Assembly (NCBI GenBank): GCA_900318775.1
Contig: ONLY01000016.1
Span: forward strand, 1 to 64,000
Direction: 5' to 3'
DNA length: 64,000 nucleotides
Origin: an uncultured Prevotellaceae bacterium
GTDB taxonomy: Bacteria > Bacteroidota > Bacteroidia > Bacteroidales > Bacteroidaceae
The notes beneath the pieces were generated by a model, which searched no databases, was not told the origin of the DNA, and worked only from the letters and a program-made list of their open reading frames with translations. Below are positions 1 to 64,000 of the stretch, one piece after another. The stretch's first letter is position 1; every line of letters starts with the position of its first letter. Made by a program: the position numbers and the translations under genes.

Positions 1-121
1 CTTGCTCAAGCCTCTCAGACAAAAGGCAGAGGAGACAGATGACAGACAGCTTCATATTGACTTCAAATTTGATTAACATATATTAAGAGACACTAGTGTA
101 CCAACATAAAGAAGCAGAGTT

Positions 122-1747
122 TTGGCTAAAGCTACAACAAGAATATTGAACCCCAACGACTCTTCCATCATCAGCATGATGGAGAGCACGCTGAAGAAGA
201 ACTGGAATCGTCCCTGTGTCACGAACTATGGCACAGAGGTGAGCTACACTTATGGCGATGTGGCCAAGATGATAGCCCGCCTGCACCAGCTGTTCCGCCA
301 GTTGGGCATCGAACCCGGCAACAAGATTGCCATTTGCGACAAGAACAATGCCCACTGGGCCATCTCTTTCTTTGCCGCTTTCAGCTACGGCGCCGTTGTT
401 GTGCCCATCCTTCCGGAGTTCAGTCCCGAGCAGATTCAGAACATCTACAACCACTCTGAATCCACCCTCTTCATCGGTGGAGAGAAGTACACGAAAGAGC
501 TCAAAGCACGCATTCTCCACATCGCCGATTTCACCATGCCCGACCATTCGAAGGGCATCGACATGAATGCCTTCAACGACCTTCAGCCCGACAATGTACA
601 CTACTTCCGCGAGCAGCCCGACGACCTCGCCCTGCTCAGCTACACCAGCGGTTCGACGGGACGAAGCAAGGGCGTGATGCTGCCCTACCGCTCCATCTGG
701 TCCAACTGCCAATTTGCTGATGAGGTGCTGGACTTCAAGCCAGGGGACAACACGCTCTCCATCTTGCCACTGGCACACATGTACGGCTTTGCCTACGATT
801 TCTTTTTTGCCTTCAACATTGGCTGCCACATCCACTTCCTCACCAAGACGCCTTCGCCCCATGTGGTCATCAAGGCCTTTCAGGCTATCAAGCCCGTGGT
901 GGTGATTGTGGTGCCTCTCATTCTGGAGAAGATTGTACAGAAACAGATATTCCCCATCCTACGCACACGCCACATCCGCGCCTTGACTGCCATCCCCATC
1001 CTCAAGCAGGTGGTGTATAGGCAGATTCGCAACAAGCTCTACTCCTCGCTCGGAGGCAACTTCTATGAGTGCATCATCGGAGGAGCCGCTTTCAACAAGG
1101 AAGTGGAGGACTTCCTGCATCAGATACGCTTCCCCTACACCGTGGGCTACGGCATGACCGAGTGCGGCCCCATCATCGGTTATGAGGACAAGCACCTCTT
1201 CGTGCAGGGCTCCTGCGGAAAGGCCGCACCTCGCATGGAAGTGAGCATTGACTCTACCGACCCACAGAACAAGCCAGGCGAAATTCTCACACGAGGCACC
1301 AACGTGATGCTGGGCTACTACAAGAACGAGGAAGAGACCCTTGCCGCCATCGATGAGGAGGGCTGGCTGCACACTGGAGACCTTGGCACGGTGGACGCTG
1401 AGGGCAACATCTTCATCCGCGGCAGAAAGAAGACCATGTTGCTGGGAGCCAACGGGCAGAACGTCTATCCCGAGGAGATTGAGGACGCGATTGCCACCCA
1501 CACCATCTTTGAGGAGAGCGTCGTCGTGCAGCGAGGCGAGAAGCTCGTCGCACTCGTCTATATCAGCGACCCCGCACTGGAACACCACGGGCTCACCCGC
1601 GAGACCCTTCAGCAGCATCTCGACACGTACAAGCGGCACATCAACTCCTACCTGCCCGCCTTCGCGAACATTTCAGGCATTGAGGTGCAGGAGCAGGAGT
1701 TCGAGAAGACGCCTAAGCGCAGCATACGCCGGTATCTGTACTCATAA
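122..1747 (+). CDS. AMP-binding long-chain acyl-CoA synthetase-like protein
   Basis: This is an adenylate-forming enzyme of the fatty acid-CoA ligase type, expected to activate a carboxylate with ATP and pass it to CoA or a carrier. The phosphate-binding loop YTSGSTGRSKG lies at residues 174-184, VGYGMTE at 341-347, TGD at 418-420, and a candidate catalytic Lys near 532 in EKTPKRS. At 541 aa it is somewhat shorter than classical long-chain ligases. The start is uncertain. The frame opens with TTG at 122 after a purine-rich AAAGAAGCAGAG, and the first in-frame ATG codons are at 176 and 179. I kept TTG because the sequence before 176 reads as coding, but ATG is possible. The substrate is not visible. 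A strong hairpin follows the gene. Confidence 0.85.
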   Translation: MAKATTRILNPNDSSIISMMESTLKKNWNRPCVTNYGTEVSYTYGDVAKMIARLHQLFRQLGIEPGNKIAICDKNNAHWAISFFAAFSYGAVVVPILPEFSPEQIQNIYNHSESTLFIGGEKYTKELKARILHIADFTMPDHSKGIDMNAFNDLQPDNVHYFREQPDDLALLSYTSGSTGRSKGVMLPYRSIWSNCQFADEVLDFKPGDNTLSILPLAHMYGFAYDFFFAFNIGCHIHFLTKTPSPHVVIKAFQAIKPVVVIVVPLILEKIVQKQIFPILRTRHIRALTAIPILKQVVYRQIRNKLYSSLGGNFYECIIGGAAFNKEVEDFLHQIRFPYTVGYGMTECGPIIGYEDKHLFVQGSCGKAAPRMEVSIDSTDPQNKPGEILTRGTNVMLGYYKNEEETLAAIDEEGWLHTGDLGTVDAEGNIFIRGRKKTMLLGANGQNVYPEEIEDAIATHTIFEESVVVQRGEKLVALVYISDPALEHHGLTRETLQQHLDTYKRHINSYLPAFANISGIEVQEQEFEKTPKRSIRRYLYS

Positions 1748-1792
1748 CCGCACCTACAGCTACACACAGGGTCTATCACACCCATACATAAA

Positions 1793-1835
1793 ACGACTCC
1801 GCTTCTTTGCCTCAAAGACAAAGGAGCGGAGTCGT
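1793..1835 (+). terminator. Hairpin terminator after the acyl-CoA synthetase gene
   Basis: Arms ACGACTCCGCTTCTTTG and CAAAGGAGCGGAGTCGT pair over 17 bp with one mismatch around a 9-nt loop. The tail is only weakly T-rich (CTATACAGC), so termination is likely but not certain. Confidence 0.6.
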
Positions 1836-1951
1836 CTATACAGCTATATGATAGATTTTATTCTTTTCAATATAGTATAGCTTCTATTTCAGTAATTGTT
1901 CCACGGCCACGTCCTTGCGCGGCTTGCTCTGTTAGAAGTCTGCAAGAACAA

Positions 1952-1975
1952 AAGGGGTTGCAACCGCACCCCCTT
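1952..1975 (-). terminator. Terminator for the GH30 gene
   Basis: Read on the minus strand, AAGGGGGTGC and GCAACCCCTT form a short GC-rich hairpin followed by TTGTT. It lies just downstream of the GH30 stop codon. Confidence 0.6.
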
Positions 1976-1982
1976 GATATCA

Positions 1983-3518
1983 TTAATCATTCATGTAAAC
2001 TTTCCTTGAGAAGCCGTCGGCAGTTCTTTCAACGCAGACACCCTTAGGCTTGCTCAGCTTCCGCCCTTGCAGGTCGTAATAAGTAGCAGGAGCATTATCT
2101 TCCAAAGCAGGCTGGTCTGTGATAGCCGTAGTCTCCTGGTCTATCATGAAGACGTAGGTGTTTACGCTACGGGCAGGCATACTAACTGCAGGATTCATGA
2201 TAGACGCCGTGATGTCAAGTTCCTGAGTCTGGCACAGGTTCTCGGCTTCATTGCCTGTTGATTTGAGATGCGTTCCGCTCTTCACGTAGTAAGGCAACGT
2301 CAGCTTCAGGGTGTGATCTTCAGCCGAGCTGTTAATCGCCATGATGATGAGGGAATCGCCCTTGATGTAGGCTGAAGCCTGAAGTTCGGAACCAGTCGTA
2401 GTAGTGAAAGAGCCTCTGGCCTCCAAGCGAGTTGAGCCTGTAACATTCTTTGCGAAATGTGACATGACATAAGCACGAGGCAACAACTTGTTCTTGCCGT
2501 TAGCTGCGCCATACTTTTCTTCACCTGTCCCTACGAAAGCCCAGTGGGCACGCATATACCAATAGATGTAGCCCGTGCATCCTGCCAACATGCATTCGTT
2601 CAGCTCGCGGGCAAACTCCAATTGCTCGGTCCAGTTAGGAAGACGGTCTTGGAGATAATCAGAGACAGAGTGCTCTGTCATCCACACTTCCTTGCCGTAC
2701 TTGGCGGCCTTGACAGCAGCGGCCTTCATGTTACCCAATGGCGGGTGTCCATAGAGGTGACCCGCAATGATGTCAATTTGGTCACGTGCCACTTCATCAT
2801 CCATCAGCGCATCGGAGTAGCGGGGGTCGAAACCGAGAGGCTCGGCACTAATCAAGCGCACCCCTTTGTATTTCTCCCTGTCGAGCAAGTGGGCATAATT
2901 CTTCACAAGAGTGACCTGCTGTTCTGGTGTGTAAAGACAGCCTGAGTAGTTGACCCACCAGTCTGGCTCGTTCTGAACGGACACAGCATCGACATCCACT
3001 TTTCTTGACTTCATGTAAGCAAGGAAAGTGTTTATCCACGGGAAAAATTTCTCGTAGCAGTCGGTGCGCAACTCGCCGCGCTGATTGGCAGGGTCGTTAT
3101 CATCCTTATCATTCACATGTCCTCCATTAGCACCTCCGTTGGTTTTGTAGTCGCCTGGTGGAGACCAAGGTGTTCCGAAAACAATGCCACCACGCGACTT
3201 AACTTGCTTTGCCGATGGGACACTTCCTTCCCAGTCGTACTGCGTGTCCCAGCCGATATCAGAAGCATTGATATCGCCCTTGAAGTTGGGTGATATTTCC
3301 ATGCGCATGATATTCAAGCCGATTTTGGATTGTGAACCATAAAGCAGGCGCACAGGTTGCACATCAGTGCCATAAGGGCACATGGCCCCGTCACAACAGG
3401 CAGCGCCAAAGCCTGTCACAGTCTGGTAGCTGTAATTCTTTACCACCAGCAGTTTGTTTCCTGCATACGCAGTCCCTATCGCCAATAGGGCAACAATAAA
3501 GATGAAAACTTTTTTCAT
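1983..3518 (-). CDS. Secreted GH30-family glycoside hydrolase
   Basis: This is a secreted glycosidase of family GH30 (xylanase/glucosidase clan GH-A). A signal peptide starts MKKVFIFIVALLAIG. The acid/base Glu is about E184 in VQNEPDWW and the nucleophile about E282 in VWMTEHSV; both motifs are typical of the family. A small beta-rich domain follows. The C-terminus carries YDLQGRKL and a KGV segment, resembling the sorting tail of type IX-secreted proteins. I start at the ATG at 3518, not the in-frame ATG at 3545, because a promoter -7 element (TAACTTTG, minus strand 3550-3543) overlaps the longer version. Length is 511 aa. The substrate cannot be read; xylan or a beta-glucan is likely. Confidence 0.85.
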   Translation of the reverse strand: MKKVFIFIVALLAIGTAYAGNKLLVVKNYSYQTVTGFGAACCDGAMCPYGTDVQPVRLLYGSQSKIGLNIMRMEISPNFKGDINASDIGWDTQYDWEGSVPSAKQVKSRGGIVFGTPWSPPGDYKTNGGANGGHVNDKDDNDPANQRGELRTDCYEKFFPWINTFLAYMKSRKVDVDAVSVQNEPDWWVNYSGCLYTPEQQVTLVKNYAHLLDREKYKGVRLISAEPLGFDPRYSDALMDDEVARDQIDIIAGHLYGHPPLGNMKAAAVKAAKYGKEVWMTEHSVSDYLQDRLPNWTEQLEFARELNECMLAGCTGYIYWYMRAHWAFVGTGEEKYGAANGKNKLLPRAYVMSHFAKNVTGSTRLEARGSFTTTTGSELQASAYIKGDSLIIMAINSSAEDHTLKLTLPYYVKSGTHLKSTGNEAENLCQTQELDITASIMNPAVSMPARSVNTYVFMIDQETTAITDQPALEDNAPATYYDLQGRKLSKPKGVCVERTADGFSRKVYMND

Positions 3519-3542
3519 TAGTGTAAAAAATTGTTTGCGAGG

Positions 3543-3574
3543 CAAAGTTACAACAATCTCAAGGAAAGCGCAAA
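3543..3574 (-). promoter_or_regulatory. Promoter of the GH30 gene
   Basis: On the minus strand TTTG (3574-3571), 20 bp, then TAACTTTG (3550-3543). This matches the Bacteroidota -33/-7 consensus and puts the transcript start about 18 nt before the chosen ATG at 3518. Confidence 0.65.
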
Positions 3575-3790
3575 TAATTTAGTCTATTTATCCCTATCTG
3601 ACAAAAGAATACTCCATTCATCCGTGCACGACATCGGGTATTACACATATTATAATAGCGCGCATGCGCACACGAAAGTTGCAACTGAATGAATTCAAAA
3701 GACCGGTTAGCAAAATGCACACAAGCTATCGGGCTAACCACATGCGAGACACCAAGCAACTCACACGTGAGACACCGGTCAAGCCACATT

Positions 3791-4231
3791 TCAATGACTG
3801 CGCTTTTGCTTAAAGAAGTCCTTCATCAGCTGGGCACACTCGGATTCAAGCACTCCGCTGACTACTTCGGTCTTGGGGTGCAACGCCTCCGGCGCAAAGC
3901 GCTGGAAACCACGCTTTTCATCGCTGGCCCCATAGACGAGCCGTCCCAGCTGGCTCCACCCTATCGCCCCCGCACACATCACACACGGCTCCACCGTCAC
4001 ATACAATGTACATCCCGTCAGGTACTTACCCCCTAATGTCTCAGCCGCAGCAGTAATGGCCTGCATCTCTGCATGTGCCGTCACATCGTGCAAGGTCTCA
4101 GTTAGGTTGTGCCCACGGCCTATCACCTGTCCATTCGCCACAACTACCGCACCTACGGGAATCTCGTCTTGAGCCAGCGCCATGCGTGCTTCTTCGAGCG
4201 CCATGCGCATATATCGTTCGTCTGCTGTCAT
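3791..4231 (-). CDS. tadA: tRNA-specific adenosine deaminase
   Basis: It deaminates adenosine 34 of tRNA-Arg to inosine in the cytoplasm. The zinc-dependent deaminase motifs are complete: HAE at 53-55 (Zn ligand H53, proton shuttle E55) and PCVMC with ligands C83 and C86. The length of 146 aa is normal for the bacterial enzyme. The gene stands alone on the minus strand. A -7 element TATCTTTG (minus strand 4259-4252) lies 20 nt before the ATG. The 245 bp between it and the GH30 start hold only the GH30 promoter as far as I can see. Confidence 0.93.
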   Translation of the reverse strand: MTADERYMRMALEEARMALAQDEIPVGAVVVANGQVIGRGHNLTETLHDVTAHAEMQAITAAAETLGGKYLTGCTLYVTVEPCVMCAGAIGWSQLGRLVYGASDEKRGFQRFAPEALHPKTEVVSGVLESECAQLMKDFFKQKRSH

Positions 4232-4450
4232 CTATTCCATTATTGAATGCACAAAGATAGCACTTTTCCACTTTGAGTGCCGCTTTTGAGCAAGATAAAG
4301 AGAAAAAAAACTTAAAATGCACTCTTTTTAAGCGCGCATGGCAAGAATATTCCTTTTTTTATATTAACTTTGCCACAGTTCTCCGATTGAGAATATCGAA
4401 ACGAGATTAGCTACAATTGTCACTGACCTAAACGAAGACCAACTAACCAA

Positions 4451-5242
4451 ATGGGCAATACCGACCATGCCATTGGGGAGCTGCTAAACAGCATGGCTCC
4501 TATTACACTGGAAGAAATGTCGGACATCCGACTCATGAACAGGCTCGACACAAAATACGTGGCGAGCAAGGAGCAGTTGGTACAGTTGCTGAAGCTGGTA
4601 CAAGACAAATACTACGTGCAAGAGACGCTTGAACGGCGCATCATCCCCTACCTCACCACTTACTACGACACCGAGGGGCATCTGCTGTACATGATGCACC
4701 ATAACAAGCGTGCACGAAGGATGAAAGTAAGAGTGAGAACGTATGTGGCCAGCCATCTGACGTTCTTGGAAGTAAAGAACAAGAACAACCACGCACGGAC
4801 CAAGAAGAAGCGGATTGAAGTGCCCTCACAAGACAATTTCAGGAACACAGACGGCGCACACGAGCTGGTGCAGCGAAAGACCGGGCTGGACTTAGACCGT
4901 CTGAACGCGGTGGTGAGAAACCAGTTTGACCGAGTGACACTTGTGAACAAGGGCAAGACAGAACGTCTGACCATCGATTTCAACATCGGATTCCACAACT
5001 TCGAGACCAACCACGACCACGGGACGGACCAACTGGTCATCATCGAGCTGAAACGAGACGGGAACGTCTTTTCGCCTGTATGCAACCTGCTGCGAGACAT
5101 CCACGTCCATCCCACGGGCTTCTCCAAATGCTGCATCGGTATGGCGCTGACCGACCCCGAACTGAAGCAAAACAATTTCAAACCTAAACTGAAAGCCCTG
5201 GAGAAGATTAACGGAAGGAAGTTCATCGACCACGAGCTCTAA
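4451..5242 (+). CDS. VTC-domain (polyphosphate polymerase-like) protein
   Basis: This is a cytoplasmic 263-aa protein with a VTC domain, the fold that makes polyphosphate in yeast vacuoles. Basic and acidic strand motifs of the tunnel fold are visible: RLDTKYV near the N-terminus, KKKRIEVP mid-protein and IELKRDG toward the C-terminus. Its substrate in bacteria is not established, so polymerase activity is inferred from the family. It begins a five-gene plus-strand cassette and is followed 56 bp later by a DUF4956 membrane protein, a frequent partner. A -7 element TAACTTTG is at 4365-4372, giving a leader of about 70 nt. Confidence 0.82.
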   Translation: MGNTDHAIGELLNSMAPITLEEMSDIRLMNRLDTKYVASKEQLVQLLKLVQDKYYVQETLERRIIPYLTTYYDTEGHLLYMMHHNKRARRMKVRVRTYVASHLTFLEVKNKNNHARTKKKRIEVPSQDNFRNTDGAHELVQRKTGLDLDRLNAVVRNQFDRVTLVNKGKTERLTIDFNIGFHNFETNHDHGTDQLVIIELKRDGNVFSPVCNLLRDIHVHPTGFSKCCIGMALTDPELKQNNFKPKLKALEKINGRKFIDHEL

Positions 5243-5298
5243 CCAACGGGCCTATCGGGCTTACATGACCTAAAGAAAAACTAATAACTAAATACAAA

Positions 5299-5997
5299 AT
5301 GGATGCCATCAACGATTTCTTAGCAGTGCTGTCAAGCGACACGTGTCGAATCCTTGACCTCTTCCTGCGACTCATCATCAACACATTCTTCACGATTCTC
5401 ATCGCACGCGCCTTCTACTTCCCGAAGGCTCGCCGCCGCGACTTCTTCTTCACCTACATTCTGGTGGGATTCTGCATCTTCATGCTCATCCACCTGATGG
5501 GCGACGCCAAGATTAAGACCGGCATTGCGATGGGCCTGTTTGCCATCTTCTGCATCATGCGCTACAGAACCGAGTCTGTGCCTATCCGCGAGATGACCTA
5601 CCTGTTCCTCATCATCTCTTTGGCAGCCATCAACGGCTTGGCATGGGCAGCTGATATCAGTCCGAAGCATCCTGAGTTTGCAGGTCCCCTGATGACGAGC
5701 ATGGGCGAGCTGATTCTGACCGACCTCGTGTTTGTGCTGGGCGTATGGATTGCCGAGGCCAACAAGCTGGTGAAGAGCCTATCGTCCAAGTACATCAAGT
5801 ATGACAAGATTGACCTCATCAAGCCTTCCATGCGCAAAGAACTCATCGAAGACCTGAGAGCACGCACCGGCTTGGACATCACAAGCGTCTCCATCGGCTC
5901 TATCGACTTCCTGAAGGATATGGCACTCATCAAGGTTTACTACAATACCGATGAGGAAGACGAGTCCGCGCAGAAGATGCCCAAAGAATACACATAA
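5299..5997 (+). CDS. DUF4956 family inner-membrane protein
   Basis: The 232-aa protein has about four predicted membrane segments in its first 150 residues (LIINTFFTILIARAF, YILVGFCIFMLIHL, GIAMGLFAIFCIM and LFLIISLAAINGLAW are visible hydrophobic stretches). A soluble C-terminal domain contains LRARTGLDITSVSIGSID, the recognisable part of DUF4956. The function is unknown. Its position directly after the VTC gene and before surface proteins suggests the two act together at the membrane. The start has an AT-rich leader and no competing ATG. Confidence 0.8.
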   Translation: MDAINDFLAVLSSDTCRILDLFLRLIINTFFTILIARAFYFPKARRRDFFFTYILVGFCIFMLIHLMGDAKIKTGIAMGLFAIFCIMRYRTESVPIREMTYLFLIISLAAINGLAWAADISPKHPEFAGPLMTSMGELILTDLVFVLGVWIAEANKLVKSLSSKYIKYDKIDLIKPSMRKELIEDLRARTGLDITSVSIGSIDFLKDMALIKVYYNTDEEDESAQKMPKEYT

Positions 5998-6032
5998 CTC
6001 ATAACACACAGAACGCCTTCAATATATTATAT

Positions 6033-6851
6033 ATGAAAAAGATATTAGCATTTCTCTTCATTGCCTGCTGCCCATTGGCCCATACAGCTTCCTACGCCCA
6101 GGGCGACGACTTCGGGCTGGACTTCTCGCTCAGCGCTGAGAAAAAGATTCGGAGAGGGGTGGATTTCTCGCTCGAAGGAGGAGTCCGCACGCAGGACAAT
6201 ACACGCAAGATTGACCGATGGACAGTTGGTGCCGCACTGGACGTAAAGCTCTACAACTCCATGACCTTCGACTTGAAGGCAGGAGCGAAATGGGAGTATC
6301 TGTGGGTGAACAACTTGAGCACCACGAAAGACAAATACACCACCATCTACACCGAAGAGGGATATGCGGACGTGCTTGATGGCTACAACAAGAAGAATTC
6401 CTATTGGCGCAACCGCCATCGCAGCAGCTTGAGCCTGACTGCCAGCTATCGCCCCAACAAGCGCTGGGACTTCTCGCTCAAGGAAATCTTGCAATACACA
6501 CACTTCTGCAAGGCTTCCACCACCACCGACAAATTCCGTTTGGACGATGATGACGTCATGAAGCTGGAGAAGACCTCAGCCAAGAACTACGCCCCAAAAG
6601 ACCGGTTCATTTTGCGGTCGCGAATCACCACGCAGTATAACACCAGGCACTGCCCCCTCGACCCTTACGCATCAGCTGAATATGGCTGCGGACTGCACTA
6701 CACAGCCAACAAATGGAAATATACCGCAGGAACAGACATTAAGCTCAACAAGCAGCACAAGTTCACCCTCTTCTACCGCTACCAAACCGAAGACGATGAC
6801 GATGAACCCAACGGACACCTGCTGGGCATGGGATATCAATGGAAGTTCTAA
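6033..6851 (+). CDS. DUF2490 family outer-membrane beta-barrel protein
   Basis: A cleavable signal peptide (MKKILAFLFIACC, cut near SYAQG) precedes a chain of alternating amphipathic strands rich in aromatic girdle residues. It ends in an aromatic residue (QWKF), the usual outer-membrane barrel signature. The layout fits DUF2490. It probably sits in the outer membrane; its role is unknown. The start ATG follows an AT-rich TATATTATATAT leader typical of translation starts here. It is the third gene of the VTC cassette. Confidence 0.75.
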   Translation: MKKILAFLFIACCPLAHTASYAQGDDFGLDFSLSAEKKIRRGVDFSLEGGVRTQDNTRKIDRWTVGAALDVKLYNSMTFDLKAGAKWEYLWVNNLSTTKDKYTTIYTEEGYADVLDGYNKKNSYWRNRHRSSLSLTASYRPNKRWDFSLKEILQYTHFCKASTTTDKFRLDDDDVMKLEKTSAKNYAPKDRFILRSRITTQYNTRHCPLDPYASAEYGCGLHYTANKWKYTAGTDIKLNKQHKFTLFYRYQTEDDDDEPNGHLLGMGYQWKF

Positions 6852-6927
6852 TCGTCCCGATGCACCACCATACTAAAACAGATATGACTAATTAACTAAC
6901 AGGAAGAAATAACAGAAAGGAAGGAAC

Positions 6928-7320
6928 ATGAAAAGGAAGATTGTTTTTGTTGCAACACTGATGCTCAGCACTATTGCATGGGCAGAAGACTTCAATCTCT
7001 ACTACACAGCAACATCAGACGGGACCAACGTAAAAGTCGAGTCTGTGAAAAACCTGCAGAAAGTGGTCTTTGAGAACGGCAATATGGTGATCACCTTCAA
7101 AGATGGAAGTTCTAAGACGGTGGCCCTATCACTGGTGCAGCGTCTTCGCTTCTTTACAGATTCCGGCATCGTCGGTGTGGAAGACGTAAAAAATGCCGAG
7201 GCCTGTATGAAACATCAAGTCCATGACTTGACAGGACGGAAACTGGGCGACAACATAAATATCAAGCAACTTTCCAAAGGCACATACATCATTGACGGAC
7301 AGAAGACATTCATCAAATAA
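6928..7320 (+). CDS. Small secreted protein with Por-type C-terminal tail
   Basis: This 130-aa protein has a signal peptide (MKRKIVFVATLMLSTIAWA), a short region with repeated beta strands (VKVESVKNLQKVVFENGNMVITFKDG is the core, positions about 36-61), and a C-terminal HDLTGRKL...KGTYII segment. That tail resembles the type IX secretion sorting domain; I see almost no separate passenger domain. It lies between the DUF2490 barrel gene and the DUF4353 gene with short gaps, so it is probably co-transcribed. I do not recognise a specific family; a surface adaptor role is only a guess. Confidence 0.65.
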   Translation: MKRKIVFVATLMLSTIAWAEDFNLYYTATSDGTNVKVESVKNLQKVVFENGNMVITFKDGSSKTVALSLVQRLRFFTDSGIVGVEDVKNAEACMKHQVHDLTGRKLGDNINIKQLSKGTYIIDGQKTFIK

Positions 7321-7331
7321 GACACAGAGTT

Positions 7332-8534
7332 ATGCGTAAAATTCTATTTACAGTTCTGCTCACCTTGCTGGCTTGTGGACTGACACAGGCGCAGACAATA
7401 TACTTATGCAAGGACGGACACTATACCACAAAGTCCATTACAGAAGGACTAGCAGTAGACCTTATACAAGGTTATGACTCCATCACTTTCTCAAGACCTC
7501 AGATGGACTTTGACGTGACCATCGCGTATGCAGGCAACACAGCCACCGTTTCCATCCCCGAAGAATTGGCTGAAGAGGTGGTATGCAACAGCGGAACCAG
7601 CGCCAATGTGGTCATCACCAACTCCAACACCTTCAACGAAGTGACATACAAGGTGAGCGGAAGCAGCACAGCAGGCTCACTGACTATCACTCAGGGCTAC
7701 AAGATGAAGCTTCATCTAAATAACGTCAACCTCGCATCCACCACAGGAGCTGCCGTCAACATCCAATGCGGCAAGCGTATTGACGTGATTATGCAAAGCG
7801 GAAGCACCAACACCTTTGCGGACTTCGCTGGAGGCACTCAGAAAGCCTGCTTCTATGCCAAAGGACACGTGGAGCTCTCCGGTGCAGGCACCCTCAACGT
7901 AACCGGCAACTGCAACCACGCCATTGCCACCAAGGAGTACTTCCAAGTGAAGAAGACCGTCACAGCCATCAACATCCTCAAGGCTGCTAATGATGCCATC
8001 CATTGCGGACAGTTCTTCCAGATGAACGGCGGCACACTCACCATCGACAAGAACACAGCCAACGATGGCATCCAGGTGGAATACAAAACTGACGACAATG
8101 ACGAAATCATTGAAGACGAAGAGAACACAGGCTTGGCCATCATCAAAGGCGGAACCTTCAACATCACTTTAGAGAACAATCAGGATGCTAAAGGTATTAA
8201 GACAGAAGGCGGCATCGACATCAGCGGCGGCACCTTCCTTATCAACGCTGTAAGCAAGGGCTCACGCGGCATGCAGACCGATGGCAATATGAACATCAGC
8301 CAGAACAATGCCACCACAGATATCAAGATATATGCAAAAGGAGGGCCATGCACCTTGAAAGAGGACGAAGACGACCCACATAAGTGCATGGGCATCAAAG
8401 TGGATGGCAATCTCACCATCACCGGAGGAACTGTAACGGTCATTCAGTCAGGCAGCAAATCCAAAGGCATCAAGGTGAAAGGCGCATACACCAAGACTGG
8501 CGGCACGGTGAATGGCGTAGTTGACAACGAGTAA
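7332..8534 (+). CDS. DUF4353 (Cthe_2159-type) carbohydrate-binding beta-helix protein
   Basis: A signal peptide (MRKILFTVLLTLLACGLTQAQ) is followed by a right-handed beta-helix-like repeat region rich in TGG and SGGT turns from about residue 100 to the end (GGTLTIDK, GGTFNITL, SGGTFLINA, TGGTVTV). This pattern fits the DUF4353 family, whose Clostridium member Cthe_2159 binds acidic polysaccharide. It has no catalytic motif that I can identify. The gene starts 12 bp after the previous one. It closes the VTC cassette and is followed by a strong terminator. Length is 400 aa. Confidence 0.8.
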   Translation: MRKILFTVLLTLLACGLTQAQTIYLCKDGHYTTKSITEGLAVDLIQGYDSITFSRPQMDFDVTIAYAGNTATVSIPEELAEEVVCNSGTSANVVITNSNTFNEVTYKVSGSSTAGSLTITQGYKMKLHLNNVNLASTTGAAVNIQCGKRIDVIMQSGSTNTFADFAGGTQKACFYAKGHVELSGAGTLNVTGNCNHAIATKEYFQVKKTVTAINILKAANDAIHCGQFFQMNGGTLTIDKNTANDGIQVEYKTDDNDEIIEDEENTGLAIIKGGTFNITLENNQDAKGIKTEGGIDISGGTFLINAVSKGSRGMQTDGNMNISQNNATTDIKIYAKGGPCTLKEDEDDPHKCMGIKVDGNLTITGGTVTVIQSGSKSKGIKVKGAYTKTGGTVNGVVDNE

Positions 8535-8556
8535 CACTCCATATCAATATAAAAAG

Positions 8557-8589
8557 CAGGGGCACAGCATTTTGTGCCCCTGTTTTTTT
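8557..8589 (+). terminator. Rho-independent terminator of the VTC cassette
   Basis: CAGGGGCACA and TGTGCCCCTG form a perfect 10-bp stem with a 6-nt loop, followed by seven T residues. The end overlaps the -33 element of the next promoter. Confidence 0.9.
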
Positions 8590-8618
8590 GTCTGTTTAAA
8601 TGAAAAGAGCTACCTTTG
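8587..8618 (+). promoter_or_regulatory. Promoter of the cobalamin-riboswitch transcript
   Basis: TTTG (8587-8590), 20 bp, TACCTTTG (8611-8618). Transcription should start near 8625, exactly where the riboswitch fold begins. Confidence 0.75.
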
Positions 8619-8624
8619 CAGCGC

Positions 8625-8845
8625 AAATGGTTCTCCCCCACACGCGATGAACGCATGTGGCGACGGAGCTAAGAGGGAATGCAGTGAGAATCTGCGACAT
8701 TACCCGATGCTGTGAATCCTTTTTCAAAAAGGTGCCAAAAGCGTCACTGAAGTCAAAGCGGAATCCAACGGACCATGCTTTGAAATCTTCGGGAAGACCG
8801 TGCACCTTGCAAGGATGAAGTCAGAAGACCTGCCTTTGCCATTAG
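8625..8845 (+). ncRNA. Cobalamin riboswitch
   Basis: The core of a B12 riboswitch is readable: AGAGGGAATGCAGTGAGAAT (8664 onward) followed by TACCCG and CTGTGAATCC, and the B12 box AAGTCAGAAGACCTGCC near 8818-8834. A closing stem can form between AATGG (8626-8630) and CCATT (8839-8843). A perfect palindrome AGACACGCGTGTCT follows at about 8844-8857 and may belong to the expression platform. The controlled downstream genes are a possible 38-codon ORF, a DASS transporter and probably the acyl-CoA carboxylase genes. No corrinoid transporter gene follows, which is the more usual target. Confidence 0.85.
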
Positions 8846-8904
8846 ACACGCGTGTCTGCGGGACTACGGACATCTGCGTTACACATACACATTATTAATA
8901 TATA

Positions 8905-9021
8905 ATGGCAAAACTGCCATACATGCGTCATGTAGTGCAGGAGACGTCTTATCGGGATGCCTCCCTGTGTGGTATTTGTATGCCAATAGCACAGAAAGAA
9001 ATCTTCATAAAATATCATTAA
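8905..9021 (+). CDS. Possible 38-codon small ORF after the riboswitch
   Basis: An ATG at 8905 opens 38 codons ending TAA at 9019-9021 (starts MAKLPYMRH; contains CGIC). The leader ACACATTATTAATATATA closely resembles the leader of the biotin carboxylase gene at 11017 (ACACATTATATAATATAT), which argues for a real translation start. It lies between the B12 riboswitch and a terminator-like hairpin, so it could be a riboswitch-controlled small protein or a leader peptide. I recognise no family. The first 16 bases are also an inverted repeat (ATGGCA, AAAC, TGCCAT), which could occlude the start. Confidence 0.35.
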   Translation: MAKLPYMRHVVQETSYRDASLCGICMPIAQKEIFIKYH

Positions 9022-9036
9022 AGTGTTGTAAATGCC

Positions 9037-9085
9037 GAGTGCCCCAGCAGTGATGCCCGGGCACTCTATTTGATTATTCTAATTT
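9037..9085 (+). terminator. Terminator-like hairpin before the DASS gene
   Basis: GAGTGCCC (9037-9044) and GGGCACTC (9059-9066) form an 8-bp stem followed by TATTTGATTATTCTAATTT. It could end the riboswitch transcript or act as a conditional terminator 28 nt before the transporter start. Confidence 0.55.
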
Positions 9086-9093
9086 AACCGCAT

Positions 9094-10599
9094 ATGTCAC
9101 TGTTTAACAACAAACTGTTCAACCTTCACTTGCTCAGCAAGCTGGAAGGATTAAGAGACTCAAAGGTCGGCAATAAGTTGTCGAGCAAGTTCAACAACAA
9201 GCAATTCATTGCATCCGTCCTATCTGTCATTGCGACAGTAGTGGTGGCATGCTTGCCGGCAGACTGCTTCGGCATTGAAGGGCTAACCGTCGTGCAGCAG
9301 CGCATCATCGCCATCTTCGTGTTTGCCACTTTAATGTGGCTGACTGAGGCTATTCCCGCATGGGCCACATCGGTGTGTCTCATCTGTATGCTGCTGTTTG
9401 CCACTTCAGACAGCGCCTTGAGCTTCTATTCATCGGGACTGGAGAAATCCGAATTGCTCAGCTACAAAGTGCTGATGGCCACGTTTGCCGACCCTATCAT
9501 CATCCTGTTCCTGGGCGGTTTTGTGCTGGCGATGGCGACTACAAAGAGCGGACTGGATGTCGTGATGGCGCGCTATTTGCTCAAGCCTTTCGGCAAGAAG
9601 AGCGAGGTGGTACTTTTGGGCTTCATCCTCATCACTGGCCTATTCTCCATGTTCATCAGCAACACCGCCACCGCTGCCATGATGCTTACATTCCTGGCTC
9701 CTGTGTTCAAGGCACTTCCTGCCGACGGAAAAGGACGTGTAGCGCTAACACTTGCCATTCCTCTTGGTGCCAACATCGGTGGAATCGGCACACCTATCGG
9801 CACACCGCCTAACATGATTGCGCTGAAGTACCTGAATGATCCAGAGGGCATGAACCTCAACATCGGCTTTGGCGAATGGATGATGTACATGGTGCCCATG
9901 ACGATTATCTTACTAATTATTGGCTGGTGGCTGCTTCTGCGTTTCTTCCCATTCAAGCAGAAGACTATCGAGTTGAACATCGAAGGCAACATTCAGCACA
10001 ACTGGCGCACTACTGTGGTCATCGTCACGTTCATTGTCACGATACTATTCTGGTTGCTCGATAAGGTGACAGGAGTAAACGCCAATACCGTAGCCATGAT
10101 TCCTATTGCCGTGTTTGCCGCCACGGGAGTCATCACAGCCAAAGACCTCCAGGGAGTCAACTGGAGTGTGCTGTGGATGGTTGCAGGAGGATTCGCATTA
10201 GGCGTGGCGCTCAACGAGTCTGGCTTGGCAGAGAATGCCATTGAAAGCATTCCGTTTAACCAATGGTCACCACTCGTCATTCTGATTATTGCGATGCTGG
10301 TATGCTACGCCATGTCAAACTTCATCAGCAACACGGCCACAACCGCCCTTCTGGTTCCTGTGCTTGCCGTGGTCTGCAAAGGCATGGGCAACAGGCTCGA
10401 AAGCATAGGCGGTGTGACCACGATGCTCATCGCCATTGCCATCACAGCATCTGTATCCATGTGTCTGCCCATCAGTACTCCTCCTAATGCCATTGCCCAC
10501 TCAACGGGTCTGGTAAAGCAGAACGAGATGCTGAAAGTGGGTATCGTCATTGGCATTATCGGCATGGTGCTGGGATACTTCACTCTTCGCCTGATGTAA
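9094..10599 (+). CDS. DASS-family sodium:dicarboxylate (anion) symporter
   Basis: This 501-aa integral membrane protein moves dicarboxylates such as succinate, or related anions, across the inner membrane. Both SNT motifs of the SLC13/DASS inverted repeat are present: ISNTATAAMML with GIGTPIGTPPN in the first half, and FISNTATTALL with LPISTPPNAIAHSTG in the second. About 11-12 hydrophobic segments can be counted. An N-terminal polar stretch of about 45 residues (KLEGLRDSKVGNK) precedes the first membrane segment. It lies downstream of a cobalamin riboswitch and upstream of biotin-dependent carboxylase genes, which suggests a role in succinate-propionate metabolism. Confidence 0.9.
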   Translation: MSLFNNKLFNLHLLSKLEGLRDSKVGNKLSSKFNNKQFIASVLSVIATVVVACLPADCFGIEGLTVVQQRIIAIFVFATLMWLTEAIPAWATSVCLICMLLFATSDSALSFYSSGLEKSELLSYKVLMATFADPIIILFLGGFVLAMATTKSGLDVVMARYLLKPFGKKSEVVLLGFILITGLFSMFISNTATAAMMLTFLAPVFKALPADGKGRVALTLAIPLGANIGGIGTPIGTPPNMIALKYLNDPEGMNLNIGFGEWMMYMVPMTIILLIIGWWLLLRFFPFKQKTIELNIEGNIQHNWRTTVVIVTFIVTILFWLLDKVTGVNANTVAMIPIAVFAATGVITAKDLQGVNWSVLWMVAGGFALGVALNESGLAENAIESIPFNQWSPLVILIIAMLVCYAMSNFISNTATTALLVPVLAVVCKGMGNRLESIGGVTTMLIAIAITASVSMCLPISTPPNAIAHSTGLVKQNEMLKVGIVIGIIGMVLGYFTLRLM

Positions 10600-10617
10600 T
10601 ATAAACAAAGAAACAGT

Positions 10618-10992
10618 ATGGACATTTATCATTCAACATATACACAATACATTGACTTGATGACACAGCTGAAGGGCGATGTGGCGACACTCGCAAAGCA
10701 CTCTGGTTCAGAGACTCAGGAAGCTAATGGCGCGAACACTGTACTCTCCCAAATCGACGACACGATAGACACGGCATCGAGAGAGACGTTCTTGCCCACA
10801 GGCGAACTGCTGAATATCACCAAGGGACTCATCAGCTATAAAAGTCGCATACGCGAGAAGAGCCCGATGACGGAGGCCACATTCAGACAATGCTTTCGCA
10901 CACTTAACAAGGCCGCCATTTCTCTTCGCCAGATTACAGATGACTGTGCCCTCTCCGAAGCGAACGAACTGTCAATACAAGAGATGTATTAA
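10618..10992 (+). CDS. Hypothetical helical protein
   Basis: I do not recognise this 124-aa protein. It is soluble, probably all-helical, and lacks a signal peptide and cysteine clusters apart from two isolated Cys. It starts 19 bp after the transporter gene and ends 25 bp before the biotin carboxylase gene, so it is almost certainly in the same transcript. A regulatory or accessory role to the carboxylase is possible but not shown. Confidence 0.7.
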   Translation: MDIYHSTYTQYIDLMTQLKGDVATLAKHSGSETQEANGANTVLSQIDDTIDTASRETFLPTGELLNITKGLISYKSRIREKSPMTEATFRQCFRTLNKAAISLRQITDDCALSEANELSIQEMY

Positions 10993-11016
10993 AGAACTAC
11001 ACATTATATAATATAT

Positions 11017-12531
11017 ATGATTAGAAAGATATTAGTTGCAAATCGTGGAGAGATAGCAATCCGTGTGATGCGCAGCTGCTACGAGATGGGCATCCGCTCG
11101 GTGGCTGTGTACAGTACAGCCGACCGCCTCTCTCGCCACGTGCTCTTTGCCAACGAGGCTGAGTGCATAGGCGGGGCTGCCAGCAGCGACAGCTATCTGA
11201 ACATTGAACACATCTTGGAAGCAGCACGGAAACATAAAGTGGATGCGATTCATCCCGGCTATGGATTCCTCTCTGAGAATGCAGAGTTTGCCCGCAGATG
11301 TGAGCAGGAGGGTTTTATCTTTATTGGCCCCCGTCCTGAGACGATGGAGGAAATGGGCGACAAGATTAGCGCCCGTCGCAAGATGATAGAGGCAGGCGTG
11401 CCTGTCGTTCCCGGCACAGAAGAGCCGCTGAAATCTGCCGAAGAGGCTGTGAAGGTGGCAAAGAAAATTGGATTTCCGGTCATGCTGAAAGCCTCGATGG
11501 GCGGCGGCGGAAAGGGCATGCGCCTCATTGAGCGGGAAGAAGACGTCATAGAGATGTACAATGCCGCACGCAGCGAAGCCATGTCGGGCTTTGGCGATGA
11601 CACGGTATATATTGAGAAGTTTGTAGAAGAGCCTCATCATATCGAGTTCCAGATTCTGGGCGACAAACATGGCAACGTGGTACATCTCTTTGACCGCGAA
11701 TGTTCTGTGCAGCGCCGTCACCAGAAGATTGTGGAAGAGAGTCCATCTCCCTTCATCGACTACAACTTGCGCATGGAGATGGGAGCCAAGGCCGTTGCCG
11801 CCGCACGCGCCGTGGGCTACGAGGGCGCTGGCACCATCGAGTTCCTGGTGGACAAGTATCACAAGTTCTATTTCCTGGAAATGAACACGCGCTTGCAGGT
11901 AGAGCACCCCATCACAGAAGAAGTGGTGGGCATCGACCTTGTGAAAGAGCAGATTCTCATTGCAGACGGGCAGCCTTTGAACTACCGCCAAGAGGATATT
12001 CGCCAACGCGGACACGCCATTGAGTGCCGTATCTGCGCAGAAGACACAGAACACAACTTCATGCCTTCTCCGGGCGTGATTCAGCAACTGACGGAGCCTC
12101 ACGGCATCGGCACACGCATTGACTCGTATGTGTATGAAGGCTATGAGATTCCCGTGCACTACGACCCGATGATAGGCAAGCTCATCGTGTGGGCTACCAA
12201 CCGCGAATATGCCATCGAGCGTATGCGCCGCGTGCTCTACGAGTACAAGATTACAGGCCTGACTACCAACATCCGCTACCTGCGCCGCATCATCGACGTG
12301 CCTGCATTCAAGCAGGGCAACTACAACACCTATTTCATTGAGCGCAACCAGGAGCGTCTGCGTCCACGTCCCGGCTTCAAGAACGACTCCGAGCCTATGG
12401 CGGTCATTGCGGCATACATCGACTATCTGATGAATCTCGAAGAGAACAAACCATCCATGCCTACTGCGGAGAACACTGCCATCAGCCGCTGGAGGGCCTT
12501 CGGACTGCAGAAAGGAGTGCTGCGCGTGTAA
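11017..12531 (+). CDS. accC: Biotin carboxylase subunit of acyl-CoA carboxylase
   Basis: It carboxylates biotin on the carrier protein using ATP and bicarbonate. The N-terminus ILVANRGEIAIRVMR, the Gly-rich ATP-grasp loop GGGGKGMR (about 162-169), ECSVQRRHQKI, and EMNTRLQVEHPITE are all present. At 504 aa it is longer than housekeeping AccC (about 450 aa) and has a C-terminal extension as in propionyl-CoA carboxylase alpha subunits, but it lacks a fused biotinyl domain, which is encoded separately at 12740. The leader ACACATTATATAATATAT is AT-rich. Context favours propionyl/methylmalonyl-CoA rather than fatty acid synthesis; accC is used as the family symbol. Confidence 0.9.
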   Translation: MIRKILVANRGEIAIRVMRSCYEMGIRSVAVYSTADRLSRHVLFANEAECIGGAASSDSYLNIEHILEAARKHKVDAIHPGYGFLSENAEFARRCEQEGFIFIGPRPETMEEMGDKISARRKMIEAGVPVVPGTEEPLKSAEEAVKVAKKIGFPVMLKASMGGGGKGMRLIEREEDVIEMYNAARSEAMSGFGDDTVYIEKFVEEPHHIEFQILGDKHGNVVHLFDRECSVQRRHQKIVEESPSPFIDYNLRMEMGAKAVAAARAVGYEGAGTIEFLVDKYHKFYFLEMNTRLQVEHPITEEVVGIDLVKEQILIADGQPLNYRQEDIRQRGHAIECRICAEDTEHNFMPSPGVIQQLTEPHGIGTRIDSYVYEGYEIPVHYDPMIGKLIVWATNREYAIERMRRVLYEYKITGLTTNIRYLRRIIDVPAFKQGNYNTYFIERNQERLRPRPGFKNDSEPMAVIAAYIDYLMNLEENKPSMPTAENTAISRWRAFGLQKGVLRV

Positions 12532-12565
12532 CAGCACCGAGGCGGCGCTTGCCTCATGCCCTGTG

Positions 12566-12676
12566 CAGCAAATGTAACACACCCTGTGTAACATTTGCAA
12601 CATACCGTGTGTTACATTTGTAACACGCCCTATGTAACACTTGTAACACAAAACGAATCAACTTGTGTTACAAAAC
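12566..12676. repeat. Cluster of seven TGTAACA/TGTTACA motifs
   Basis: Seven copies of the 7-mer occur at 12573, 12587, 12610, 12619, 12633, 12642 and 12666, alternating in orientation. They form inverted repeats such as GCAAATGTAACACA / TGTGTAACATTTGC and a perfect TTGTAACACA / TGTGTTACAA pair. The cluster occupies the 208-bp gap between accC and the biotin carrier gene. A second cluster of the same motif lies at 33616-33735. Confidence 0.8.
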
Positions 12677-12739
12677 GCAGAGCGTATGGACAAGAAGGCG
12701 CTGCTTTCAGCACTAATGTGAATATAACAAACAGCAAAT

Positions 12740-13264
12740 ATGGAAATACAAGTAGGAAATAAGACCTTGGAAGTCACCATGCTGAGCAAGGAGGGCAACC
12801 AAGTGAAAATAGACATTGACGGGAAGGTGTATGACGTGGATGTGGCGATGCTGCAAAACGGCACCTGCTCCCTCATCTACGACGGCAACTCCTATAATGC
12901 CGAACTCATCCGCGAAAGTGGCGAGAAGCACTATCGCGTGAACCTCAACTACTCTACCTACCAAATCGACATGCTTGACTCGCAGGCGAAGTACATGAAG
13001 ATGCGCCGTGGAGGCTCTTCCGACTCTGTTCAGGCAGACGTCATCACGGCACCAATGCCTTGCAAGATTGTCAACATCTATGTGAAACCTGGCGACAAAC
13101 TGAAGGCCGGCGACACGGTGCTGACGATGGAAGCCATGAAGATGCAGTCAAACTACAAGGTGAATGCCGACTGCGCCGTCAAGGATGTGTTAGTGAATGT
13201 GGGCGACAGCGTCCGTGTGGAACAGCCGCTCATCAAGTTGGACATTAAAAAAGAAGAAAAATGA
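12740..13264 (+). CDS. Biotin carboxyl carrier subunit
   Basis: The C-terminal half (about residues 100-170) is a biotinyl/lipoyl domain with EAMKMQ; K134 is the biotin attachment site. The N-terminal 95 residues form a separate beta-rich region that may mediate assembly, as in propionyl-CoA carboxylase BT domains. The gene overlaps the carboxyltransferase start by 4 nt (ATGA), so translation is coupled. With accC upstream it completes a three-subunit carboxylase. Length is 174 aa. Confidence 0.9.
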   Translation: MEIQVGNKTLEVTMLSKEGNQVKIDIDGKVYDVDVAMLQNGTCSLIYDGNSYNAELIRESGEKHYRVNLNYSTYQIDMLDSQAKYMKMRRGGSSDSVQADVITAPMPCKIVNIYVKPGDKLKAGDTVLTMEAMKMQSNYKVNADCAVKDVLVNVGDSVRVEQPLIKLDIKKEEK

Positions 13265-14700
13265 CAAAGCTTACAGCAAGAGAAAGAATAGAGACGCTGC
13301 TGGACCGCGGCACCTTCGTCGAACTGGATAAACACGTCGTACATCGCTGCAACGACTTCGGCATGGAGAACAAGCGCATTGAAGGCGACGGCGTCATATC
13401 AGGCTATGGCAAGATAGACGGGCGTATCGTCTTCGTCTATGCTTTTGACTTCGCTGTGCTGGGCGGCTCTCTGTCTGCCGCAAATGCGCAGAAAATCGCA
13501 AAGGTACAAGACCTCGCCCTCAAGAATGGTGCCCCCATCATCGGACTCAATGACTCAGGCGGTGCACGCATCCAGGAAGGTGTGGAATCACTCACTGGCT
13601 TCGCACACATCTTCAAGAGAAACGTGATGTCAAGCGGTGTCATCCCTCAGATTAGTGCCATCCTCGGTCCTTGTGCCGGTGGTTCGTGCTACAGCCCTGC
13701 ACTCACCGACTTCATCCTCATGGTGAAAGAGCAGAGCCAGATGTTCGTGACAGGCCCGAATGTGGTCAAGGCAGTAACCAACGAGGATGTGGACAAGGAA
13801 ACGCTGGGGGGCGCCATGACGCACAACAGCGTGAGTGGTGTCAGCCACTTCATCTGCAACAGCGATGAGGAGACCTTGATGACCATCCGTGAGCTCATTG
13901 GCTTCATCCCTTCCAACAACATGGAGGACGCGCCTATCCACCCCATCACAGACGAGGTGACACGCATCTGCCACGAGCTTGACACGGTGGTGCCAACCGA
14001 CCCGAACATTCCCTACGACATCCGCAACATCATCGAACCAGTATGCGACCAGCAGTATTTCTTTGAGATACAGCCAGAATTCGCAAAGAACATCGTTATC
14101 GGTTTCGGACGCATGGCAGGCCGGACAGTCGGTTTCGTGGCCAACCAGCCCAACTTCCTGGCCGGAGCACTTGACATTGACGCGTCGGACAAAGCCGCAC
14201 GCTTCATCCGCTTCTGCGACTGCTTCAACATCCCCCTGATTGCAGTTGAAGATGTTCCGGGCTTCCTGCCCGGCGTGCAGCAAGAGCACAACGGCATCAT
14301 CCGTCATGGCGCAAAAATCGTCTATGCCTTTGCCGAGGCTACCGTTCCAAAGATTACCCTCATCACCCGCAAAGCTTATGGCGGAGCATATATCGTGATG
14401 AATTCGAAGTGCATCGGAGCAGACATAAACCTCGCCTACCCAACGGCTGAGATTGCCGTGATGGGCGCAGAAGGCGCATGCAACATCCTCTACCGCAAGG
14501 CTACACCCGAGGAGCGTGCAGAGAAAATCGAAGAATACCGCACGAAGTTCGCCAATCCTATGCCAGCCGCACAGCTTGGCTACATTGACGAAATCATCTC
14601 GCCTTGCGACACCCGCATCCGCCTGATCCAAGCGCTGGAGATGTCACGCAACAAGAACCAAAGCAACCCTCCCAAGAAGCACGGAAACATGCCACTCTAA
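13261..14700 (+). CDS. Acyl-CoA carboxyltransferase subunit (propionyl/methylmalonyl-CoA type)
   Basis: This crotonase-fold carboxyltransferase moves CO2 between biotin and an acyl-CoA. GGSLSAANAQKIAK, NDSGGARIQEGV, GPCAGGSCYSPALTDF and VEDVPGFLPGVQQEHNGIIRHGAK are family motifs. The C-terminus KKHGNMPL is typical of PccB and methylmalonyl-CoA decarboxylase alpha. At 479 aa it lacks about 30 N-terminal residues compared with most family members (about 510 aa), because the ATG overlaps the previous stop; the protein begins right at TARERIETLLD. No upstream in-frame start extends it. With accC present, a soluble carboxylase acting on propionyl-CoA or methylmalonyl-CoA is the best reading. Confidence 0.9.
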   Translation: MTKLTARERIETLLDRGTFVELDKHVVHRCNDFGMENKRIEGDGVISGYGKIDGRIVFVYAFDFAVLGGSLSAANAQKIAKVQDLALKNGAPIIGLNDSGGARIQEGVESLTGFAHIFKRNVMSSGVIPQISAILGPCAGGSCYSPALTDFILMVKEQSQMFVTGPNVVKAVTNEDVDKETLGGAMTHNSVSGVSHFICNSDEETLMTIRELIGFIPSNNMEDAPIHPITDEVTRICHELDTVVPTDPNIPYDIRNIIEPVCDQQYFFEIQPEFAKNIVIGFGRMAGRTVGFVANQPNFLAGALDIDASDKAARFIRFCDCFNIPLIAVEDVPGFLPGVQQEHNGIIRHGAKIVYAFAEATVPKITLITRKAYGGAYIVMNSKCIGADINLAYPTAEIAVMGAEGACNILYRKATPEERAEKIEEYRTKFANPMPAAQLGYIDEIISPCDTRIRLIQALEMSRNKNQSNPPKKHGNMPL

Positions 14701-14734
14701 ATCAGACGCACAGTTTCGTTGCTTTTACAATTCA

Positions 14735-14780
14735 CCCACGCTTACAGGCCATTTATCCTGCAAGCGTGGGCTTCTTTTAT
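14735..14780 (+). terminator. Terminator of the carboxylase operon
   Basis: CCCACGCTTACAG and CTGCAAGCGTGGG pair with one mismatch (loop about 10 nt), followed by CTTCTTTTAT. Confidence 0.85.
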
Positions 14781-14850
14781 AGCCTAACAGCCAAAAAGTG
14801 AGCATCATGGCTTGTTCTATGAATTTTTCTCACTAACTTTGCACAAAAAG

Positions 14851-16068
14851 ATGATGTACGACGTAAATAAAGTGCGCGAAGATTTCCCCATTCTTGCACG
14901 GGAAGTGTATGGACGGCCATTGATCTATCTGGACAATGGAGCCACTACACAGAAGCCCCGCCAAGTGGTGGAAGCCATGATGGATGAGTATTACAACGTG
15001 AATGCCAATGTCCATCGTGGTGTTCATTTTTTGTCGCAACAAGCCACAGACCTGCACGAAGCCAGCAGAGAAACCGTGCGCAAGTTCATTAACGCCAAAA
15101 GCACGAACGAGATTGTCTTCACAAGAGGCACCACAGAGAGCATTAACTTGCTGGCGTTCTCGCTGGGAGAGGCCATGGTGAAGGAAGGAGATGAAATTGT
15201 GGTGAGCGCCATGGAGCATCACTCCAACATCGTCCCATGGCAGATGCTGTGCGAGAGGAAAGGCGCAACGCTGCGTGTAATTCCGATGACAGACGAAGGC
15301 GAGTTGGAACTGGGGAGGCTGGAGGAATTGCTCAACCCGCACACAAGAATCGTATGCTGCACCCATGTCAGCAACGTGCTCGGCACCATCAATCCCGTGA
15401 AGCGAATCGTTGAAATCGTTCACGCTCACGGCATACCCGTACTGATAGATGGCGCTCAGTCAGTGCCGCACATGCCGGTGGATGTGCAAGACATCGACTG
15501 CGACTTCTTTGCTTTTTCCGGGCACAAGGTCTATGGGCCTACAGGAGTAGGCGTTCTGTATGGAAAAGAAGAGTGGTTGGAGAAACTGCCTCCTTATCAA
15601 GGCGGAGGAGAAATGATCAAGAACGTCTCGTGGGAACGAACAACATACAATGTACTCCCATACAAGTTTGAGGCTGGCACTCCTGACTATGTGGCAACAC
15701 ACGCCTTAGCAAAGGCTATAGAATATGTGACAGCGCTGGGCATGGACAATATTTACGCCCATGAGCAGGAACTCACACAGTATGCCATAGAGCGCATGCA
15801 GCAGATTGAAGGAATGCGCATCATGGGAGAAGCGACCCATCGCGATGCCGTCATCAGCTTTTTGGTAGGCGACATTCACCATCTGGACATGGGGACCCTG
15901 CTCGACAGACTCGGCATCGCCGTGAGGACAGGCCATCATTGCGCAGAACCACTAATGACACGACTGGGCATCAGCGGAACCGTGCGCGCCTCTTTCGGAC
16001 TCTACAACACCAAGGAAGAAGTCAATACCCTCGTGGAGGGCATTGAACGGGTCAGCAGAATGTTTTGA
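14851..16068 (+). CDS. sufS: Cysteine desulfurase SufS
   Basis: It removes sulfur from cysteine for Fe-S cluster assembly. The PLP lysine is K226 in [10 protein letters not shown] and the catalytic Cys is C364 in RTGHHCAEP; both fit group II (SufS) enzymes. I start at ATG 14851 ([11 protein letters not shown]), not at the in-frame ATG 14812, because a -7 element TAACTTTG at 14834-14841 lies inside the longer version. The leader is then only a few nt. The length of 405 aa is normal. It is unusual that sufS is about 10.5 kb away from sufBCD, with hisS as its immediate neighbour. Confidence 0.92.
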
Positions 16069-16115
16069 CCTCATTAATCTTGACTTTATTAATACATCAT
16101 AATTACAATAAAAAG

Positions 16116-17471
16116 GTGGCACAAAAACCAAGTATCCCTAAGGGAACACGCGACTTCTCGCCCGTAGAGATGGCGAAGCGCAACTACATATTCAACACCA
16201 TCAAGGAAGTATATGCCTTGTATGGCTTCCAACAGATTGAAACGCCAGCCATGGAGAATCTCTCTACCCTGATGGGCAAGTATGGCGAAGAAGGCGACAA
16301 GCTCCTATTCAAGATTCTCAATTCAGGCGACTTCCTGCATGGCATGACTCCTGAAGAAGTGGCAAACACTAGCACCTTGAAATTAGCCGCAAAGTTCTGC
16401 GAGAAAGGATTGCGCTATGACCTCACAGTGCCATTCGCACGCTATGTAGTGCAACACAGAGAGGAACTGGCATTGCCCTTCAAGCGTTACCAGATTCAGC
16501 CCGTGTGGCGTGCAGACCGTCCACAAAAGGGACGATACAGAGAGTTTTATCAGTGCGACGCCGATGTGGTGGGCAGCGACTCGCTGCTGAACGAGGTGGA
16601 ACTGATGCAGATTGTCGATACCGTGTTCACGAAGTTCGGCGTACGCGTCTGCATCAAAGTGAACAACCGCAAAATCCTGACAGGCATTGCAGAGATGATT
16701 GGCCAAGCCGATAAGATTGTGGACATCACAGTGGCGATTGACAAGCTGGACAAGATTGGTCTGGATGCTGTGAACGCAGAACTGGCAGACAACGGCATTC
16801 CTGCAGAGGCAATAGAGAAACTGCAGCCAATTATTCAGCTGAGCGGCACCAATACAGAGAAGCTGGTCACCATGAAAGAGGTACTGAAGGATTCTGAGAT
16901 TGGACTGAAAGGCATTGAGGAAACAGCTTTCATCCTTTCCAAGCTTGAAGGCTTGAAGAATGAAGTTGAATTAGACTTGACGTTGGCACGTGGCTTGAAC
17001 TATTACACAGGAGCCATCTTCGAAGTAAAAGCTCTGGATGTACAAATCGGTTCTATCACAGGAGGCGGACGCTACGATAACCTCACAGGCATCTTCGGCA
17101 TGCCAGGATTGAGCGGTGTAGGCATCTCGTTTGGCGCAGACCGTATCTTCGACGTGCTGAATCAATTGGATTTATACCCCAAAGAGGCCGTGAACGGAAC
17201 TAAGATTCTATTTGTGAATTTTGGTGAAGCAGAAGCAAACTTCTGTCTGCCCGTTTTGGCTCAACTGCGCTCAGAGGGCATCAGCGCAGAGATTTACCCA
17301 GATACGGCCAAAATGAAGAAACAGATGAGCTATGCTAACGCCAAACAAATTCCATTTGTGGCACTTGTGGGTGAGAGCGAAATGGCTGAAGGGAAAATCA
17401 ACCTGAAAGACATGACTACAGGCGAGCAACAACTCGTTACGCCAAGCGAACTCATCAAAATCCTAAAGTAG
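16116..17471 (+). CDS. hisS: Histidyl-tRNA synthetase
   Basis: A class II aminoacyl-tRNA synthetase charging tRNA-His. The N-terminal [10 protein letters not shown], motif 2 [19 protein letters not shown], the histidine-specific [10 protein letters not shown], and GGGRYD are all visible, followed by an anticodon-binding domain. I use the GTG at 16116 (protein begins [14 protein letters not shown]), which follows AATAAAAAGG. An upstream in-frame ATG at 16065 would overlap sufS and add a non-conserved tail. Length is 451 aa. Confidence 0.93.
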
Positions 17472-17492
17472 CAGGAACACCCCATTAACAAC

Positions 17493-17547
17493 AAGAAAAA
17501 GCCATGTTGGTTTATGCACCCCAAGCATACCAACATGGCTTTTTCTT
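17493..17547. terminator. Bidirectional terminator between hisS and the receiver gene
   Basis: AAGAAAAAGCCATGTTGGT and ACCAACATGGCTTTTTCTT lie in inverted orientation around a short loop. A-tract and T-tract flanks allow termination on both strands, serving the convergent hisS and response regulator genes. Confidence 0.9.
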
Positions 17548-17582
17548 ATTACAATTTTTATAAAACGGTAACCAACACCGTT

Positions 17583-18011
17583 TTAGCTGTTCAGCTGGCG
17601 CTTTGCAGCCTGCAGATTAATCTGTGTGGTAACACTACTCAACAGTTTTTCCATAATAATGGGCTTGTTGATAAAGTCGTTAGCACCCAATTGGAAACCC
17701 TTCGAGATATCCTGCTCTGAATTAAGGGCAGAAAGAATGATGATAGGAAGATCCTTTGTAGCCTCATCGGCACGAAGGCGCTTAATAACCTCAAAGCCAT
17801 CAATGCCTGGCATCATCAGGTCAAGCAACAACAAATCTGGCTTTTTCTGCGCAATAGCATCAAGAGCCGCCTGTCCACCATTGGCCGTACGAATTTCGAA
17901 GGTGTACTGTGACAACATTTTCTTAATAAGAAGGATGTTCAATGGAACATCATCTACAACGAGAACAGACAAGCTTTCTACGTTGATTCCTGGAGTGATG
18001 TGGTCGTTCAT
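17583..18011 (-). CDS. Single-domain response regulator (CheY-like)
   Basis: This 142-aa protein is a receiver domain alone. Acidic pocket D20-D21, phosphoacceptor D64 in LLLDLMMPGIDG, S94 and K116 (INKP) are all present, so it should be phosphorylatable. It has no DNA-binding or enzymatic output domain. No histidine kinase gene is nearby. It follows the TackOD1 protein gene by 67 bp on the same strand, so the two are probably co-transcribed and may work together. Confidence 0.88.
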   Translation of the reverse strand: MNDHITPGINVESLSVLVVDDVPLNILLIKKMLSQYTFEIRTANGGQAALDAIAQKKPDLLLLDLMMPGIDGFEVIKRLRADEATKDLPIIILSALNSEQDISKGFQLGANDFINKPIIMEKLLSSVTTQINLQAAKRQLNS

Positions 18012-18078
18012 TTTTTATGTATTTTATTTAATTTCTTAGTTAAAGCAGCAAGATTGCGGAGAACCATGCCACATTTTA

Positions 18079-19527
18079 TTATTTCTGATGCTCTTCCGCT
18101 GGCACATACGATACCGTATCATCTGGCGTGACGGAAATATAGTCCATTTCTTTAATAAAGTCACCAATAGTAGATTGATTGCCCTGCAACTTCATATACG
18201 TGTAGCAAATCTTTTCACCGGGTTTTAGGATTGGCACTGCGGCACGCAATGTTTCCGACATCATAACCTGGAAATTGATGATTTCTTCTTCTGTATCACC
18301 CGCATAGTCGCGTATCACAGAGCCTACATAGGTAATGTTGTTAGCCGCAGACACCTTGCTGTTCGGGAAATAGAGGCACACAAGCTCTATCTCTTCAGGC
18401 CGTATTGGCATCGTTTCCCCTTGTTCATTCAAAATCCAAATCTTGCCCACAAGCAGGTCTCCCGCAATATTGCCCGAGAACTTCTGCTCCGCCAAAAGTC
18501 TAATGCGACTAACAAACCGGTTATACTCAATGTAATTATCGTAAAACTCGGTATAAACCGTGAAACCGATATTAGGCGAAACAATAGATTGCTTACCTTC
18601 TGATGTTATTTCGTAAATATTGAAATCTTGTGGAATAAGCTCTTCTGCGTCGTGAGTACTGTGACAACATGTACAAAGCGTCTTCGTCTTTGGTTCAATA
18701 AAAGTATTGCCACAAGTATTGCACGTATGGATGATGGCTGGACGATCGTAATCCATGCCAATATGACGCAATATCTTATTACACTTAGGACAACGAAGCT
18801 GTCCGCCAAAGTTGTAAGTGTGTTCTGGCGACACATTAGCGCAGCGGAAATGATGAATTACTTCTTCTGTCTGAATGGAAGATTGTCCACATTGAGGACA
18901 AGTCTTAATATATAGCAAATGCGAATGGAGGCATGAAGGACAAAGATACACCTTATTAACGAACTTTGTCACCCTAAACAGCCCCTTCTCGTTCATCGAC
19001 TGAATAAACACAAAATAGTCACTCAGTTCGTATTGTCCCAAACGATAGAATAGGTCAAAAACAGGAATGACATATCCTGTCGATGCCGAAACCTCAAGCC
19101 GTGGCTCCAGCACTGTCTTTTTTCTTGATATCAAATAGCGTGTTAGACGGATAAAGAATTGGTTTGACGACACAATCGGGTCTTCCTGAGCATTAAGACC
19201 CAATTTGGTATTATACTCGATGATGTTCTCCACTTTAGTCAACACGTCTATGCTATTCCAATCATCAGCATACCCATCAATTATCTCGTCATAATTCCCC
19301 ATTTTTCCCTCCAAAGCACTCGCCACGAACAAGGGTTTATAGCAGCATTTAGAGGATGTGATGGGATTGATGCTGTTAAGGATTGTCTTTGTCTCCTCAA
19401 CCGCATCGTTCAAAATGAATATTACATCAAAGAGATACTCGGGAAAGTCCGGACTCTCATCAAGAGGGAACGGACTATCCAGCAAAAGAACTCTTCTATC
19501 TCCATCATTGTTCTGAATTGTTATCAT
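18079..19527 (-). CDS. TackOD1-like multi-zinc-ribbon protein with degenerate receiver-like N-terminus
   Basis: This 482-aa cytoplasmic protein has a zinc-ribbon core at about residues 195-290 with repeated Cys pairs: CPSC, CPQC, a Cys-rich IHHFRC, CPKC, CNTC and CTCC. Spacing and the IHHF motif resemble the TackOD1 output domain (Thaumarchaeal output domain 1). The first 110 residues (RVLLLDSPFPL, DVIFILND, EIIDGYADDW) look like a degenerate receiver fold without a clear phosphoacceptor. The C-terminal part is unassigned. The downstream gene encodes a receiver protein. The function is unknown; sensing or signalling is likely. TackOD1 was recognised by pattern only. Confidence 0.7.
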   Translation of the reverse strand: MITIQNNDGDRRVLLLDSPFPLDESPDFPEYLFDVIFILNDAVEETKTILNSINPITSSKCCYKPLFVASALEGKMGNYDEIIDGYADDWNSIDVLTKVENIIEYNTKLGLNAQEDPIVSSNQFFIRLTRYLISRKKTVLEPRLEVSASTGYVIPVFDLFYRLGQYELSDYFVFIQSMNEKGLFRVTKFVNKVYLCPSCLHSHLLYIKTCPQCGQSSIQTEEVIHHFRCANVSPEHTYNFGGQLRCPKCNKILRHIGMDYDRPAIIHTCNTCGNTFIEPKTKTLCTCCHSTHDAEELIPQDFNIYEITSEGKQSIVSPNIGFTVYTEFYDNYIEYNRFVSRIRLLAEQKFSGNIAGDLLVGKIWILNEQGETMPIRPEEIELVCLYFPNSKVSAANNITYVGSVIRDYAGDTEEEIINFQVMMSETLRAAVPILKPGEKICYTYMKLQGNQSTIGDFIKEMDYISVTPDDTVSYVPAEEHQK

Positions 19528-19710
19528 AGAAACGGTTTTTCAAGGCCCCTCTTTCGCAAACATCCACTGATGAAATTGAGCGTAGGTTCCATAAAAGACA
19601 ATTAAGACAATTGCAAATGTAGGACAATTTTTCTTAAAAAAACCATTTCTATACTATTTTTTTTAAAAAAAGAGCAGATTTAGACCTCTTTTCTGTTCTT
19701 TTTTTTCGAT

Positions 19711-20292
19711 TTAGTCCAAATAGCCCGCTTTCTTTAACTCTTTGGCAGCAATATCACACTCGTCCCACCAAGCCTGTCCAAATCGTCGCACAAGAGGTTC
19801 TTTCAAGAATTGGTAAACAGGCAGTTGCATCCGCTGTCCCAATTCACGAGCAGGTTGACACACGTCCCATTTATGCACATTCACAGCAACCATGTCTCCA
19901 ACCTTAGACAAACGCACAGGATAAAGGGCGCATGAAATAGGCTTTTGCCAATGAAACTTGCCACATCGATAAGCAGAATCAATCGCACAAAAAGCACAAC
20001 CTCCTTCATGTTTCACGAATACGCAGTCTTTTCCATCCACAATCTGTGTAACAAGCTCTCCATCACGGTCAGGGTAGACCACTCCATCATGGTCAACTTT
20101 TTCCTGCGCTTTTAGAGTAAGATCATCATGCACTGCCTCATACGCGTTCTCCAACAATCCGACCTCTTCCATTGAAACTGGCGCCCCCGCATCACCTTCC
20201 ACACAACAGATACCGTGACAACGTTCCAAGTCACAACAAAAAAAGACTTTAAAAAGATCGAGTGAAACCAATGTACCTAATATTTCAATCAT
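19711..20292 (-). CDS. DUF3109 family protein
   Basis: This 193-aa cytoplasmic protein has an N-terminal Cys cluster (CCDLERCHGICC) and further conserved Cys residues (CAFCAID, RCGKFHWQKPISCALYPVR, CQPA), matching the Bacteroidota DUF3109 family. The pattern resembles zinc/iron-cluster flavin-like proteins but the function is unknown. I start at ATG 20292 (MIEILGTLVS), which overlaps the ribF stop codon by ATGA, indicating translational coupling; the longer in-frame start at 20331 would lie within ribF. Confidence 0.85.
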   Translation of the reverse strand: MIEILGTLVSLDLFKVFFCCDLERCHGICCVEGDAGAPVSMEEVGLLENAYEAVHDDLTLKAQEKVDHDGVVYPDRDGELVTQIVDGKDCVFVKHEGGCAFCAIDSAYRCGKFHWQKPISCALYPVRLSKVGDMVAVNVHKWDVCQPARELGQRMQLPVYQFLKEPLVRRFGQAWWDECDIAAKELKKAGYLD

Positions 20293-21206
20293 ATGCTTTC
20301 TCTTTTCATTTGCGCCATCAATTCCCGGCATTGCTTTTCATCTTCTTCCAGCTGCCCATGCAAAGACTTCAACGAATCAAACTCTTTCTCTCCTCTCAGC
20401 CAACACAACAATTCCATGTTCACTTGCTTCCCATACAAACAATCGTCAAAGTCGAAAACATGCACTTCTATGCTGCGCTGCCGACCATTATGCAAAGTGG
20501 GGCGCATTCCTATGTTGAGCATGCCAAATCCATAATCGGTTTTCACGAAATAGGCACCATTTTTAGGAACCAGCTTATCTGGTTCCACTTGCAAATTCGC
20601 TGTCGGATAACCAAGTTTTCTCCCATTTTGAAAACCCCCGACAACTTTTCCTCGAATAAAAAAAGAATAGCCCAGCAACCGATTGGCGCCATCCACATCT
20701 CCCACCTGCAAAGCCCGTCGAATCTCTGTTGACGAAACACTTTCAGCTGCGCCCAATTCGCCACATCCGCTCACAACAATACCAATGGACTCACCATAAT
20801 GGCGACAATCATCAAATCCCTTACGATCATGTCCAATTCGATTGTCATAGCCTATCACCAGTTCCTTTACATCCAACCTGTCTTTCAGAATCGTATGCAT
20901 AAAATCGAAAGCTTTCATCTGCGCCAAATCTTCTGTAAAATCCAGCAGCACCACTCTGTCTATACCGGCCGCCTGCAATAGTTCCACTTTTTCTTTTTCT
21001 GTGGTCAACATCTGCGGGTGCACTTCTGGGCGAAGGACACGCAAGGGATGGTTCGCAAATGTCACAACCACAGAATCAAGTCCTTTCTCTCGAGCGGAAT
21101 CAATCACCTGCCTCAACACATATCGATGACCCCGATGAACCCCATCGAATGTCCCGATTGTCGCCACACAGGCTCTCGCATCTTTGTTTTTACTGATCAC
21201 TTGCAT
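20289..21206 (-). CDS. ribF: Bifunctional riboflavin kinase / FAD synthetase
   Basis: It makes FMN from riboflavin and FAD from FMN. The nucleotidyltransferase domain comes first with GTFDGVHRGHRYV, and the C-terminal flavokinase has GKVVGGFQNGRKLGYPTANL. The total is 305 aa, normal. I use ATG 21206 (MQVISKNKD); a GTG at 21221 in the same frame coincides with the promoter -7 element (21228-21221) and cannot be the start. It is followed by the coupled DUF3109 gene. Confidence 0.93.
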   Translation of the reverse strand: MQVISKNKDARACVATIGTFDGVHRGHRYVLRQVIDSAREKGLDSVVVTFANHPLRVLRPEVHPQMLTTEKEKVELLQAAGIDRVVLLDFTEDLAQMKAFDFMHTILKDRLDVKELVIGYDNRIGHDRKGFDDCRHYGESIGIVVSGCGELGAAESVSSTEIRRALQVGDVDGANRLLGYSFFIRGKVVGGFQNGRKLGYPTANLQVEPDKLVPKNGAYFVKTDYGFGMLNIGMRPTLHNGRQRSIEVHVFDFDDCLYGKQVNMELLCWLRGEKEFDSLKSLHGQLEEDEKQCRELMAQMKRESI

Positions 21207-21220
21207 AAATAAATCGGCCA

Positions 21221-21252
21221 CAAAGGTACGGATTCCCCCTCAATCGTCCAAA
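21221..21252 (-). promoter_or_regulatory. Promoter of ribF
   Basis: On the minus strand TTTG (21252-21249), 20 bp, TACCTTTG (21228-21221), about 15 nt before the ATG at 21206. Confidence 0.7.
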
Positions 21253-21316
21253 AGTCGCCCAAGAAAAACGTTTCTCTCCAAATCTTTTTGTTTTTTTTCA
21301 ATTTCTCCCTGATATT

Positions 21317-21348
21317 TTTGGCAGAATCACAGAAACGCCGTATTTTTG
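21317..21348 (+). promoter_or_regulatory. Promoter of the rimP-nusA-infB run
   Basis: TTTG (21317-21320), 20 bp, TATTTTTG (21341-21348). It lies 80 nt before rimP. Confidence 0.7.
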
Positions 21349-21428
21349 CAGCGGAAAAATGAGAGGGGACTGAAAAAAGTTCCCTCTTTTGTTTGAATAG
21401 GCACTAAGTTTTCTTAGAACGTTATTAT

Positions 21429-21896
21429 ATGATTGACAAACAGAAAGTGAAGGAACTGGCCATGGAATGGCTGGAGGGAAAAGAGTATTTCCTAGTAGAT
21501 GCCACAGTCGACGCCGACAACAAAATCACAGTTGAGATTGACCACAAGGATGGCGTTTGGATTGAAGACTGCTGTGAATTAAGCCGTTTCATAGAGGAAC
21601 ATTTTGACCGAGACGTGGAAGACTTCGAGCTAGAGGTCGGTTCTGCAGGCATCGGACAGCCCTTCAAAGTCTTGCAACAGTACATCAACTCCATCGGATA
21701 TGACGTAGAGCTCCTCACGGCCAGCGGCAAGAAGATGGAAGGTTGTATGAAGAGCGCAGATGAACAGGCTTTTGTCGTCACCATCATGGAAAAACAGAAA
21801 GTAGAGGGCAAGAAGCGTCCACAGATGGTTGAAGTAGACAAGACCTTCAAATACGACGAAGTGAAGTGGGTGAAGAACATTATCGACTTCAAATAA
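21429..21896 (+). CDS. rimP: Ribosome maturation factor
   Basis: It helps mature the 30S subunit. The N-terminal domain contains DATVDADNKITVEIDHKDGVWIEDCC as the RimP core (about residues 21-46), with VEDFELEVGSAGIGQPF following. The 155-aa length is typical. It is the first gene of the rimP-nusA-infB order conserved in bacteria. Confidence 0.92.
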   Translation: MIDKQKVKELAMEWLEGKEYFLVDATVDADNKITVEIDHKDGVWIEDCCELSRFIEEHFDRDVEDFELEVGSAGIGQPFKVLQQYINSIGYDVELLTASGKKMEGCMKSADEQAFVVTIMEKQKVEGKKRPQMVEVDKTFKYDEVKWVKNIIDFK

Positions 21897-21956
21897 GACA
21901 AAAGGACTGCGCCTATCCAAATCCCAACAAATTGAAATAGAACAATAAAACATATT

Positions 21957-23222
21957 ATGGCAACAAAAAAAATGACAGAACGCGTCAACTTGATTGATAC
22001 CTTTAAAGACTTCAAGGAGACAAAAAACATTGACAGAACCACATTGGTTAGCGTGATTGAAGATAGCTTTCGTAGCGTTTTACAGAAGACATACGGTTCC
22101 GACGAGAATTTTGACGTCATTGTCAACCCAGACAAAGGCGACTTCGAAATCTACCGAAACCGTGTTGTGGTAGCAGATGGCCATGTGGAAAATGAAAATG
22201 CTGAAATCAGCCTTTCTGACGCTCAAAAGATTGACCCCGATTTTGAAGAAGGAGAGGAAGTGAGCGAGAAGATTGAGTTTGCCAAGTTTGGCCGCCGCGC
22301 CATTCTGACGCTTCGCCAAACAATGGCCAGCAAGATTCTGGATCTTGAGCATGACAATCTCTATAACAAATATGCAGACAAAGTGGGGCAGATTGTAAGC
22401 GGCGAGGTCTATCAGATTTGGAAACGCGAAATGCTTCTGCTGGACGACGAAGGCAATGAGCTCCTGTTGCCCAAAAGCGAACAGATTCCTGGTGACTTCT
22501 TCCGCAAAGGTGAAACAGCCCGTGCCATTGTGCTTCGCGTTGACAACTTGAACAACAACCCCAAAATCATCCTTTCCCGTACCTCTCCAGACTTCTTGCG
22601 CCGCCTTTTGGAGCAGGAAGTACCAGAAATCAACGACGGCCTTATCACCGTACAGCGCATTGCCCGCATTCCAGGAGAAAGGGCAAAGATTGCCGTAGAG
22701 AGCTACAACGAGCGAATTGACCCAGTAGGCGCCTGCGTCGGTGTAAAAGGCAGCCGTATTCATGGCATCGTCCGCGAATTGCACAACGAGAACATTGATG
22801 TGATTAACTATACCAGCAACATCAAACTGTTCATCCAGCGCTCTCTGAACCCCGCTGCTGTATCATCTATTACACTCGACGAAGAGAAAAAGAAAGCAGA
22901 GGTATATCTACAGCCCGACCAAGTAAGTTTGGCAATCGGTAAAAATGGTGACAACATCAAATTGGCATCCATGCTGACAGGCTACACGATTGACGTATTC
23001 CGAGAGTTGAATGGTGAAGAGCCCGACGAGGAAGATATCTATCTGGATGAGTTCTCTGACGAGATTGAGCCTTGGATCATTGAACAAATCAAAGGCATTG
23101 GCCTAGACACCGCAAAGAGCGTACTGAGTGCTCCACGTGCAATGCTGGTGGAGAAAGCCGACCTTGAAGAAGACACAGTCGACGAAGTGCTCCGTGTACT
23201 GAAAGCAGAATTTGAAGATTAA
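21957..23222 (+). CDS. nusA: Transcription termination/antitermination protein
   Basis: It binds RNA polymerase and RNA and affects pausing, termination and antitermination. An N-terminal polymerase-binding domain, an S1 domain (VGQIVSGEVYQIWKR), KH domains (VGVKGSRIHGIVRELHNENIDVI and LAIGKNGDNIKLASMLTGY) and a helix-hairpin-helix end (LDTAKSVLSAPRAML) are in the usual order. At 421 aa it lacks the acidic repeats seen in E. coli NusA. It lies 60 bp downstream of rimP. Confidence 0.95.
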   Translation: MATKKMTERVNLIDTFKDFKETKNIDRTTLVSVIEDSFRSVLQKTYGSDENFDVIVNPDKGDFEIYRNRVVVADGHVENENAEISLSDAQKIDPDFEEGEEVSEKIEFAKFGRRAILTLRQTMASKILDLEHDNLYNKYADKVGQIVSGEVYQIWKREMLLLDDEGNELLLPKSEQIPGDFFRKGETARAIVLRVDNLNNNPKIILSRTSPDFLRRLLEQEVPEINDGLITVQRIARIPGERAKIAVESYNERIDPVGACVGVKGSRIHGIVRELHNENIDVINYTSNIKLFIQRSLNPAAVSSITLDEEKKKAEVYLQPDQVSLAIGKNGDNIKLASMLTGYTIDVFRELNGEEPDEEDIYLDEFSDEIEPWIIEQIKGIGLDTAKSVLSAPRAMLVEKADLEEDTVDEVLRVLKAEFED

Positions 23223-23275
23223 AAATGAACTGACAGAGAAGCTAGTTCAAAGAAAAATAGAATAAATTAGTCTAT

Positions 23276-26062
23276 ATGGCAGTAAGACTGAACAAAGCAT
23301 TAAAAGAACTGAATGTAGGAATCAACACCGTGGCTGAATTCCTACAAAAGAAGGGAATGGCATTACAAGATGCAACTCCTAACGCTAAGATCACGGACGA
23401 ACAGTATGCGCTGCTGCAAAAAGAGTTTGGTGAGGACATGAAACAAAATGCCGTCACTAAACAAAAGATCCAAAACCAAAAGGAAAAGGAACTGCAGGAG
23501 AAGAAGGAGCGCCAGCAAGCTGCTCGAGAGGAAAAAGAACGCCTTGAGAGAGAAAAAGCCGCTAAAAAGCCCCAACTCAAAATCGTTGGCAATATCAACG
23601 ATTTGAAGAAAGAGGCCCCCAAAGCAAAAGAAAAGCCTGCTGAACCCCAAGAAGAAACAAAGCCTGCAGAACCAGCACCTGTGGCAGCAAAAGAAGTAGA
23701 GGTAAGTGTCCCCGAAAAGAAACAAGAGAAACTTACCCCTGCAGACCGATTGGAGCAAGACGAAAACGGTGTTTACCGTTTAGCAGCACCAACTGAAGCC
23801 AGCGTACAGTTTAAACAAGTTGGTTTCATTGACCTTTCCACGCTAAACAGCAAGACGCGTCCTGACCGCAAGAGCAAAGCAGAGCGCCGCAAAGAACGCC
23901 AAGGCGCTCAAGCTGGCGATGCACAAGCTGCTGGTCAAAAGAAAAAGCGCAACCGCATCAACAACAGCAAGGTTGATATAGATGCTGCAGCTAAACAGAA
24001 CAATGGTCCGCAAAACCAAGGAAAGAAACAAGGAGGCAAAGGACAAGCTGCAGGCGGCGCACAGCCCAATCAATTCAAGAACAAGCAAAATGCCAACACG
24101 TCTCAGCAGGGCCAAGGCAAAAAGAACAAGAAGAAGCAGCCTGTTAAGCCACAGGAACTCTCTGAAGAGGAAGTAGCAAAACAGGTAAAGGAGACACTCG
24201 CACGTCTCACAGCCAAGCAGGAGAAGAAGGGCGTGAAGTACCGCAAGGACAAGCGCCAAGCCATCCATGAGCGTATGGCTGAAGAAGAGATGGCCGAGAA
24301 TGCAGAAAGCAAAGTGCTGAAACTGACAGAGTTCGTAACTGCCAACGAACTTGCCACAATGATGGACGTACCTGTCACGAAAGTCATCGGCACATGTATG
24401 TCTATCGGCATGATGGTGAGCATCAACCAACGCCTCGACGCAGAGACCATTAATATTGTAGCTGAAGAATTCGGCTACACCACCAGCTATGTGTCAGAAG
24501 AAGTGTCAAATGCCATTGAAGAGGTAGAGGACAAGGAGGAAGACCTTGAACGTCGCGCCCCAATCATCACGGTGATGGGTCACGTCGACCACGGTAAGAC
24601 TTCACTTCTCGACTATATTCGCAAGACCAACGTGATTGCCGGTGAGGCAGGCGGTATTACCCAGCACATCGGTGCATATAACGTAAAGATGAAAGATGGC
24701 CGCAAGATTACGTTCCTCGATACTCCAGGCCACGAAGCCTTCACAGCTATGCGTGCCCGTGGTGCCAAGGTGACCGACATTGCCATCATCATCGTGGCTG
24801 CCGACGACGACGTGATGCCTCAAACCAAGGAGGCTATCGCTCACGCACAGGCAGCAGGAGTACCCATGGTCTTTGCCATCAACAAGATTGATAAGCCAGG
24901 AGCCAATCCTGATAAGATTAAGGAGCAGCTCTCCGCCATGAATCTCCTTGTGGAGGAATGGGGCGGCAAGTACCAGAGCCAAGACATCAGTGCCAAGAAA
25001 GGCATCGGTGTTGAAGAGCTGATGGACAAGGTGCTGCTTGAAGCCGAATTGCTTGACCTGAAGGCCAACCCTAACCGAAAGGCAACTGGTTCCATTATCG
25101 AATCCACCCTTGACAAGGGACGTGGCTATGTGGCTACAGTACTCGTATCAAACGGAACCCTCCATCAAGGCGACATCGTATTGGCAGGAACCCATTACGG
25201 CCGTATCAAGGCAATGTTCAACGAACGCGGACAGCGCATCGAAAAGGCGCTTCCAGCAGAACCTGCGGTGATTCTCGGCTTGAATGGTGCTCCAACTGCA
25301 GGTGACACCTTCCATGTGATGGAAACAGAGCAGGAAGCTCGCGAAATCTGCAACAAGCGCGAACAGCTGAAACGCGAACAAGGCCTCCGTACTCAGACCC
25401 GTCTGACACTCGATGAGTTAGGCCGACGCATTGCATTAGGCGACTTCAAAGAGCTCAACCTCATTGTCAAAGGCGACGTGGACGGTTCTATCGAAGCTTT
25501 GTCTGACTCGCTCATCAAGCTCTCCACCGAGAAGATTCAGGTCAACGTCATTCACAAAGCCGTTGGTCAAATCAGCGAGAACGATGTAGAATTGGCTCAT
25601 GCATCTGAGAATGTCATCATCATTGGCTTCCAAGTACGTCCTTCTGCTGCTGCGCGCCGTTTGGCAGAGCAATATGGTGTAGACATCCGTCTCTACTCTA
25701 TCATCTACGATGCCATCGAAGAGGTAAAAGACGCCATGGAAGGCATGTTGGCTCCAACCCTCAAGGAGGAAATCACAGCCCAAGTGGACGTACGCCAAGT
25801 TTATCACATCACCAAGGTGGGAACAGTCGCTGGCTGCTGGGTTACCGAAGGCAAGGTTCACCGTTCCGACAAGGTACGTGTGGTGCGCGACGGCATTGTG
25901 GTTCACACTGGCGAGATTTTGGCGCTCAAGCGTTTCAAGGACGACGTCAAAGAAGTTGGTCGCGACTTCGAGTGCGGTATCTCCATTGTCAACTTCAACG
26001 ATATCCGTGAGGGAGACGTGCTGGAGACATACACAGAAGTCGAAGTGAAGACAAAACTGTAA
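23276..26062 (+). CDS. infB: Translation initiation factor IF-2
   Basis: This GTPase positions initiator tRNA on the 30S subunit. An N-terminal wH domain is followed by a long low-complexity linker, rich in Lys, Glu, Gln, Ala and Pro, at about residues 55-330. The G domain begins with GHVDHGKT at 435-442, then DTPGHEAF and NKIDKPGA. C-terminal IF2 domains end VEVKTKL. Total 928 aa; the long linker is common in Bacteroidota. It abuts the next gene with no gap. Confidence 0.96.
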
Positions 26063-26638
26063 ATGGAAATACTGATATATATTGTACTCATCTTTGGTGC
26101 CGTTATAGGCTTCAAGCAGGGTGCATTTAAACAGGTAGCGAATTTCTTAGGTGTGGCGGTCGGTTTACTGATCGCCGCCACACTTTATCACCAGTTTGGT
26201 GATTTTCTTGCCGATAAGACAGGCGCCAATATTGGCTTTGGCCGTTTTATCGCATTCATCCTTATTGTCATCGTGATACCCATTGCCTTAGGCTGGGTGG
26301 CAGCATTCCTTACTGAATTCTTCAAGAAGTTGAAACTCAACTTTCTCAACCGCTTGCTGGGCGCAGCGGTTGGTGTCATCTGCTATGCCATCATTCTCAG
26401 CATCGGGCTCAACCTCTACGACTTTGTTGTCAGCAATGCAGGCTTCAAGCCAGAGAAATTGGACGAACGTCCTACTCTCTACTATCGAGTGAAGCATGCC
26501 ACTCAGATAATCATCCCTGACCTTCTGATTGTGACTGACGCTACAGAGGAAGCCCAAGGTTGCACGCCCAAGCATGGTTTACAGCACATGATAGATAAGG
26601 CTGTTGATAAAATTCACCCCACAAAAGAAACGGAATGA
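26063..26638 (+). CDS. CvpA family membrane protein
   Basis: This 191-aa protein has about four membrane segments ([72 protein letters not shown]) and a charged C-terminal tail, matching the CvpA family. Functions proposed for the family concern colicin V production and envelope stress; its role here is unknown. The start is immediately after the infB stop, and it overlaps sufB by 4 nt (ATGA). Confidence 0.85.
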
Positions 26639-28137
26639 ACGAGAAGAACAAGAACGGGAAGCAGAACGAGAACGAGGAGAAGAAGCCCGGACAAGAGTCA
26701 AATGAGCTCGTTCGCCGCATAGCGGAAAAGAAGTATGAGTTCGGATTTACCACCGATGTTCATACCGAAATCATCGACAAAGGACTGAACGAGGATGTCA
26801 TTCGTTTAATCTCCGAGAAGAAAGGAGAACCGGATTGGCTCTTGCAGTTCCGATTGGAAGCATACCGCTATTGGCTCACACAGACACAACCCACATGGGG
26901 GCACGTGCATCTGCCGGAGATTGACTATCAAGCCATCTCTTATTATGCTGACCCAACTGCTAAAAAAGGACAAGGGAATAAAGAGCAAGAGATTGACCCC
27001 GAATTGATGAAGACTTTCGATAAGCTCGGTATCCCCCTCGAGGAACGTCTTGCACTTTCAGGCACAGCCGTTGATGCCGTGATGGATTCGGTTTCCGTCA
27101 AAACGACTTTCAAGGAGAAACTCTCCGAAAAAGGCATCATCTTCTGTTCCATCAGCGAGGCTGTAAAGAACCATCCTGATTTGGTACAGAAATACCTTGG
27201 TAGCGTAGTGCCGCCCAAAGACAACTACTTTGCGGCACTCAACAGCGCCGTGTTCTCCGACGGCTCATTCGTCTATATTCCCAAGAACACACGTTGTCCG
27301 ATGGAGCTCTCCACCTACTTCCGCATCAATGCCCGCAATACAGGACAGTTTGAACGTACCCTTATCGTCTGCGACGAAGGCTCTTACGTGTCATACCTCG
27401 AAGGTTGCACAGCACCGATGCGCGATGAGAATCAGCTCCATGCCGCCATCGTTGAAATCATCGTGATGGACAATGCCGAAGTGAAGTACTCAACCGTGCA
27501 GAACTGGTATCCTGGCGACAGCGAAGGGCGTGGAGGTGTGCTCAACCTCGTGACCAAGAGAGGCGACCTTCGCGGTGTGAACAGCAAGCTCTCGTGGACA
27601 CAAGTAGAGACCGGCTCTGCCATCACTTGGAAGTATCCCTCCTGTGTACTCCGAGGTGACAATAGCCAAGCAGAGTTCTACTCTGTAGCTGTCACCAACA
27701 ACCATCAAGAAGCTGACACGGGCACCAAGATGATACATTTGGGCAAAAACACACGCTCCACCATCATCTCCAAAGGAATCTCAGCAGGCAAGTCGCAGAA
27801 CTCTTATCGAGGTCTGGTACGTGTCGGCAAGCATGCAGACGGTGCACGCAACTACTCCTCGTGCGATTCCCTCCTTCTGGGCAGCCAGTGCGGTGCCCAC
27901 ACCTTCCCCTACATGGACATCCATAACAATACGGCAACCGTTGAGCACGAAGCCACCACTTCCAAAATCAATGAAGACCAGCTCTTCTATTGCAACCAGC
28001 GCGGTATCTCCACAGAAGAAGCAGTCGGTCTCATTGTCAACGGCTATGCCAAGGACGTCATCAACAAGCTCCCCATGGAGTTCGCAGTTGAGGCACAAAA
28101 ACTATTATCTGTATCACTTGAAGGAACTGTAGGATAA
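26635..28137 (+). CDS. sufB: Fe-S cluster assembly scaffold SufB
   Basis: It is the scaffold of the SufBCD complex where Fe-S clusters form. The conserved beta-helix core is complete, with VPKNTRC-like [25 protein letters not shown] and [13 protein letters not shown]-type [15 protein letters not shown]. The first 25 residues are a polar, Lys/Glu/Asn-rich extension. At 500 aa it is a normal SufB. sufC follows after 2 bp. Confidence 0.95.
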
Positions 28138-28139
28138 AT

Positions 28140-28889
28140 ATGTTAATCATCAAGAATCTCCACGCCAAAGTAGGCGATAAAGAAATACTCAAAGGCATCG
28201 ACCTCACCATCAACGATGGCGAGATTCACGCCTTGATGGGCACCAACGGTGCAGGCAAATCGACGCTTTCCAATGTCATTGTCGGCAATCCCGCCTATGA
28301 AGTGACAGAAGGAAGCATCACCTTCAACGGACAGGACCTCCTGGCCATGAGCACAGAAGAACGTGCCCATGCCGGCATCTTCATGTCCTTCCAAGCCCCC
28401 ATCGAAATTCCAGGTGTCAGCATGACCAACTTCATGCGTGCTGCAGTCAATGCACGGCGCGAAGCCTTGGGCAAGGAACCGCTCAAATCCACTGACTTTC
28501 TCAAGGTGATGCGTGAGAAGCGCAAACTGGTTGAGATTGACCAGAAACTCATGAACCGCTCCGTCAATGAGGGCTTCTCTGGTGGCGAGCGCAAACGCAA
28601 CGAGATATTCCAGATGGCCATGCTTGAGCCATCCTTCTGCATCCTTGACGAGACGGACTCTGGCCTTGATGTGGACGCGCTCCGCATTGTAGCAGAAGGG
28701 TTCAACAAATTGCGCACCGCTGAGACTTCTGCCATTGTCATCACCCACTACCAGAGGCTCCTTGACTACATCCGTCCCGACTTCGTGCACGTGCTCATCA
28801 ACGGGCAGATCGTGAAGACAGGCACAGCGGAACTTGCCCAACAGATTGAAGAACAAGGATTCGATTGGATTAAAGAAGAACTGGCATGA
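28140..28889 (+). CDS. sufC: SufC ATPase
   Basis: This ABC-type ATPase drives Fe-S assembly in the SufBCD complex. Walker A is GTNGAGKST, the signature is FSGGERKR, Walker B is CILDETDSGLD and the switch is VITHYQR. Length 249 aa is typical. The stop overlaps the sufD start by 4 nt, so the operon is translationally coupled. Confidence 0.96.
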   Translation: MLIIKNLHAKVGDKEILKGIDLTINDGEIHALMGTNGAGKSTLSNVIVGNPAYEVTEGSITFNGQDLLAMSTEERAHAGIFMSFQAPIEIPGVSMTNFMRAAVNARREALGKEPLKSTDFLKVMREKRKLVEIDQKLMNRSVNEGFSGGERKRNEIFQMAMLEPSFCILDETDSGLDVDALRIVAEGFNKLRTAETSAIVITHYQRLLDYIRPDFVHVLINGQIVKTGTAELAQQIEEQGFDWIKEELA

Positions 28890-30103
28890 CAAGTGAGTTG
28901 CAGTATATAGAACTTTACAACGAAGCATCCGGCCTGATTAAGAGCAAGAGTTGCCCTGTAATGAACATGGTGCGCGATGAAGCATTTGCCACGTTCCAGC
29001 GCTTGGGCTTCCCATCCAAGAAAGTGGAGCGTTACCGCTACACCGATGTGGATGCAGCCTTTGCCCCCAACTACGGCATCTCGCTATCCCCCCTCGTGGT
29101 CAAGCCTTCCGCATACATATATAATATACAGGAGGCACCCATTGATGTGACTCCCTACTATCACCGCATAGCAGACAAGAACGATGCCATCACAGCGCTC
29201 AACACCGCGCTGGTGCACGATGCACTGCTCGTCTATGTGCCAAAGAACACAAGAGTGGAAGACCCCATTGTGGTCGACAACTGGCTTCGTGGCACAGCCG
29301 CCACGATGATGAACCGCCGTGTTCTCATCGTAATGGAACAAGGCGCCGATGCCACCCTCATCATCAACGACCATGCAGCCGACAAGCAGCGTTTCCTCAC
29401 CACTCAGGTCATCGAAGTATTCTGTCACGACAATGCGCATCTTGACCTCTACGAGATAGAGGAGACCACACCGCTCTGTTCGCGATTCTCCAATGTCTAC
29501 ATCCACGAGGGACGCGACTGCAACGTCAAGCACAACAGCATCACCCTCCTCAATGGGCAGACACGCAATCTTTGCGATGTCTATCTGCAGGGTGAGAACT
29601 CAGAAGTGACCCTCAACGGCTGCGCTATTGGCACCAGCTCGCAACGCATCGACAACAATACGCTCATTCGCCATGAAGTGCCCAACTGTACCTCCAACGA
29701 GCTCTACAAATATGTTGTAGATGACAAGGCCGTTGGCGCTTTTGCAGGCAAGATACTCGTTGAGAAAGACGCACAGAAGACCTCCTCACATGAGACCAAC
29801 GCCAATCTCTGCGCTTCCTCCGATGCCCGCATGTACACCCAGCCCATGCTGGAAATCTATGCCGATGACGTCAAGTGCGCCCATGGTTCCACTGTGGGTG
29901 TGATGGACGAGGCAGCCCTGTTCTACATGCGCCAGCGTGGCATACCTGAAAATGAGGCACGCACCTTGCTCAAGAACGCCTTCATGGGACAAGTCATTGA
30001 CCAAATCAAGTACGAGCCGCTTCGCCAGCGCCTTGCTGTCAAGGTAGAAAAGCGCTTCCGTGGCGAGCTCGACAAATGCGACGATTGTCGCTTGTGCAAG
30101 TAA
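28886..30103 (+). CDS. sufD: Fe-S cluster assembly protein SufD
   Basis: This is the SufB paralogue in the SufBC2D complex. Conserved beta-helix regions and the C-terminal SSDARMYTQPMLEIYADDVKCAHGSTVG and ALFYMRQRGI are visible (positions about 310-350). It ends ECDDCRLCK-like with DKCDDCRLCK, a Cys-containing tail. The length of 405 aa is normal. sufS is not adjacent. Confidence 0.94.
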   Translation: MTSELQYIELYNEASGLIKSKSCPVMNMVRDEAFATFQRLGFPSKKVERYRYTDVDAAFAPNYGISLSPLVVKPSAYIYNIQEAPIDVTPYYHRIADKNDAITALNTALVHDALLVYVPKNTRVEDPIVVDNWLRGTAATMMNRRVLIVMEQGADATLIINDHAADKQRFLTTQVIEVFCHDNAHLDLYEIEETTPLCSRFSNVYIHEGRDCNVKHNSITLLNGQTRNLCDVYLQGENSEVTLNGCAIGTSSQRIDNNTLIRHEVPNCTSNELYKYVVDDKAVGAFAGKILVEKDAQKTSSHETNANLCASSDARMYTQPMLEIYADDVKCAHGSTVGVMDEAALFYMRQRGIPENEARTLLKNAFMGQVIDQIKYEPLRQRLAVKVEKRFRGELDKCDDCRLCK

Positions 30104-30145
30104 TCCACCCATTATAAGGAACAAATACAATAACACGATAGCGAC

Positions 30146-31264
30146 ATGTTTCTATCACCCAGAACGAATACCATCAAACGCCTGCTTGTTATGCGTTTCA
30201 GCGCCATGGGCGATGCAGCCATGACGGTGCCTGTGCTCCATGCGCTTGCCACCCAGCATCCAGAGCTGCGCATCACCATGCTCACCCGTTCCCGTTTCGT
30301 TCCCATGTTTGAGTGGCTGCCGGCCAATGTGCAGGTGAAAGGCATCGATCTCAACAACTACAGCGGCATTGGTGGACTCACTCGTCTCTATCGCCAACTT
30401 AAGTCTTCACAGTTCGATGCCGTGGCCGACCTCCACGACGTGCTACGCACCAAATACCTGCGCACCTGCTTTTCTTTGGCAGGAACTCCCGTGGCCGTCA
30501 TCGACAAAGGCCGCAAAGACAAGAAAGCGCTCATTGGCCATTCTCTCGACCACAAAGCCTTGTGCCCCATGCCCGAACGCTATGCCAATGTGTTCCGTTC
30601 TATAGGCATTGAGCTCACGTTGCCAGGACGCATGAGCCTCAACCTCAAGCAGGAGAACTTTGCGCCAGTACGCCAAGTGGCTGGCAACAAGCAACCCGGT
30701 CAGCACTGGGTAGGTATTGCCCCCTTCGCTGCCCACCCACAGAAGATCTATCCCTTGGAGCGGATGCAGCAAGTCATCTATGCACTTGCCGACCGTGGCC
30801 TCCGCGTGTTCCTCTTCGGAGCAGGAAAGACAGAATCCTCCATCCTGTCCCAATGGGAGAAAGACTACAGTGCGCACCACCAGCCTGCCAGCTCCAAACA
30901 GCCAGGCGCCGTCCATTCCGCAGTGCTGAATGTCAGCGGCGCGCTCGGCGGCCTCAAGAACGAGATGCTGCTCATGTCGCAACTCGACGTGATGCTCTCC
31001 ATGGACTCGGCCAACATGCACATTGCCTCCATTCTTGGCACCCCCGTGATATCCATCTGGGGAGCCACCCATCCCAAGGCGGGATTCTCAGGCTATGGGC
31101 AAGACAGCCGCAACGAGCAGCAACTCAGCTTGCCCTGCCGCCCATGCTCCATCTACGGAAAGAAGCCATGCCAGTTTGGCGATCTCCGCTGCATGAACAT
31201 TGCCCCTGAGACCATCGTCAAAGCAACCCTAAACCTTCTACAAGACACATCTTCTCATGCGTAA
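30146..31264 (+). CDS. Glycosyltransferase family 9 (heptosyltransferase-like)
   Basis: This is a GT-B fold enzyme of the ADP-heptose:LPS heptosyltransferase type, probably building the LPS/lipooligosaccharide core in the cytoplasm at the inner membrane. RLLVMRFSAMGDAAMTVPVL at the N-terminus and the C-terminal SMDSANMHIASILGTPVISIWGATHP are family motifs. The length of 372 aa is typical. It overlaps the following acyltransferase gene by 8 nt, supporting a shared role in LPS assembly. Confidence 0.88.
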   Translation: MFLSPRTNTIKRLLVMRFSAMGDAAMTVPVLHALATQHPELRITMLTRSRFVPMFEWLPANVQVKGIDLNNYSGIGGLTRLYRQLKSSQFDAVADLHDVLRTKYLRTCFSLAGTPVAVIDKGRKDKKALIGHSLDHKALCPMPERYANVFRSIGIELTLPGRMSLNLKQENFAPVRQVAGNKQPGQHWVGIAPFAAHPQKIYPLERMQQVIYALADRGLRVFLFGAGKTESSILSQWEKDYSAHHQPASSKQPGAVHSAVLNVSGALGGLKNEMLLMSQLDVMLSMDSANMHIASILGTPVISIWGATHPKAGFSGYGQDSRNEQQLSLPCRPCSIYGKKPCQFGDLRCMNIAPETIVKATLNLLQDTSSHA

Positions 31265-32153
31265 ATACAAGTTCATCAAGAGAACCCTTTGGCTCATCAG
31301 CCTCCTGCCCTTCCCGGTGCTGTACGCCTTTGCTGACTTTGCCAGCCTGTTCGTCCGCCGTTACTATAGGCGGCAGATTGTGCGCGACAACCTCCGAAGC
31401 GCTTTCCCCGAGAAGTCTGACAAGGAACTTGCTGAGATTGAGCGCAAGTTCTACCACCAGTTCTGCGACAACTTTGTGGAAGACATCAAGATGCTCTCCA
31501 TGAGCAAGAAGGAGATGATGCGCCGCATGACCTTCAGCGGACTCGAAGAAATCAAGAAGCGCCACGAGGCAGGACAGCGTTTCCACTTCCTCTATCTAAG
31601 CCACTTTGGCAACTGGGAATGGATTTCGTCCATCAACTACCAATTGCAGCCTTGGTCGAACTCTGGACAAATCTACCACCACATCTACGACCGTGTGATG
31701 AACCAGCTTTTCATTGACCTGCGTGGTCAGTATGGCGGCCAGAACATTGAGATGAAGGAGACTTTCCGCCGCATCCTCCAGCTGCGCAAGGAGAACAAGA
31801 ACTACACAATAGGCTTCATCAGCGACCAGCAGCCCAAGTGGAGCAGCATTCACCACTTTGTGCCGTTCCTCCACCACGACACAGCTGTCTTCATTGGCGC
31901 TGAGCACATTGCCCGCAAGGTGGACGCCTTCATGATGTATGGCCGCATGAGCCGTCCCAAGCGTGGCTACTATCACCTCGACATCATCCCGATGGAGGAC
32001 CACCCTGCCAACGTGCCCGAGAACACCCTCACCGACTGGTACTTCCGGTTGCTGGAGGAAGACATCAAGGAGCACCCTGAGATGTGGCTGTGGACACACA
32101 AGCGCTGGAGCCGCACCAAAGAGGAATGGCTCCGCCGGCAGGCACAGAAATAA
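31257..32153 (+). CDS. Lysophospholipid/lipid A acyltransferase (LpxL/HtrB type)
   Basis: This inner-membrane acyltransferase adds a late acyl chain to lipid A or a related lipid. An N-terminal membrane anchor (LWLISLLPFPVLYAFADFA), the HxxxxE-type motif (LSHFGNWEW) and FISDQQP are seen. The length of 298 aa is normal. The gene ends the long plus-strand run that started at rimP and is followed by a strong terminator. Confidence 0.88.
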   Translation: MRKYKFIKRTLWLISLLPFPVLYAFADFASLFVRRYYRRQIVRDNLRSAFPEKSDKELAEIERKFYHQFCDNFVEDIKMLSMSKKEMMRRMTFSGLEEIKKRHEAGQRFHFLYLSHFGNWEWISSINYQLQPWSNSGQIYHHIYDRVMNQLFIDLRGQYGGQNIEMKETFRRILQLRKENKNYTIGFISDQQPKWSSIHHFVPFLHHDTAVFIGAEHIARKVDAFMMYGRMSRPKRGYYHLDIIPMEDHPANVPENTLTDWYFRLLEEDIKEHPEMWLWTHKRWSRTKEEWLRRQAQK

Positions 32154-32177
32154 GGAGCAAGAAACATCCATACAGAA

Positions 32178-32218
32178 GGCGGGCGAACACCGAGTGTGTT
32201 CGCCCGCCTTGCTTTTTA
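32178..32218 (+). terminator. Terminator after the acyltransferase gene
   Basis: GGCGGGCGAACAC and GTGTTCGCCCGCC form a perfect 13-bp stem with a 5-nt loop, followed by TTGCTTTTTA. Confidence 0.92.
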
Positions 32219-32250
32219 TCAGCTGCAAGCATGAGCCTGCGGTCTTTGAG

Positions 32251-33333
32251 TTACAACTTCTCTAGTGATAGTAAATCCACATCTCCGTTAGTGACTGTCA
32301 CACGGTTCTCGGAAAAGACCAAATCAACTGTCATCGTACCTTCCTCAAAATAAATCGCCAGAGAATTGTTGCTGTATCCGTAACCATTATAGTGTGCATC
32401 ACCTTCTACATACATCTGTCCGTTGTCAAACACAACCACGCTACCTACCTCTGGGCCGTCTGGCATATGGGTGGTATTCCTATAATTGACTTTCCAGCGT
32501 CCTTTGACGTCACCTGTAGGATAAGTGTAGCTAGGCTTCTTCAGCACAAGAGCTTTATTCTCGGCACCCTCTGCGGACTGGCGGTAATTGCCATTCAGCA
32601 CATTGCCACCGCTCACCAGCACAAATTTACCTTCATTCACCTTGGTGCCTTCAACATACAGTTCAAACCGGATACGGTTTTCACCGTTGCTTGCATCCGT
32701 CCAAGTTTTGTATGTACCTCTTTTAGAGCCTACCGAGAAGGTTCCGTTGCTGTTGAATGTAACAGTTTTGCCCTGATCTGACTGGTCAAGGCCATCAGTG
32801 GCAACGGTCCATGTTCCCACCATTCTGCTGTCTTGAACATACTGGCTCCAGTCGGTATCACCACCTTCATCACCACCGTCACCACCTTCATCACCACCTG
32901 ACGCAATCTTCTCAAATTCTACCGTATAAGTAACAGTAACGCCATCGGATGTCACATCAATTGTGCCCACCATTGACTCACCATTCTCAGACACCCGCGC
33001 TGTGCCCTTTGAGCTCATGTGCTTTGAGGTGATTGAGAAAGCGCCAGTTTCATTATTGTACTTGAATGTGCCACTTTCGCCACCCTGCGTAAACGTTCCG
33101 TCAGATTTGAAAGAGATGATCTGACCCATTTCTGGACCAGGTCTGAAAGGGTCGAAGTCTGGATCAACAGAAGATACACTGGATATTTCCCATGTGCCCA
33201 GAATCTTAGCATTCTTCGATGATGTCCAGCTGCCGCCGCTGTTGTTGTCGTCATCGTCGCTACAAGCCACGAACGCGCATGTGCACATTACCATCAGTGC
33301 CAATGCACTCATCCATTGAAATACTTTTTTCAT
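32251..33333 (-). CDS. Surface lipoprotein with repeated lipocalin-like domains
   Basis: A lipoprotein signal ends in the lipobox AFVAC with C24, followed by SDDDD. An acidic run straight after the Cys is the outer-leaflet export signal of Bacteroidota. Three beta-rich repeats follow with similar openings (KILGTWEISS, RMVGTWTVA, DVKGRWKVN), and Gly-Asp linkers (GGDEGGDGGDEGGD) separate the first two. These look like lipocalin-like repeats. Function unknown. A possible -7 element TATATTTG is at 33472-33465 on the minus strand. Length 360 aa. Confidence 0.75.
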   Translation of the reverse strand: MKKVFQWMSALALMVMCTCAFVACSDDDDNNSGGSWTSSKNAKILGTWEISSVSSVDPDFDPFRPGPEMGQIISFKSDGTFTQGGESGTFKYNNETGAFSITSKHMSSKGTARVSENGESMVGTIDVTSDGVTVTYTVEFEKIASGGDEGGDGGDEGGDTDWSQYVQDSRMVGTWTVATDGLDQSDQGKTVTFNSNGTFSVGSKRGTYKTWTDASNGENRIRFELYVEGTKVNEGKFVLVSGGNVLNGNYRQSAEGAENKALVLKKPSYTYPTGDVKGRWKVNYRNTTHMPDGPEVGSVVVFDNGQMYVEGDAHYNGYGYSNNSLAIYFEEGTMTVDLVFSENRVTVTNGDVDLLSLEKL

Positions 33334-33615
33334 TGTGTTGTTGTGTTTAGAAGGTTAATAAAATCGTTTTTCGAACTTCTCTAGGGATTTTTCAAGTCAA
33401 ACGGCTTGATTAGTATTGCTAAGGCTAAGGTTGACAAGGAATATCTCCTCAAAAGTCCCACTGGCAAATATAGAGCATCTCATAGCAGAAAGGCCACAAC
33501 GAACAGCGCATATGCACTTTTTACCGTTTTTTTATTCAAAAAAGCGTATTACCCCCTCCCCGTTTTGTAAACTCTACTTTGCAATTCAATAGCTTTAAGC
33601 GCGTTGAAGCCCTAT

Positions 33616-33735
33616 TGCGCCACGTTTGTAACACACTTTGGCGCAAGAAGTGTTACAAGTGTAACACACGGTGTGTTACACTTGTAACATAGTGTGTGTG
33701 ACAAATGTTACACAGAGTGTGTTACATCTGCCACA
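33616..33735. repeat. Second cluster of seven TGTAACA/TGTTACA motifs
   Basis: Copies occur at 33627, 33651, 33660, 33674, 33683, 33706 and 33720 in alternating orientation. An outer inverted repeat TTGCGCCA / TGGCGCAA frames the left end. The roughly 500-bp region 33334-33836 between the lipoprotein and rpsO genes otherwise holds the lipoprotein promoter and the rpsO terminator. Open frames through the cluster are artefacts of the repeated motif. Confidence 0.8.
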
Positions 33736-33765
33736 CACCGTTGTGCCTCAAGCAGGCACACAAAG

Positions 33766-33811
33766 CGTGAAAAAACAGAAAGCCCCGGTGTCCCTGTGGG
33801 GATACCGAGGC
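33766..33811 (-). terminator. Terminator of rpsO
   Basis: On the minus strand GCCTCGGTATCCC and GGGACACCGGGGC form an imperfect stem followed by TTTCTGTTTTTTCA. Confidence 0.8.
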
Positions 33812-33836
33812 CTGTTGACATGTCTCGCCGAAAGGA

Positions 33837-34106
33837 TTACTTACGGAGACCAAGCTTCTTGACAATAGAACGATAACGCTCGATGTCCTTACGCTTGAGG
33901 TAAGAGAGGAAGCGACGACGCTGACCTACGAGCTGCACGAGGGCACGGTTAGTCACATAATCCTTGTGATTAGCCTTCACGTGCTCTGTGAGGTGCTGGA
34001 TACGGTAGGTGAGGAGTGCAATCTGGCTCTCGCAAGAACCCGTGTCAGTGGCAGAAGCACCATACTGTGCGAAAATCTCTGCCTTCTTTGCTGAATCTAA
34101 ATACAT
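33837..34106 (-). CDS. rpsO: 30S ribosomal protein S15
   Basis: This 89-aa protein binds the central domain of 16S rRNA. The S15 motifs TGSCESQIALLTYRIQHLTEH and GQRRRFLSYLKRKD are present. It is monocistronic, with a terminator after it. A -7 element TACCTTTG (minus strand 34205-34198) gives a leader of about 85 nt, long enough for autoregulation, which is known for S15 in other bacteria. Confidence 0.97.
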   Translation of the reverse strand: MYLDSAKKAEIFAQYGASATDTGSCESQIALLTYRIQHLTEHVKANHKDYVTNRALVQLVGQRRRFLSYLKRKDIERYRSIVKKLGLRK

Positions 34107-34443
34107 AATGTTTTTTGTATATAATAAATGAATAAAATGTTGTCCTACGCGTCAGTATTCTTTCAGCCGAATGACCAACTCGCCGGAAACTGGGCGCAAA
34201 GGTAGGAAAAAATAATTGACAATCAGCAACTAAAACACGACATTTTTTATTTTGAGGTTGTTTTTAGGGGCAGAAAACTCTAATTGACACGCTAAAGGGC
34301 TAATTGTCATTTGCCGATTGTCATTTATCCATGAAAAAGTATTACCTTTGCACCCGATTTAGATAATTCAGGCAACGCAACGGCATCGCCTAAGCAAACT
34401 TAGCCTTGCACGCGGCCTGTATTGATTTTTTGACACATAAGGT

Positions 34444-36249
34444 ATGCAGGACATCAGGAACATTGCGATTATTGCGCACGTTGACCACGGAAAGACGACG
34501 CTGGTTGACAAGATGCTGCTGGCAGGAAATCTTTTCCGCGAGAATCAGCAGACAGGCGATTTGATTTTGGATAACAACGAGCTCGAGCGTGAGCGTGGCA
34601 TAACTATTCTTTCCAAGAATGTTTCCATCAACTATAAAGGAACGAAAATCAACGTCATCGACACTCCAGGACACTCAGACTTCGGCGGCGAGGTGGAGCG
34701 TGTGCTGAACATGGCCGACGGCTGCATCCTGCTGGTGGACGCCTTCGAGGGCCCGATGCCACAGACACGTTTCGTGCTGCAGAAGGCACTCGAAATCGGA
34801 CTGAAGCCCGTGGTGGTGGTGAACAAGGTTGACAAGCCTAACTGCCGCCCCGAAGAAGTGTACGAGATGGTTTTCGACCTGATGTTCTCGCTGAACGCCA
34901 CCGAAGAACAGCTGGACTTCCCCGTGGTGTACGGCTCTGCCAAGCAGGGCTGGATGGGTCCTGACTACAACACGCCCACCAACGACATCACCTACCTTCT
35001 GGACACCATCCTGGAAAAGATTCCCGCTCCCGAGCGACTAGAGGGAACAGCACAGATGCTCATCACCTCACTCGACTACTCTACCTACACGGGACGTATC
35101 GCTGTGGGACGTGTGCACCGTGGCACGCTGAAGGCCGGACAGAACATCACCATCGTGCACCGCGATGGCAGCAGCGAGAAGACAAAAATCAAGGAGCTGC
35201 ACACATTTGAGGGCATGGGACACAGAACCGCCGAGTCTGTAAACTCAGGCGACATCTGCGCCGTGATTGGCTTGTCTAATTTCGAGATTGGCGACACCAT
35301 CTGCGACTTCGACGAGCCAGAGGCACTGCCAACCATCTCCATCGACGAGCCCACCATGTCAATGCTCTTCACCATCAACAACTCACCTTTCTTCGGCAAG
35401 GAAGGCAAGTTCTGCACCAGCCGCCACATTGGCGACCGCCTCTACAAGGAGCTGGAAAAGAACCTGGCGCTGCGCGTGCAGATGAAGGAAGGCACCACCG
35501 ACCAGTGGATTGTGAGCGGACGCGGTGTGCTCCACCTCTCTGTGCTCATCGAGACCATGCGCCGCGAGGGCTACGAGCTGCAGGTGGGCCAGCCACAGGT
35601 TATCTTCAAGGAAATCAACGGCGTGAAGTGCGAGCCTATCGAGGAACTGACCATCAACGTGCCCGAGGAGTTCTCCAGCAAAATGATTGACCTCGTGACA
35701 CGCCGCAAGGGCGAAATGGTGAGCATGGAAGCTCAGGGCGAACGCGTGAACATCGAGTTCGAGATTCCATCACGCGGCATCATCGGACTCCGCACTAATG
35801 TGCTCACGGCCAGCCAAGGTGAAGCCATCATGGCACACCGCTTCAAGAGCTACCAACCCTTCAAGGGCGAACTGACGCGCCGCACCAACGGCTCACTCAT
35901 CGCCCTGGAGTCAGGCACAGCATACGCATACGCCATCGACCACCTGCAGGATCGCGGCAAGTTCTTCATCTCTCCGCAAGACACGGTGTATGCCGGACAA
36001 GTAGTGGGCGAGCACGTGCACGAGATTGACTTGGTCATCAACGTGACGAAAGCTAAACAATTAACTAATGTACGCGCGAGCGGCACAGACGAGAAAGCAC
36101 GCATCATTCCACCCGTACAGCTCTCGCTGGAAGAGGCCCTCGAATACATCAAGGCCGACGAATATGTGGAGGTAACGCCTAAGAGCATGCGCATCCGAAA
36201 AATCATTCTCGACCACCTGGAGCGCAAGCGCGCCAACCGCGAAGACTGA
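34444..36249 (+). CDS. typA: Ribosome-associated GTPase TypA/BipA
   Basis: This translational GTPase acts in ribosome assembly and stress. [17 protein letters not shown], the switch region [23 protein letters not shown] and NKVDKP form the G domain; elongation-factor-like domains and the BipA-specific C-terminus follow. Length 601 aa is typical. A -7 element TACCTTTG lies at 34343-34350, about 95 nt upstream. Confidence 0.96.
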
Positions 36250-36447
36250 TTTTGCAAAGTCGAAAGATAAAAACAAAGCAAATTCCAACGGTTTTGCACA
36301 CATTTCAACGCATTTGTGCAATAAAAGTGCTTTTTATGGAAATATTCTTGGAGAAATAAAAGAAATATTCCTACCTTTGCAGCACAATGTGTGAATAACT
36401 GACAATAAAAAGAAAATAATCATTAACATTTTAAAACAACTAAGATT

Positions 36448-36684
36448 ATGTCTGAAATTGAATCAAGAGTAAAATCTATCATCGTTGAGAAGCTCAACGT
36501 TGACGAAGCTGAAGTAAAGCCAGAAGCAAGTTTCACTAACGACCTCGGTGCTGACTCTCTCGACACTGTAGAGCTCATCATGGAATTCGAGAAGGCTTTC
36601 GGTATCAATATTCCTGACGATCAGGCTGAAAAGATCGGTACTGTTGGCGACGCTATCGCTTATATCGAAGCTAACGCAAAATAA
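36448..36684 (+). CDS. acpP: Acyl carrier protein
   Basis: This 78-aa carrier of fatty acid intermediates has the 4'-phosphopantetheine site S37 in [10 protein letters not shown]. It is acidic as expected. A -7 element TACCTTTG is at 36372-36379. It is followed 96 bp later by fabF, with a hairpin between them that may reduce readthrough, so that ACP is made in excess. Confidence 0.97.
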
Positions 36685-36696
36685 ATTAGAACAGTT

Positions 36697-36770
36697 GAAG
36701 AATTGAAAAATTGAAGTTCAAGTCATGCCTCGCATGGCTACTTCAATCTTTCAATTCTTCTTTTCTTATT
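36697..36770 (+). terminator. Hairpin between acpP and fabF (partial terminator)
   Basis: Arms of 21 nt at 36697-36717 and 36740-36760 pair with one mismatch (GAAGAATTGAAA / TTTCAATTCTTC outer part), followed by TTTTCTTATTATT. No separate fabF promoter is visible, so partial termination or attenuation is likely. Confidence 0.6.
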
Positions 36771-36780
36771 ATTACTAGTT

Positions 36781-38043
36781 ATGGAATTAAAAAGAGTCGT
36801 AGTAACAGGCATCGGCGCACTCACTCCACTTGGCAACACAGCTGAGGAGTCTTGGGAGAACCTCAAGGCAGGCAAGAGCGGTGCAGGTCCTATTACTCAC
36901 TTCGACGCTTCACAGTTCAAGACTCAGTTTGCATGCGAAGTAAAAGGTTTTGACTCAAACGCTTACATCGACCGCAAGGAAGCACGTAAGATGGACCTTT
37001 ATACGCAGTATGCCCTTGCTGCAGCCAAGATGGCCATTGAAGACTCTGGCATGGATCTTGAAGCTGTTGACAAGAACGAAATAGGAGTTGTGCTCGGTGT
37101 AGGTATTGGCGGCATCAAGACTTTCGAGGAAGAAGCTGGCAACTATGCCATCAACGGTCCACAACTCGGCCCCAAGTTCAATCCATTCTTCATTCCGAAG
37201 ATGATTGCAGATATCGCTTCTGGTCATATCTCTATTCAGTATGGATTCCGTGGTCCTAACTACACCACAACATCAGCATGCGCCTCTTCATCAAGCGCAT
37301 TGGCCGACGCATTCAATCTCATCCGTCTGGGCAAGGCTAACGCAATCGTAGCTGGTGGCGCCGAGGCTGCTATCGCAGCATCAGGCGTGGGTGGCTTCAA
37401 CGCCATGAAGGCACTTTCCACTCGCAACGACGAGCCAGAAAAGGCTAGCCGTCCATTTAGCGCAAGCCGCGACGGTTTCGTGATGGGCGAAGGTGCAGGC
37501 ATCTTGATTCTTGAGGAACTTGAGCACGCAAAAGCACGTGGTGCCAAGATTTACGCTGAGATGGTAGGTGCAGGCATGTCTGCCGACGCATACCACATCA
37601 CAGCTACCCACCCAGAAGGTCTTGGTGCAAAGCTCGTGATGGAGCGCGCACTCAAAGATGCCGGCTTGAAGCCCGAAGACATTGACTACATCAATGTGCA
37701 CGGCACTTCCACTCACGTGGGCGACATCTCTGAGGCCAAAGCCATCAAGGAAGTCTTTGGCGATGCTGCATACAAGCTCAACATCAGCTCTACAAAGTCT
37801 ATGACAGGTCACCTCCTCGGTGCTGCCGGAGCCGTTGAAGCGATGATTAGCGTCCTCTCAGTGAAGAACGACATTGTGCCTCCAACTATCAACCACGCAG
37901 AAGGCGATGAAGACCCTGAAATTGACTACAACCTCAACTTCACCTTCAACAAGGCTCAGCAGCGCACTGTACGTGCCGCCCTCAGCAACACCTTCGGCTT
38001 TGGTGGCCACAACGCTAGTGTAATCTTTAAGAAATACCAGTAA
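36781..38043 (+). CDS. fabF: Beta-ketoacyl-ACP synthase II
   Basis: It elongates fatty acyl chains with malonyl-ACP. The catalytic triad is C167 in TTSACASSS, H307 in VHGTSTH and H344 in SMTGHLLGAAG, with K339. The 420-aa length is typical. It lies between acpP and rnc, an order common in Bacteroidota. Confidence 0.97.
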   Translation: MELKRVVVTGIGALTPLGNTAEESWENLKAGKSGAGPITHFDASQFKTQFACEVKGFDSNAYIDRKEARKMDLYTQYALAAAKMAIEDSGMDLEAVDKNEIGVVLGVGIGGIKTFEEEAGNYAINGPQLGPKFNPFFIPKMIADIASGHISIQYGFRGPNYTTTSACASSSSALADAFNLIRLGKANAIVAGGAEAAIAASGVGGFNAMKALSTRNDEPEKASRPFSASRDGFVMGEGAGILILEELEHAKARGAKIYAEMVGAGMSADAYHITATHPEGLGAKLVMERALKDAGLKPEDIDYINVHGTSTHVGDISEAKAIKEVFGDAAYKLNISSTKSMTGHLLGAAGAVEAMISVLSVKNDIVPPTINHAEGDEDPEIDYNLNFTFNKAQQRTVRAALSNTFGFGGHNASVIFKKYQ

Positions 38044-38082
38044 TCCTGCGGGGTTTATCCCTCGGGAACATCACTAAAATAC

Positions 38083-38988
38083 ATGGTGATTTCAGATTTA
38101 CTCGATACTATTAGGCTTCTTTTCGTCAGCGAAAAGAAGCCTTTTTTACGTCTCAAGTCCATCCTCGGCTTCTATCCGCACAACTTGGATTTATACCGCC
38201 TGGCACTCATGCACAAGTCGGTAGCTTACCACGAGTTCGATAAAGCTAAAAACGCAGCTGCCACAAAGCACAAGATGCGGATGGAAAAGCGGGAACAAGA
38301 GAATAAGAGACTGACCGAAGAACTGCGCTCCATCACATACATCAACAACGAGCGCCTGGAGTTCTTGGGAGATGCCATGCTGGGCGCCATCGTAGCCGAC
38401 ATTCTCTACAAGCACTATGGACGCAAGCAAGAAGGATTCCTGACCAACCTGAGAAGCAAAATCGTCTGCCGGAAATCACTCAACAAACTTGCGGTAGAAC
38501 TGGGCCTTGACAAGCTCATCAAGCACACAGGAGCTGTCACAACTGGACACAACAGCTTCATGAGCGGCAACGCATTTGAGGCTTTCATCGGAGCCATCTA
38601 TCTGGACAGAGGCTTCAGCTACTGTTACCGCTTCCTCGAGGAAGTGGTATTCAAGCGCTACATCAATATCGAAGAGGAAGCCAAGAAAGAGGAGAACTTC
38701 AAAAGCATCCTGATTGAGTGGTGCCAGAAGCATCAATATAAAGTAGCCTTCAGCCAGAAGGAATCACGAGACGGCAAGAGCCACAACGCACCCATGTTCC
38801 ACTCCTCAGTCCTCATCGAGGGCATCCCCTGCGGCACAGGTGACGGCTACAGCAAGAAAGAAAGCGACCAAAACGCAGCCAAGCAAGCGCTCCAGCGCAT
38901 CAAGCGAGACAAGGACTTGCAGAATGGCCTTAAGAGCGTCCGAAAGAAACAGACCCCCGCTCAAGAGGAGGATAAACAACAAGACTAA
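38083..38988 (+). CDS. rnc: Ribonuclease III
   Basis: This endonuclease cuts double-stranded RNA in rRNA and mRNA processing. The signature NERLEFLGDAMLGAIVADILY and a C-terminal dsRNA-binding domain (GDGYSKKESDQNAAKQAL) are present. At 301 aa it is longer than E. coli RNase III (226 aa), with a charged insertion near residue 50 (AATKHKMRMEKREQENKRL) and a Lys/Gln-rich tail. It is 40 bp downstream of fabF. Confidence 0.95.
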   Translation: MVISDLLDTIRLLFVSEKKPFLRLKSILGFYPHNLDLYRLALMHKSVAYHEFDKAKNAAATKHKMRMEKREQENKRLTEELRSITYINNERLEFLGDAMLGAIVADILYKHYGRKQEGFLTNLRSKIVCRKSLNKLAVELGLDKLIKHTGAVTTGHNSFMSGNAFEAFIGAIYLDRGFSYCYRFLEEVVFKRYINIEEEAKKEENFKSILIEWCQKHQYKVAFSQKESRDGKSHNAPMFHSSVLIEGIPCGTGDGYSKKESDQNAAKQALQRIKRDKDLQNGLKSVRKKQTPAQEEDKQQD

Positions 38989-39009
38989 GACGGAAAAAGG
39001 CGTTTTCCT

Positions 39010-39040
39010 TTTGTTTTGTACGCACTTATCCGTACCTTTG
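39010..39040 (+). promoter_or_regulatory. Promoter of the GH3-family gene
   Basis: TTTG (39010-39013), 19 bp, TACCTTTG (39033-39040), 20 nt before the ATG at 39061. It rules out the longer in-frame start at 39016. Confidence 0.75.
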
Positions 39041-39060
39041 CACTACCAAAATGCATTGAA

Positions 39061-40590
39061 ATGAACACTACCGGTCTCCTCAATAAAATATATTTCTCAA
39101 GAAGACAGAAGCAGCTGGAGAAATATGCCACTAAACCTAAGGAAATCCAGCAAAAGATTTTCCGCCACCTCATCCGCCAAGGCAGGAAGACAACGTGGGG
39201 AAAAGAGCATAACTACGAACAGATTGACTCTTACGAAGAGTTCCGCAAGCAGGTGCCTGTGAACACCTATGAGGAACTGAAGAGTTACATCCACGAGATG
39301 CGTAAAGGCAAAGCGGATATCCTTTGGCCAGGCGTAGTGCGCTGGTACGCAAAATCATCAGGTACCACCAATGACAAGAGCAAGTTCATTCCTGTGAGCG
39401 GAGAGGGACTCAAGAACATCCACTACCGTGGAGGAACGGACTGCATCGTCAGCTATCTGCACATCAACCCCAAAAGCAAATTCTTCTCAGGCAAGAGCCT
39501 CATTTTGGGAGGAAGCCACGCGCCCAACCTCAATACGCCCAACAGTTTGGTAGGAGACCTTAGTGCCATCCTCATCGAGAATATCCCGACGGCTGCTAAG
39601 ATGATCCGCGTGCCCAAGAAGCAAGTCGCCCTGCTGAGCGACTTCGAAGAGAAGCGTGACAAGATTGCTCATGCCGCTATGGACATGAACATCACCAACA
39701 TCAGCGGCGTGCCTTCATGGATGCTCAGCGTGCTGAAGCGAGTGATGGAGCTGAAAGGAGTTGACCGTCTGGATGAAGTGTGGCCCAACTTGGAAGTCTT
39801 CTTCCACGGAGGTGTGGCTTTCACGCCTTATAGAGACCAATACAAGAGCATCATCGGACTGCCCAACATGCATTACATGGAGACTTACAATGCCAGCGAA
39901 GGTTTCTTCGGTTTGCAGAACGACCTCTCCGACCCCAATATGCTCTTGATGATTGACTACGGAATCTTCTATGAGTTCTGTCCGCTGGACAACCTGGATG
40001 ACAAAGGCTACCCCATCGATGAGCAAAAGATTGTACCGCTATGGGAAGTGCAGCCAGGCACCAACTACGCCATGATTATCAGCACCAGCTGCGGTTTGTG
40101 GCGCTACCTGATAGGCGACACGGTGAAGTTCTCACAGGCAAACCCATACAAGTTCTGCATCACAGGGCGCACAAAGCACTTCATCAACGCATTTGGCGAG
40201 GAACTCATCGTCGACAACGCCGAGAAGGGACTGTTGCAAGCATGTGTTGCCACAGGCGCGCAAGTGAAAGACTACACGGCAGCCCCCATCTTCATGGACA
40301 GCAACGCGAAATGCCGTCACCAATGGCTGATTGAGTTTGCCAAAGCGCCAAGTTCCATCGAAGAGTTTGCCACCATTTTGGACCGTTCGCTGCAAGCCAT
40401 TAACTCCGACTACGAAGCTAAGCGTCACAAGGACATCACCCTTCAAAGACTGGAAATCATCGAGGCCAAGAACGGACTATTCGACGAATGGCTCAAGAGC
40501 AAAGGCAAGCTAGGCGGCCAGCACAAGATTCCACGCCTCAGCAATTCAAGGCAATACATCGAAGAGCTGATGGCCATGAACAATGAATAA
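39061..40590 (+). CDS. GH3 family (auxin-responsive-like) acyl-adenylating protein
   Basis: This 509-aa protein resembles the GH3 acyl acid-amido synthetases of plants, which adenylate a carboxylate and join it to an amino acid. The ATP-binding loop YAKSSGTTNDKSKFIPV, the middle motif YNASEGFFG and the hinge region with GLWRYLIGDTVKF are visible. Bacterial homologues are common in Bacteroidota but their substrate is unknown. The following Ig-like lipoprotein gene is 21 bp away and is likely co-transcribed. Confidence 0.88.
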   Translation: MNTTGLLNKIYFSRRQKQLEKYATKPKEIQQKIFRHLIRQGRKTTWGKEHNYEQIDSYEEFRKQVPVNTYEELKSYIHEMRKGKADILWPGVVRWYAKSSGTTNDKSKFIPVSGEGLKNIHYRGGTDCIVSYLHINPKSKFFSGKSLILGGSHAPNLNTPNSLVGDLSAILIENIPTAAKMIRVPKKQVALLSDFEEKRDKIAHAAMDMNITNISGVPSWMLSVLKRVMELKGVDRLDEVWPNLEVFFHGGVAFTPYRDQYKSIIGLPNMHYMETYNASEGFFGLQNDLSDPNMLLMIDYGIFYEFCPLDNLDDKGYPIDEQKIVPLWEVQPGTNYAMIISTSCGLWRYLIGDTVKFSQANPYKFCITGRTKHFINAFGEELIVDNAEKGLLQACVATGAQVKDYTAAPIFMDSNAKCRHQWLIEFAKAPSSIEEFATILDRSLQAINSDYEAKRHKDITLQRLEIIEAKNGLFDEWLKSKGKLGGQHKIPRLSNSRQYIEELMAMNNE

Positions 40591-40611
40591 TTAACAACGA
40601 ACAAACAGCAA

Positions 40612-42690
40612 ATGACAATGAAGTTCTCCAAACATACTGCTCACGAGACGGCCAAGCCGCATGGCTTCATTGCTTATTGGCCCTTGTTCATTGTCAGCAG
40701 TCTCTTACTTCTTCTTTCATGTGCACGCATCGGAACCCCTGACGGCGGCCCTTACGACGAGACTCCCCCTAAAGTGGTTCGCACATCACCCAAGTACGGC
40801 TCAGCCCACGTCAAAGACGTGAAGAAGGTGACCATCGAGTTTGACGAGATTATCAAGGTGGACAACGCGATGGAGAAAGTTGTTATCTCACCACCACAAA
40901 TCGAGCAACCCGAGATTGAGGCTATTGGCAAGAAGGTAACAATCACATTGCTTGACTCGCTCAAGCCTAACATGACATACACCATCGACTTTGCTGACGC
41001 CATTGTCGATAACAACGAAGGGAACCCCTACGGCGACTATGCTTTTACCTTCTCCACAGGAGAACAGGTCGATTCGTTCCAAGTATCTGGACATGTGCTC
41101 GAAGCCAGCAACCTCGAGCCCATCAAGGGCATGCTGGTAGGCCTCTACAAACTGGAGAGCAGCAACAATGAAGTAGACAGTCTTCCCGACTCCATTTTTC
41201 GTACAAAGCCTTTTGAGCGCATCTCGCGCACAGACAGCCGCGGACACTTTATCATCAAAGGATTGTCTGCCGGCGATTACCGCGTGTTTGCCCTCAACGA
41301 CCAGAACCAGAACTACATCTACGACCAGCGGGCAGAGAAGGTGGCATTTTCCAAGCGAATCCTATCCACCTCCAGCAAGCCAGACTTGCGCCCAGACACC
41401 ATTTGGCACGACAGTATCCACTACGACTCGATTGTCATGACACCTTATACGCACTACTATCCTGACGATATAGTGCTGATGGCATTTGAGCCAAGCGCTC
41501 AAGACCGCTACCTGCTGAAAAACGAACGCCCCACACTGCAGCAGTTCACACTCTTTTTCACGGCACCGTCTGACACGCTTCCCAAACTGACAGGCTTAAA
41601 CTTTGATGCCACAGATGCCTTTGTCATTGACGCGAGCGAGCACAATGACACCATTGACTACTGGATACGCGATTCCCTCATTTACAACTTGGACACGCTG
41701 GAGATACAGCTTGACTATTTTGCCACAGACACCACAGGAAATCTTGCCATACGGACAGACACGCTCACCATGGTGCCTAAACTGACTAAAGCAAAACTGG
41801 CCAAGCAGCAAAAAGAGAAATGGGAGGAGTGGGCTGACGAATACCGTGAGAAGGTCAAGGAAGAGCAGCGCGCTGCCCGCAAGGCACAAAAAGGGGCAGG
41901 AGAAGCTGTAGAGAAGAAGAGCAAGAAAAAGAAGAAGGAAGAAGAGGAAGAGCTGGAAATTCCGCCAATGCCTGAAGAGTTCATGGAATTCAAGACCAGC
42001 AACATGCAAGGATTGGACCCAGACAAGAACATCGACCTCTTCTTCAACGAGCCCATTGCGTCGTTCGACCCATCCAAGGTACATTTTTCCATCTTGGTTG
42101 ACACTCTCTATGTGCCGACGAAGTGCTTGATACGGCAAGTGCCTAACAAGCCTCGTCACTATCGCCTTTACGCTGAATGGGAGACCGATTCCAGCTACCA
42201 GATAAAACTGGACACAGCAGCATTCGTCAACATCTACGGCATGCGTTCTGGGAAACAAATCCGAAACATTCGCATGAAAGCCCTCAATAGCTACTCTACC
42301 CTGTTTGTCACGCTACAAGGCTCATACCCTTCAGCCTACATTCAACTGATAGATGGCAGCGACAAGGTGGTAAAAACGTTGAAAGCAACAAATGGCAGAG
42401 CAGACTTCTACTTCATCACACCGGGCACTTACTACTTACGCATGTTTGAGGACACCAACGGCAATGGCATGTGGGACACAGGAGACTACGACCAGCAACT
42501 GCAACCCGAGCAGGTGTACTATTACCCTGACCCACTGACCTTAAAGGCACAATGGGAAATCTCGCAGACATGGAACCCTGCCAGCACACCAATCCCTATG
42601 CAGAAACCTGGCAAAATCACCAAACAGAAACCAGAAAAAGCGAAGAGCGTGCGCAATCGGAACGCAACACGCAAAAGCAATAAAAAATAA
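40612..42690 (+). CDS. Ig-like (Big_5) domain lipoprotein
   Basis: A long polar N-terminal region precedes the hydrophobic segment and a lipobox LLLSC with C37, so it is probably an envelope lipoprotein. Residues about 45-145 form an Ig-like domain (PPKVVRTSPKYGSAHV, ITIEFDEII type). A middle part has a pre-albumin-like fold, and a Lys/Glu-rich segment (about 385-455) splits it from a C-terminal domain. The tail is strongly basic. It follows the GH3-like gene. Function unknown. Alternative start ATG at 40618. Confidence 0.75.
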   Translation: MTMKFSKHTAHETAKPHGFIAYWPLFIVSSLLLLLSCARIGTPDGGPYDETPPKVVRTSPKYGSAHVKDVKKVTIEFDEIIKVDNAMEKVVISPPQIEQPEIEAIGKKVTITLLDSLKPNMTYTIDFADAIVDNNEGNPYGDYAFTFSTGEQVDSFQVSGHVLEASNLEPIKGMLVGLYKLESSNNEVDSLPDSIFRTKPFERISRTDSRGHFIIKGLSAGDYRVFALNDQNQNYIYDQRAEKVAFSKRILSTSSKPDLRPDTIWHDSIHYDSIVMTPYTHYYPDDIVLMAFEPSAQDRYLLKNERPTLQQFTLFFTAPSDTLPKLTGLNFDATDAFVIDASEHNDTIDYWIRDSLIYNLDTLEIQLDYFATDTTGNLAIRTDTLTMVPKLTKAKLAKQQKEKWEEWADEYREKVKEEQRAARKAQKGAGEAVEKKSKKKKKEEEEELEIPPMPEEFMEFKTSNMQGLDPDKNIDLFFNEPIASFDPSKVHFSILVDTLYVPTKCLIRQVPNKPRHYRLYAEWETDSSYQIKLDTAAFVNIYGMRSGKQIRNIRMKALNSYSTLFVTLQGSYPSAYIQLIDGSDKVVKTLKATNGRADFYFITPGTYYLRMFEDTNGNGMWDTGDYDQQLQPEQVYYYPDPLTLKAQWEISQTWNPASTPIPMQKPGKITKQKPEKAKSVRNRNATRKSNKK

Positions 42691-42704
42691 AAAGGACATA
42701 TCAA

Positions 42705-42741
42705 ACAGGAGAGGCACGAATGACATTCGCGCCTCTCCTGT
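42705..42741. terminator. Bidirectional terminator between Ig-like lipoprotein and xerD
   Basis: ACAGGAGAGGC and GCCTCTCCTGT flank an inner CGAA/TTCG pairing. The genes converge here, so it can serve both strands. Confidence 0.8.
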
Positions 42742-42748
42742 TTACTGC

Positions 42749-43666
42749 CTATTCTTGCTTCCGTATGTTGCGTGGATGATGCAACAAGATTTCCTCACGC
42801 AGATGCGAGGTATCAATATGCGTGTAGATTTGAGTGGTGGCTATCGATTCATGCCCCAGCATGGCTTGAATGGCACGAAGATTGGCCCCTCCCTCCAATA
42901 ACGAGGTGGCAAACGAGTGACGGAACGTATGGGGCGAGACCGTCTTCTTGATGCCCGCCTTCTCCACCAGGTCCTTTATAATCAGAAACACCATGACACG
43001 AGTCAGCGGCTTCTTTCTGCGGAAACTCAAAAACACATAGTCTTGGTACTCAGGCGGAATAGCCAACAGATTTCTGTCCCGGAAATATAGCTGCAACTCA
43101 TGGACAGCTTTCTCGGATATAGGAACCAAACGTTGCTTGGAGCCCTTTCCTTCCACCTTGATGAACATCTCATCAAAAAACAAGCCACTGAGTTTCAAAT
43201 CGACCAACTCGCTCACGCGCAATCCGCAACTGAACAGCGTCTCTATCATTGCCTTGTTGCGTTGCCCTTCTTGCTGACTCAAGTCTATCACAGATTCGAT
43301 AGCATCAATCTCATCGACCGACAACACATCAGGCAGATGCTGAGGCCTTTTAGGGAACTCCAGCAACTCCGTCGGGTTCGTCTCCAGCACATCGCCCAGC
43401 ACCAGAAAGTGGTAGAAACTGCGTACACCAGACAAGATACGCGACAACGATGTGGAAGAGATGCCCACATCTACCATCATAGACGCGAAATGATGCAAAT
43501 CCTCCAGCTCCACCTGCGTGAAATCTTTTCCTTCTCCCTCGATAAACGCAAGGAACTTGTCCAAGTCCCGCATGTACGCATCAATCGTGTTGGCAGAACT
43601 TGCTTTCTCCAACTTCAGATACTGATAATAACGCCGCACAAGGCGCTGCTGCTCTTGTTGTTCCAT
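42749..43666 (-). CDS. xerD: Site-specific tyrosine recombinase XerD
   Basis: It resolves chromosome dimers at dif together with XerC. Catalytic residues are R150 (CGLRVSEL), K174 (GKGSK), H246 and R249 (PHTFRHSF), H272 (LGHES) and nucleophile Y281 (QIYTH). Length 305 aa is typical. The ATG at 43666 is used because the -7 element TACCTTTG (minus strand 43679-43672) lies inside the longer frame starting at 43702. No second recombinase or dif-like site was noticed nearby. Confidence 0.93.
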   Translation of the reverse strand: MEQQEQQRLVRRYYQYLKLEKASSANTIDAYMRDLDKFLAFIEGEGKDFTQVELEDLHHFASMMVDVGISSTSLSRILSGVRSFYHFLVLGDVLETNPTELLEFPKRPQHLPDVLSVDEIDAIESVIDLSQQEGQRNKAMIETLFSCGLRVSELVDLKLSGLFFDEMFIKVEGKGSKQRLVPISEKAVHELQLYFRDRNLLAIPPEYQDYVFLSFRRKKPLTRVMVFLIIKDLVEKAGIKKTVSPHTFRHSFATSLLEGGANLRAIQAMLGHESIATTQIYTHIDTSHLREEILLHHPRNIRKQE

Positions 43667-43824
43667 CGTCACAAAGGTAGGAAATAATGAGGAATGAGGC
43701 ATGAAGAATAAGGAATTATATGTTTAATTTGGTGAAAAAACTATATGAATGCTAAAAATCCCAATCGCTAATTCCCAATTCCTAATTAAATCACTTACCT
43801 TTGCATATCAATCAATAACAAAAC

Positions 43825-45486
43825 ATGAAGAAGACCTTATTCACATGGCTGGCCATTCTGGCCTTCCTGCCACTGCGTGCACAGACGGAGCACAACTTCG
43901 CCGTCTCTAAATATCTTGACCTCTTCAATACCATCTACCGGCAGCTTGACATCTTCTACGTCGATTCGCTTGAAGCAGACAAACTGGTACGTGTAGGTAT
44001 TGACGCCATCACGCGTGAACTTGACCTCTACACCCGTTTCTACCCCGAAGAGGATATCAGCGAGCTGAAGATGATGACAACAGGCAAATATGGCGGCATT
44101 GGCTCCATCATCCGTATGCGTAAAGACTCTACCGTCATCATCCATGAACCCTACCCCGATATGCCTGCCGCAGAAGTAGGCCTGCAGGTGGGCGACGTGA
44201 TGCTGAAGATTGACAATAAAGACCTCAAGGGACTTAGCACAGCGGAGGTAAGTGACCTGCTCCGCGGAGAGCCTGGCACCACCTTCATGCTGCGTATCCA
44301 GCGCCCTGGAGAGAAGAAGCCACGCGACTTCAAAATCACTCGACGCAGCATCAAGAAATCTGCTCTCCCTTATGTTGGAATGGTAGGCAACGACATCGGA
44401 TACATCTTCCTTTCGGAGTTCACAGAGGGTTGCGCCAAAGACATGCGTAAAGCCATCATTTCTCTGAAGGAGAAGGGTGCCAAGCGCCTTGTGCTCGACC
44501 TGCGCGGCAATGGCGGAGGCCTGCTCAGCGAGGCTGTTGACATTGTCAACCTTTTCGTTCCCAAAGGGCTCAAGATTGTGGAGACCCGAGGCAAGCACCT
44601 CGCCGCCCACTTTGCTTACAATACAAACAGCGAACCACTTGACACAAACATTCCACTTGCAGTCCTTGTCAACGAAGAGACAGCCAGTGCTGCTGAAATC
44701 GTTTCAGGCTCCTTGCAAGACCTTGATCGTGCCGTAGTGGTGGGCTGTGACACCTATGGAAAGGGACTGGTGCAGAGCTCACGCGAACTCCCTTACAACA
44801 GCAGCCTCAAACTCACCACCGCCAAGTACTATCTCCCCTCTGGACGCTGCATCCAGAAGGTAGACTACAAGCGCCTGCGTGAAGCGGCAGAAATCTACCG
44901 TACCACCGGCAAACGCATAGACACCACTGCCGACAGTCTCAAGCAGCATTTCCGCACAGCAGGTGGACGTGATGTGACTGAAGGTAGCGGCATTCACCCT
45001 GATTTCGAGGTAAAGCACGACACCGTGTCCAACCTCATCTTCTATCTCTCCACAGATGACATCCTCATTGATTGGGGCACACGCTACTTCCAAAGTCATC
45101 CTTCCATTCCAGCCGTCAGTGAATTCGCCATCACCGACGAAGACTATGCCGACTTCAAAAAGATGGTTAAGGAGAGCGGCTTCGAGTATGACCGCCAAAG
45201 CGGCAAGCGCCTTGACGAGCTGAAGAAAGCCGCTCAATTCGAAGGATACTACGATGACGCCAAGGCAGAATTCGATGCCCTCGAAAAGAAACTCGCCCAC
45301 AATCTTGACCGCGAGATGGAGCATCAGCAGAAAGACATTCGCCGCCTCATGGCCAACGAAGTCATCAAGCGCTACTACTACCAGGCTGGCATCGTGGAGG
45401 AAATGCTCAAGGATGACGATGACCTGAAGCGTGCCCTTGACGTGCTCAACAACGAAAGTGAATACAATAAAGCATTAGGGAAATGA
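43825..45486 (+). CDS. S41 family carboxyl-terminal processing protease
   Basis: This exported serine protease has a signal peptide (MKKTLFTWLAILAFLPLRAQ), a PDZ domain at about residues 85-170 (GGIGSIIRM, AAEVGLQVGDVMLKID) and a peptidase core with S288 in NEETASAAEI and K313 in YGKGLVQ, a Ser-Lys dyad. It probably acts in the periplasm on C-terminal tails. A -7 element TACCTTTG is at 43796-43803. The next gene overlaps by 4 nt. Length 553 aa. Confidence 0.92.
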   Translation: MKKTLFTWLAILAFLPLRAQTEHNFAVSKYLDLFNTIYRQLDIFYVDSLEADKLVRVGIDAITRELDLYTRFYPEEDISELKMMTTGKYGGIGSIIRMRKDSTVIIHEPYPDMPAAEVGLQVGDVMLKIDNKDLKGLSTAEVSDLLRGEPGTTFMLRIQRPGEKKPRDFKITRRSIKKSALPYVGMVGNDIGYIFLSEFTEGCAKDMRKAIISLKEKGAKRLVLDLRGNGGGLLSEAVDIVNLFVPKGLKIVETRGKHLAAHFAYNTNSEPLDTNIPLAVLVNEETASAAEIVSGSLQDLDRAVVVGCDTYGKGLVQSSRELPYNSSLKLTTAKYYLPSGRCIQKVDYKRLREAAEIYRTTGKRIDTTADSLKQHFRTAGGRDVTEGSGIHPDFEVKHDTVSNLIFYLSTDDILIDWGTRYFQSHPSIPAVSEFAITDEDYADFKKMVKESGFEYDRQSGKRLDELKKAAQFEGYYDDAKAEFDALEKKLAHNLDREMEHQQKDIRRLMANEVIKRYYYQAGIVEEMLKDDDDLKRALDVLNNESEYNKALGK

Positions 45487-45692
45487 GTTTACGCAATAAC
45501 CGCGCAGCCAAACTGAACCGCTACATGATGTTTGGCATGTTCTTTCTCGGCATCATCGTGCTGGGATGTGTCTTCGCCTTCCTTTATCTTTCCTACAACA
45601 GGACTGACAACCCCTTCGTGCAGCAACCGCAGGAAGAAGGGGTAACCGACAGCATCGTCCTGCTCGTCAACGACACAACGCTTGTAGAGTAG
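45483..45692 (+). CDS. Small single-pass membrane protein
   Basis: This 69-aa protein has one membrane segment (MMFGMFFLGIIVLGCVFAFLYL, residues about 15-36) after a basic start and a polar, acidic tail. The ATG overlaps the S41 protease stop and the end is 1 bp from the DUF3108 gene start, so it belongs to that operon. I recognise no family. Confidence 0.75.
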   Translation: MSLRNNRAAKLNRYMMFGMFFLGIIVLGCVFAFLYLSYNRTDNPFVQQPQEEGVTDSIVLLVNDTTLVE

Positions 45693-45693
45693 C

Positions 45694-46473
45694 ATGAGAA
45701 AGTCACTCATCGCAGGAGTCATCCTCTGCCTTCTGTTCTCTGTACAGTTGCACGCACAGTGCCCCACCGAGAACACAGCCTTCAAGGCAGGTGAACGCCT
45801 CACCTACGACCTCTATTTCAACTGGAAATTCATTTGGGTAAAATGCGGCGCAGCCCATTACAACATGCATTCAGCCAATTACAAAGGGCAGAATGCCTTG
45901 CGCAATGACCTGCTCTTCACCAGCAACAAGCGATGTGACGCAGTCTTCACCATGCGCGATACTCTCATCTCTTACATGACCCCGCAACTGGTGCCACTCT
46001 ATTTTCGGAAAGGATCTCTCGAAGGCAAGCACTATACCGTTGATGAAGTGTGGTACACCTACCCCAAAGGGAAGAGCCATGTGAAGCAGCACTATCTTAA
46101 TCGCCACGGTGAATGGTCGGAGCACCACCACGAGAGCGACGATTGCAACTACGACATGCTCTCCATTCTCGCTCTCGCCCGCACTTTCTCGCCTAAAGAC
46201 TACAAGCCAGGGCACCGCATTCACTTTCCCATGGCCACAGGCAAGAAGGTAGAAGAGCAGACGCTGGTCTATCGTGGCAAGAAAGACTGGAAAGCCAATG
46301 ACAGGAAGACTTACCACTGCCTCATTTTCTCCCTGCTCGATTATGAGGAGAAATCCAAGGACAAGGAGCTTCTACGCTTCTATGTCACCGACGACACCCG
46401 CCACATGCCCGTCCGTATCGACTTCTACCTCAAGTTCGGCACAGCCAAGGCATATCTGGCAAAGAGCAACTAA
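45694..46473 (+). CDS. DUF3108 domain exported protein
   Basis: A signal peptide (MRKSLIAGVILCLLFSVQLHAQ) leads into a DUF3108 domain: FKAGERLTYDLYFNWKFIWVKCG at about residues 29-51, strands with regular aromatic residues, then MPVRIDFYLKFGTAKAYL near the end. Members are periplasmic or outer-membrane proteins of unknown function. It is the third gene of the S41 protease group. Length 259 aa. Confidence 0.82.
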   Translation: MRKSLIAGVILCLLFSVQLHAQCPTENTAFKAGERLTYDLYFNWKFIWVKCGAAHYNMHSANYKGQNALRNDLLFTSNKRCDAVFTMRDTLISYMTPQLVPLYFRKGSLEGKHYTVDEVWYTYPKGKSHVKQHYLNRHGEWSEHHHESDDCNYDMLSILALARTFSPKDYKPGHRIHFPMATGKKVEEQTLVYRGKKDWKANDRKTYHCLIFSLLDYEEKSKDKELLRFYVTDDTRHMPVRIDFYLKFGTAKAYLAKSN

Positions 46474-46534
46474 GCACACCACAAAACAAAAGCATAAGAG
46501 TGTGTCAAACAAGGCACCTCTATAACCTCAAAAG

Positions 46535-46702
46535 CGAAGTGCCCCACACCGATGAACCGATGTGGGGCACTTCGTTGATTGAGGTGTTAGCCTCATTCGC
46601 TTTTCCACAGCCTCGTTTGCCCCCCTTTCACAGCACGAAAGGCAGAAACATCCAACAAGGGGAAATAAAGAGAGCCACTCGGAATCATCCAAGTGGCTCT
46701 CT
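46535..46702. terminator. Two hairpins after the DUF3108 gene
   Basis: The first, CGAAGTGCCCCACA / TGTGGGGCACTTCG (46535-46574), has a nearly perfect long stem. The second, AGAGAGCCACT / AGTGGCTCTCT (46670-46702), has an 11-nt loop and a CTTCTTCT tail. The region 46474-46833 shows no gene. A short GAGTCTTTTTCTTT at about 46713-46726 repeats the sequence just before the carB stop. Confidence 0.7.
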
Positions 46703-46809
46703 TCTTCTATCATTGAGTCTTTTTCTTTCACGACACCGATGTGCGTTCGCGGTCCGCTTCGCCTGCGTTCCTGGGCTCGCAGAACGCTACTCCCATCCCC
46801 CGCTTATTC

Positions 46810-46832
46810 GAAAAAGACACTCAGTCTTTTTC
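46810..46832 (-). terminator. Terminator of carB
   Basis: GAAAAAGAC and GTCTTTTTC form a 9-bp stem directly after the carB stop on the minus strand, with a short T-rich tail. Confidence 0.65.
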
Positions 46833-46833
46833 T

Positions 46834-49800
46834 TTAAGCGTCATATTCCTGCCATGACTTAATCTGCAGGTCCTCCATACCCAACTGGCAGAAGGCCTCG
46901 ATGAAGGCAGATGCCAAGCGAGCATTGGTGATGAGCGGAATGTTGTGGTCGATGGCACCACGACGGATGCGATAGCCGTTGGTGAGCTCACGCTTCGTGT
47001 GGTTCTTTGGAATGTTGACGATGAGGTCGAACTTGTGGTCCGCAATCATCTTCATCACATTTGGCTTGTCACTGTTCTCCTCATCAGGCCATGCAACGGC
47101 TGTAGCCTTCACATTGTTATCGTTGAGGAACTTCGCAGTGCCCTCACTTGCGCAGATGGTGTAACCCTTTGCCACAAGTGCACGTGCAGCGTCAAGCATA
47201 GCCACCTTCTCCTTCGTGCCACCAGAAGAAATCATGATAGCCTTATCCTTTGAAGGAATCTTGTAGCCAGTAGCGATGAGAGAGTTGAGCAATGCCTCTT
47301 CATAAATATCGCCCATACAGCCAACCTCACCAGTAGAGCTCATGTCCACACCCAGCACAGGGTCGGCATTCTGCAAACGTGCGAAAGAGAACTGGCTAGC
47401 CTTCACACCCATGCGGTCAATGTCGAACTCGCTCTTGTTTGGCTTCTCGTATGGAGCATCAAGCATGATGCGTGTAGCCGTGTCGATGAAGTTGCGCTTG
47501 AGCACCTTGCTGACGAATGGGAACGAACGTGAAGCACGGAGGTTGCACTCGATTACCTTCACATCACGGCCCTTGGCCAAGTACTGGATATTGAATGGAC
47601 CAGAGATGTTCAGTTCCTTCGCGATAGCGCGGCTGATCTTCTTAATCTGACGGATGGTTGCGAAGCTGATTTGCTGAGCAGGGAACACCATTGTAGCGTC
47701 ACCTGAGTGCACACCAGCAAACTCAACGTGCTCGGAGATAGCGTATTCAACCACCTCACCATTCTTAGCTACAGCGTCGAACTCCACCTCGTTGGTCTCC
47801 TGCATGAACTGAGAGATAACCACAGGATACTCCTTGCTGACCTCGCTGGCCATCTGCAGGAAGCGCTCCAGTTCCTCATAGTCGTAGCACACGTTCATGG
47901 CAGCACCTGAGAGCACGTAAGAAGGACGCACGAGCACAGGGAAGCCTACACGCTCCACGAATGCCTTCACGTCGTCCATGCTGGTCAGGGCGCTCCACTG
48001 AGGCTGGTCAATACCCAGCTGGTCAAGCATCGCAGAGAACTTGTTGCGGTTCTCAGCGCGGTCAATGCTGACAGGGCTTGTACCCAGGATTGGCACGCTC
48101 TGACGGTGCAGCTTCATAGCCAAGTTGTTAGGAATCTGTCCACCCACTGAGACAATCACGCCACGTGGATTCTCCAAGTCAATCACGTCAAGCACACGCT
48201 CGAAGGAGAGCTCGTCGAAGTAGAGGCGGTCACACATGTCATAGTCTGTTGACACAGTCTCAGGGTTATAGTTAATCATGATGCTCTTGTAGCCCAACTT
48301 TCTGGCAGTTGTGATGGCGTTCACAGAGCACCAGTCAAACTCTACAGAAGAACCGATGCGGTAAGCACCAGAACCAAGCACAACAACAGACTTCTCGTGA
48401 GCATAGTAGTTCACGTCGTATCCCTCCACAGCATACGTCATATAGAGGTAGTTCGTCAAGTCTGGGTGTTCGCTGGCCACAGTTGGGATGCGCTTCACAG
48501 CAGGCAGAATGCCCAGCTTCTTGCGGTGAGCACGCACAGCAAGGTTCTCGCGCTCCATGTTCTCAGCAGCCTCCTTGCGCACAAAGCGTGCAATCTGGAA
48601 GTCAGAGAAGCCCCAAACCTTAGCCTGACGCATCACGTCAGCAGGGATATCCTCCACAGCGTTGTATGTTTCCAGTTTGTGCTTGTAGTCAACAATATTT
48701 TTCAGACGCTCGATGAACCAAGGGTCAATCTTCGTCAGTTCCACGATGCGGTCAATGGTGTAACCCTCTTCCAGAGCCTGAGCGATTGCGAAGATACGCA
48801 AGTCTGTTGGGTTAGCCAATTCATCATCCAGGTTGTCGAACTTTGTGTGGTCATTGCCCACAAAGCCGTGCATACCCTGACCAATCATACGGAGACCCTT
48901 CTGGATAAGCTCCTCGAAGGTGCGGCCAATTGACATGATTTCACCTACAGACTTCATGCTTGAGCCAATCTTGCGGCTCACACCCACAAACTTTGTCAAG
49001 TCCCAACGTGGAATCTTACAGATGAGGTAGTCGAGAGAAGGAGCCACATACGCAGAATTCGTAGTGCCCATCTCGCCAATCTGGTCAAGCGTGTAGCCCA
49101 ACGCAATCTTAGCAGCCACGAAAGCGAGAGGATAACCTGTAGCCTTCGAAGCCAAAGCAGAAGAACGGCTCAGACGCGCGTTAATCTCAATGATGCGGTA
49201 GTCGTTCGTTACAGCGTTGAATGCGAACTGGATGTTGCACTCACCCACGATGTTCAAGTGGCGAACACACTTGATGGTGATATCCTGCAGCATCTTCACC
49301 TGCTCCTCAGTCAGCGAGCAAGTTGGAGCCACCACGATACTCTCACCCGTGTGGATGCCCAGAGGATCGAAGTTCTCCATCGAAGCCACAGTGAAGCAGT
49401 GGTCATTTGCGTCGCGGATGCACTCAAATTCAATTTCCTTCCAGCCCTTCAGGCTCTCCTCCACCAGCACTTGGGGAGCAAAAGTGAAGGCAGACTCAGC
49501 AACCTGCTTGAAAGTCTCCTCGTCAGGACAAACGCCTGAACCCAGACCGCCCAGCGCATACGCTGAACGAATCATGATAGGATAGCCGATTCGGCGAGCT
49601 GTGGCAATAGCGTCCTCCATGGTCTCGCAAGCCTGGCTTACGGGCACCTTCAGGTTCACCTTATTCAGCTCCTTCACGAAGAGGTCGCGGTCCTCCGTGT
49701 TCATGATAGCCTCTACGCTCGTACCCAGCACTTCTACGCCATACTCCTTCAGGATGCCCTTCTGGAACAGCTCCGTGCCGCAGTTCAGCGCCGTCTGTCC

Positions 49801-50067
49801 GCCGAATGCCAAGAGGATGCCGTCAGGACGCTCCTTCTTGATGATTTCGGTAACAAAAAAGGTATTGACGGGCAAGAAATAAACCTTGTCTGCAATACCT
49901 TCACTCGTTTGAATGGTTGCCACATTCGGATTAACCAGCACCGACCGGATGCCTTCTTCCCGAAGCGCTTTGAGCGCCTGACTACCCGAGTAGTCGAACT
50001 CACCTGCTTGTCCAATCTTCAAGGCTCCAGAGCCCAAGACAAGCACCTTCTTCAGTTGCTTCTTCAT
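46834..50067 (-). CDS. carB: Carbamoyl-phosphate synthase large subunit
   Basis: It makes carbamoyl phosphate for pyrimidine and arginine synthesis from ammonia, bicarbonate and two ATP. Two ATP-grasp halves are evident (GSGALKIGQAGEFDYSGSQAL and GSGAYRIGSSVEFDWCSV), followed by the C-terminal MGS-like regulatory domain (AMISSGGTKEKVAM). At 1077 aa it is full length. carA is not in the window on either side. The -7 element TACCTTTG is on the minus strand at 50215-50208, giving a leader of about 130 nt. Confidence 0.95.
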   Translation of the reverse strand: MKKQLKKVLVLGSGALKIGQAGEFDYSGSQALKALREEGIRSVLVNPNVATIQTSEGIADKVYFLPVNTFFVTEIIKKERPDGILLAFGGQTALNCGTELFQKGILKEYGVEVLGTSVEAIMNTEDRDLFVKELNKVNLKVPVSQACETMEDAIATARRIGYPIMIRSAYALGGLGSGVCPDEETFKQVAESAFTFAPQVLVEESLKGWKEIEFECIRDANDHCFTVASMENFDPLGIHTGESIVVAPTCSLTEEQVKMLQDITIKCVRHLNIVGECNIQFAFNAVTNDYRIIEINARLSRSSALASKATGYPLAFVAAKIALGYTLDQIGEMGTTNSAYVAPSLDYLICKIPRWDLTKFVGVSRKIGSSMKSVGEIMSIGRTFEELIQKGLRMIGQGMHGFVGNDHTKFDNLDDELANPTDLRIFAIAQALEEGYTIDRIVELTKIDPWFIERLKNIVDYKHKLETYNAVEDIPADVMRQAKVWGFSDFQIARFVRKEAAENMERENLAVRAHRKKLGILPAVKRIPTVASEHPDLTNYLYMTYAVEGYDVNYYAHEKSVVVLGSGAYRIGSSVEFDWCSVNAITTARKLGYKSIMINYNPETVSTDYDMCDRLYFDELSFERVLDVIDLENPRGVIVSVGGQIPNNLAMKLHRQSVPILGTSPVSIDRAENRNKFSAMLDQLGIDQPQWSALTSMDDVKAFVERVGFPVLVRPSYVLSGAAMNVCYDYEELERFLQMASEVSKEYPVVISQFMQETNEVEFDAVAKNGEVVEYAISEHVEFAGVHSGDATMVFPAQQISFATIRQIKKISRAIAKELNISGPFNIQYLAKGRDVKVIECNLRASRSFPFVSKVLKRNFIDTATRIMLDAPYEKPNKSEFDIDRMGVKASQFSFARLQNADPVLGVDMSSTGEVGCMGDIYEEALLNSLIATGYKIPSKDKAIMISSGGTKEKVAMLDAARALVAKGYTICASEGTAKFLNDNNVKATAVAWPDEENSDKPNVMKMIADHKFDLIVNIPKNHTKRELTNGYRIRRGAIDHNIPLITNARLASAFIEAFCQLGMEDLQIKSWQEYDA

Positions 50068-50412
50068 GTTTATATATTAAATATGTGGAATATATCGAAC
50101 CTAAAATCTGCTGCTCCCCACCTTTTCATCATCTCCAAAACTTCTGCGCAACAACTCTCATCCTTCAATATTCATCCCTCAGTTGTCATCTCATTTCAAA
50201 TCGGCTGCAAAGGTAAGAATTTTTCATCATCCACACACAAACATCCCATACTTTTTTCATCAATCGCCCTCAAAAATGCACAAAACGATACCAAAACACG
50301 CACATTTGTTTTAGCTTTGTCACTTATCAGCAGAATCACATGGCCAAATGTCAATACAGACCCGTAAAAGACGACACAAAATCTTCCCATCCATAAAAAA
50401 AACGAGAAATAT

Positions 50413-50445
50413 TTTGTTATTCACAAACAAGTCCCTAACTTTGTC
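50413..50445 (+). promoter_or_regulatory. Promoter of the 50500 membrane protein gene
   Basis: TTTG (50413-50416), 21 bp, TAACTTTG (50438-50445). The intergenic 50068-50499 carries this and the divergent carB promoter; nothing else was seen there. Confidence 0.65.
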
Positions 50446-50499
50446 ATAATCATATCTAAACCTAAACATCTTTTACAAACTTTTTTAACCACAAAGGAC

Positions 50500-51513
50500 A
50501 TGGAAAATACTCAGAAAAAGAGGCTGTTTATACAGCTACAATGCAGTGTCACTCTACTCGCATGCACCTTGTTGCCCGACTTCGGCAATGCTCTTAGCTC
50601 TCTCATTGGATTGGGTGGACTCAGCTTTGTTGTCATCATCGCCCGCATTATTGGATTGGTAGGAGCCGGACTAAGCGGCCATCAGCTCTATCAATCCTTG
50701 AAAGAATCCATTCCTCCAACCTTTCTTTACATCACAGCCGGCACATTGGCTCTTACGCTCTTGACGCTATTCCCCGGCATCCCCATTTGGCTGGACTATA
50801 TCGCTTTAGTGGGCGCGTTTATTGTGATGTACCTCAGCAAAAGCAGTTTGGGCATTTCCTGGAATTACGAAAGCACCCAAGGAGCCTATTTGATTCTATT
50901 AACCACTATCTTCATCTTTTACCACAACATTGATGACAAAATTTGCACCTCCATCGCAGGCTTCGTTGCCAACATCATCTTCCTTTTCTATGCATTGAGC
51001 AAATTCGGAAAATCATTGGATGCAGATGGACAAGCAAGTGTATCTAAATTGAAAATCGCTGCATGGTTAGGTGTCGCAGCCTCGTTCTTGATGACAGCGT
51101 TGGGATGGATTCCATTCTTAGGCATCGTCATCATTGTGATTTCTACCATTATTTCCATTATTGCTTACATCATACAACTCATTGCCTACGGGGATCTGTC
51201 TCATTGTGCCATTCTCGGAGAAGAAGGAAAAGCTGGAGCAGGGAAATTACGCACAAGCTTAGTCTTCATCATTATCGCCAGCATATTATCCCCCATCCCC
51301 GTCGTTGGTAAGGTAGGCGGTCTGCTCACCATCTTTGCCATGTGGTTCACATTCAAGGGATGGCACATGATTGTGAACGGTCTGGAAGCCGACCAGCAAG
51401 TACAAGAGCCTGCTACAGTCGAAGAGACCGTCAGCAATAATATGATTCAGGAAGCTGAGCCGCAAGTACAAGAACCCGACACGGTAGCGCCTCCAGCACC
51501 TACAGAAGAATAA
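50500..51513 (+). CDS. Multi-pass membrane protein of unknown function
   Basis: This 337-aa protein has about eight to nine hydrophobic segments (for example VVIIARIIGLVGAGLSG, YIALVGAFIVMYL and IVIIVISTIISIIAYIIQLIA). Its C-terminal 55 residues form an acidic, Pro/Glu-rich tail in which VQEPATVEE and VQEPDTVAPP are similar repeats. I recognise no family. It has its own promoter and is followed 30 bp later by the AsmA-like gene. Confidence 0.7.
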   Translation: MENTQKKRLFIQLQCSVTLLACTLLPDFGNALSSLIGLGGLSFVVIIARIIGLVGAGLSGHQLYQSLKESIPPTFLYITAGTLALTLLTLFPGIPIWLDYIALVGAFIVMYLSKSSLGISWNYESTQGAYLILLTTIFIFYHNIDDKICTSIAGFVANIIFLFYALSKFGKSLDADGQASVSKLKIAAWLGVAASFLMTALGWIPFLGIVIIVISTIISIIAYIIQLIAYGDLSHCAILGEEGKAGAGKLRTSLVFIIIASILSPIPVVGKVGGLLTIFAMWFTFKGWHMIVNGLEADQQVQEPATVEETVSNNMIQEAEPQVQEPDTVAPPAPTEE

Positions 51514-51543
51514 GGCCATCGCGTCGACATCGGACAGACCGCT

Positions 51544-53391
51544 ATGAAACCCAAATACAAGAAAGCACTTATAGTGACAGCCAGCACCATCATTGCGATG
51601 GTGCTGCTGTTGGGTGCAGCCACATTGCTGCTTAACACCTCCTATGTGCAGCAGCGCCTGCTGCAGAAAGCCGTCAGCATGCTGGCTGAGAAGCTCAACA
51701 CCCGCGTGGAAGTGGACAGCGTGAGTGTCAACCTCTTCGTGCCCTCCATGGCACTCTACGGACTTCGCATCGACGACCAGCAGGGAGATTCCCTTCTGCG
51801 CATGGAACAGCTGACAGCGCAAGTGAGTGTAGTGAACCTCTGGAAGCGCCAATTCCTCATCCAGCAAGTGAACACCGAAGGATTGGATGCCAAACTAGTA
51901 CAAAACGCAACAGACTCCGTTCCCAACTACCAGTTCCTCATCGATGCTTTCAAGAAGAAAGACACCCCTGAGAAAAGCGAAGGTCCTAAAGCCAAAAAGA
52001 AATGGGACGTGACACTTCACCCGCAGCAACTGCACATGCAGCGCACCCACATCTGCAGTCACAAAGACGGGAAGAAAAACGAGTTCACCATACAGCAGCT
52101 TGACATCAAGCGCAAGGACAAGGAATACCGCTACAGCATCGAAGGGCTGCAACTGGCCACCGACAACGGTACCCCACGCAAGAACACGGCGAACCCTCAC
52201 AAAGGGAAGTTCGATGCAGGACACCTGAACCTCTCTGCCACCCTCAAGGGAACAGCCTGCCTCATTGGCAAGGACAGCATCAGCGCCATTCTCAGTCAAG
52301 GCTCCATCCAAGATTCAGAGACCGGCATCAACATCAGCGATCTGCACCTCAACGCAGGCATCATGCCTCGCCAAACCATCACCCTGACAGACATTGCCCT
52401 CAAGCTAAGCTCCACCACCCTCGCCATCGAACGCGTCCACATCACCCTGCCCGACACCACAGCAGCACGCTCTTTGGCCTACGAGGCGGAAAACATCACG
52501 GGCCAAGTCATCCTGCACGACATCGCACAGCCCTTTGTGCCCGCACTAAAAAACTTCCATCTACCCCTGCAACTTAGCACCCACATAAGTGGTACTGCCA
52601 ACGAGATAAGAATCCCTTGGGTACAAGTCAGCACCAACGACAAGCGCCTCAACGTCACCGCCAATGGACGCATCAGCAATCTAGGCAAAGGACTGCGCCC
52701 CATCGTCAATTTCAACGTCACCCAACTGCGTTCCAAGCAAGGGATGGCAGAGAAAGTCATCAACCAGTTCATCGTAAAGAAACTCATGATGAACCAGCTG
52801 CGCCAGCTTGGCGACATCAGCTACAAAGGGCACTTCAACGTGGCACAGCGATGCGAGACCTTCACGGGCCGACTCGTCACCAAGGCTGGAGCCCTCAACT
52901 TCCGCTTCACCATCGACGGCAACAACGGGCGCCTTCTTGGCTCCTTCAACTCACCCGCCATCAAGGTAGGCCAAGTCATGGAGATGCCCAATATTGGCGA
53001 TGTGGATTGCCAAGCAGAGTTCAACATCGACATCTCAAAGATGCGTACAGCCAAGATACGTGGAAACAAAGACGGCAAACTTCCCATCGGCACCGTCACA
53101 GCCCTCATCAACGACTGCAGCTACAAGCGCACCCACGTCCGCAACATCAGCATCAATATCCAGAGCGACGGCACCAACGCCACAGGCGATATCCTGCAGC
53201 AAGGCAATCGCCGGCAAATCTCCTGCGAGTTCATCTACAACGAGAATGACCCCAAGCACAAACTGCGCATCATGAATCCCGGCATTCACTTCGGAAAGCC
53301 CAAGAACTCAGAAGCCTCGCAAGACAGCATAAAAATCAAAAAGAAGAAAGAAAGGAAAGAGAAGAAAAAGAAATCAACAGCTGAAGCCTGA
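51544..53391 (+). CDS. AsmA/TamB-like envelope protein
   Basis: An N-terminal membrane anchor (ALIVTASTIIAMVLLLGAATLLL) is followed by LAEKLNTRVEVDSVSVNLFVPSMALYGLRI at about residues 45-75, the usual start of AsmA/TamB-type beta-rich periplasmic proteins. These help lipids or proteins reach the outer membrane. At 615 aa it is much shorter than typical TamB proteins and ends with a Lys-rich tail (KKKKERKEKKKK), so it may be a shorter AsmA subfamily member rather than a truncation. Function is inferred. Confidence 0.7.
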   Translation: MKPKYKKALIVTASTIIAMVLLLGAATLLLNTSYVQQRLLQKAVSMLAEKLNTRVEVDSVSVNLFVPSMALYGLRIDDQQGDSLLRMEQLTAQVSVVNLWKRQFLIQQVNTEGLDAKLVQNATDSVPNYQFLIDAFKKKDTPEKSEGPKAKKKWDVTLHPQQLHMQRTHICSHKDGKKNEFTIQQLDIKRKDKEYRYSIEGLQLATDNGTPRKNTANPHKGKFDAGHLNLSATLKGTACLIGKDSISAILSQGSIQDSETGINISDLHLNAGIMPRQTITLTDIALKLSSTTLAIERVHITLPDTTAARSLAYEAENITGQVILHDIAQPFVPALKNFHLPLQLSTHISGTANEIRIPWVQVSTNDKRLNVTANGRISNLGKGLRPIVNFNVTQLRSKQGMAEKVINQFIVKKLMMNQLRQLGDISYKGHFNVAQRCETFTGRLVTKAGALNFRFTIDGNNGRLLGSFNSPAIKVGQVMEMPNIGDVDCQAEFNIDISKMRTAKIRGNKDGKLPIGTVTALINDCSYKRTHVRNISINIQSDGTNATGDILQQGNRRQISCEFIYNENDPKHKLRIMNPGIHFGKPKNSEASQDSIKIKKKKERKEKKKKSTAEA

Positions 53392-53443
53392 CGAAAGTTC
53401 GTTCCCTTTTTCGTTCCCTTTTTCGTTATAAATAGTCTTTTAT

Positions 53444-53474
53444 TTTGTTCTTCGCTGATTTTCTCGTAATTTTG
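53444..53474 (+). promoter_or_regulatory. Promoter of pyrH
   Basis: TTTG (53444-53447), 19 bp, TAATTTTG (53467-53474), about 100 nt before the pyrH ATG. Confidence 0.65.
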
Positions 53475-53575
53475 TGGCCCAAAGGGGGAGAAGTTCCTAT
53501 TTAACTTTACTTTTTACTCCAACACACTCTCCCTCTATCAATAGTTCAGAATTCTAAATTTAAGATATAGGTTTT

Positions 53576-54286
53576 ATGGCAAAATTCAAGCGTATCTTGC
53601 TGAAACTCTCGGGTGAGAGTCTGGCTGGCGAACAGAAACAGGGTATTAACGTAGAAAGACTGAATGAGTATGCCCAGCAAATCAAAGAGATTGCAGAGAT
53701 GGGGGTGCAGATTGGCATCGTCATCGGTGGTGGCAACATCTTCCGAGGACTGAGCGGAGCCGGCAAGGGCTTTGACCGTGTGAAGGGTGACCAGATGGGC
53801 ATGTGCGCCACGGTGATTAACTCGCTGGCGCTGTCGAGCGCGCTGGGGGCTATCGGGCAGAAGAACCGTGTGCTGACAGCCATCCGCATGGAACCTATCG
53901 GTGAGTTCTACAGCAAGTGGAAGGCTATTGAGGCGATGGAGAATGGTGAGGTAGTCATCATGAGCGCTGGCACGGGCTCTCCTTACTTCACCACAGACAC
54001 AGGCTCTTCGCTGCGCGGCATCGAGATTGAGGCAGACGTGATGCTGAAGGGCACGCGTGTAGATGGCGTCTATACGGCTGACCCCGAGAAGGACCCCACC
54101 GCGACAAAGTATCATGACATCACTTACGCAGACGTGATTGCTCAGGGCTTGAAGGTGATGGATATCACAGCAACAGCGATGTGCATGCAGAACAACTTGC
54201 CTATCTATGTGTTCAACATGGATGTGCTCGGCAACCTGAAGAAGGTGATGGAAGGCGAGGAGATTGGCACGCTGGTGCATAATTGA
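53576..54286 (+). CDS. pyrH: UMP kinase
   Basis: This hexameric kinase phosphorylates UMP to UDP. RILLKLSGESLAG, GGGNIFRG, LRGIEIEADVMLKGT and DGVYTADPEKDPTA are the bacterial UMP-kinase motifs. Length 236 aa is typical. It is followed by a long stretch of degenerate repeats. Confidence 0.96.
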   Translation: MAKFKRILLKLSGESLAGEQKQGINVERLNEYAQQIKEIAEMGVQIGIVIGGGNIFRGLSGAGKGFDRVKGDQMGMCATVINSLALSSALGAIGQKNRVLTAIRMEPIGEFYSKWKAIEAMENGEVVIMSAGTGSPYFTTDTGSSLRGIEIEADVMLKGTRVDGVYTADPEKDPTATKYHDITYADVIAQGLKVMDITATAMCMQNNLPIYVFNMDVLGNLKKVMEGEEIGTLVHN

Positions 54287-54296
54287 AGTATGAAGG

Positions 54297-54452
54297 CTGA
54301 GGGATGAAGGATGAAGGATGAAGTAAACTCCTCACTCCTAATTCCTCACTCCTAATTCCTCACTCCTAATTCCTAACTTCTCATTCCTAATTCCTAATTC
54401 CTCACTCCTAACTCCTAATTCCTCACTCCTAATTCCTCACTCCTAATTCAAA
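54297..54452. repeat. Degenerate 7- and 14-mer repeats after pyrH
   Basis: The block begins with GGATGAA units and continues as many imperfect copies of CTCCTAATTCCTCA up to the Sel1 gene ATG. The reverse-complement type (GGAATTA, GGAATGA) recurs at 55297-55364. It occupies the whole pyrH-Sel1 gap. Confidence 0.8.
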
Positions 54453-54455
54453 GAT

Positions 54456-55025
54456 ATGCGACAGATTATTTTTGTATTGATGCTCTTGGCGTGCATCGTG
54501 ACAAGGGCTCAGAGTGCAGATGCACTCTATGAACAGGGTAAGAAACTCTATGACGACAAGAAGTATGAGTTGGCTTACAAGAAACTTTTGCCTGCAGCTC
54601 AAAAGGGGCACAAGAAGGCACAGTACCGCGTGGGCCGCTGCTATGACAAGGGGCATGGCGTGGAGGAGGATAACCTGAAGGCATTCCAATGGTATTCAAA
54701 GTCGGCAGCCCAAGGTTTCCATAAGGCGCAGTACCAGCTAGGCCGCTGCTACAAGAAGGGCAAGGGCGTGAAGAAAGACAAGGTGAAAGCCTTCCAGTAT
54801 TTCTCCAAGGCGGCCAAGCAGGGCAACGCGAAGGCGCAGTTTGCTCTTGGCGAATGCTACTTCGAGGGCAAGGGCGTGGCGCAGGATAAGGCAAAAGCCA
54901 AGGCGCTGTTCCTGAAAGCGATTAGCGATGAGGATGATGGAGCAGAAATCCTGCAGGACCTCCGCGCTGATGCAGCTGATGGCGACGAAGATGCAATCGC
55001 CATCAAGAAGTTTATCGGAAAATGA
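54456..55025 (+). CDS. Sel1-like repeat (SLR) secreted protein
   Basis: A signal peptide (MRQIIFVLMLLACIVTRAQ) is followed by tandem Sel1-like repeats of about 36 residues: AQYRVGRCYDKGHGVEEDN, AQYQLGRCYKKGKGVKKDK and AQFALGECYFEGKGVAQDK, plus a degenerate first copy. SLR proteins act as protein-binding scaffolds, often in the envelope. The protein of 189 aa is short. No promoter is clear; its upstream DNA is all repeats. Confidence 0.85.
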   Translation: MRQIIFVLMLLACIVTRAQSADALYEQGKKLYDDKKYELAYKKLLPAAQKGHKKAQYRVGRCYDKGHGVEEDNLKAFQWYSKSAAQGFHKAQYQLGRCYKKGKGVKKDKVKAFQYFSKAAKQGNAKAQFALGECYFEGKGVAQDKAKAKALFLKAISDEDDGAEILQDLRADAADGDEDAIAIKKFIGK

Positions 55026-55140
55026 GGACGAGCCTCGTACATTGACCTAACGCGATACACAAGACCCCCTCAATCCCCCTGTTTAGGGGGAAGGGAAGAC
55101 GGAAACGAAAACGAAAAAAGGGACGAACACGAATAGCACA

Positions 55141-55242
55141 AACCTTTAGCTCGACGGAGTCAATCTCACGAATGGGAGCCTTGCGAGGCTCCTTTTTTTA
55201 TATCAAGAATTTGTTTGATTTGACTTCGTCGAGCTAAAGGTT
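55141..55242. repeat. Nested inverted repeat with internal terminator
   Basis: Arms of 23 nt at 55141-55163 and 55220-55242 pair with one mismatch (core TTTAGCTCGACG / CGTCGAGCTAAA). Inside, GGAGCC TTGCGA GGCTCC (55175-55192) is followed by seven Ts, a classic Rho-independent terminator, probably for the Sel1 gene. Upstream, CCCCCT GTTT AGGGGG (55075-55090) is another small hairpin. Confidence 0.85.
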
Positions 55243-55296
55243 CTTGCGAAGCAATTCCCACCCGAAAGGCCGCGCAAGCCCAACTGTCAATTTATA

Positions 55297-55697
55297 ATTA
55301 GGAATTAGGAATGAGGAATTAGGAGTGAGGAATGAGGAATGAGGAATGAGGAGTGAGGAGTTGTAGTTTAACTGTCAACTGTCAACTATCAACTGTCAAC
55401 TATCACCATCGTCCCCACCGCCTGGCTCGAACCACTGGAGTAATATAATTAATGAAAAATTAATGTTCCAATTAACGGCAAATTAATGTTGAATAAACAT
55501 ATAATTATCATCTAATCACTCCATATAATTAATCCTCCCTCAGACATTAGACATTAGACCTCAGACCTCTCAATTATCAATTGTCAACTGTCAAATGTCT
55601 AATGACTAAGGTCTAAGGTCTAAGGTCTAAGGTCTAAGGTCAAATGCCTGATGTCTGATGTCAACTGTCAACTGTCAACTGTCAACTACTCAAAGGT
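55297..55697. repeat. Mixed short-repeat region upstream of the phosphatase gene
   Basis: In order: GGAATTA/GGAATGA repeats (55297-55364), GTCAACT repeats (55369-55406), an AT-rich part with ATTAATG and ATAATTAAT motifs (55440-55535), AGACATT/AGACCTC units, GGTCTAA tandem copies (55610-55640) and again GTCAACT copies (55660-55690). No ORF is credible. Together with the nested inverted repeat this fills the 760 bp between the Sel1 and phosphatase genes. Confidence 0.8.
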
Positions 55698-55789
55698 CGC
55701 GTTAGCCCTAATTATGAATTATGAATTGTCAATTATGAATTAAATTTGTACCTTTGCATCAACGAATAACAAACAGACCTTCCATATCT

Positions 55790-57196
55790 ATGAAAAAGAT
55801 TCTCCTACTCGTCCTGCTCCTTGCAGGCGCCAGCGCACAAGCGCAGCTTCAGCGAACCGAAGCGTTCCGCACCAAATACAAGTTACAGGAAGTCGTGGTG
55901 ATGAGTCGCCACAACATCCGTTCTCCCCTCACCTCAGGCGGAGCCGCCTATATGCGCGTCACCCCCCACCAGTGGTTCCAGTGGACCTCCCCCTCCAGCC
56001 AGCTCTCCCTTCGTGGCGGCGTGCTCGAGACCGAGATGGGGCAGTACTTCCGCAAGTGGGTAGTAGGCGAAGGGCTTTTGCCCGACAACTGCCGTCCCAC
56101 AGGCGAAGAAGTCCTCTTCTACGCCAACTCACGCCAGCGCACCTTCGCCACCGCCAAATACTTCTCCGCAGGCTTCCTCCCCTTCGCCAACGTGGACATC
56201 ACCCACAAACTCGCAGAAGACAAGATGGACCCCACCTTCCTGCCCCAGTTCACCAAGATGAACGACACCTACCGCCAGCAAGTGCTCAGCGAGATGCAAG
56301 CCCTCCACGGCGGTCCGCAAGCATGGATGCAGAGCGTGCAGCCCACCCTCACCCACATGGAGCAAATCCTCGATATGGCCCACTCGCCAGCCGCCCTGCA
56401 AGGCGACACCCTCCATTTCCGCTTCGACGACACCCAGTTCAAGCTCGAGAAAGGCGACGAGCCCCGCATGACAGGCGGCTACACCCTTGCCAACAGCGTA
56501 GCCGATGCCCTCGTCCTGCAATGCTATGAGAGCGAGAGCATGGAAGCCTTCGGGCACCCCCTCACCACCCAGCAGTGGCGTGACATCTGCGCTGTGAAAG
56601 CCGTCTATGACGGACTCCTCTTCACCACCCACGCCGCTGCCATCAACCTCGCCCATCCCCTCGTGAGTCGCATCTACGAAGAGCTCCAGCGCACCGACCG
56701 CAAGTTCATGTTCCTCTGTGGCCACGACTCCAACCTCGCCAGCATCTCCGCTGCCCTCCGCTTCAATCTCCCAGAGACCGACAATGCCCTTGAGCTGCGC
56801 ACCCCCATCGGTTCCAAACTCGTCTTCGAGAAGTGGAGCGACGGCACCACCGACTACGTAGCCATCAACCTTGTCTATGCCACCCTTGCCCAGATGCAAG
56901 GCCGCGCCCTCCTCACCCCCGAGCAGCCCCCTATGGTGATGCCCGTCACCGTCCAGGGCCTCACCCCCAATGCCGATGGCCTCTACCTGCTCAGCGACCT
57001 CAACACCCGCTTCCTCGAGACCCTTGCCGAGTACGACGCCATCGAGGACCAGCCCACCGCCCTGCAGGCCCCTCCCCGCGCTATCCCCGCCACAGCCATC
57101 ATTCCCAACACCCCCACCTACACGCTCAGCGGCATCCAAGCCACCGACACCACACGCGGCATCCTCATCAACAACCGCAAGAAAATAAAAAAGTGA
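55790..57196 (+). CDS. Histidine-type (branch 2) phosphatase
   Basis: This secreted histidine phosphatase (phytase/acid phosphatase-like) has a signal peptide (MKKILLLVLLLAGASAQAQ), the phosphohistidine motif RHNIRSP at residues 40-46 (family RHGxRxP, with Asn replacing Gly) and the catalytic GHDSN with H312-D313. The substrate could be inositol phosphate. ATG 55790 is chosen because a -7 element TACCTTTG at 55749-55756 overlaps the longer frame starting at 55754. Codon third positions are unusually rich in C compared with neighbours. Length is 468 aa. Confidence 0.85.
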   Translation: MKKILLLVLLLAGASAQAQLQRTEAFRTKYKLQEVVVMSRHNIRSPLTSGGAAYMRVTPHQWFQWTSPSSQLSLRGGVLETEMGQYFRKWVVGEGLLPDNCRPTGEEVLFYANSRQRTFATAKYFSAGFLPFANVDITHKLAEDKMDPTFLPQFTKMNDTYRQQVLSEMQALHGGPQAWMQSVQPTLTHMEQILDMAHSPAALQGDTLHFRFDDTQFKLEKGDEPRMTGGYTLANSVADALVLQCYESESMEAFGHPLTTQQWRDICAVKAVYDGLLFTTHAAAINLAHPLVSRIYEELQRTDRKFMFLCGHDSNLASISAALRFNLPETDNALELRTPIGSKLVFEKWSDGTTDYVAINLVYATLAQMQGRALLTPEQPPMVMPVTVQGLTPNADGLYLLSDLNTRFLETLAEYDAIEDQPTALQAPPRAIPATAIIPNTPTYTLSGIQATDTTRGILINNRKKIKK

Positions 57197-57222
57197 AAGA
57201 GGGGCGGTGTTGATTTAAGACG

Positions 57223-57256
57223 GCCACGAACGAAAACGAAAACGAAAACGAAGAAC
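57223..57256. repeat. Short CGAAAA tandem repeat
   Basis: Several copies of CGAAAA/ACGAAG follow the phosphatase gene. A related CGAAAACGAAAA stretch is near 55103. It has no visible function. Confidence 0.6.
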
Positions 57257-57428
57257 GAAGCTGCGGGAAGTTGATTTAGGTCACACAGATAGCACAGATG
57301 GCACAGATTTCTGGAGCCTCCTACGGCTATCTCTTTTATATCCTTCGGATAGAAATCCGTCAAGAATCAATTTACAAATCTTAGGGCAAAGCCCAGAAAT
57401 AAGGTTCCTCTCACATTCCTTTCCCCAT

Positions 57429-57526
57429 AGCCTCAAAACCGACGTCGTCGATGTCGGTCAGTCGATGTCGTCGATGTCGGTTAACCGATGTCGTCGACAT
57501 CGGTTTTAGTGTAGTGGAAGGAGGCT
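57429..57526. repeat. CGATGTCG-based direct and inverted repeat
   Basis: TCGTCGATGTCGGT occurs as a direct repeat at 57445-57458 and 57468-57481 (23-bp period), followed by a perfect palindrome CCGATGTCGTCGACATCGG (57485-57503). AAAACCGA / TCGGTTTT and outer AGCCTC / GAGGCT arms can close the whole into a large hairpin. It may end the phosphatase transcript or be a protein-binding array. The remaining 57197-57598 shows only the CGAAAA repeat. Confidence 0.75.
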
Positions 57527-57598
57527 CTATAGAGATATGCCGTTTGCAAGTCAGAAGTTCCCTTTAATAATGACAATAAAAGAAAAAGAGAGCACCTT

Positions 57599-57629
57599 TT
57601 TGCGTCTATAACAAAAAAATGTACCTTTG
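57599..57629 (+). promoter_or_regulatory. Promoter of the WYL regulator gene
   Basis: TTTG (57599-57602), 19 bp, TACCTTTG (57622-57629). A GCACC sequence just upstream (57592-57596) resembles one half of the inverted repeat before cas12a. Confidence 0.7.
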
Positions 57630-57665
57630 CCCACATAAATCAAACTATCCTAAAACTGACACACC

Positions 57666-58571
57666 ATGCAAAAGGCGGGACTCTTTCAGCAATACATGTG
57701 GCTGCTACAAACCATCTATCAGGCAAAAGGAATCTCATTCCGTGACATTAACAAGCGTTGGACAAGAAATGCCAAGCTGAGTGGTGGAGTTGAAATGCAT
57801 CGAAACACCTTCAATAGGCATAAACAAGCCATAGAAGAAATCTTCGACATCAACATCGTTTGTGATAAAGCCAATGAATTCAAATACTATATTGAAGACT
57901 CCAAGAATCTAAAAGACGATTCTATTCTGAGTTGGCTGCTCTCCTCCATGACCGTGCATAGTGCTGTTCAAAATAGTGCCAACTTGCAAAACAGGATATT
58001 GTTGGAGAACATTCCTTCCGGACTTAAATTCTTGCAAACGATACTGGACGCCATGAATGCCAATTTATGCATATCGTTTACTTATTGTAAGTATGGCGAA
58101 CCAGAGGGGAAACGACACGAAAAGGCTGAGCCATATTGCCTAAAACTCTACAAACAACGATGGTATTTGTTGGTACGCATAGAGGATAATTTTCGCTTTT
58201 TCTCTCTTGACAGGATAGAATCGTTGGAAATACTCTCTGAGACGTTTCAGATGAACAAAGATTTTGATGCTGAGGAATTCCTCCGGCACAATTTTGGCGT
58301 TTTTCTTCCTGAACAATCCCATCCGCAGAAGGTGGTGCTCCGTGCTTTTAAATACATGAAATACTATTTGCGAGACCTTCCATTCCATCATTCTCAAAAG
58401 GAAATAGGGCATGGGCCGGATTATGCAGACTTTTCCTATTATCTTTATCCTACTAATGACTTTCTGGGTCAAATCCTTCGCTATGGTGATGTGCTCAAAG
58501 TACTAGAACCTCAATCGTTACAAGACAAAATGAAAGAGACAATCGATAAAATGCAGAAGAATTACGAATGA
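57666..58571 (+). CDS. WYL-domain transcriptional regulator next to cas12a
   Basis: The N-terminal 90 residues contain a helix-turn-helix-like region (VEMHRNTFNRHKQAIEEIF). The WYL domain at about residues 135-195 has a literal W166-Y167-L168 (QRWYLLVR) followed by FFSLDRIESLEIL, and a C-terminal WCX-type extension. WYL proteins bind DNA and are thought to sense nucleic acid-like ligands; some control CRISPR loci (for example in cyanobacterial and type VI-D systems). It ends 90 bp before cas12a. A perfect inverted repeat in that gap is a candidate target. Length 301 aa. Confidence 0.85.
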   Translation: MQKAGLFQQYMWLLQTIYQAKGISFRDINKRWTRNAKLSGGVEMHRNTFNRHKQAIEEIFDINIVCDKANEFKYYIEDSKNLKDDSILSWLLSSMTVHSAVQNSANLQNRILLENIPSGLKFLQTILDAMNANLCISFTYCKYGEPEGKRHEKAEPYCLKLYKQRWYLLVRIEDNFRFFSLDRIESLEILSETFQMNKDFDAEEFLRHNFGVFLPEQSHPQKVVLRAFKYMKYYLRDLPFHHSQKEIGHGPDYADFSYYLYPTNDFLGQILRYGDVLKVLEPQSLQDKMKETIDKMQKNYE

Positions 58572-58588
58572 TGTAAAAAAAGTTTGAG

Positions 58589-58626
58589 ATTGCACCACAT
58601 TATGGTGCAATATGAGTATATATTTG
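58589..58626 (+). promoter_or_regulatory. cas12a promoter with operator-like inverted repeat
   Basis: ATTGCACCA (58589-58597), CATTA, TGGTGCAAT (58603-58611) is a perfect 9-5-9 inverted repeat. A -7 element TATATTTG follows at 58619-58626. The expected -33 position, about 58595-58598, falls inside the repeat and has no TTTG. The nearest TTTG (58583-58586) is 32 bp away, outside the usual spacing. This suggests a regulated promoter with the WYL protein as candidate regulator. Confidence 0.6.
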
Positions 58627-58660
58627 CAGCCGGAATATTAACATTTAAAACATATATAAG

Positions 58661-61600
58661 ATGGAAAACCTAAATCAATTTGTGGGAATGTATCCCGTTC
58701 AGAAAACTATACGTTTTGAATTGCTTCCAGTTGGGAAAACAATAGAATGGATAAAGAAAGGCGGAATCATTGAAGAAGATGAACAAAAAGCCTTAGATTA
58801 TCCAATTGTGAAAAAGTTGATTGATGAATACCACAAAGTGTGCATTCGCGAATCATTGAAGAGAGAGGCTTTTGGCAATGCGCCTATTGACTGGGAGCCT
58901 TTGTGCGATGCTTTGATGGAATATCACAAGACCAAAAGTGAAGAAGCAAAAAAGAAACTGGAAGAGGAACAAACCATTGCACGGAAAAAGATTGGGAAGG
59001 CACTAACTGCCTTTAAGCATTTTGGTGAATTGACGGCAGCCACTCCTAAAGACCTTATCAAGTCGATTTTGCCCGACTTTCAGTATGATAAGGCTCTTGA
59101 CTCATTCAATAGTTTTGCTACTTATTTTCAGGGTTTCCAAGAAAACAGGAAAAACATCTATAGTACTGAAGCCATCAGCACAGGTGTTCCCTATCGTTTG
59201 GTGCATGACAATTTCCCCAAATTCTTGACAGATATTGAAGTCTATGAAACCATCAAGGAAAATTGCCCACAAGTGATAGAGCAGGCTTCGGATGAGTTAC
59301 AGCCCTTCTTGGAGGGTGTTATGCTGGATGATGTGTTCAGTCTCTCTTTCTATAATTCTCTACTGACACAAGATGGTATTGATTTCTTCAATCTCGTCAT
59401 TGGTGGTGTGTCCGAAGAAGGCAAACAGAAATATCGTGGCATCAACGAGTTTGCCAACCTTTACCGCCAACAGCATCCAGACTTTGTTGGTAAGAAAAAG
59501 TCTGTTACCATGATTCCGCTATTCAAGCAAATTCTTTCTGATAGAGAGACCCTTTCTTTCATCCCGCAGGAAATAAAGGATGACGATATGCTGGTCAAGA
59601 CCATAGAGGATTTCAACACCCATATATCCAATTATGAAAGAGAGGGACAGCCCATCAACATCATCGCAGAATTAGTCAATCTGCTTAAACAACTTCCCAC
59701 TTATGATGCTGACGGCATCTATATTTCACAGAAGCATATGACAGATGTCTCTCAAAAGATGTATGGGAATTGGGGCACAATTAACGAACGATTGCATGAA
59801 CAGGCTGTTTCACAATTTGGCGATGAGACAAAAACCAAGAACAAGAAAAAGATTGATGCTTATTTGTCAAAGGATGCATACAGCCTTCAAGAGATGCAAA
59901 TAGATGGGAAAAACCTATTAGACACTTATTTCAAGGAGATTGCTCAATGTATCTATGTGGCAGATGGTTATTGGCGACAAGTACAAGAATGGGCAAACAC
60001 ATCAACAGACAAACAGCGCTTCTTAAACAATCAAGAAGGGACGGAGATTGTGAAGAGGTATCTTGATTCCATCATGGATGCATTTCATCAGTTCTCTATT
60101 TTCGATGTGTCGGGCGAACATGAGGTAGATGCCAATTTCTATAATGAATACATTCCTTTGTACAAAGAATTGGAAAGCATCATACCTCTATATAACAAGG
60201 TGCGCAACTATCTGACGAAGAAGCCGTCGGACATCAAAAAGTTCAAACTCAACTTTGAAGCACCCACACTTGCCAACGGATGGGATCAAAACAAGGAACG
60301 CGACAATAAGGCGATTCTGCTCTTCAAGGATGGTCTTTCATATCTGGGTGTGATGAATGCCAAGAATCTCCCCGACCTAAATGTAAACAAGCATGCAAGT
60401 GGAGAATGCTACACGAAGATGATATACAAATTGCTGCCTGGTCCAAACAAGATGTTACCGAAAGTGTTTTTCTCAAAGAAGGGTATAGACACTTTTGCAC
60501 CTTCTGCCCACATCTTGAAACTCTACAATGATGGCACGTTCAAGAAAGGTCCATCCTTCAATCTTGTGCATCTGCATGAACTGATAGACTTTTACAAGGA
60601 TGGCATCAACCGTCATCCCGATTGGAGCAAGTTTGGCTTCGAGTTTGCCCCAACCGAATCATACGAGGACATCAGCGCATTCTACAACGACATCTCTAAA
60701 CAAGCCTACAAGGTACGTTTCACGGAAATTCCTGCTGAACAAGTGGATGAATGGGTCAATAATGGTCAGTTATACCTGTTCCAATTATACAATAAGGACT
60801 ATGCGGAAGGTGCTCATGGTAAGAAGAATCTGCACACGTTGTATTGGGAAAGCCTTTTCACCGATGCCAACATGAAAGACCTTGTGCTGAAACTGAATGG
60901 AGAGGCAGAACTTTTCTATCGCCCACAAAGCATCATGAAACCTGTTGCTCACAAAGTTGGGACAAAAATGTTGAATAGACGAGATAAATCAGGTATGCCC
61001 ATACCCGATGCCATCTATCGTAATCTGTATCAATACTTCAACGGAAAGAAAGCAGAGAATGAACTATCAGATGCGGAAAGAATGTATTTAGATAATGTCA
61101 TTGTCAAGGATGTGAAACATGAAATAACCAAAGACAGAAGGTTCACAAAACCTGAGTTCTTCTTCCATGTTCCTATCACGTTCAATGTCAATGCAGATGG
61201 AAACGAATTCATCAACGACCAAGTGATGGAATACCTGAAAGACAATCCAGACGTGAATATCATTGGTATTGACCGAGGCGAACGGCATCTTATCTACCTC
61301 ACTCTCATCAATCAACGAGGGGAAATACTGAAACAAAAGACTTTCAATACCGTCAATCAGTTCAATTATCACGAGAAACTGACACAAAGAGAAAAAGAAC
61401 GTGATGAGGCACGGAAAAGTTGGTCAAGTGTCGGAAAGATAAAAGACCTGAAAGAAGGTTTCCTGTCTGCTGTAATTCACGAAATCGCCACTATGATGGT
61501 AGAGAACAATGCAATAGTTGTGCTGGAGGACTTAAACTTTGGCTTCAAACGTGGGCGATTCAAGGTGGAACGGCAGGTGTATCAGAAGTTTGAAAAGATG

Positions 61601-62425
61601 CTCATTGATAAACTGAACTACCTCTGTTTCAAGGATTGTAAGTCAGATGAACCAGGTGGCATTCTTCGAGGCTATCAGATGGCGCAGAAGTTCACCAGTT
61701 TCCAACGATTGGGCAAACAAAGCGGATTCCTGTTCTACATCCCTGCTGCCTACACCTCAAAGATTGACCCTGTGACCGGATTTGTCAATCATTTCAACTT
61801 GCAAGACATCACCAATGCAGAAAAACGCAAGGACTTTTTCTTGAAGATGGATCGCATAGAAATGAGGAATGGGCATATAGAGTTTGAGTTTGACTATCGC
61901 CAGTTCAAAACTTTCCAGACCGATTATCAGAATCGATGGACAGTCAGCACATACGGAAAACGTATTGTGATGAGCATAGACAAGAATGGTTACAAGCAAA
62001 TGCAAGACTTTTACCCAACGGAAGAAATCAAGAAGGCTTTCAGTCAGATTGGTGTCACGCTTCAAGAAGGTGCAGACATCAAGGCTCTCATTGCCGATAT
62101 AGACAACCCTTCTCTTTTCAGTACATTGTTTTATGCGTTCAAGGTCACCTTGCAAATGCGCAACAGCAATTCTCAGACAGAAGAAGATTACATCCTCTCT
62201 CCTGTTGCAAAAAATGGCAGCCATTTCTGTAGCATAGAAGAAGCAAACAAGGGCATTGATGTGCATGGAAACTGGGTGTCAAAACTTCCAGTTGATGCAG
62301 ATGCTAATGGTGCATATCATATCGCGTTGAAGGGATTGTATTTGCTCCAGCATCCTGACACGAAGAAGATTGAGCATGCGGAATGGCTAAAATATATGGT
62401 GGAAAAGCCTTACCTCAACAATTAA
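58661..62425 (+). CDS. cas12a: CRISPR type V-A effector nuclease Cas12a
   Basis: This RNA-guided nuclease processes its own crRNA and cuts DNA next to a T-rich PAM. The 1254-aa length lies within the range of known Cas12a. The N-terminus MYPVQKTIRFELLPVGKT is typical. RuvC motifs are D871 (IGIDRGERHL), E956 (VVLEDLNFGFKRGR) and D1214 (DADANGAYHIA); R1167 (LQMRNSN) matches the Nuc-domain arginine. The crRNA-processing region has H764 (PVAHKVGTKM). GPNKMLPKVFFSKKG is the PAM-side motif. All key residues are present, so it should be active. The gene looks more A/T-rich than the preceding chromosome. The cas4 start overlaps its stop. Confidence 0.97.
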   Translation: MENLNQFVGMYPVQKTIRFELLPVGKTIEWIKKGGIIEEDEQKALDYPIVKKLIDEYHKVCIRESLKREAFGNAPIDWEPLCDALMEYHKTKSEEAKKKLEEEQTIARKKIGKALTAFKHFGELTAATPKDLIKSILPDFQYDKALDSFNSFATYFQGFQENRKNIYSTEAISTGVPYRLVHDNFPKFLTDIEVYETIKENCPQVIEQASDELQPFLEGVMLDDVFSLSFYNSLLTQDGIDFFNLVIGGVSEEGKQKYRGINEFANLYRQQHPDFVGKKKSVTMIPLFKQILSDRETLSFIPQEIKDDDMLVKTIEDFNTHISNYEREGQPINIIAELVNLLKQLPTYDADGIYISQKHMTDVSQKMYGNWGTINERLHEQAVSQFGDETKTKNKKKIDAYLSKDAYSLQEMQIDGKNLLDTYFKEIAQCIYVADGYWRQVQEWANTSTDKQRFLNNQEGTEIVKRYLDSIMDAFHQFSIFDVSGEHEVDANFYNEYIPLYKELESIIPLYNKVRNYLTKKPSDIKKFKLNFEAPTLANGWDQNKERDNKAILLFKDGLSYLGVMNAKNLPDLNVNKHASGECYTKMIYKLLPGPNKMLPKVFFSKKGIDTFAPSAHILKLYNDGTFKKGPSFNLVHLHELIDFYKDGINRHPDWSKFGFEFAPTESYEDISAFYNDISKQAYKVRFTEIPAEQVDEWVNNGQLYLFQLYNKDYAEGAHGKKNLHTLYWESLFTDANMKDLVLKLNGEAELFYRPQSIMKPVAHKVGTKMLNRRDKSGMPIPDAIYRNLYQYFNGKKAENELSDAERMYLDNVIVKDVKHEITKDRRFTKPEFFFHVPITFNVNADGNEFINDQVMEYLKDNPDVNIIGIDRGERHLIYLTLINQRGEILKQKTFNTVNQFNYHEKLTQREKERDEARKSWSSVGKIKDLKEGFLSAVIHEIATMMVENNAIVVLEDLNFGFKRGRFKVERQVYQKFEKMLIDKLNYLCFKDCKSDEPGGILRGYQMAQKFTSFQRLGKQSGFLFYIPAAYTSKIDPVTGFVNHFNLQDITNAEKRKDFFLKMDRIEMRNGHIEFEFDYRQFKTFQTDYQNRWTVSTYGKRIVMSIDKNGYKQMQDFYPTEEIKKAFSQIGVTLQEGADIKALIADIDNPSLFSTLFYAFKVTLQMRNSNSQTEEDYILSPVAKNGSHFCSIEEANKGIDVHGNWVSKLPVDADANGAYHIALKGLYLLQHPDTKKIEHAEWLKYMVEKPYLNN

Positions 62426-62550
62426 TGGAGAACTACATCTCCATATCAACTCTGAATGATACAATCTTTTGTCCGTATTCCATATACCTGCACAATGTGT
62501 ATATGGAATCGGACGAAGGATTGTATCATGCCACACCACAGACAAGGGGA
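62425..62550 (+). pseudogene. cas4: cas4 remnant (5' end only)
   Basis: An ATG at 62425 overlaps the cas12a stop. About 42 codons read as a Cas4 N-terminus: MENYISISTLND then FCPYSIYLHNVYM and YHATPQTRG. After QTRG the sequence leaves the Cas4 family and the frame ends at a TAG at 62584-62586. The rest of Cas4 (RecB-like catalytic and Fe-S cysteine parts, about 160 residues) is missing. It is the left end of a deletion joint with cas1. Confidence 0.8.
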
Positions 62551-62710
62551 ATATCGTCTAAAGAGAGAAAAGAACAAAGATTATAGTAAAGTTTTTTTTG
62601 ACGTGCTGGTGCCTTATAAAACCGAGGTGTTCAAATATATCCAGACGTATTACCGATGCTTCATGAATCAGAAAGACATCCGTTTATACCCCATATTCAA
62701 CTATGCATGA
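62548..62710 (+). pseudogene. cas1: cas1 remnant (3' end only)
   Basis: In a different frame from the cas4 remnant, the last 52 or so codons read EYRLKREKNKDYSKVFFD, LVPYKTEVFKYIQ and YYRCFMNQK, resembling the C-terminus of type V-A Cas1. The stop TGA overlaps the cas2 ATG (ATGA), as expected for an original cas1-cas2 junction. The catalytic part of Cas1 (about 85% of the protein) is absent. The joint with cas4 lies near 62545-62553. Confidence 0.75.
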
Positions 62711-62979
62711 TTATTATAAGTTATGACATAAAAGACGATAAACTTAGAACGAAGTTCGCCAAGATGCTTCGTTCTAATGGTGCTATTCGTTTACAGTTCT
62801 CCGTTTATGAGGTGAATAACACTCAACGCATCATTGACAATATAAAGGTGAATATCGTTGAGAAGTTTTCCAAACTCTTTACGGGCGCTGATAGCGTAAT
62901 GATATTTGATGCTCCTAATGCTAAGGTCTTGAAATACGGGAATGCCATTCATCGAGATCGGGACGTAGTATATTTCTAA
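62707..62979 (+). CDS. cas2: CRISPR-associated protein Cas2
   Basis: This is the 90-aa structural partner of Cas1 in spacer acquisition. MIIISYDIKDDKLRTKFAKM with D7 at the ferredoxin-like active site, and VNNTQRIIDNIK, are typical. The reading frame is intact. Its only known partner, Cas1, is reduced to a remnant just upstream, so it is probably without function here unless Cas1 is supplied from elsewhere. Confidence 0.93.
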   Translation: MIIISYDIKDDKLRTKFAKMLRSNGAIRLQFSVYEVNNTQRIIDNIKVNIVEKFSKLFTGADSVMIFDAPNAKVLKYGNAIHRDRDVVYF

Positions 62980-63140
62980 GCAAAACTCAGTCTCTACATA
63001 AGCAAACAAAAAATACAACTTGTTTTATACTAATAGTTTACCTATTTACTCTCATAAGAGGGGGGGCAAAGATATCCCGTATAAAAGTTTCATATTTATT
63101 TGGTTTTTAAAATAAAAACTCCGACCTTTGTAGTCGTTGG
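62980..63140 (+). promoter_or_regulatory. CRISPR leader with array promoter
   Basis: The 161-bp AT-rich leader contains TTTG (63099-63102), 20 bp, GACCTTTG (63123-63130), placing a transcript start about 63137, just before the first repeat at 63141. The -7 box has G instead of T at its first base. A TATCTTTG on the minus strand (63074-63067) might be a weak antisense promoter; it lacks a good -33 partner. Confidence 0.65.
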
Positions 63141-64000
63141 GTCTAGAACCCAATTGTAATTTCTACTATTGTAGATCATGATGTTGATTTCGTTAGTTAG
63201 AAGAAGTCTAGAACCCAATTGTAATTTCTACTATTGTAGATGTGACGAAGCGGCCTTGGCCTCGCGCTTGTCTAGAACCCAATTGTAATTTCTACTATTG
63301 TAGATTACTATGTTACGACTAAAAGAGATTAAGGTCTAGAACCCAATTGTAATTTCTACTATTGTAGATATGACGATTGCGTGGGCAATACTCCTCTGTC
63401 TAGAACCCAATTGTAATTTCTACTATTGTAGATTACATTACCACATTTTTGAATTGCTTGGGTCTAGAACCCAATTGTAATTTCTACTATTGTAGATCCA
63501 GACTCAGCCACTAACGTAACCATCATTGTCTAGAACCCAATTGTAATTTCTACTATTGTAGATATGATTGATTTAGATTTTTGTGTTTTGAGTCTAGAAC
63601 CCAATTGTAATTTCTACTATTGTAGATCAAAGTTTGTCATAACATTTATTTTTGAGAGTCTAGAACCCAATTGTAATTTCTACTATTGTAGATATCAGAT
63701 TAAGGCCCAACTCAGGCTTGAGTCTAGAACCCAATTGTAATTTCTACTATTGTAGATAAGCATGACCCCAATGCCGACAGTTGGGGTCTAGAACCCAATT
63801 GTAATTTCTACTATTGTAGATTGGTCATATATTATTGCCGTTGTAATCAGTCTAGAACCCAATTGTAATTTCTACTATTGTAGATAGGTGCAAGTGCGCA
63901 AGGAGTGGTTCGACGTCTAGAACCCAATTGTAATTTCTACTATTGTAGATATGCATGGTCGCAACTTCCGCCAGCTGGGTCTAGAACCCAATTGTAATTT
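63141..64000 (+). CRISPR. Type V-A CRISPR array (at least 14 repeats)
   Basis: The 36-bp repeat starts GTCTAGAACCCAATTG and ends TAATTTCTACTATTGTAGAT; the latter holds the Cas12a crRNA stem TCTAC-TATT-GTAGA. Repeats begin at 63141, 63206, 63270, 63334, 63398, 63462, 63528, 63592, 63658, 63722, 63786, 63850, 63915 and 63979; the last has only 22 nt before the window ends. All complete copies look identical. Thirteen spacers are 28-30 bp (nine or more of 28). The strand matches cas12a. No duplicate spacer was noticed. Targets cannot be identified without a search. Confidence 0.99.

Follow-up and report, generated by a model that had tools for sequence, protein, structure and literature searches.

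Recurrent loss of acquisition genes from type V-A CRISPR loci of Bacteroidales, and a conserved hairpin in the surviving start of cas4

Cas12a loci are usually described as an effector accompanied by its acquisition genes. The window analyzed here, a 64,000-nucleotide stretch of contig ONLY01000016.1 from an uncultured Prevotellaceae bacterium, contains a type V-A locus in which about 280 bp lie between cas12a and cas2 (Table 1). This raises the question of what has become of cas4 and cas1, and whether such a locus can still acquire spacers. Analysis of the flanking genes revealed a complete effector: near-complete coverage of TIGR04330 is accompanied by Pfam RuvC_1, NUC, REC1, REC2 and PI domains, and the motifs IGIDRGER, VVLEDLNFGF, MRNSN and DADANGAY, which we take to be the catalytic RuvC and NUC motifs, can be read in the translation. 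Cas2 is whole and 92% identical to that of L046 (genome G004, same genus), the closest intact comparator used. The array adjoins the cas genes, has repeats of the ...AATTTCTAC-loop-GTAGAT type and comprises 14 identical repeats and 13 spacers of 29–31 nt each, ending about 800 bp before the end of the contig. The initial annotation had described Cas2 as intact, Cas12a as keeping all key residues and the repeats as seemingly identical, and family profiles and repeat comparison bear this out. Full-length Cas12a and an adjoining array, as expected of type V-A, are present, whereas only cas2 is whole in the cas4-cas1-cas2 module. None of the 13 spacers matches the rest of the window over more than 15 bases. 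A two-repeat array of a different repeat type lies just beyond the V-A array.

Table 1. Features of the type V-A locus, with positions counted from the first nucleotide of the window
Feature	Position	Strand	Basis or remark
WYL/WCX-domain regulator-like gene	57666..58571	+	directly 5' of cas12a; Pfam WYL E 1.2e-12, WCX 5e-8
cas12a, 1254 aa, full length	58661..62425	+	TIGR04330, 1257 bits, profile 2-1287/1288
cas4 5' remnant, codons 1-42	62425..62550	+	out of frame with following sequence
Near-perfect hairpin in cas4 remnant, 74 nt	62456..62529	+	inverted repeat; R1 match 62458-62523, 82 bits
Deletion joint	62538..62567	+	nucleotide alignments to intact loci; joint sequences
cas1 3' remnant, ~residue 263-269 to end	62540..62710	+	profile and tblastn of L046 Cas1
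cas2, 90 aa, intact	62707..62979	+	TIGR01573 E 1.7e-11; Pfam CRISPR_Cas2 2e-12
V-A CRISPR array	63141..64000	+	extends to 64014 in contig

Searches with NCBIfam profiles (hmmscan) identified both ends of the gap. The frame starting at 62425 matches TIGR04328 (cas4_PREFRAN) at profile positions 1–41 of 178 (E 8e-16; 62437–62559) and is 90% identical to L046 Cas4 over 41 aa, while the frame 62456–62710 matches TIGR04329 (cas1_PREFRAN) at positions 263–317 of 317 (E 3.5e-18), starting at 62540. The two remnants lie in different frames. These matches, together with tblastn of L046 Cas1, confirm the earlier reading of the gap as the N-terminus of Cas4 followed by the C-terminus of Cas1 up to cas2. 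Relative to L046, the locus retains Cas4 residues 1–48 and Cas1 residues 269–320 of 323. In nucleotide alignments to intact loci, the cas4 side stops at about 62543–62551 and the cas1 side starts at about 62538–62567, so that the joint proposed at 62545–62553 is right within error; the single deletion, first put at about 1.3 kb, is supported with a size of about 1.25 kb. By eye, the joint contains a ACAAGGGG-like stretch that fits either cas4 or cas1, and because the two sides overlap in it, the deletion may have arisen through a short repeat common to both.

Comparison with relatives indicates that the acquisition module has been eroded several separate times in Bacteroidales, the window locus being one case. 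Within the genus, 5 of 45 genomes gave a Cas12a hit; the counts are 25 of 399 for the family, 17 of 398 for a related genus (14 above cut-off) and 17 of 393 for the order (16 above cut-off), and these sets overlap. We examined 50 Cas12a-bearing Bacteroidales genomes, including that of the window and leaving out G544, G602, G748 and G936 (below cut-off) and G1033 (contig edge), and assigned their loci to classes from multi-query tblastn combined with inspection of the sequence. Cas4, cas1 and cas2 are all full length or nearly so in 21; two of these (L048 and L196) have Cas4 split over two frames, and L193 matches 60 of 90 Cas2 residues. One locus (L183) has cas4 interrupted by about 1.15 kb. 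Twelve retain the start of cas4 without the rest of that gene and without part or all of cas1, in some cases also without part or all of cas2 (the window, L039, L041, L042, L047, L058, L182, L185, L186, L187, L204 and L205), and in L203 27 cas4 codons persist, displaced by 873 nt. A further 12 gave no cas1 and no cas4 match and keep at most five cas4 codons (L191, by eye): G160 (L037/L038), L044, L060, L061, L188–L192, L194, L195 and L200, although divergent cas genes may have escaped detection in L060, L061 and L200. L191 and L194 retain part of cas2. The remaining loci are degraded (L202) or reach contig ends (L055, L206).

Breakpoints differ among the eroded loci. The sequence resumes at Cas1 residue 130 in L182 and 295 in L187, and at Cas2 residue 8 in L204 and 63 in L186; in both the window and L047 it resumes at Cas1 269, but their cas4-side ends lie about 25–45 nt apart. 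Some of the 12 empty loci probably represent one event, since the repeats of L188 and L189 are, by eye, nearly alike. V-A loci of Bacteroidales frequently lose their acquisition genes, and the collapses look recent, as the stubs are not more decayed than intact genes: 11 stubs compared with 55 other loci differed neither in protein identity (P 0.58) nor in fold energy (P 0.12).

The retained cas4 start is highly structured. The segment 62440–62545 has a folding energy of −45.4 kcal/mol, compared with −18.5 kcal/mol on average for shuffled versions (z −8.7; none of 200 shuffles as low), and a comparable hairpin is present at 19 of 20 other cas4 starts folded, the exception being L039, which is cut within the hairpin and lacks it. 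As the Cas4 residues at the hairpin are conserved, we used a codon-resampling null that holds the protein and local codon usage constant. In relatives, the pairing exceeds this combined constraint: z lies between −2.2 and −7.3 in all 15 family loci, for 12 of which none of 500 samples folds as low, and among 79 loci (80 less L137, which has no cas4 start) z is below −2 in 52, below −3 in 46 and above −1 in 21. In this set, L064 and L065 share their hairpin sequence, and L130 is an eroded locus with the same DNA as L186. We scanned 14 of the 21 full-module loci from 1.5 kb before the end of cas12a up to and including cas2; in 12 of them (exceptions L040 and L059) z reached its minimum at the cas4 start, where its mean is about −3. 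In most other bins the mean differs from zero by no more than about 0.7, and the cas1 start shows a weaker dip (about −1).

On a tree of 76 Cas4 proteins, which omits the short L130 and L140 and one identical row, a single 22-row clade of mostly VYMGGDE-type Cas4 holds 14 of the 20 rows whose z exceeds −1, and the hairpin label (z ≤ −2; 49 rows) still changes 11 times, compared with 22.5 in shuffles. Outside this clade, 45 of the 49 loci whose cas4 Cys codon lies no more than 70 nt from the cas12a stop have z below −3, as against none of five with wider spacing (P 4e-5), three of which are close Fibrobacter relatives; the duplicate L065 was omitted, as were L079 and L115, which have no usable distance. 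Within the clade, none of the nine tight and none of the nine wide loci passes −3 (L123 reaches −2.9; four have no measured distance). The hairpin is thus not universal in Cas12a loci, as the failure of all nine tight sister-clade loci demonstrates.

Codon choice also points to pairing. Among 56 distinct sequences outside the 22-row sister clade, the third positions of the Tyr codon (of CPYS) and the facing Glu codon combine as U-A 13, C-G 17, U-G 4 and C-A 0 times (34 with Glu; Fisher 5e-6, uncorrected for relatedness), and the Ile is encoded by ATA in 52 of 56 versus 4 of 22 inside that clade. Pairing is kept with other residues as well, with ENT for MET in L075 and L077 and with ATG facing CCA in L098. 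In alignment A2 (53 rows), 91.7% of 1007 cells pair, compared with 25–64% when partners are slid, bearing in mind that A2, its fold and covariation tests and model R1 built from it lean towards the hairpin owing to omitted rows (L065, identical to L064, and the hairpin-less L131, L132 and L133). Covariation is small: double-change cells number 22 versus 6.3 in shuffles (0 of 500 as many; relatedness uncorrected), but they involve only 3 of 19 pairs, a number of pairs that 27 of 500 shuffles also reach, and further pair types in A2 were not above shuffles. Default RNAalifold returned no consensus pairs for A2, while RIBOSUM scoring returned the expected hairpin at −31.1 kcal/mol. The ratio of G-U to A-C cells, 60 to 33 over 18 pairs, does not cleanly separate RNA from DNA.

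Model R1 matches 11 of the 12 cas4-start stubs with 41.6–91.2 bits, L039 being the exception; its training set included L186 (as L130). A search of both strands of the window's genome returned a single place, and under strict filters, which may lose weak matches, 16 of 301 family genomes contained an R1 match, in every case at the Cas12a locus. This single place in the window's genome and the lack, under these filters, of any match away from Cas12a loci in the 301 genomes speak against a dispersed repeat. R1 fails to match 13 of 26 eroded loci, namely L039 and the 12 that lack a cas4 start, and matches two others weakly (L202 and L203), which indicates that the hairpin is inessential for keeping cas12a. 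The identity and fold comparison given above gave no sign that stubs selectively retain the hairpin while losing the protein. Rfam returned nothing above its gathering cut-offs (best mir-1, 26.9 bits versus 45.6), and the microRNA-precursor look-alikes on both strands, all sub-threshold, were dismissed as chance matches. No V-A Cas4 relative was confirmed in viral contigs, and phage and plasmid collections gave no DNA match, nor phages a protein match; the plasmid protein search yielded only five distant Cas4 genes.

On balance, we favor as fairly probable the reading that a deletion of about 1.25 kb left a probable interference-only V-A locus, one case of a recurrent loss, in which the cas4 start is a conserved mRNA stem-loop. 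The internal deletion would leave Cas12a with a fixed array and an orphan Cas2. The stem-loop overlaps the cas4 coding sequence 30–105 nt past the cas12a stop, and in intact operons would most likely act within the transcript at the junction of cas12a with the acquisition genes, where it could protect the 3' end of the cas12a mRNA; RNase cleavage, pausing or termination at the stem could also, or instead, keep expression of cas4-cas1-cas2 low. In an eroded locus it may be just a stable structure in the cas12a 3' region. The comparisons above show the segment missing from the assembly, its repeated loss in relatives and a conserved hairpin under synonymous constraint. We infer RNA as the working strand, and a boundary role, from the sequence pattern: an mRNA element at the gene boundary fits a single place per genome, synonymous constraint and strength mainly where the genes abut. 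We put forward only tentatively, as a doubtful possibility, the broader proposal that an RNA stem-loop at the cas4 start of Bacteroidales V-A loci sets interference against acquisition and outlives the deleted genes by serving the cas12a transcript. Some stem-loops in mRNA set expression between neighbouring genes of operons. The cas4 hairpin resembles them in being stable, at a gene boundary, in one place per genome and strong mainly where the genes abut, but it sits inside the downstream coding sequence and belongs to no Rfam family above cut-off.

The main rival to an mRNA element is a role as DNA, which we regard as unlikely: the palindrome would be a hotspot for slippage or cruciform cleavage, kept alike by hairpin-templated repair, with deletions starting beside it. 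Counted in nt from the cas12a stop, several left breakpoints do lie near the 3' side of the stem, at about +81 (L205), +100 (L187), +108 (L041) and +110 (L185), with the window at about +120–126. However, others lie at about +55 (L039), +147 (L042), +150–168 (L047), +150 or beyond (L204), +223 (L058), +293 (L182), +367 (L186) and, by eye, +16 (L191), and the clustering beside the stem was noticed post hoc. The window has ACA at one codon that is TTY or TAY in each of the 53 A2 rows, a change that lengthens the stem as template-switch correction would; on the other side, codon choice in the 56 sequences favors pairing yet tolerates wobble and a moving one-base bulge.

Returning to the preferred reading, loss of acquisition from the window locus depends on whether Cas1 is available elsewhere in the cell. 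When the V-A system of F. novicida was expressed in E. coli, only Cas1 and Cas2 were reported to be essential for acquisition (PMC9419969), and full-site integration needs both proteins (PMC13034035). In the window's genome, which is 90.95% complete, the Pfam Cas1 profile detected no second Cas1, and tblastn with a close Cas1 returned only the remnant (62543–62698). This negative is meaningful, since the same Pfam model detects intact L046 Cas1 at 8e-53. For Cas4 we used TIGR04328, as PF01930 misses intact L046 Cas4, and the sole match in the genome is the remnant. With both Cas1 and Cas2 needed and no other Cas1 in a genome of this completeness, loss of acquisition is expected, and it has probably occurred; interference may persist, judging from the intact Cas12a and array. 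The initial annotation had arrived at the same reading, which the remnants, the single Cas1 trace and the intact Cas2, Cas12a and array support. It had also allowed for Cas1 supplied in trans. In such a case acquisition would persist through Cas1 (and Cas4) of a second CRISPR system that escaped assembly, for which the two-repeat array past the V-A array and the incompleteness of the genome leave some room. Against it stand the lack of any Cas1 or further Cas4-family match and of a Cas9-type match in the genome, although 14 control genomes also fell below the Cas9 cut-off and that search therefore had no positive control. Supply in trans thus finds no support in the genome itself and is conceivable through the missing part, and we consider it very unlikely.

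We give little credence to the missing segment being an assembly collapse in a strain with an intact cas4-cas1-cas2 module: the genome is a draft in 41 contigs, but the joint has no direct repeat of 20 or more bases, and similar losses with other breakpoints occur in other genomes, one of them on a 1.1 Mb contig (L182). It is very improbable that the hairpin is a meaningless by-product of conserved Cas4 protein sequence; the residues FCPYSIYLHNVYMETDE do partly force complementary codons and the synonymous null mean itself folds at about −9 to −21 kcal/mol, but the z scores below −3 in 46 of 79 loci, the Ile codon bias and the pairing kept in L075 and L077 argue against it.

The locus can be placed among known systems as follows. 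Its gene order, Cas12a, Cas2, repeat type and two gene ends are those of type V-A (cas12a-cas4-cas1-cas2-array, with PREFRAN Cas4 and Cas1), but cas4 and cas1 are end fragments and the acquisition module is not expected to work. F. novicida U112 likewise carries a natural lesion at the cas4 N-terminus, according to PMC13034035 and PMC9419969; unlike in the window, where cas1 is deleted too, its Cas1 and Cas2 were cloned and active. An altered Cas4 N-terminus is also described for the V-B host A. acidoterrestris in PMC9419969, and most Cas12a3/Cas12a4 loci carry cas1, cas2 and cas4, as stated in PMC12851939. Our literature search, of partial coverage, identified no survey of adaptation-gene loss for V-A in Bacteroidales and no description of a recurrent erosion series there or of a conserved cas4 hairpin.

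CRISPR loci without adaptation genes are a general phenomenon. The window locus resembles them in combining an effector and an array without cas1, but differs in that its relatives provide intermediate stages that can be ordered into an erosion series. A deletion series that strips acquisition while keeping effector and array makes the cost of acquisition and the lifetime of a frozen array testable, and the stem-loop where cas12a meets cas4 offers a concrete candidate for the means by which these V-A operons balance interference against acquisition. The recurrence of the loss and the conserved hairpin in the surviving cas4 start go beyond the initial annotation. A regulator-like gene of the WYL/WCX type also precedes cas12a in 4 of 50 other loci compared, its absence meaning little in 25 of them, whose upstream flank spans about 500 nt or less; identity to the window gene is 56% in L047, 40% in L051, 30% in L046 and 29% in L048.

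Directly 3′ of the V-A array, contig C34 (the contig that holds the window) carries two 46-nt repeats that are 98% identical and flank a 30-nt spacer; the repeat resembles type II-C repeats of Bacteroidota. A search of the window's whole genome assembly placed the 46-nt pattern nowhere else. Neither a second Cas1 gene nor a Cas9-type gene was found in that assembly, although for the latter no control genome exceeded the cut-off either (n=14). The repeat pair is probably a second eroded CRISPR array.

Features in and just beyond the window
Feature	Coordinates	Location	Basis
Three tandem 23-nt copies, CGATGTCGTCGATGTCGG-like	window 57440-57508	5′ of WYL gene	
WYL/WCX regulator-like gene	window 57666-58571	5′ of cas12a	
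GCAAACCTNAGTCTCTACAT-like motif	window 62980-62999	directly 3′ of cas2	by eye
Two-repeat array	L006 (sequence around the window locus) 7045-7166; C34 about 64044-64165	just beyond window end	repeat pair and spacer

Inspection by eye revealed the GCAAACCTNAGTCTCTACAT-like motif immediately after cas2 in several Cas12a loci, including three of other Bacteroidales in which cas2 is partly deleted (L185, L186 and L191), and L044, which has lost cas2, features a similar motif at that place. Judged from sequence, this motif is a possible leader element.

The regulator-like gene shares 56% identity with the gene at the same place in L047, a locus with a collapse similar to that of the window; the tandem copies are 100, 83 and 70% alike. 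Erosion can also strike the effector first, as indicated by L052 and L057, where Cas12a is split over two frames while cas4, cas1 and cas2 are all full.

Scanning 14 intact loci for fold energy against a null that keeps protein and codon usage revealed an mRNA structure excess at the cas1 start, weaker than that at the cas4 start (mean z about -1) and located some 540-700 nt downstream of the cas12a stop codon, with z values of -5.2 in L043, -4.5 in L059 and -3.8 in L184. In L183, about 1.15 kb of inserted DNA splits cas4 after its codon 75, about 230 nt past the cas12a stop. In L200, a strong GAAGCAAAGC...GCTTTGCTTC hairpin lies directly 3′ of cas12a, beside an ORF at the expected cas4 place that resembles a REP-associated transposase gene.
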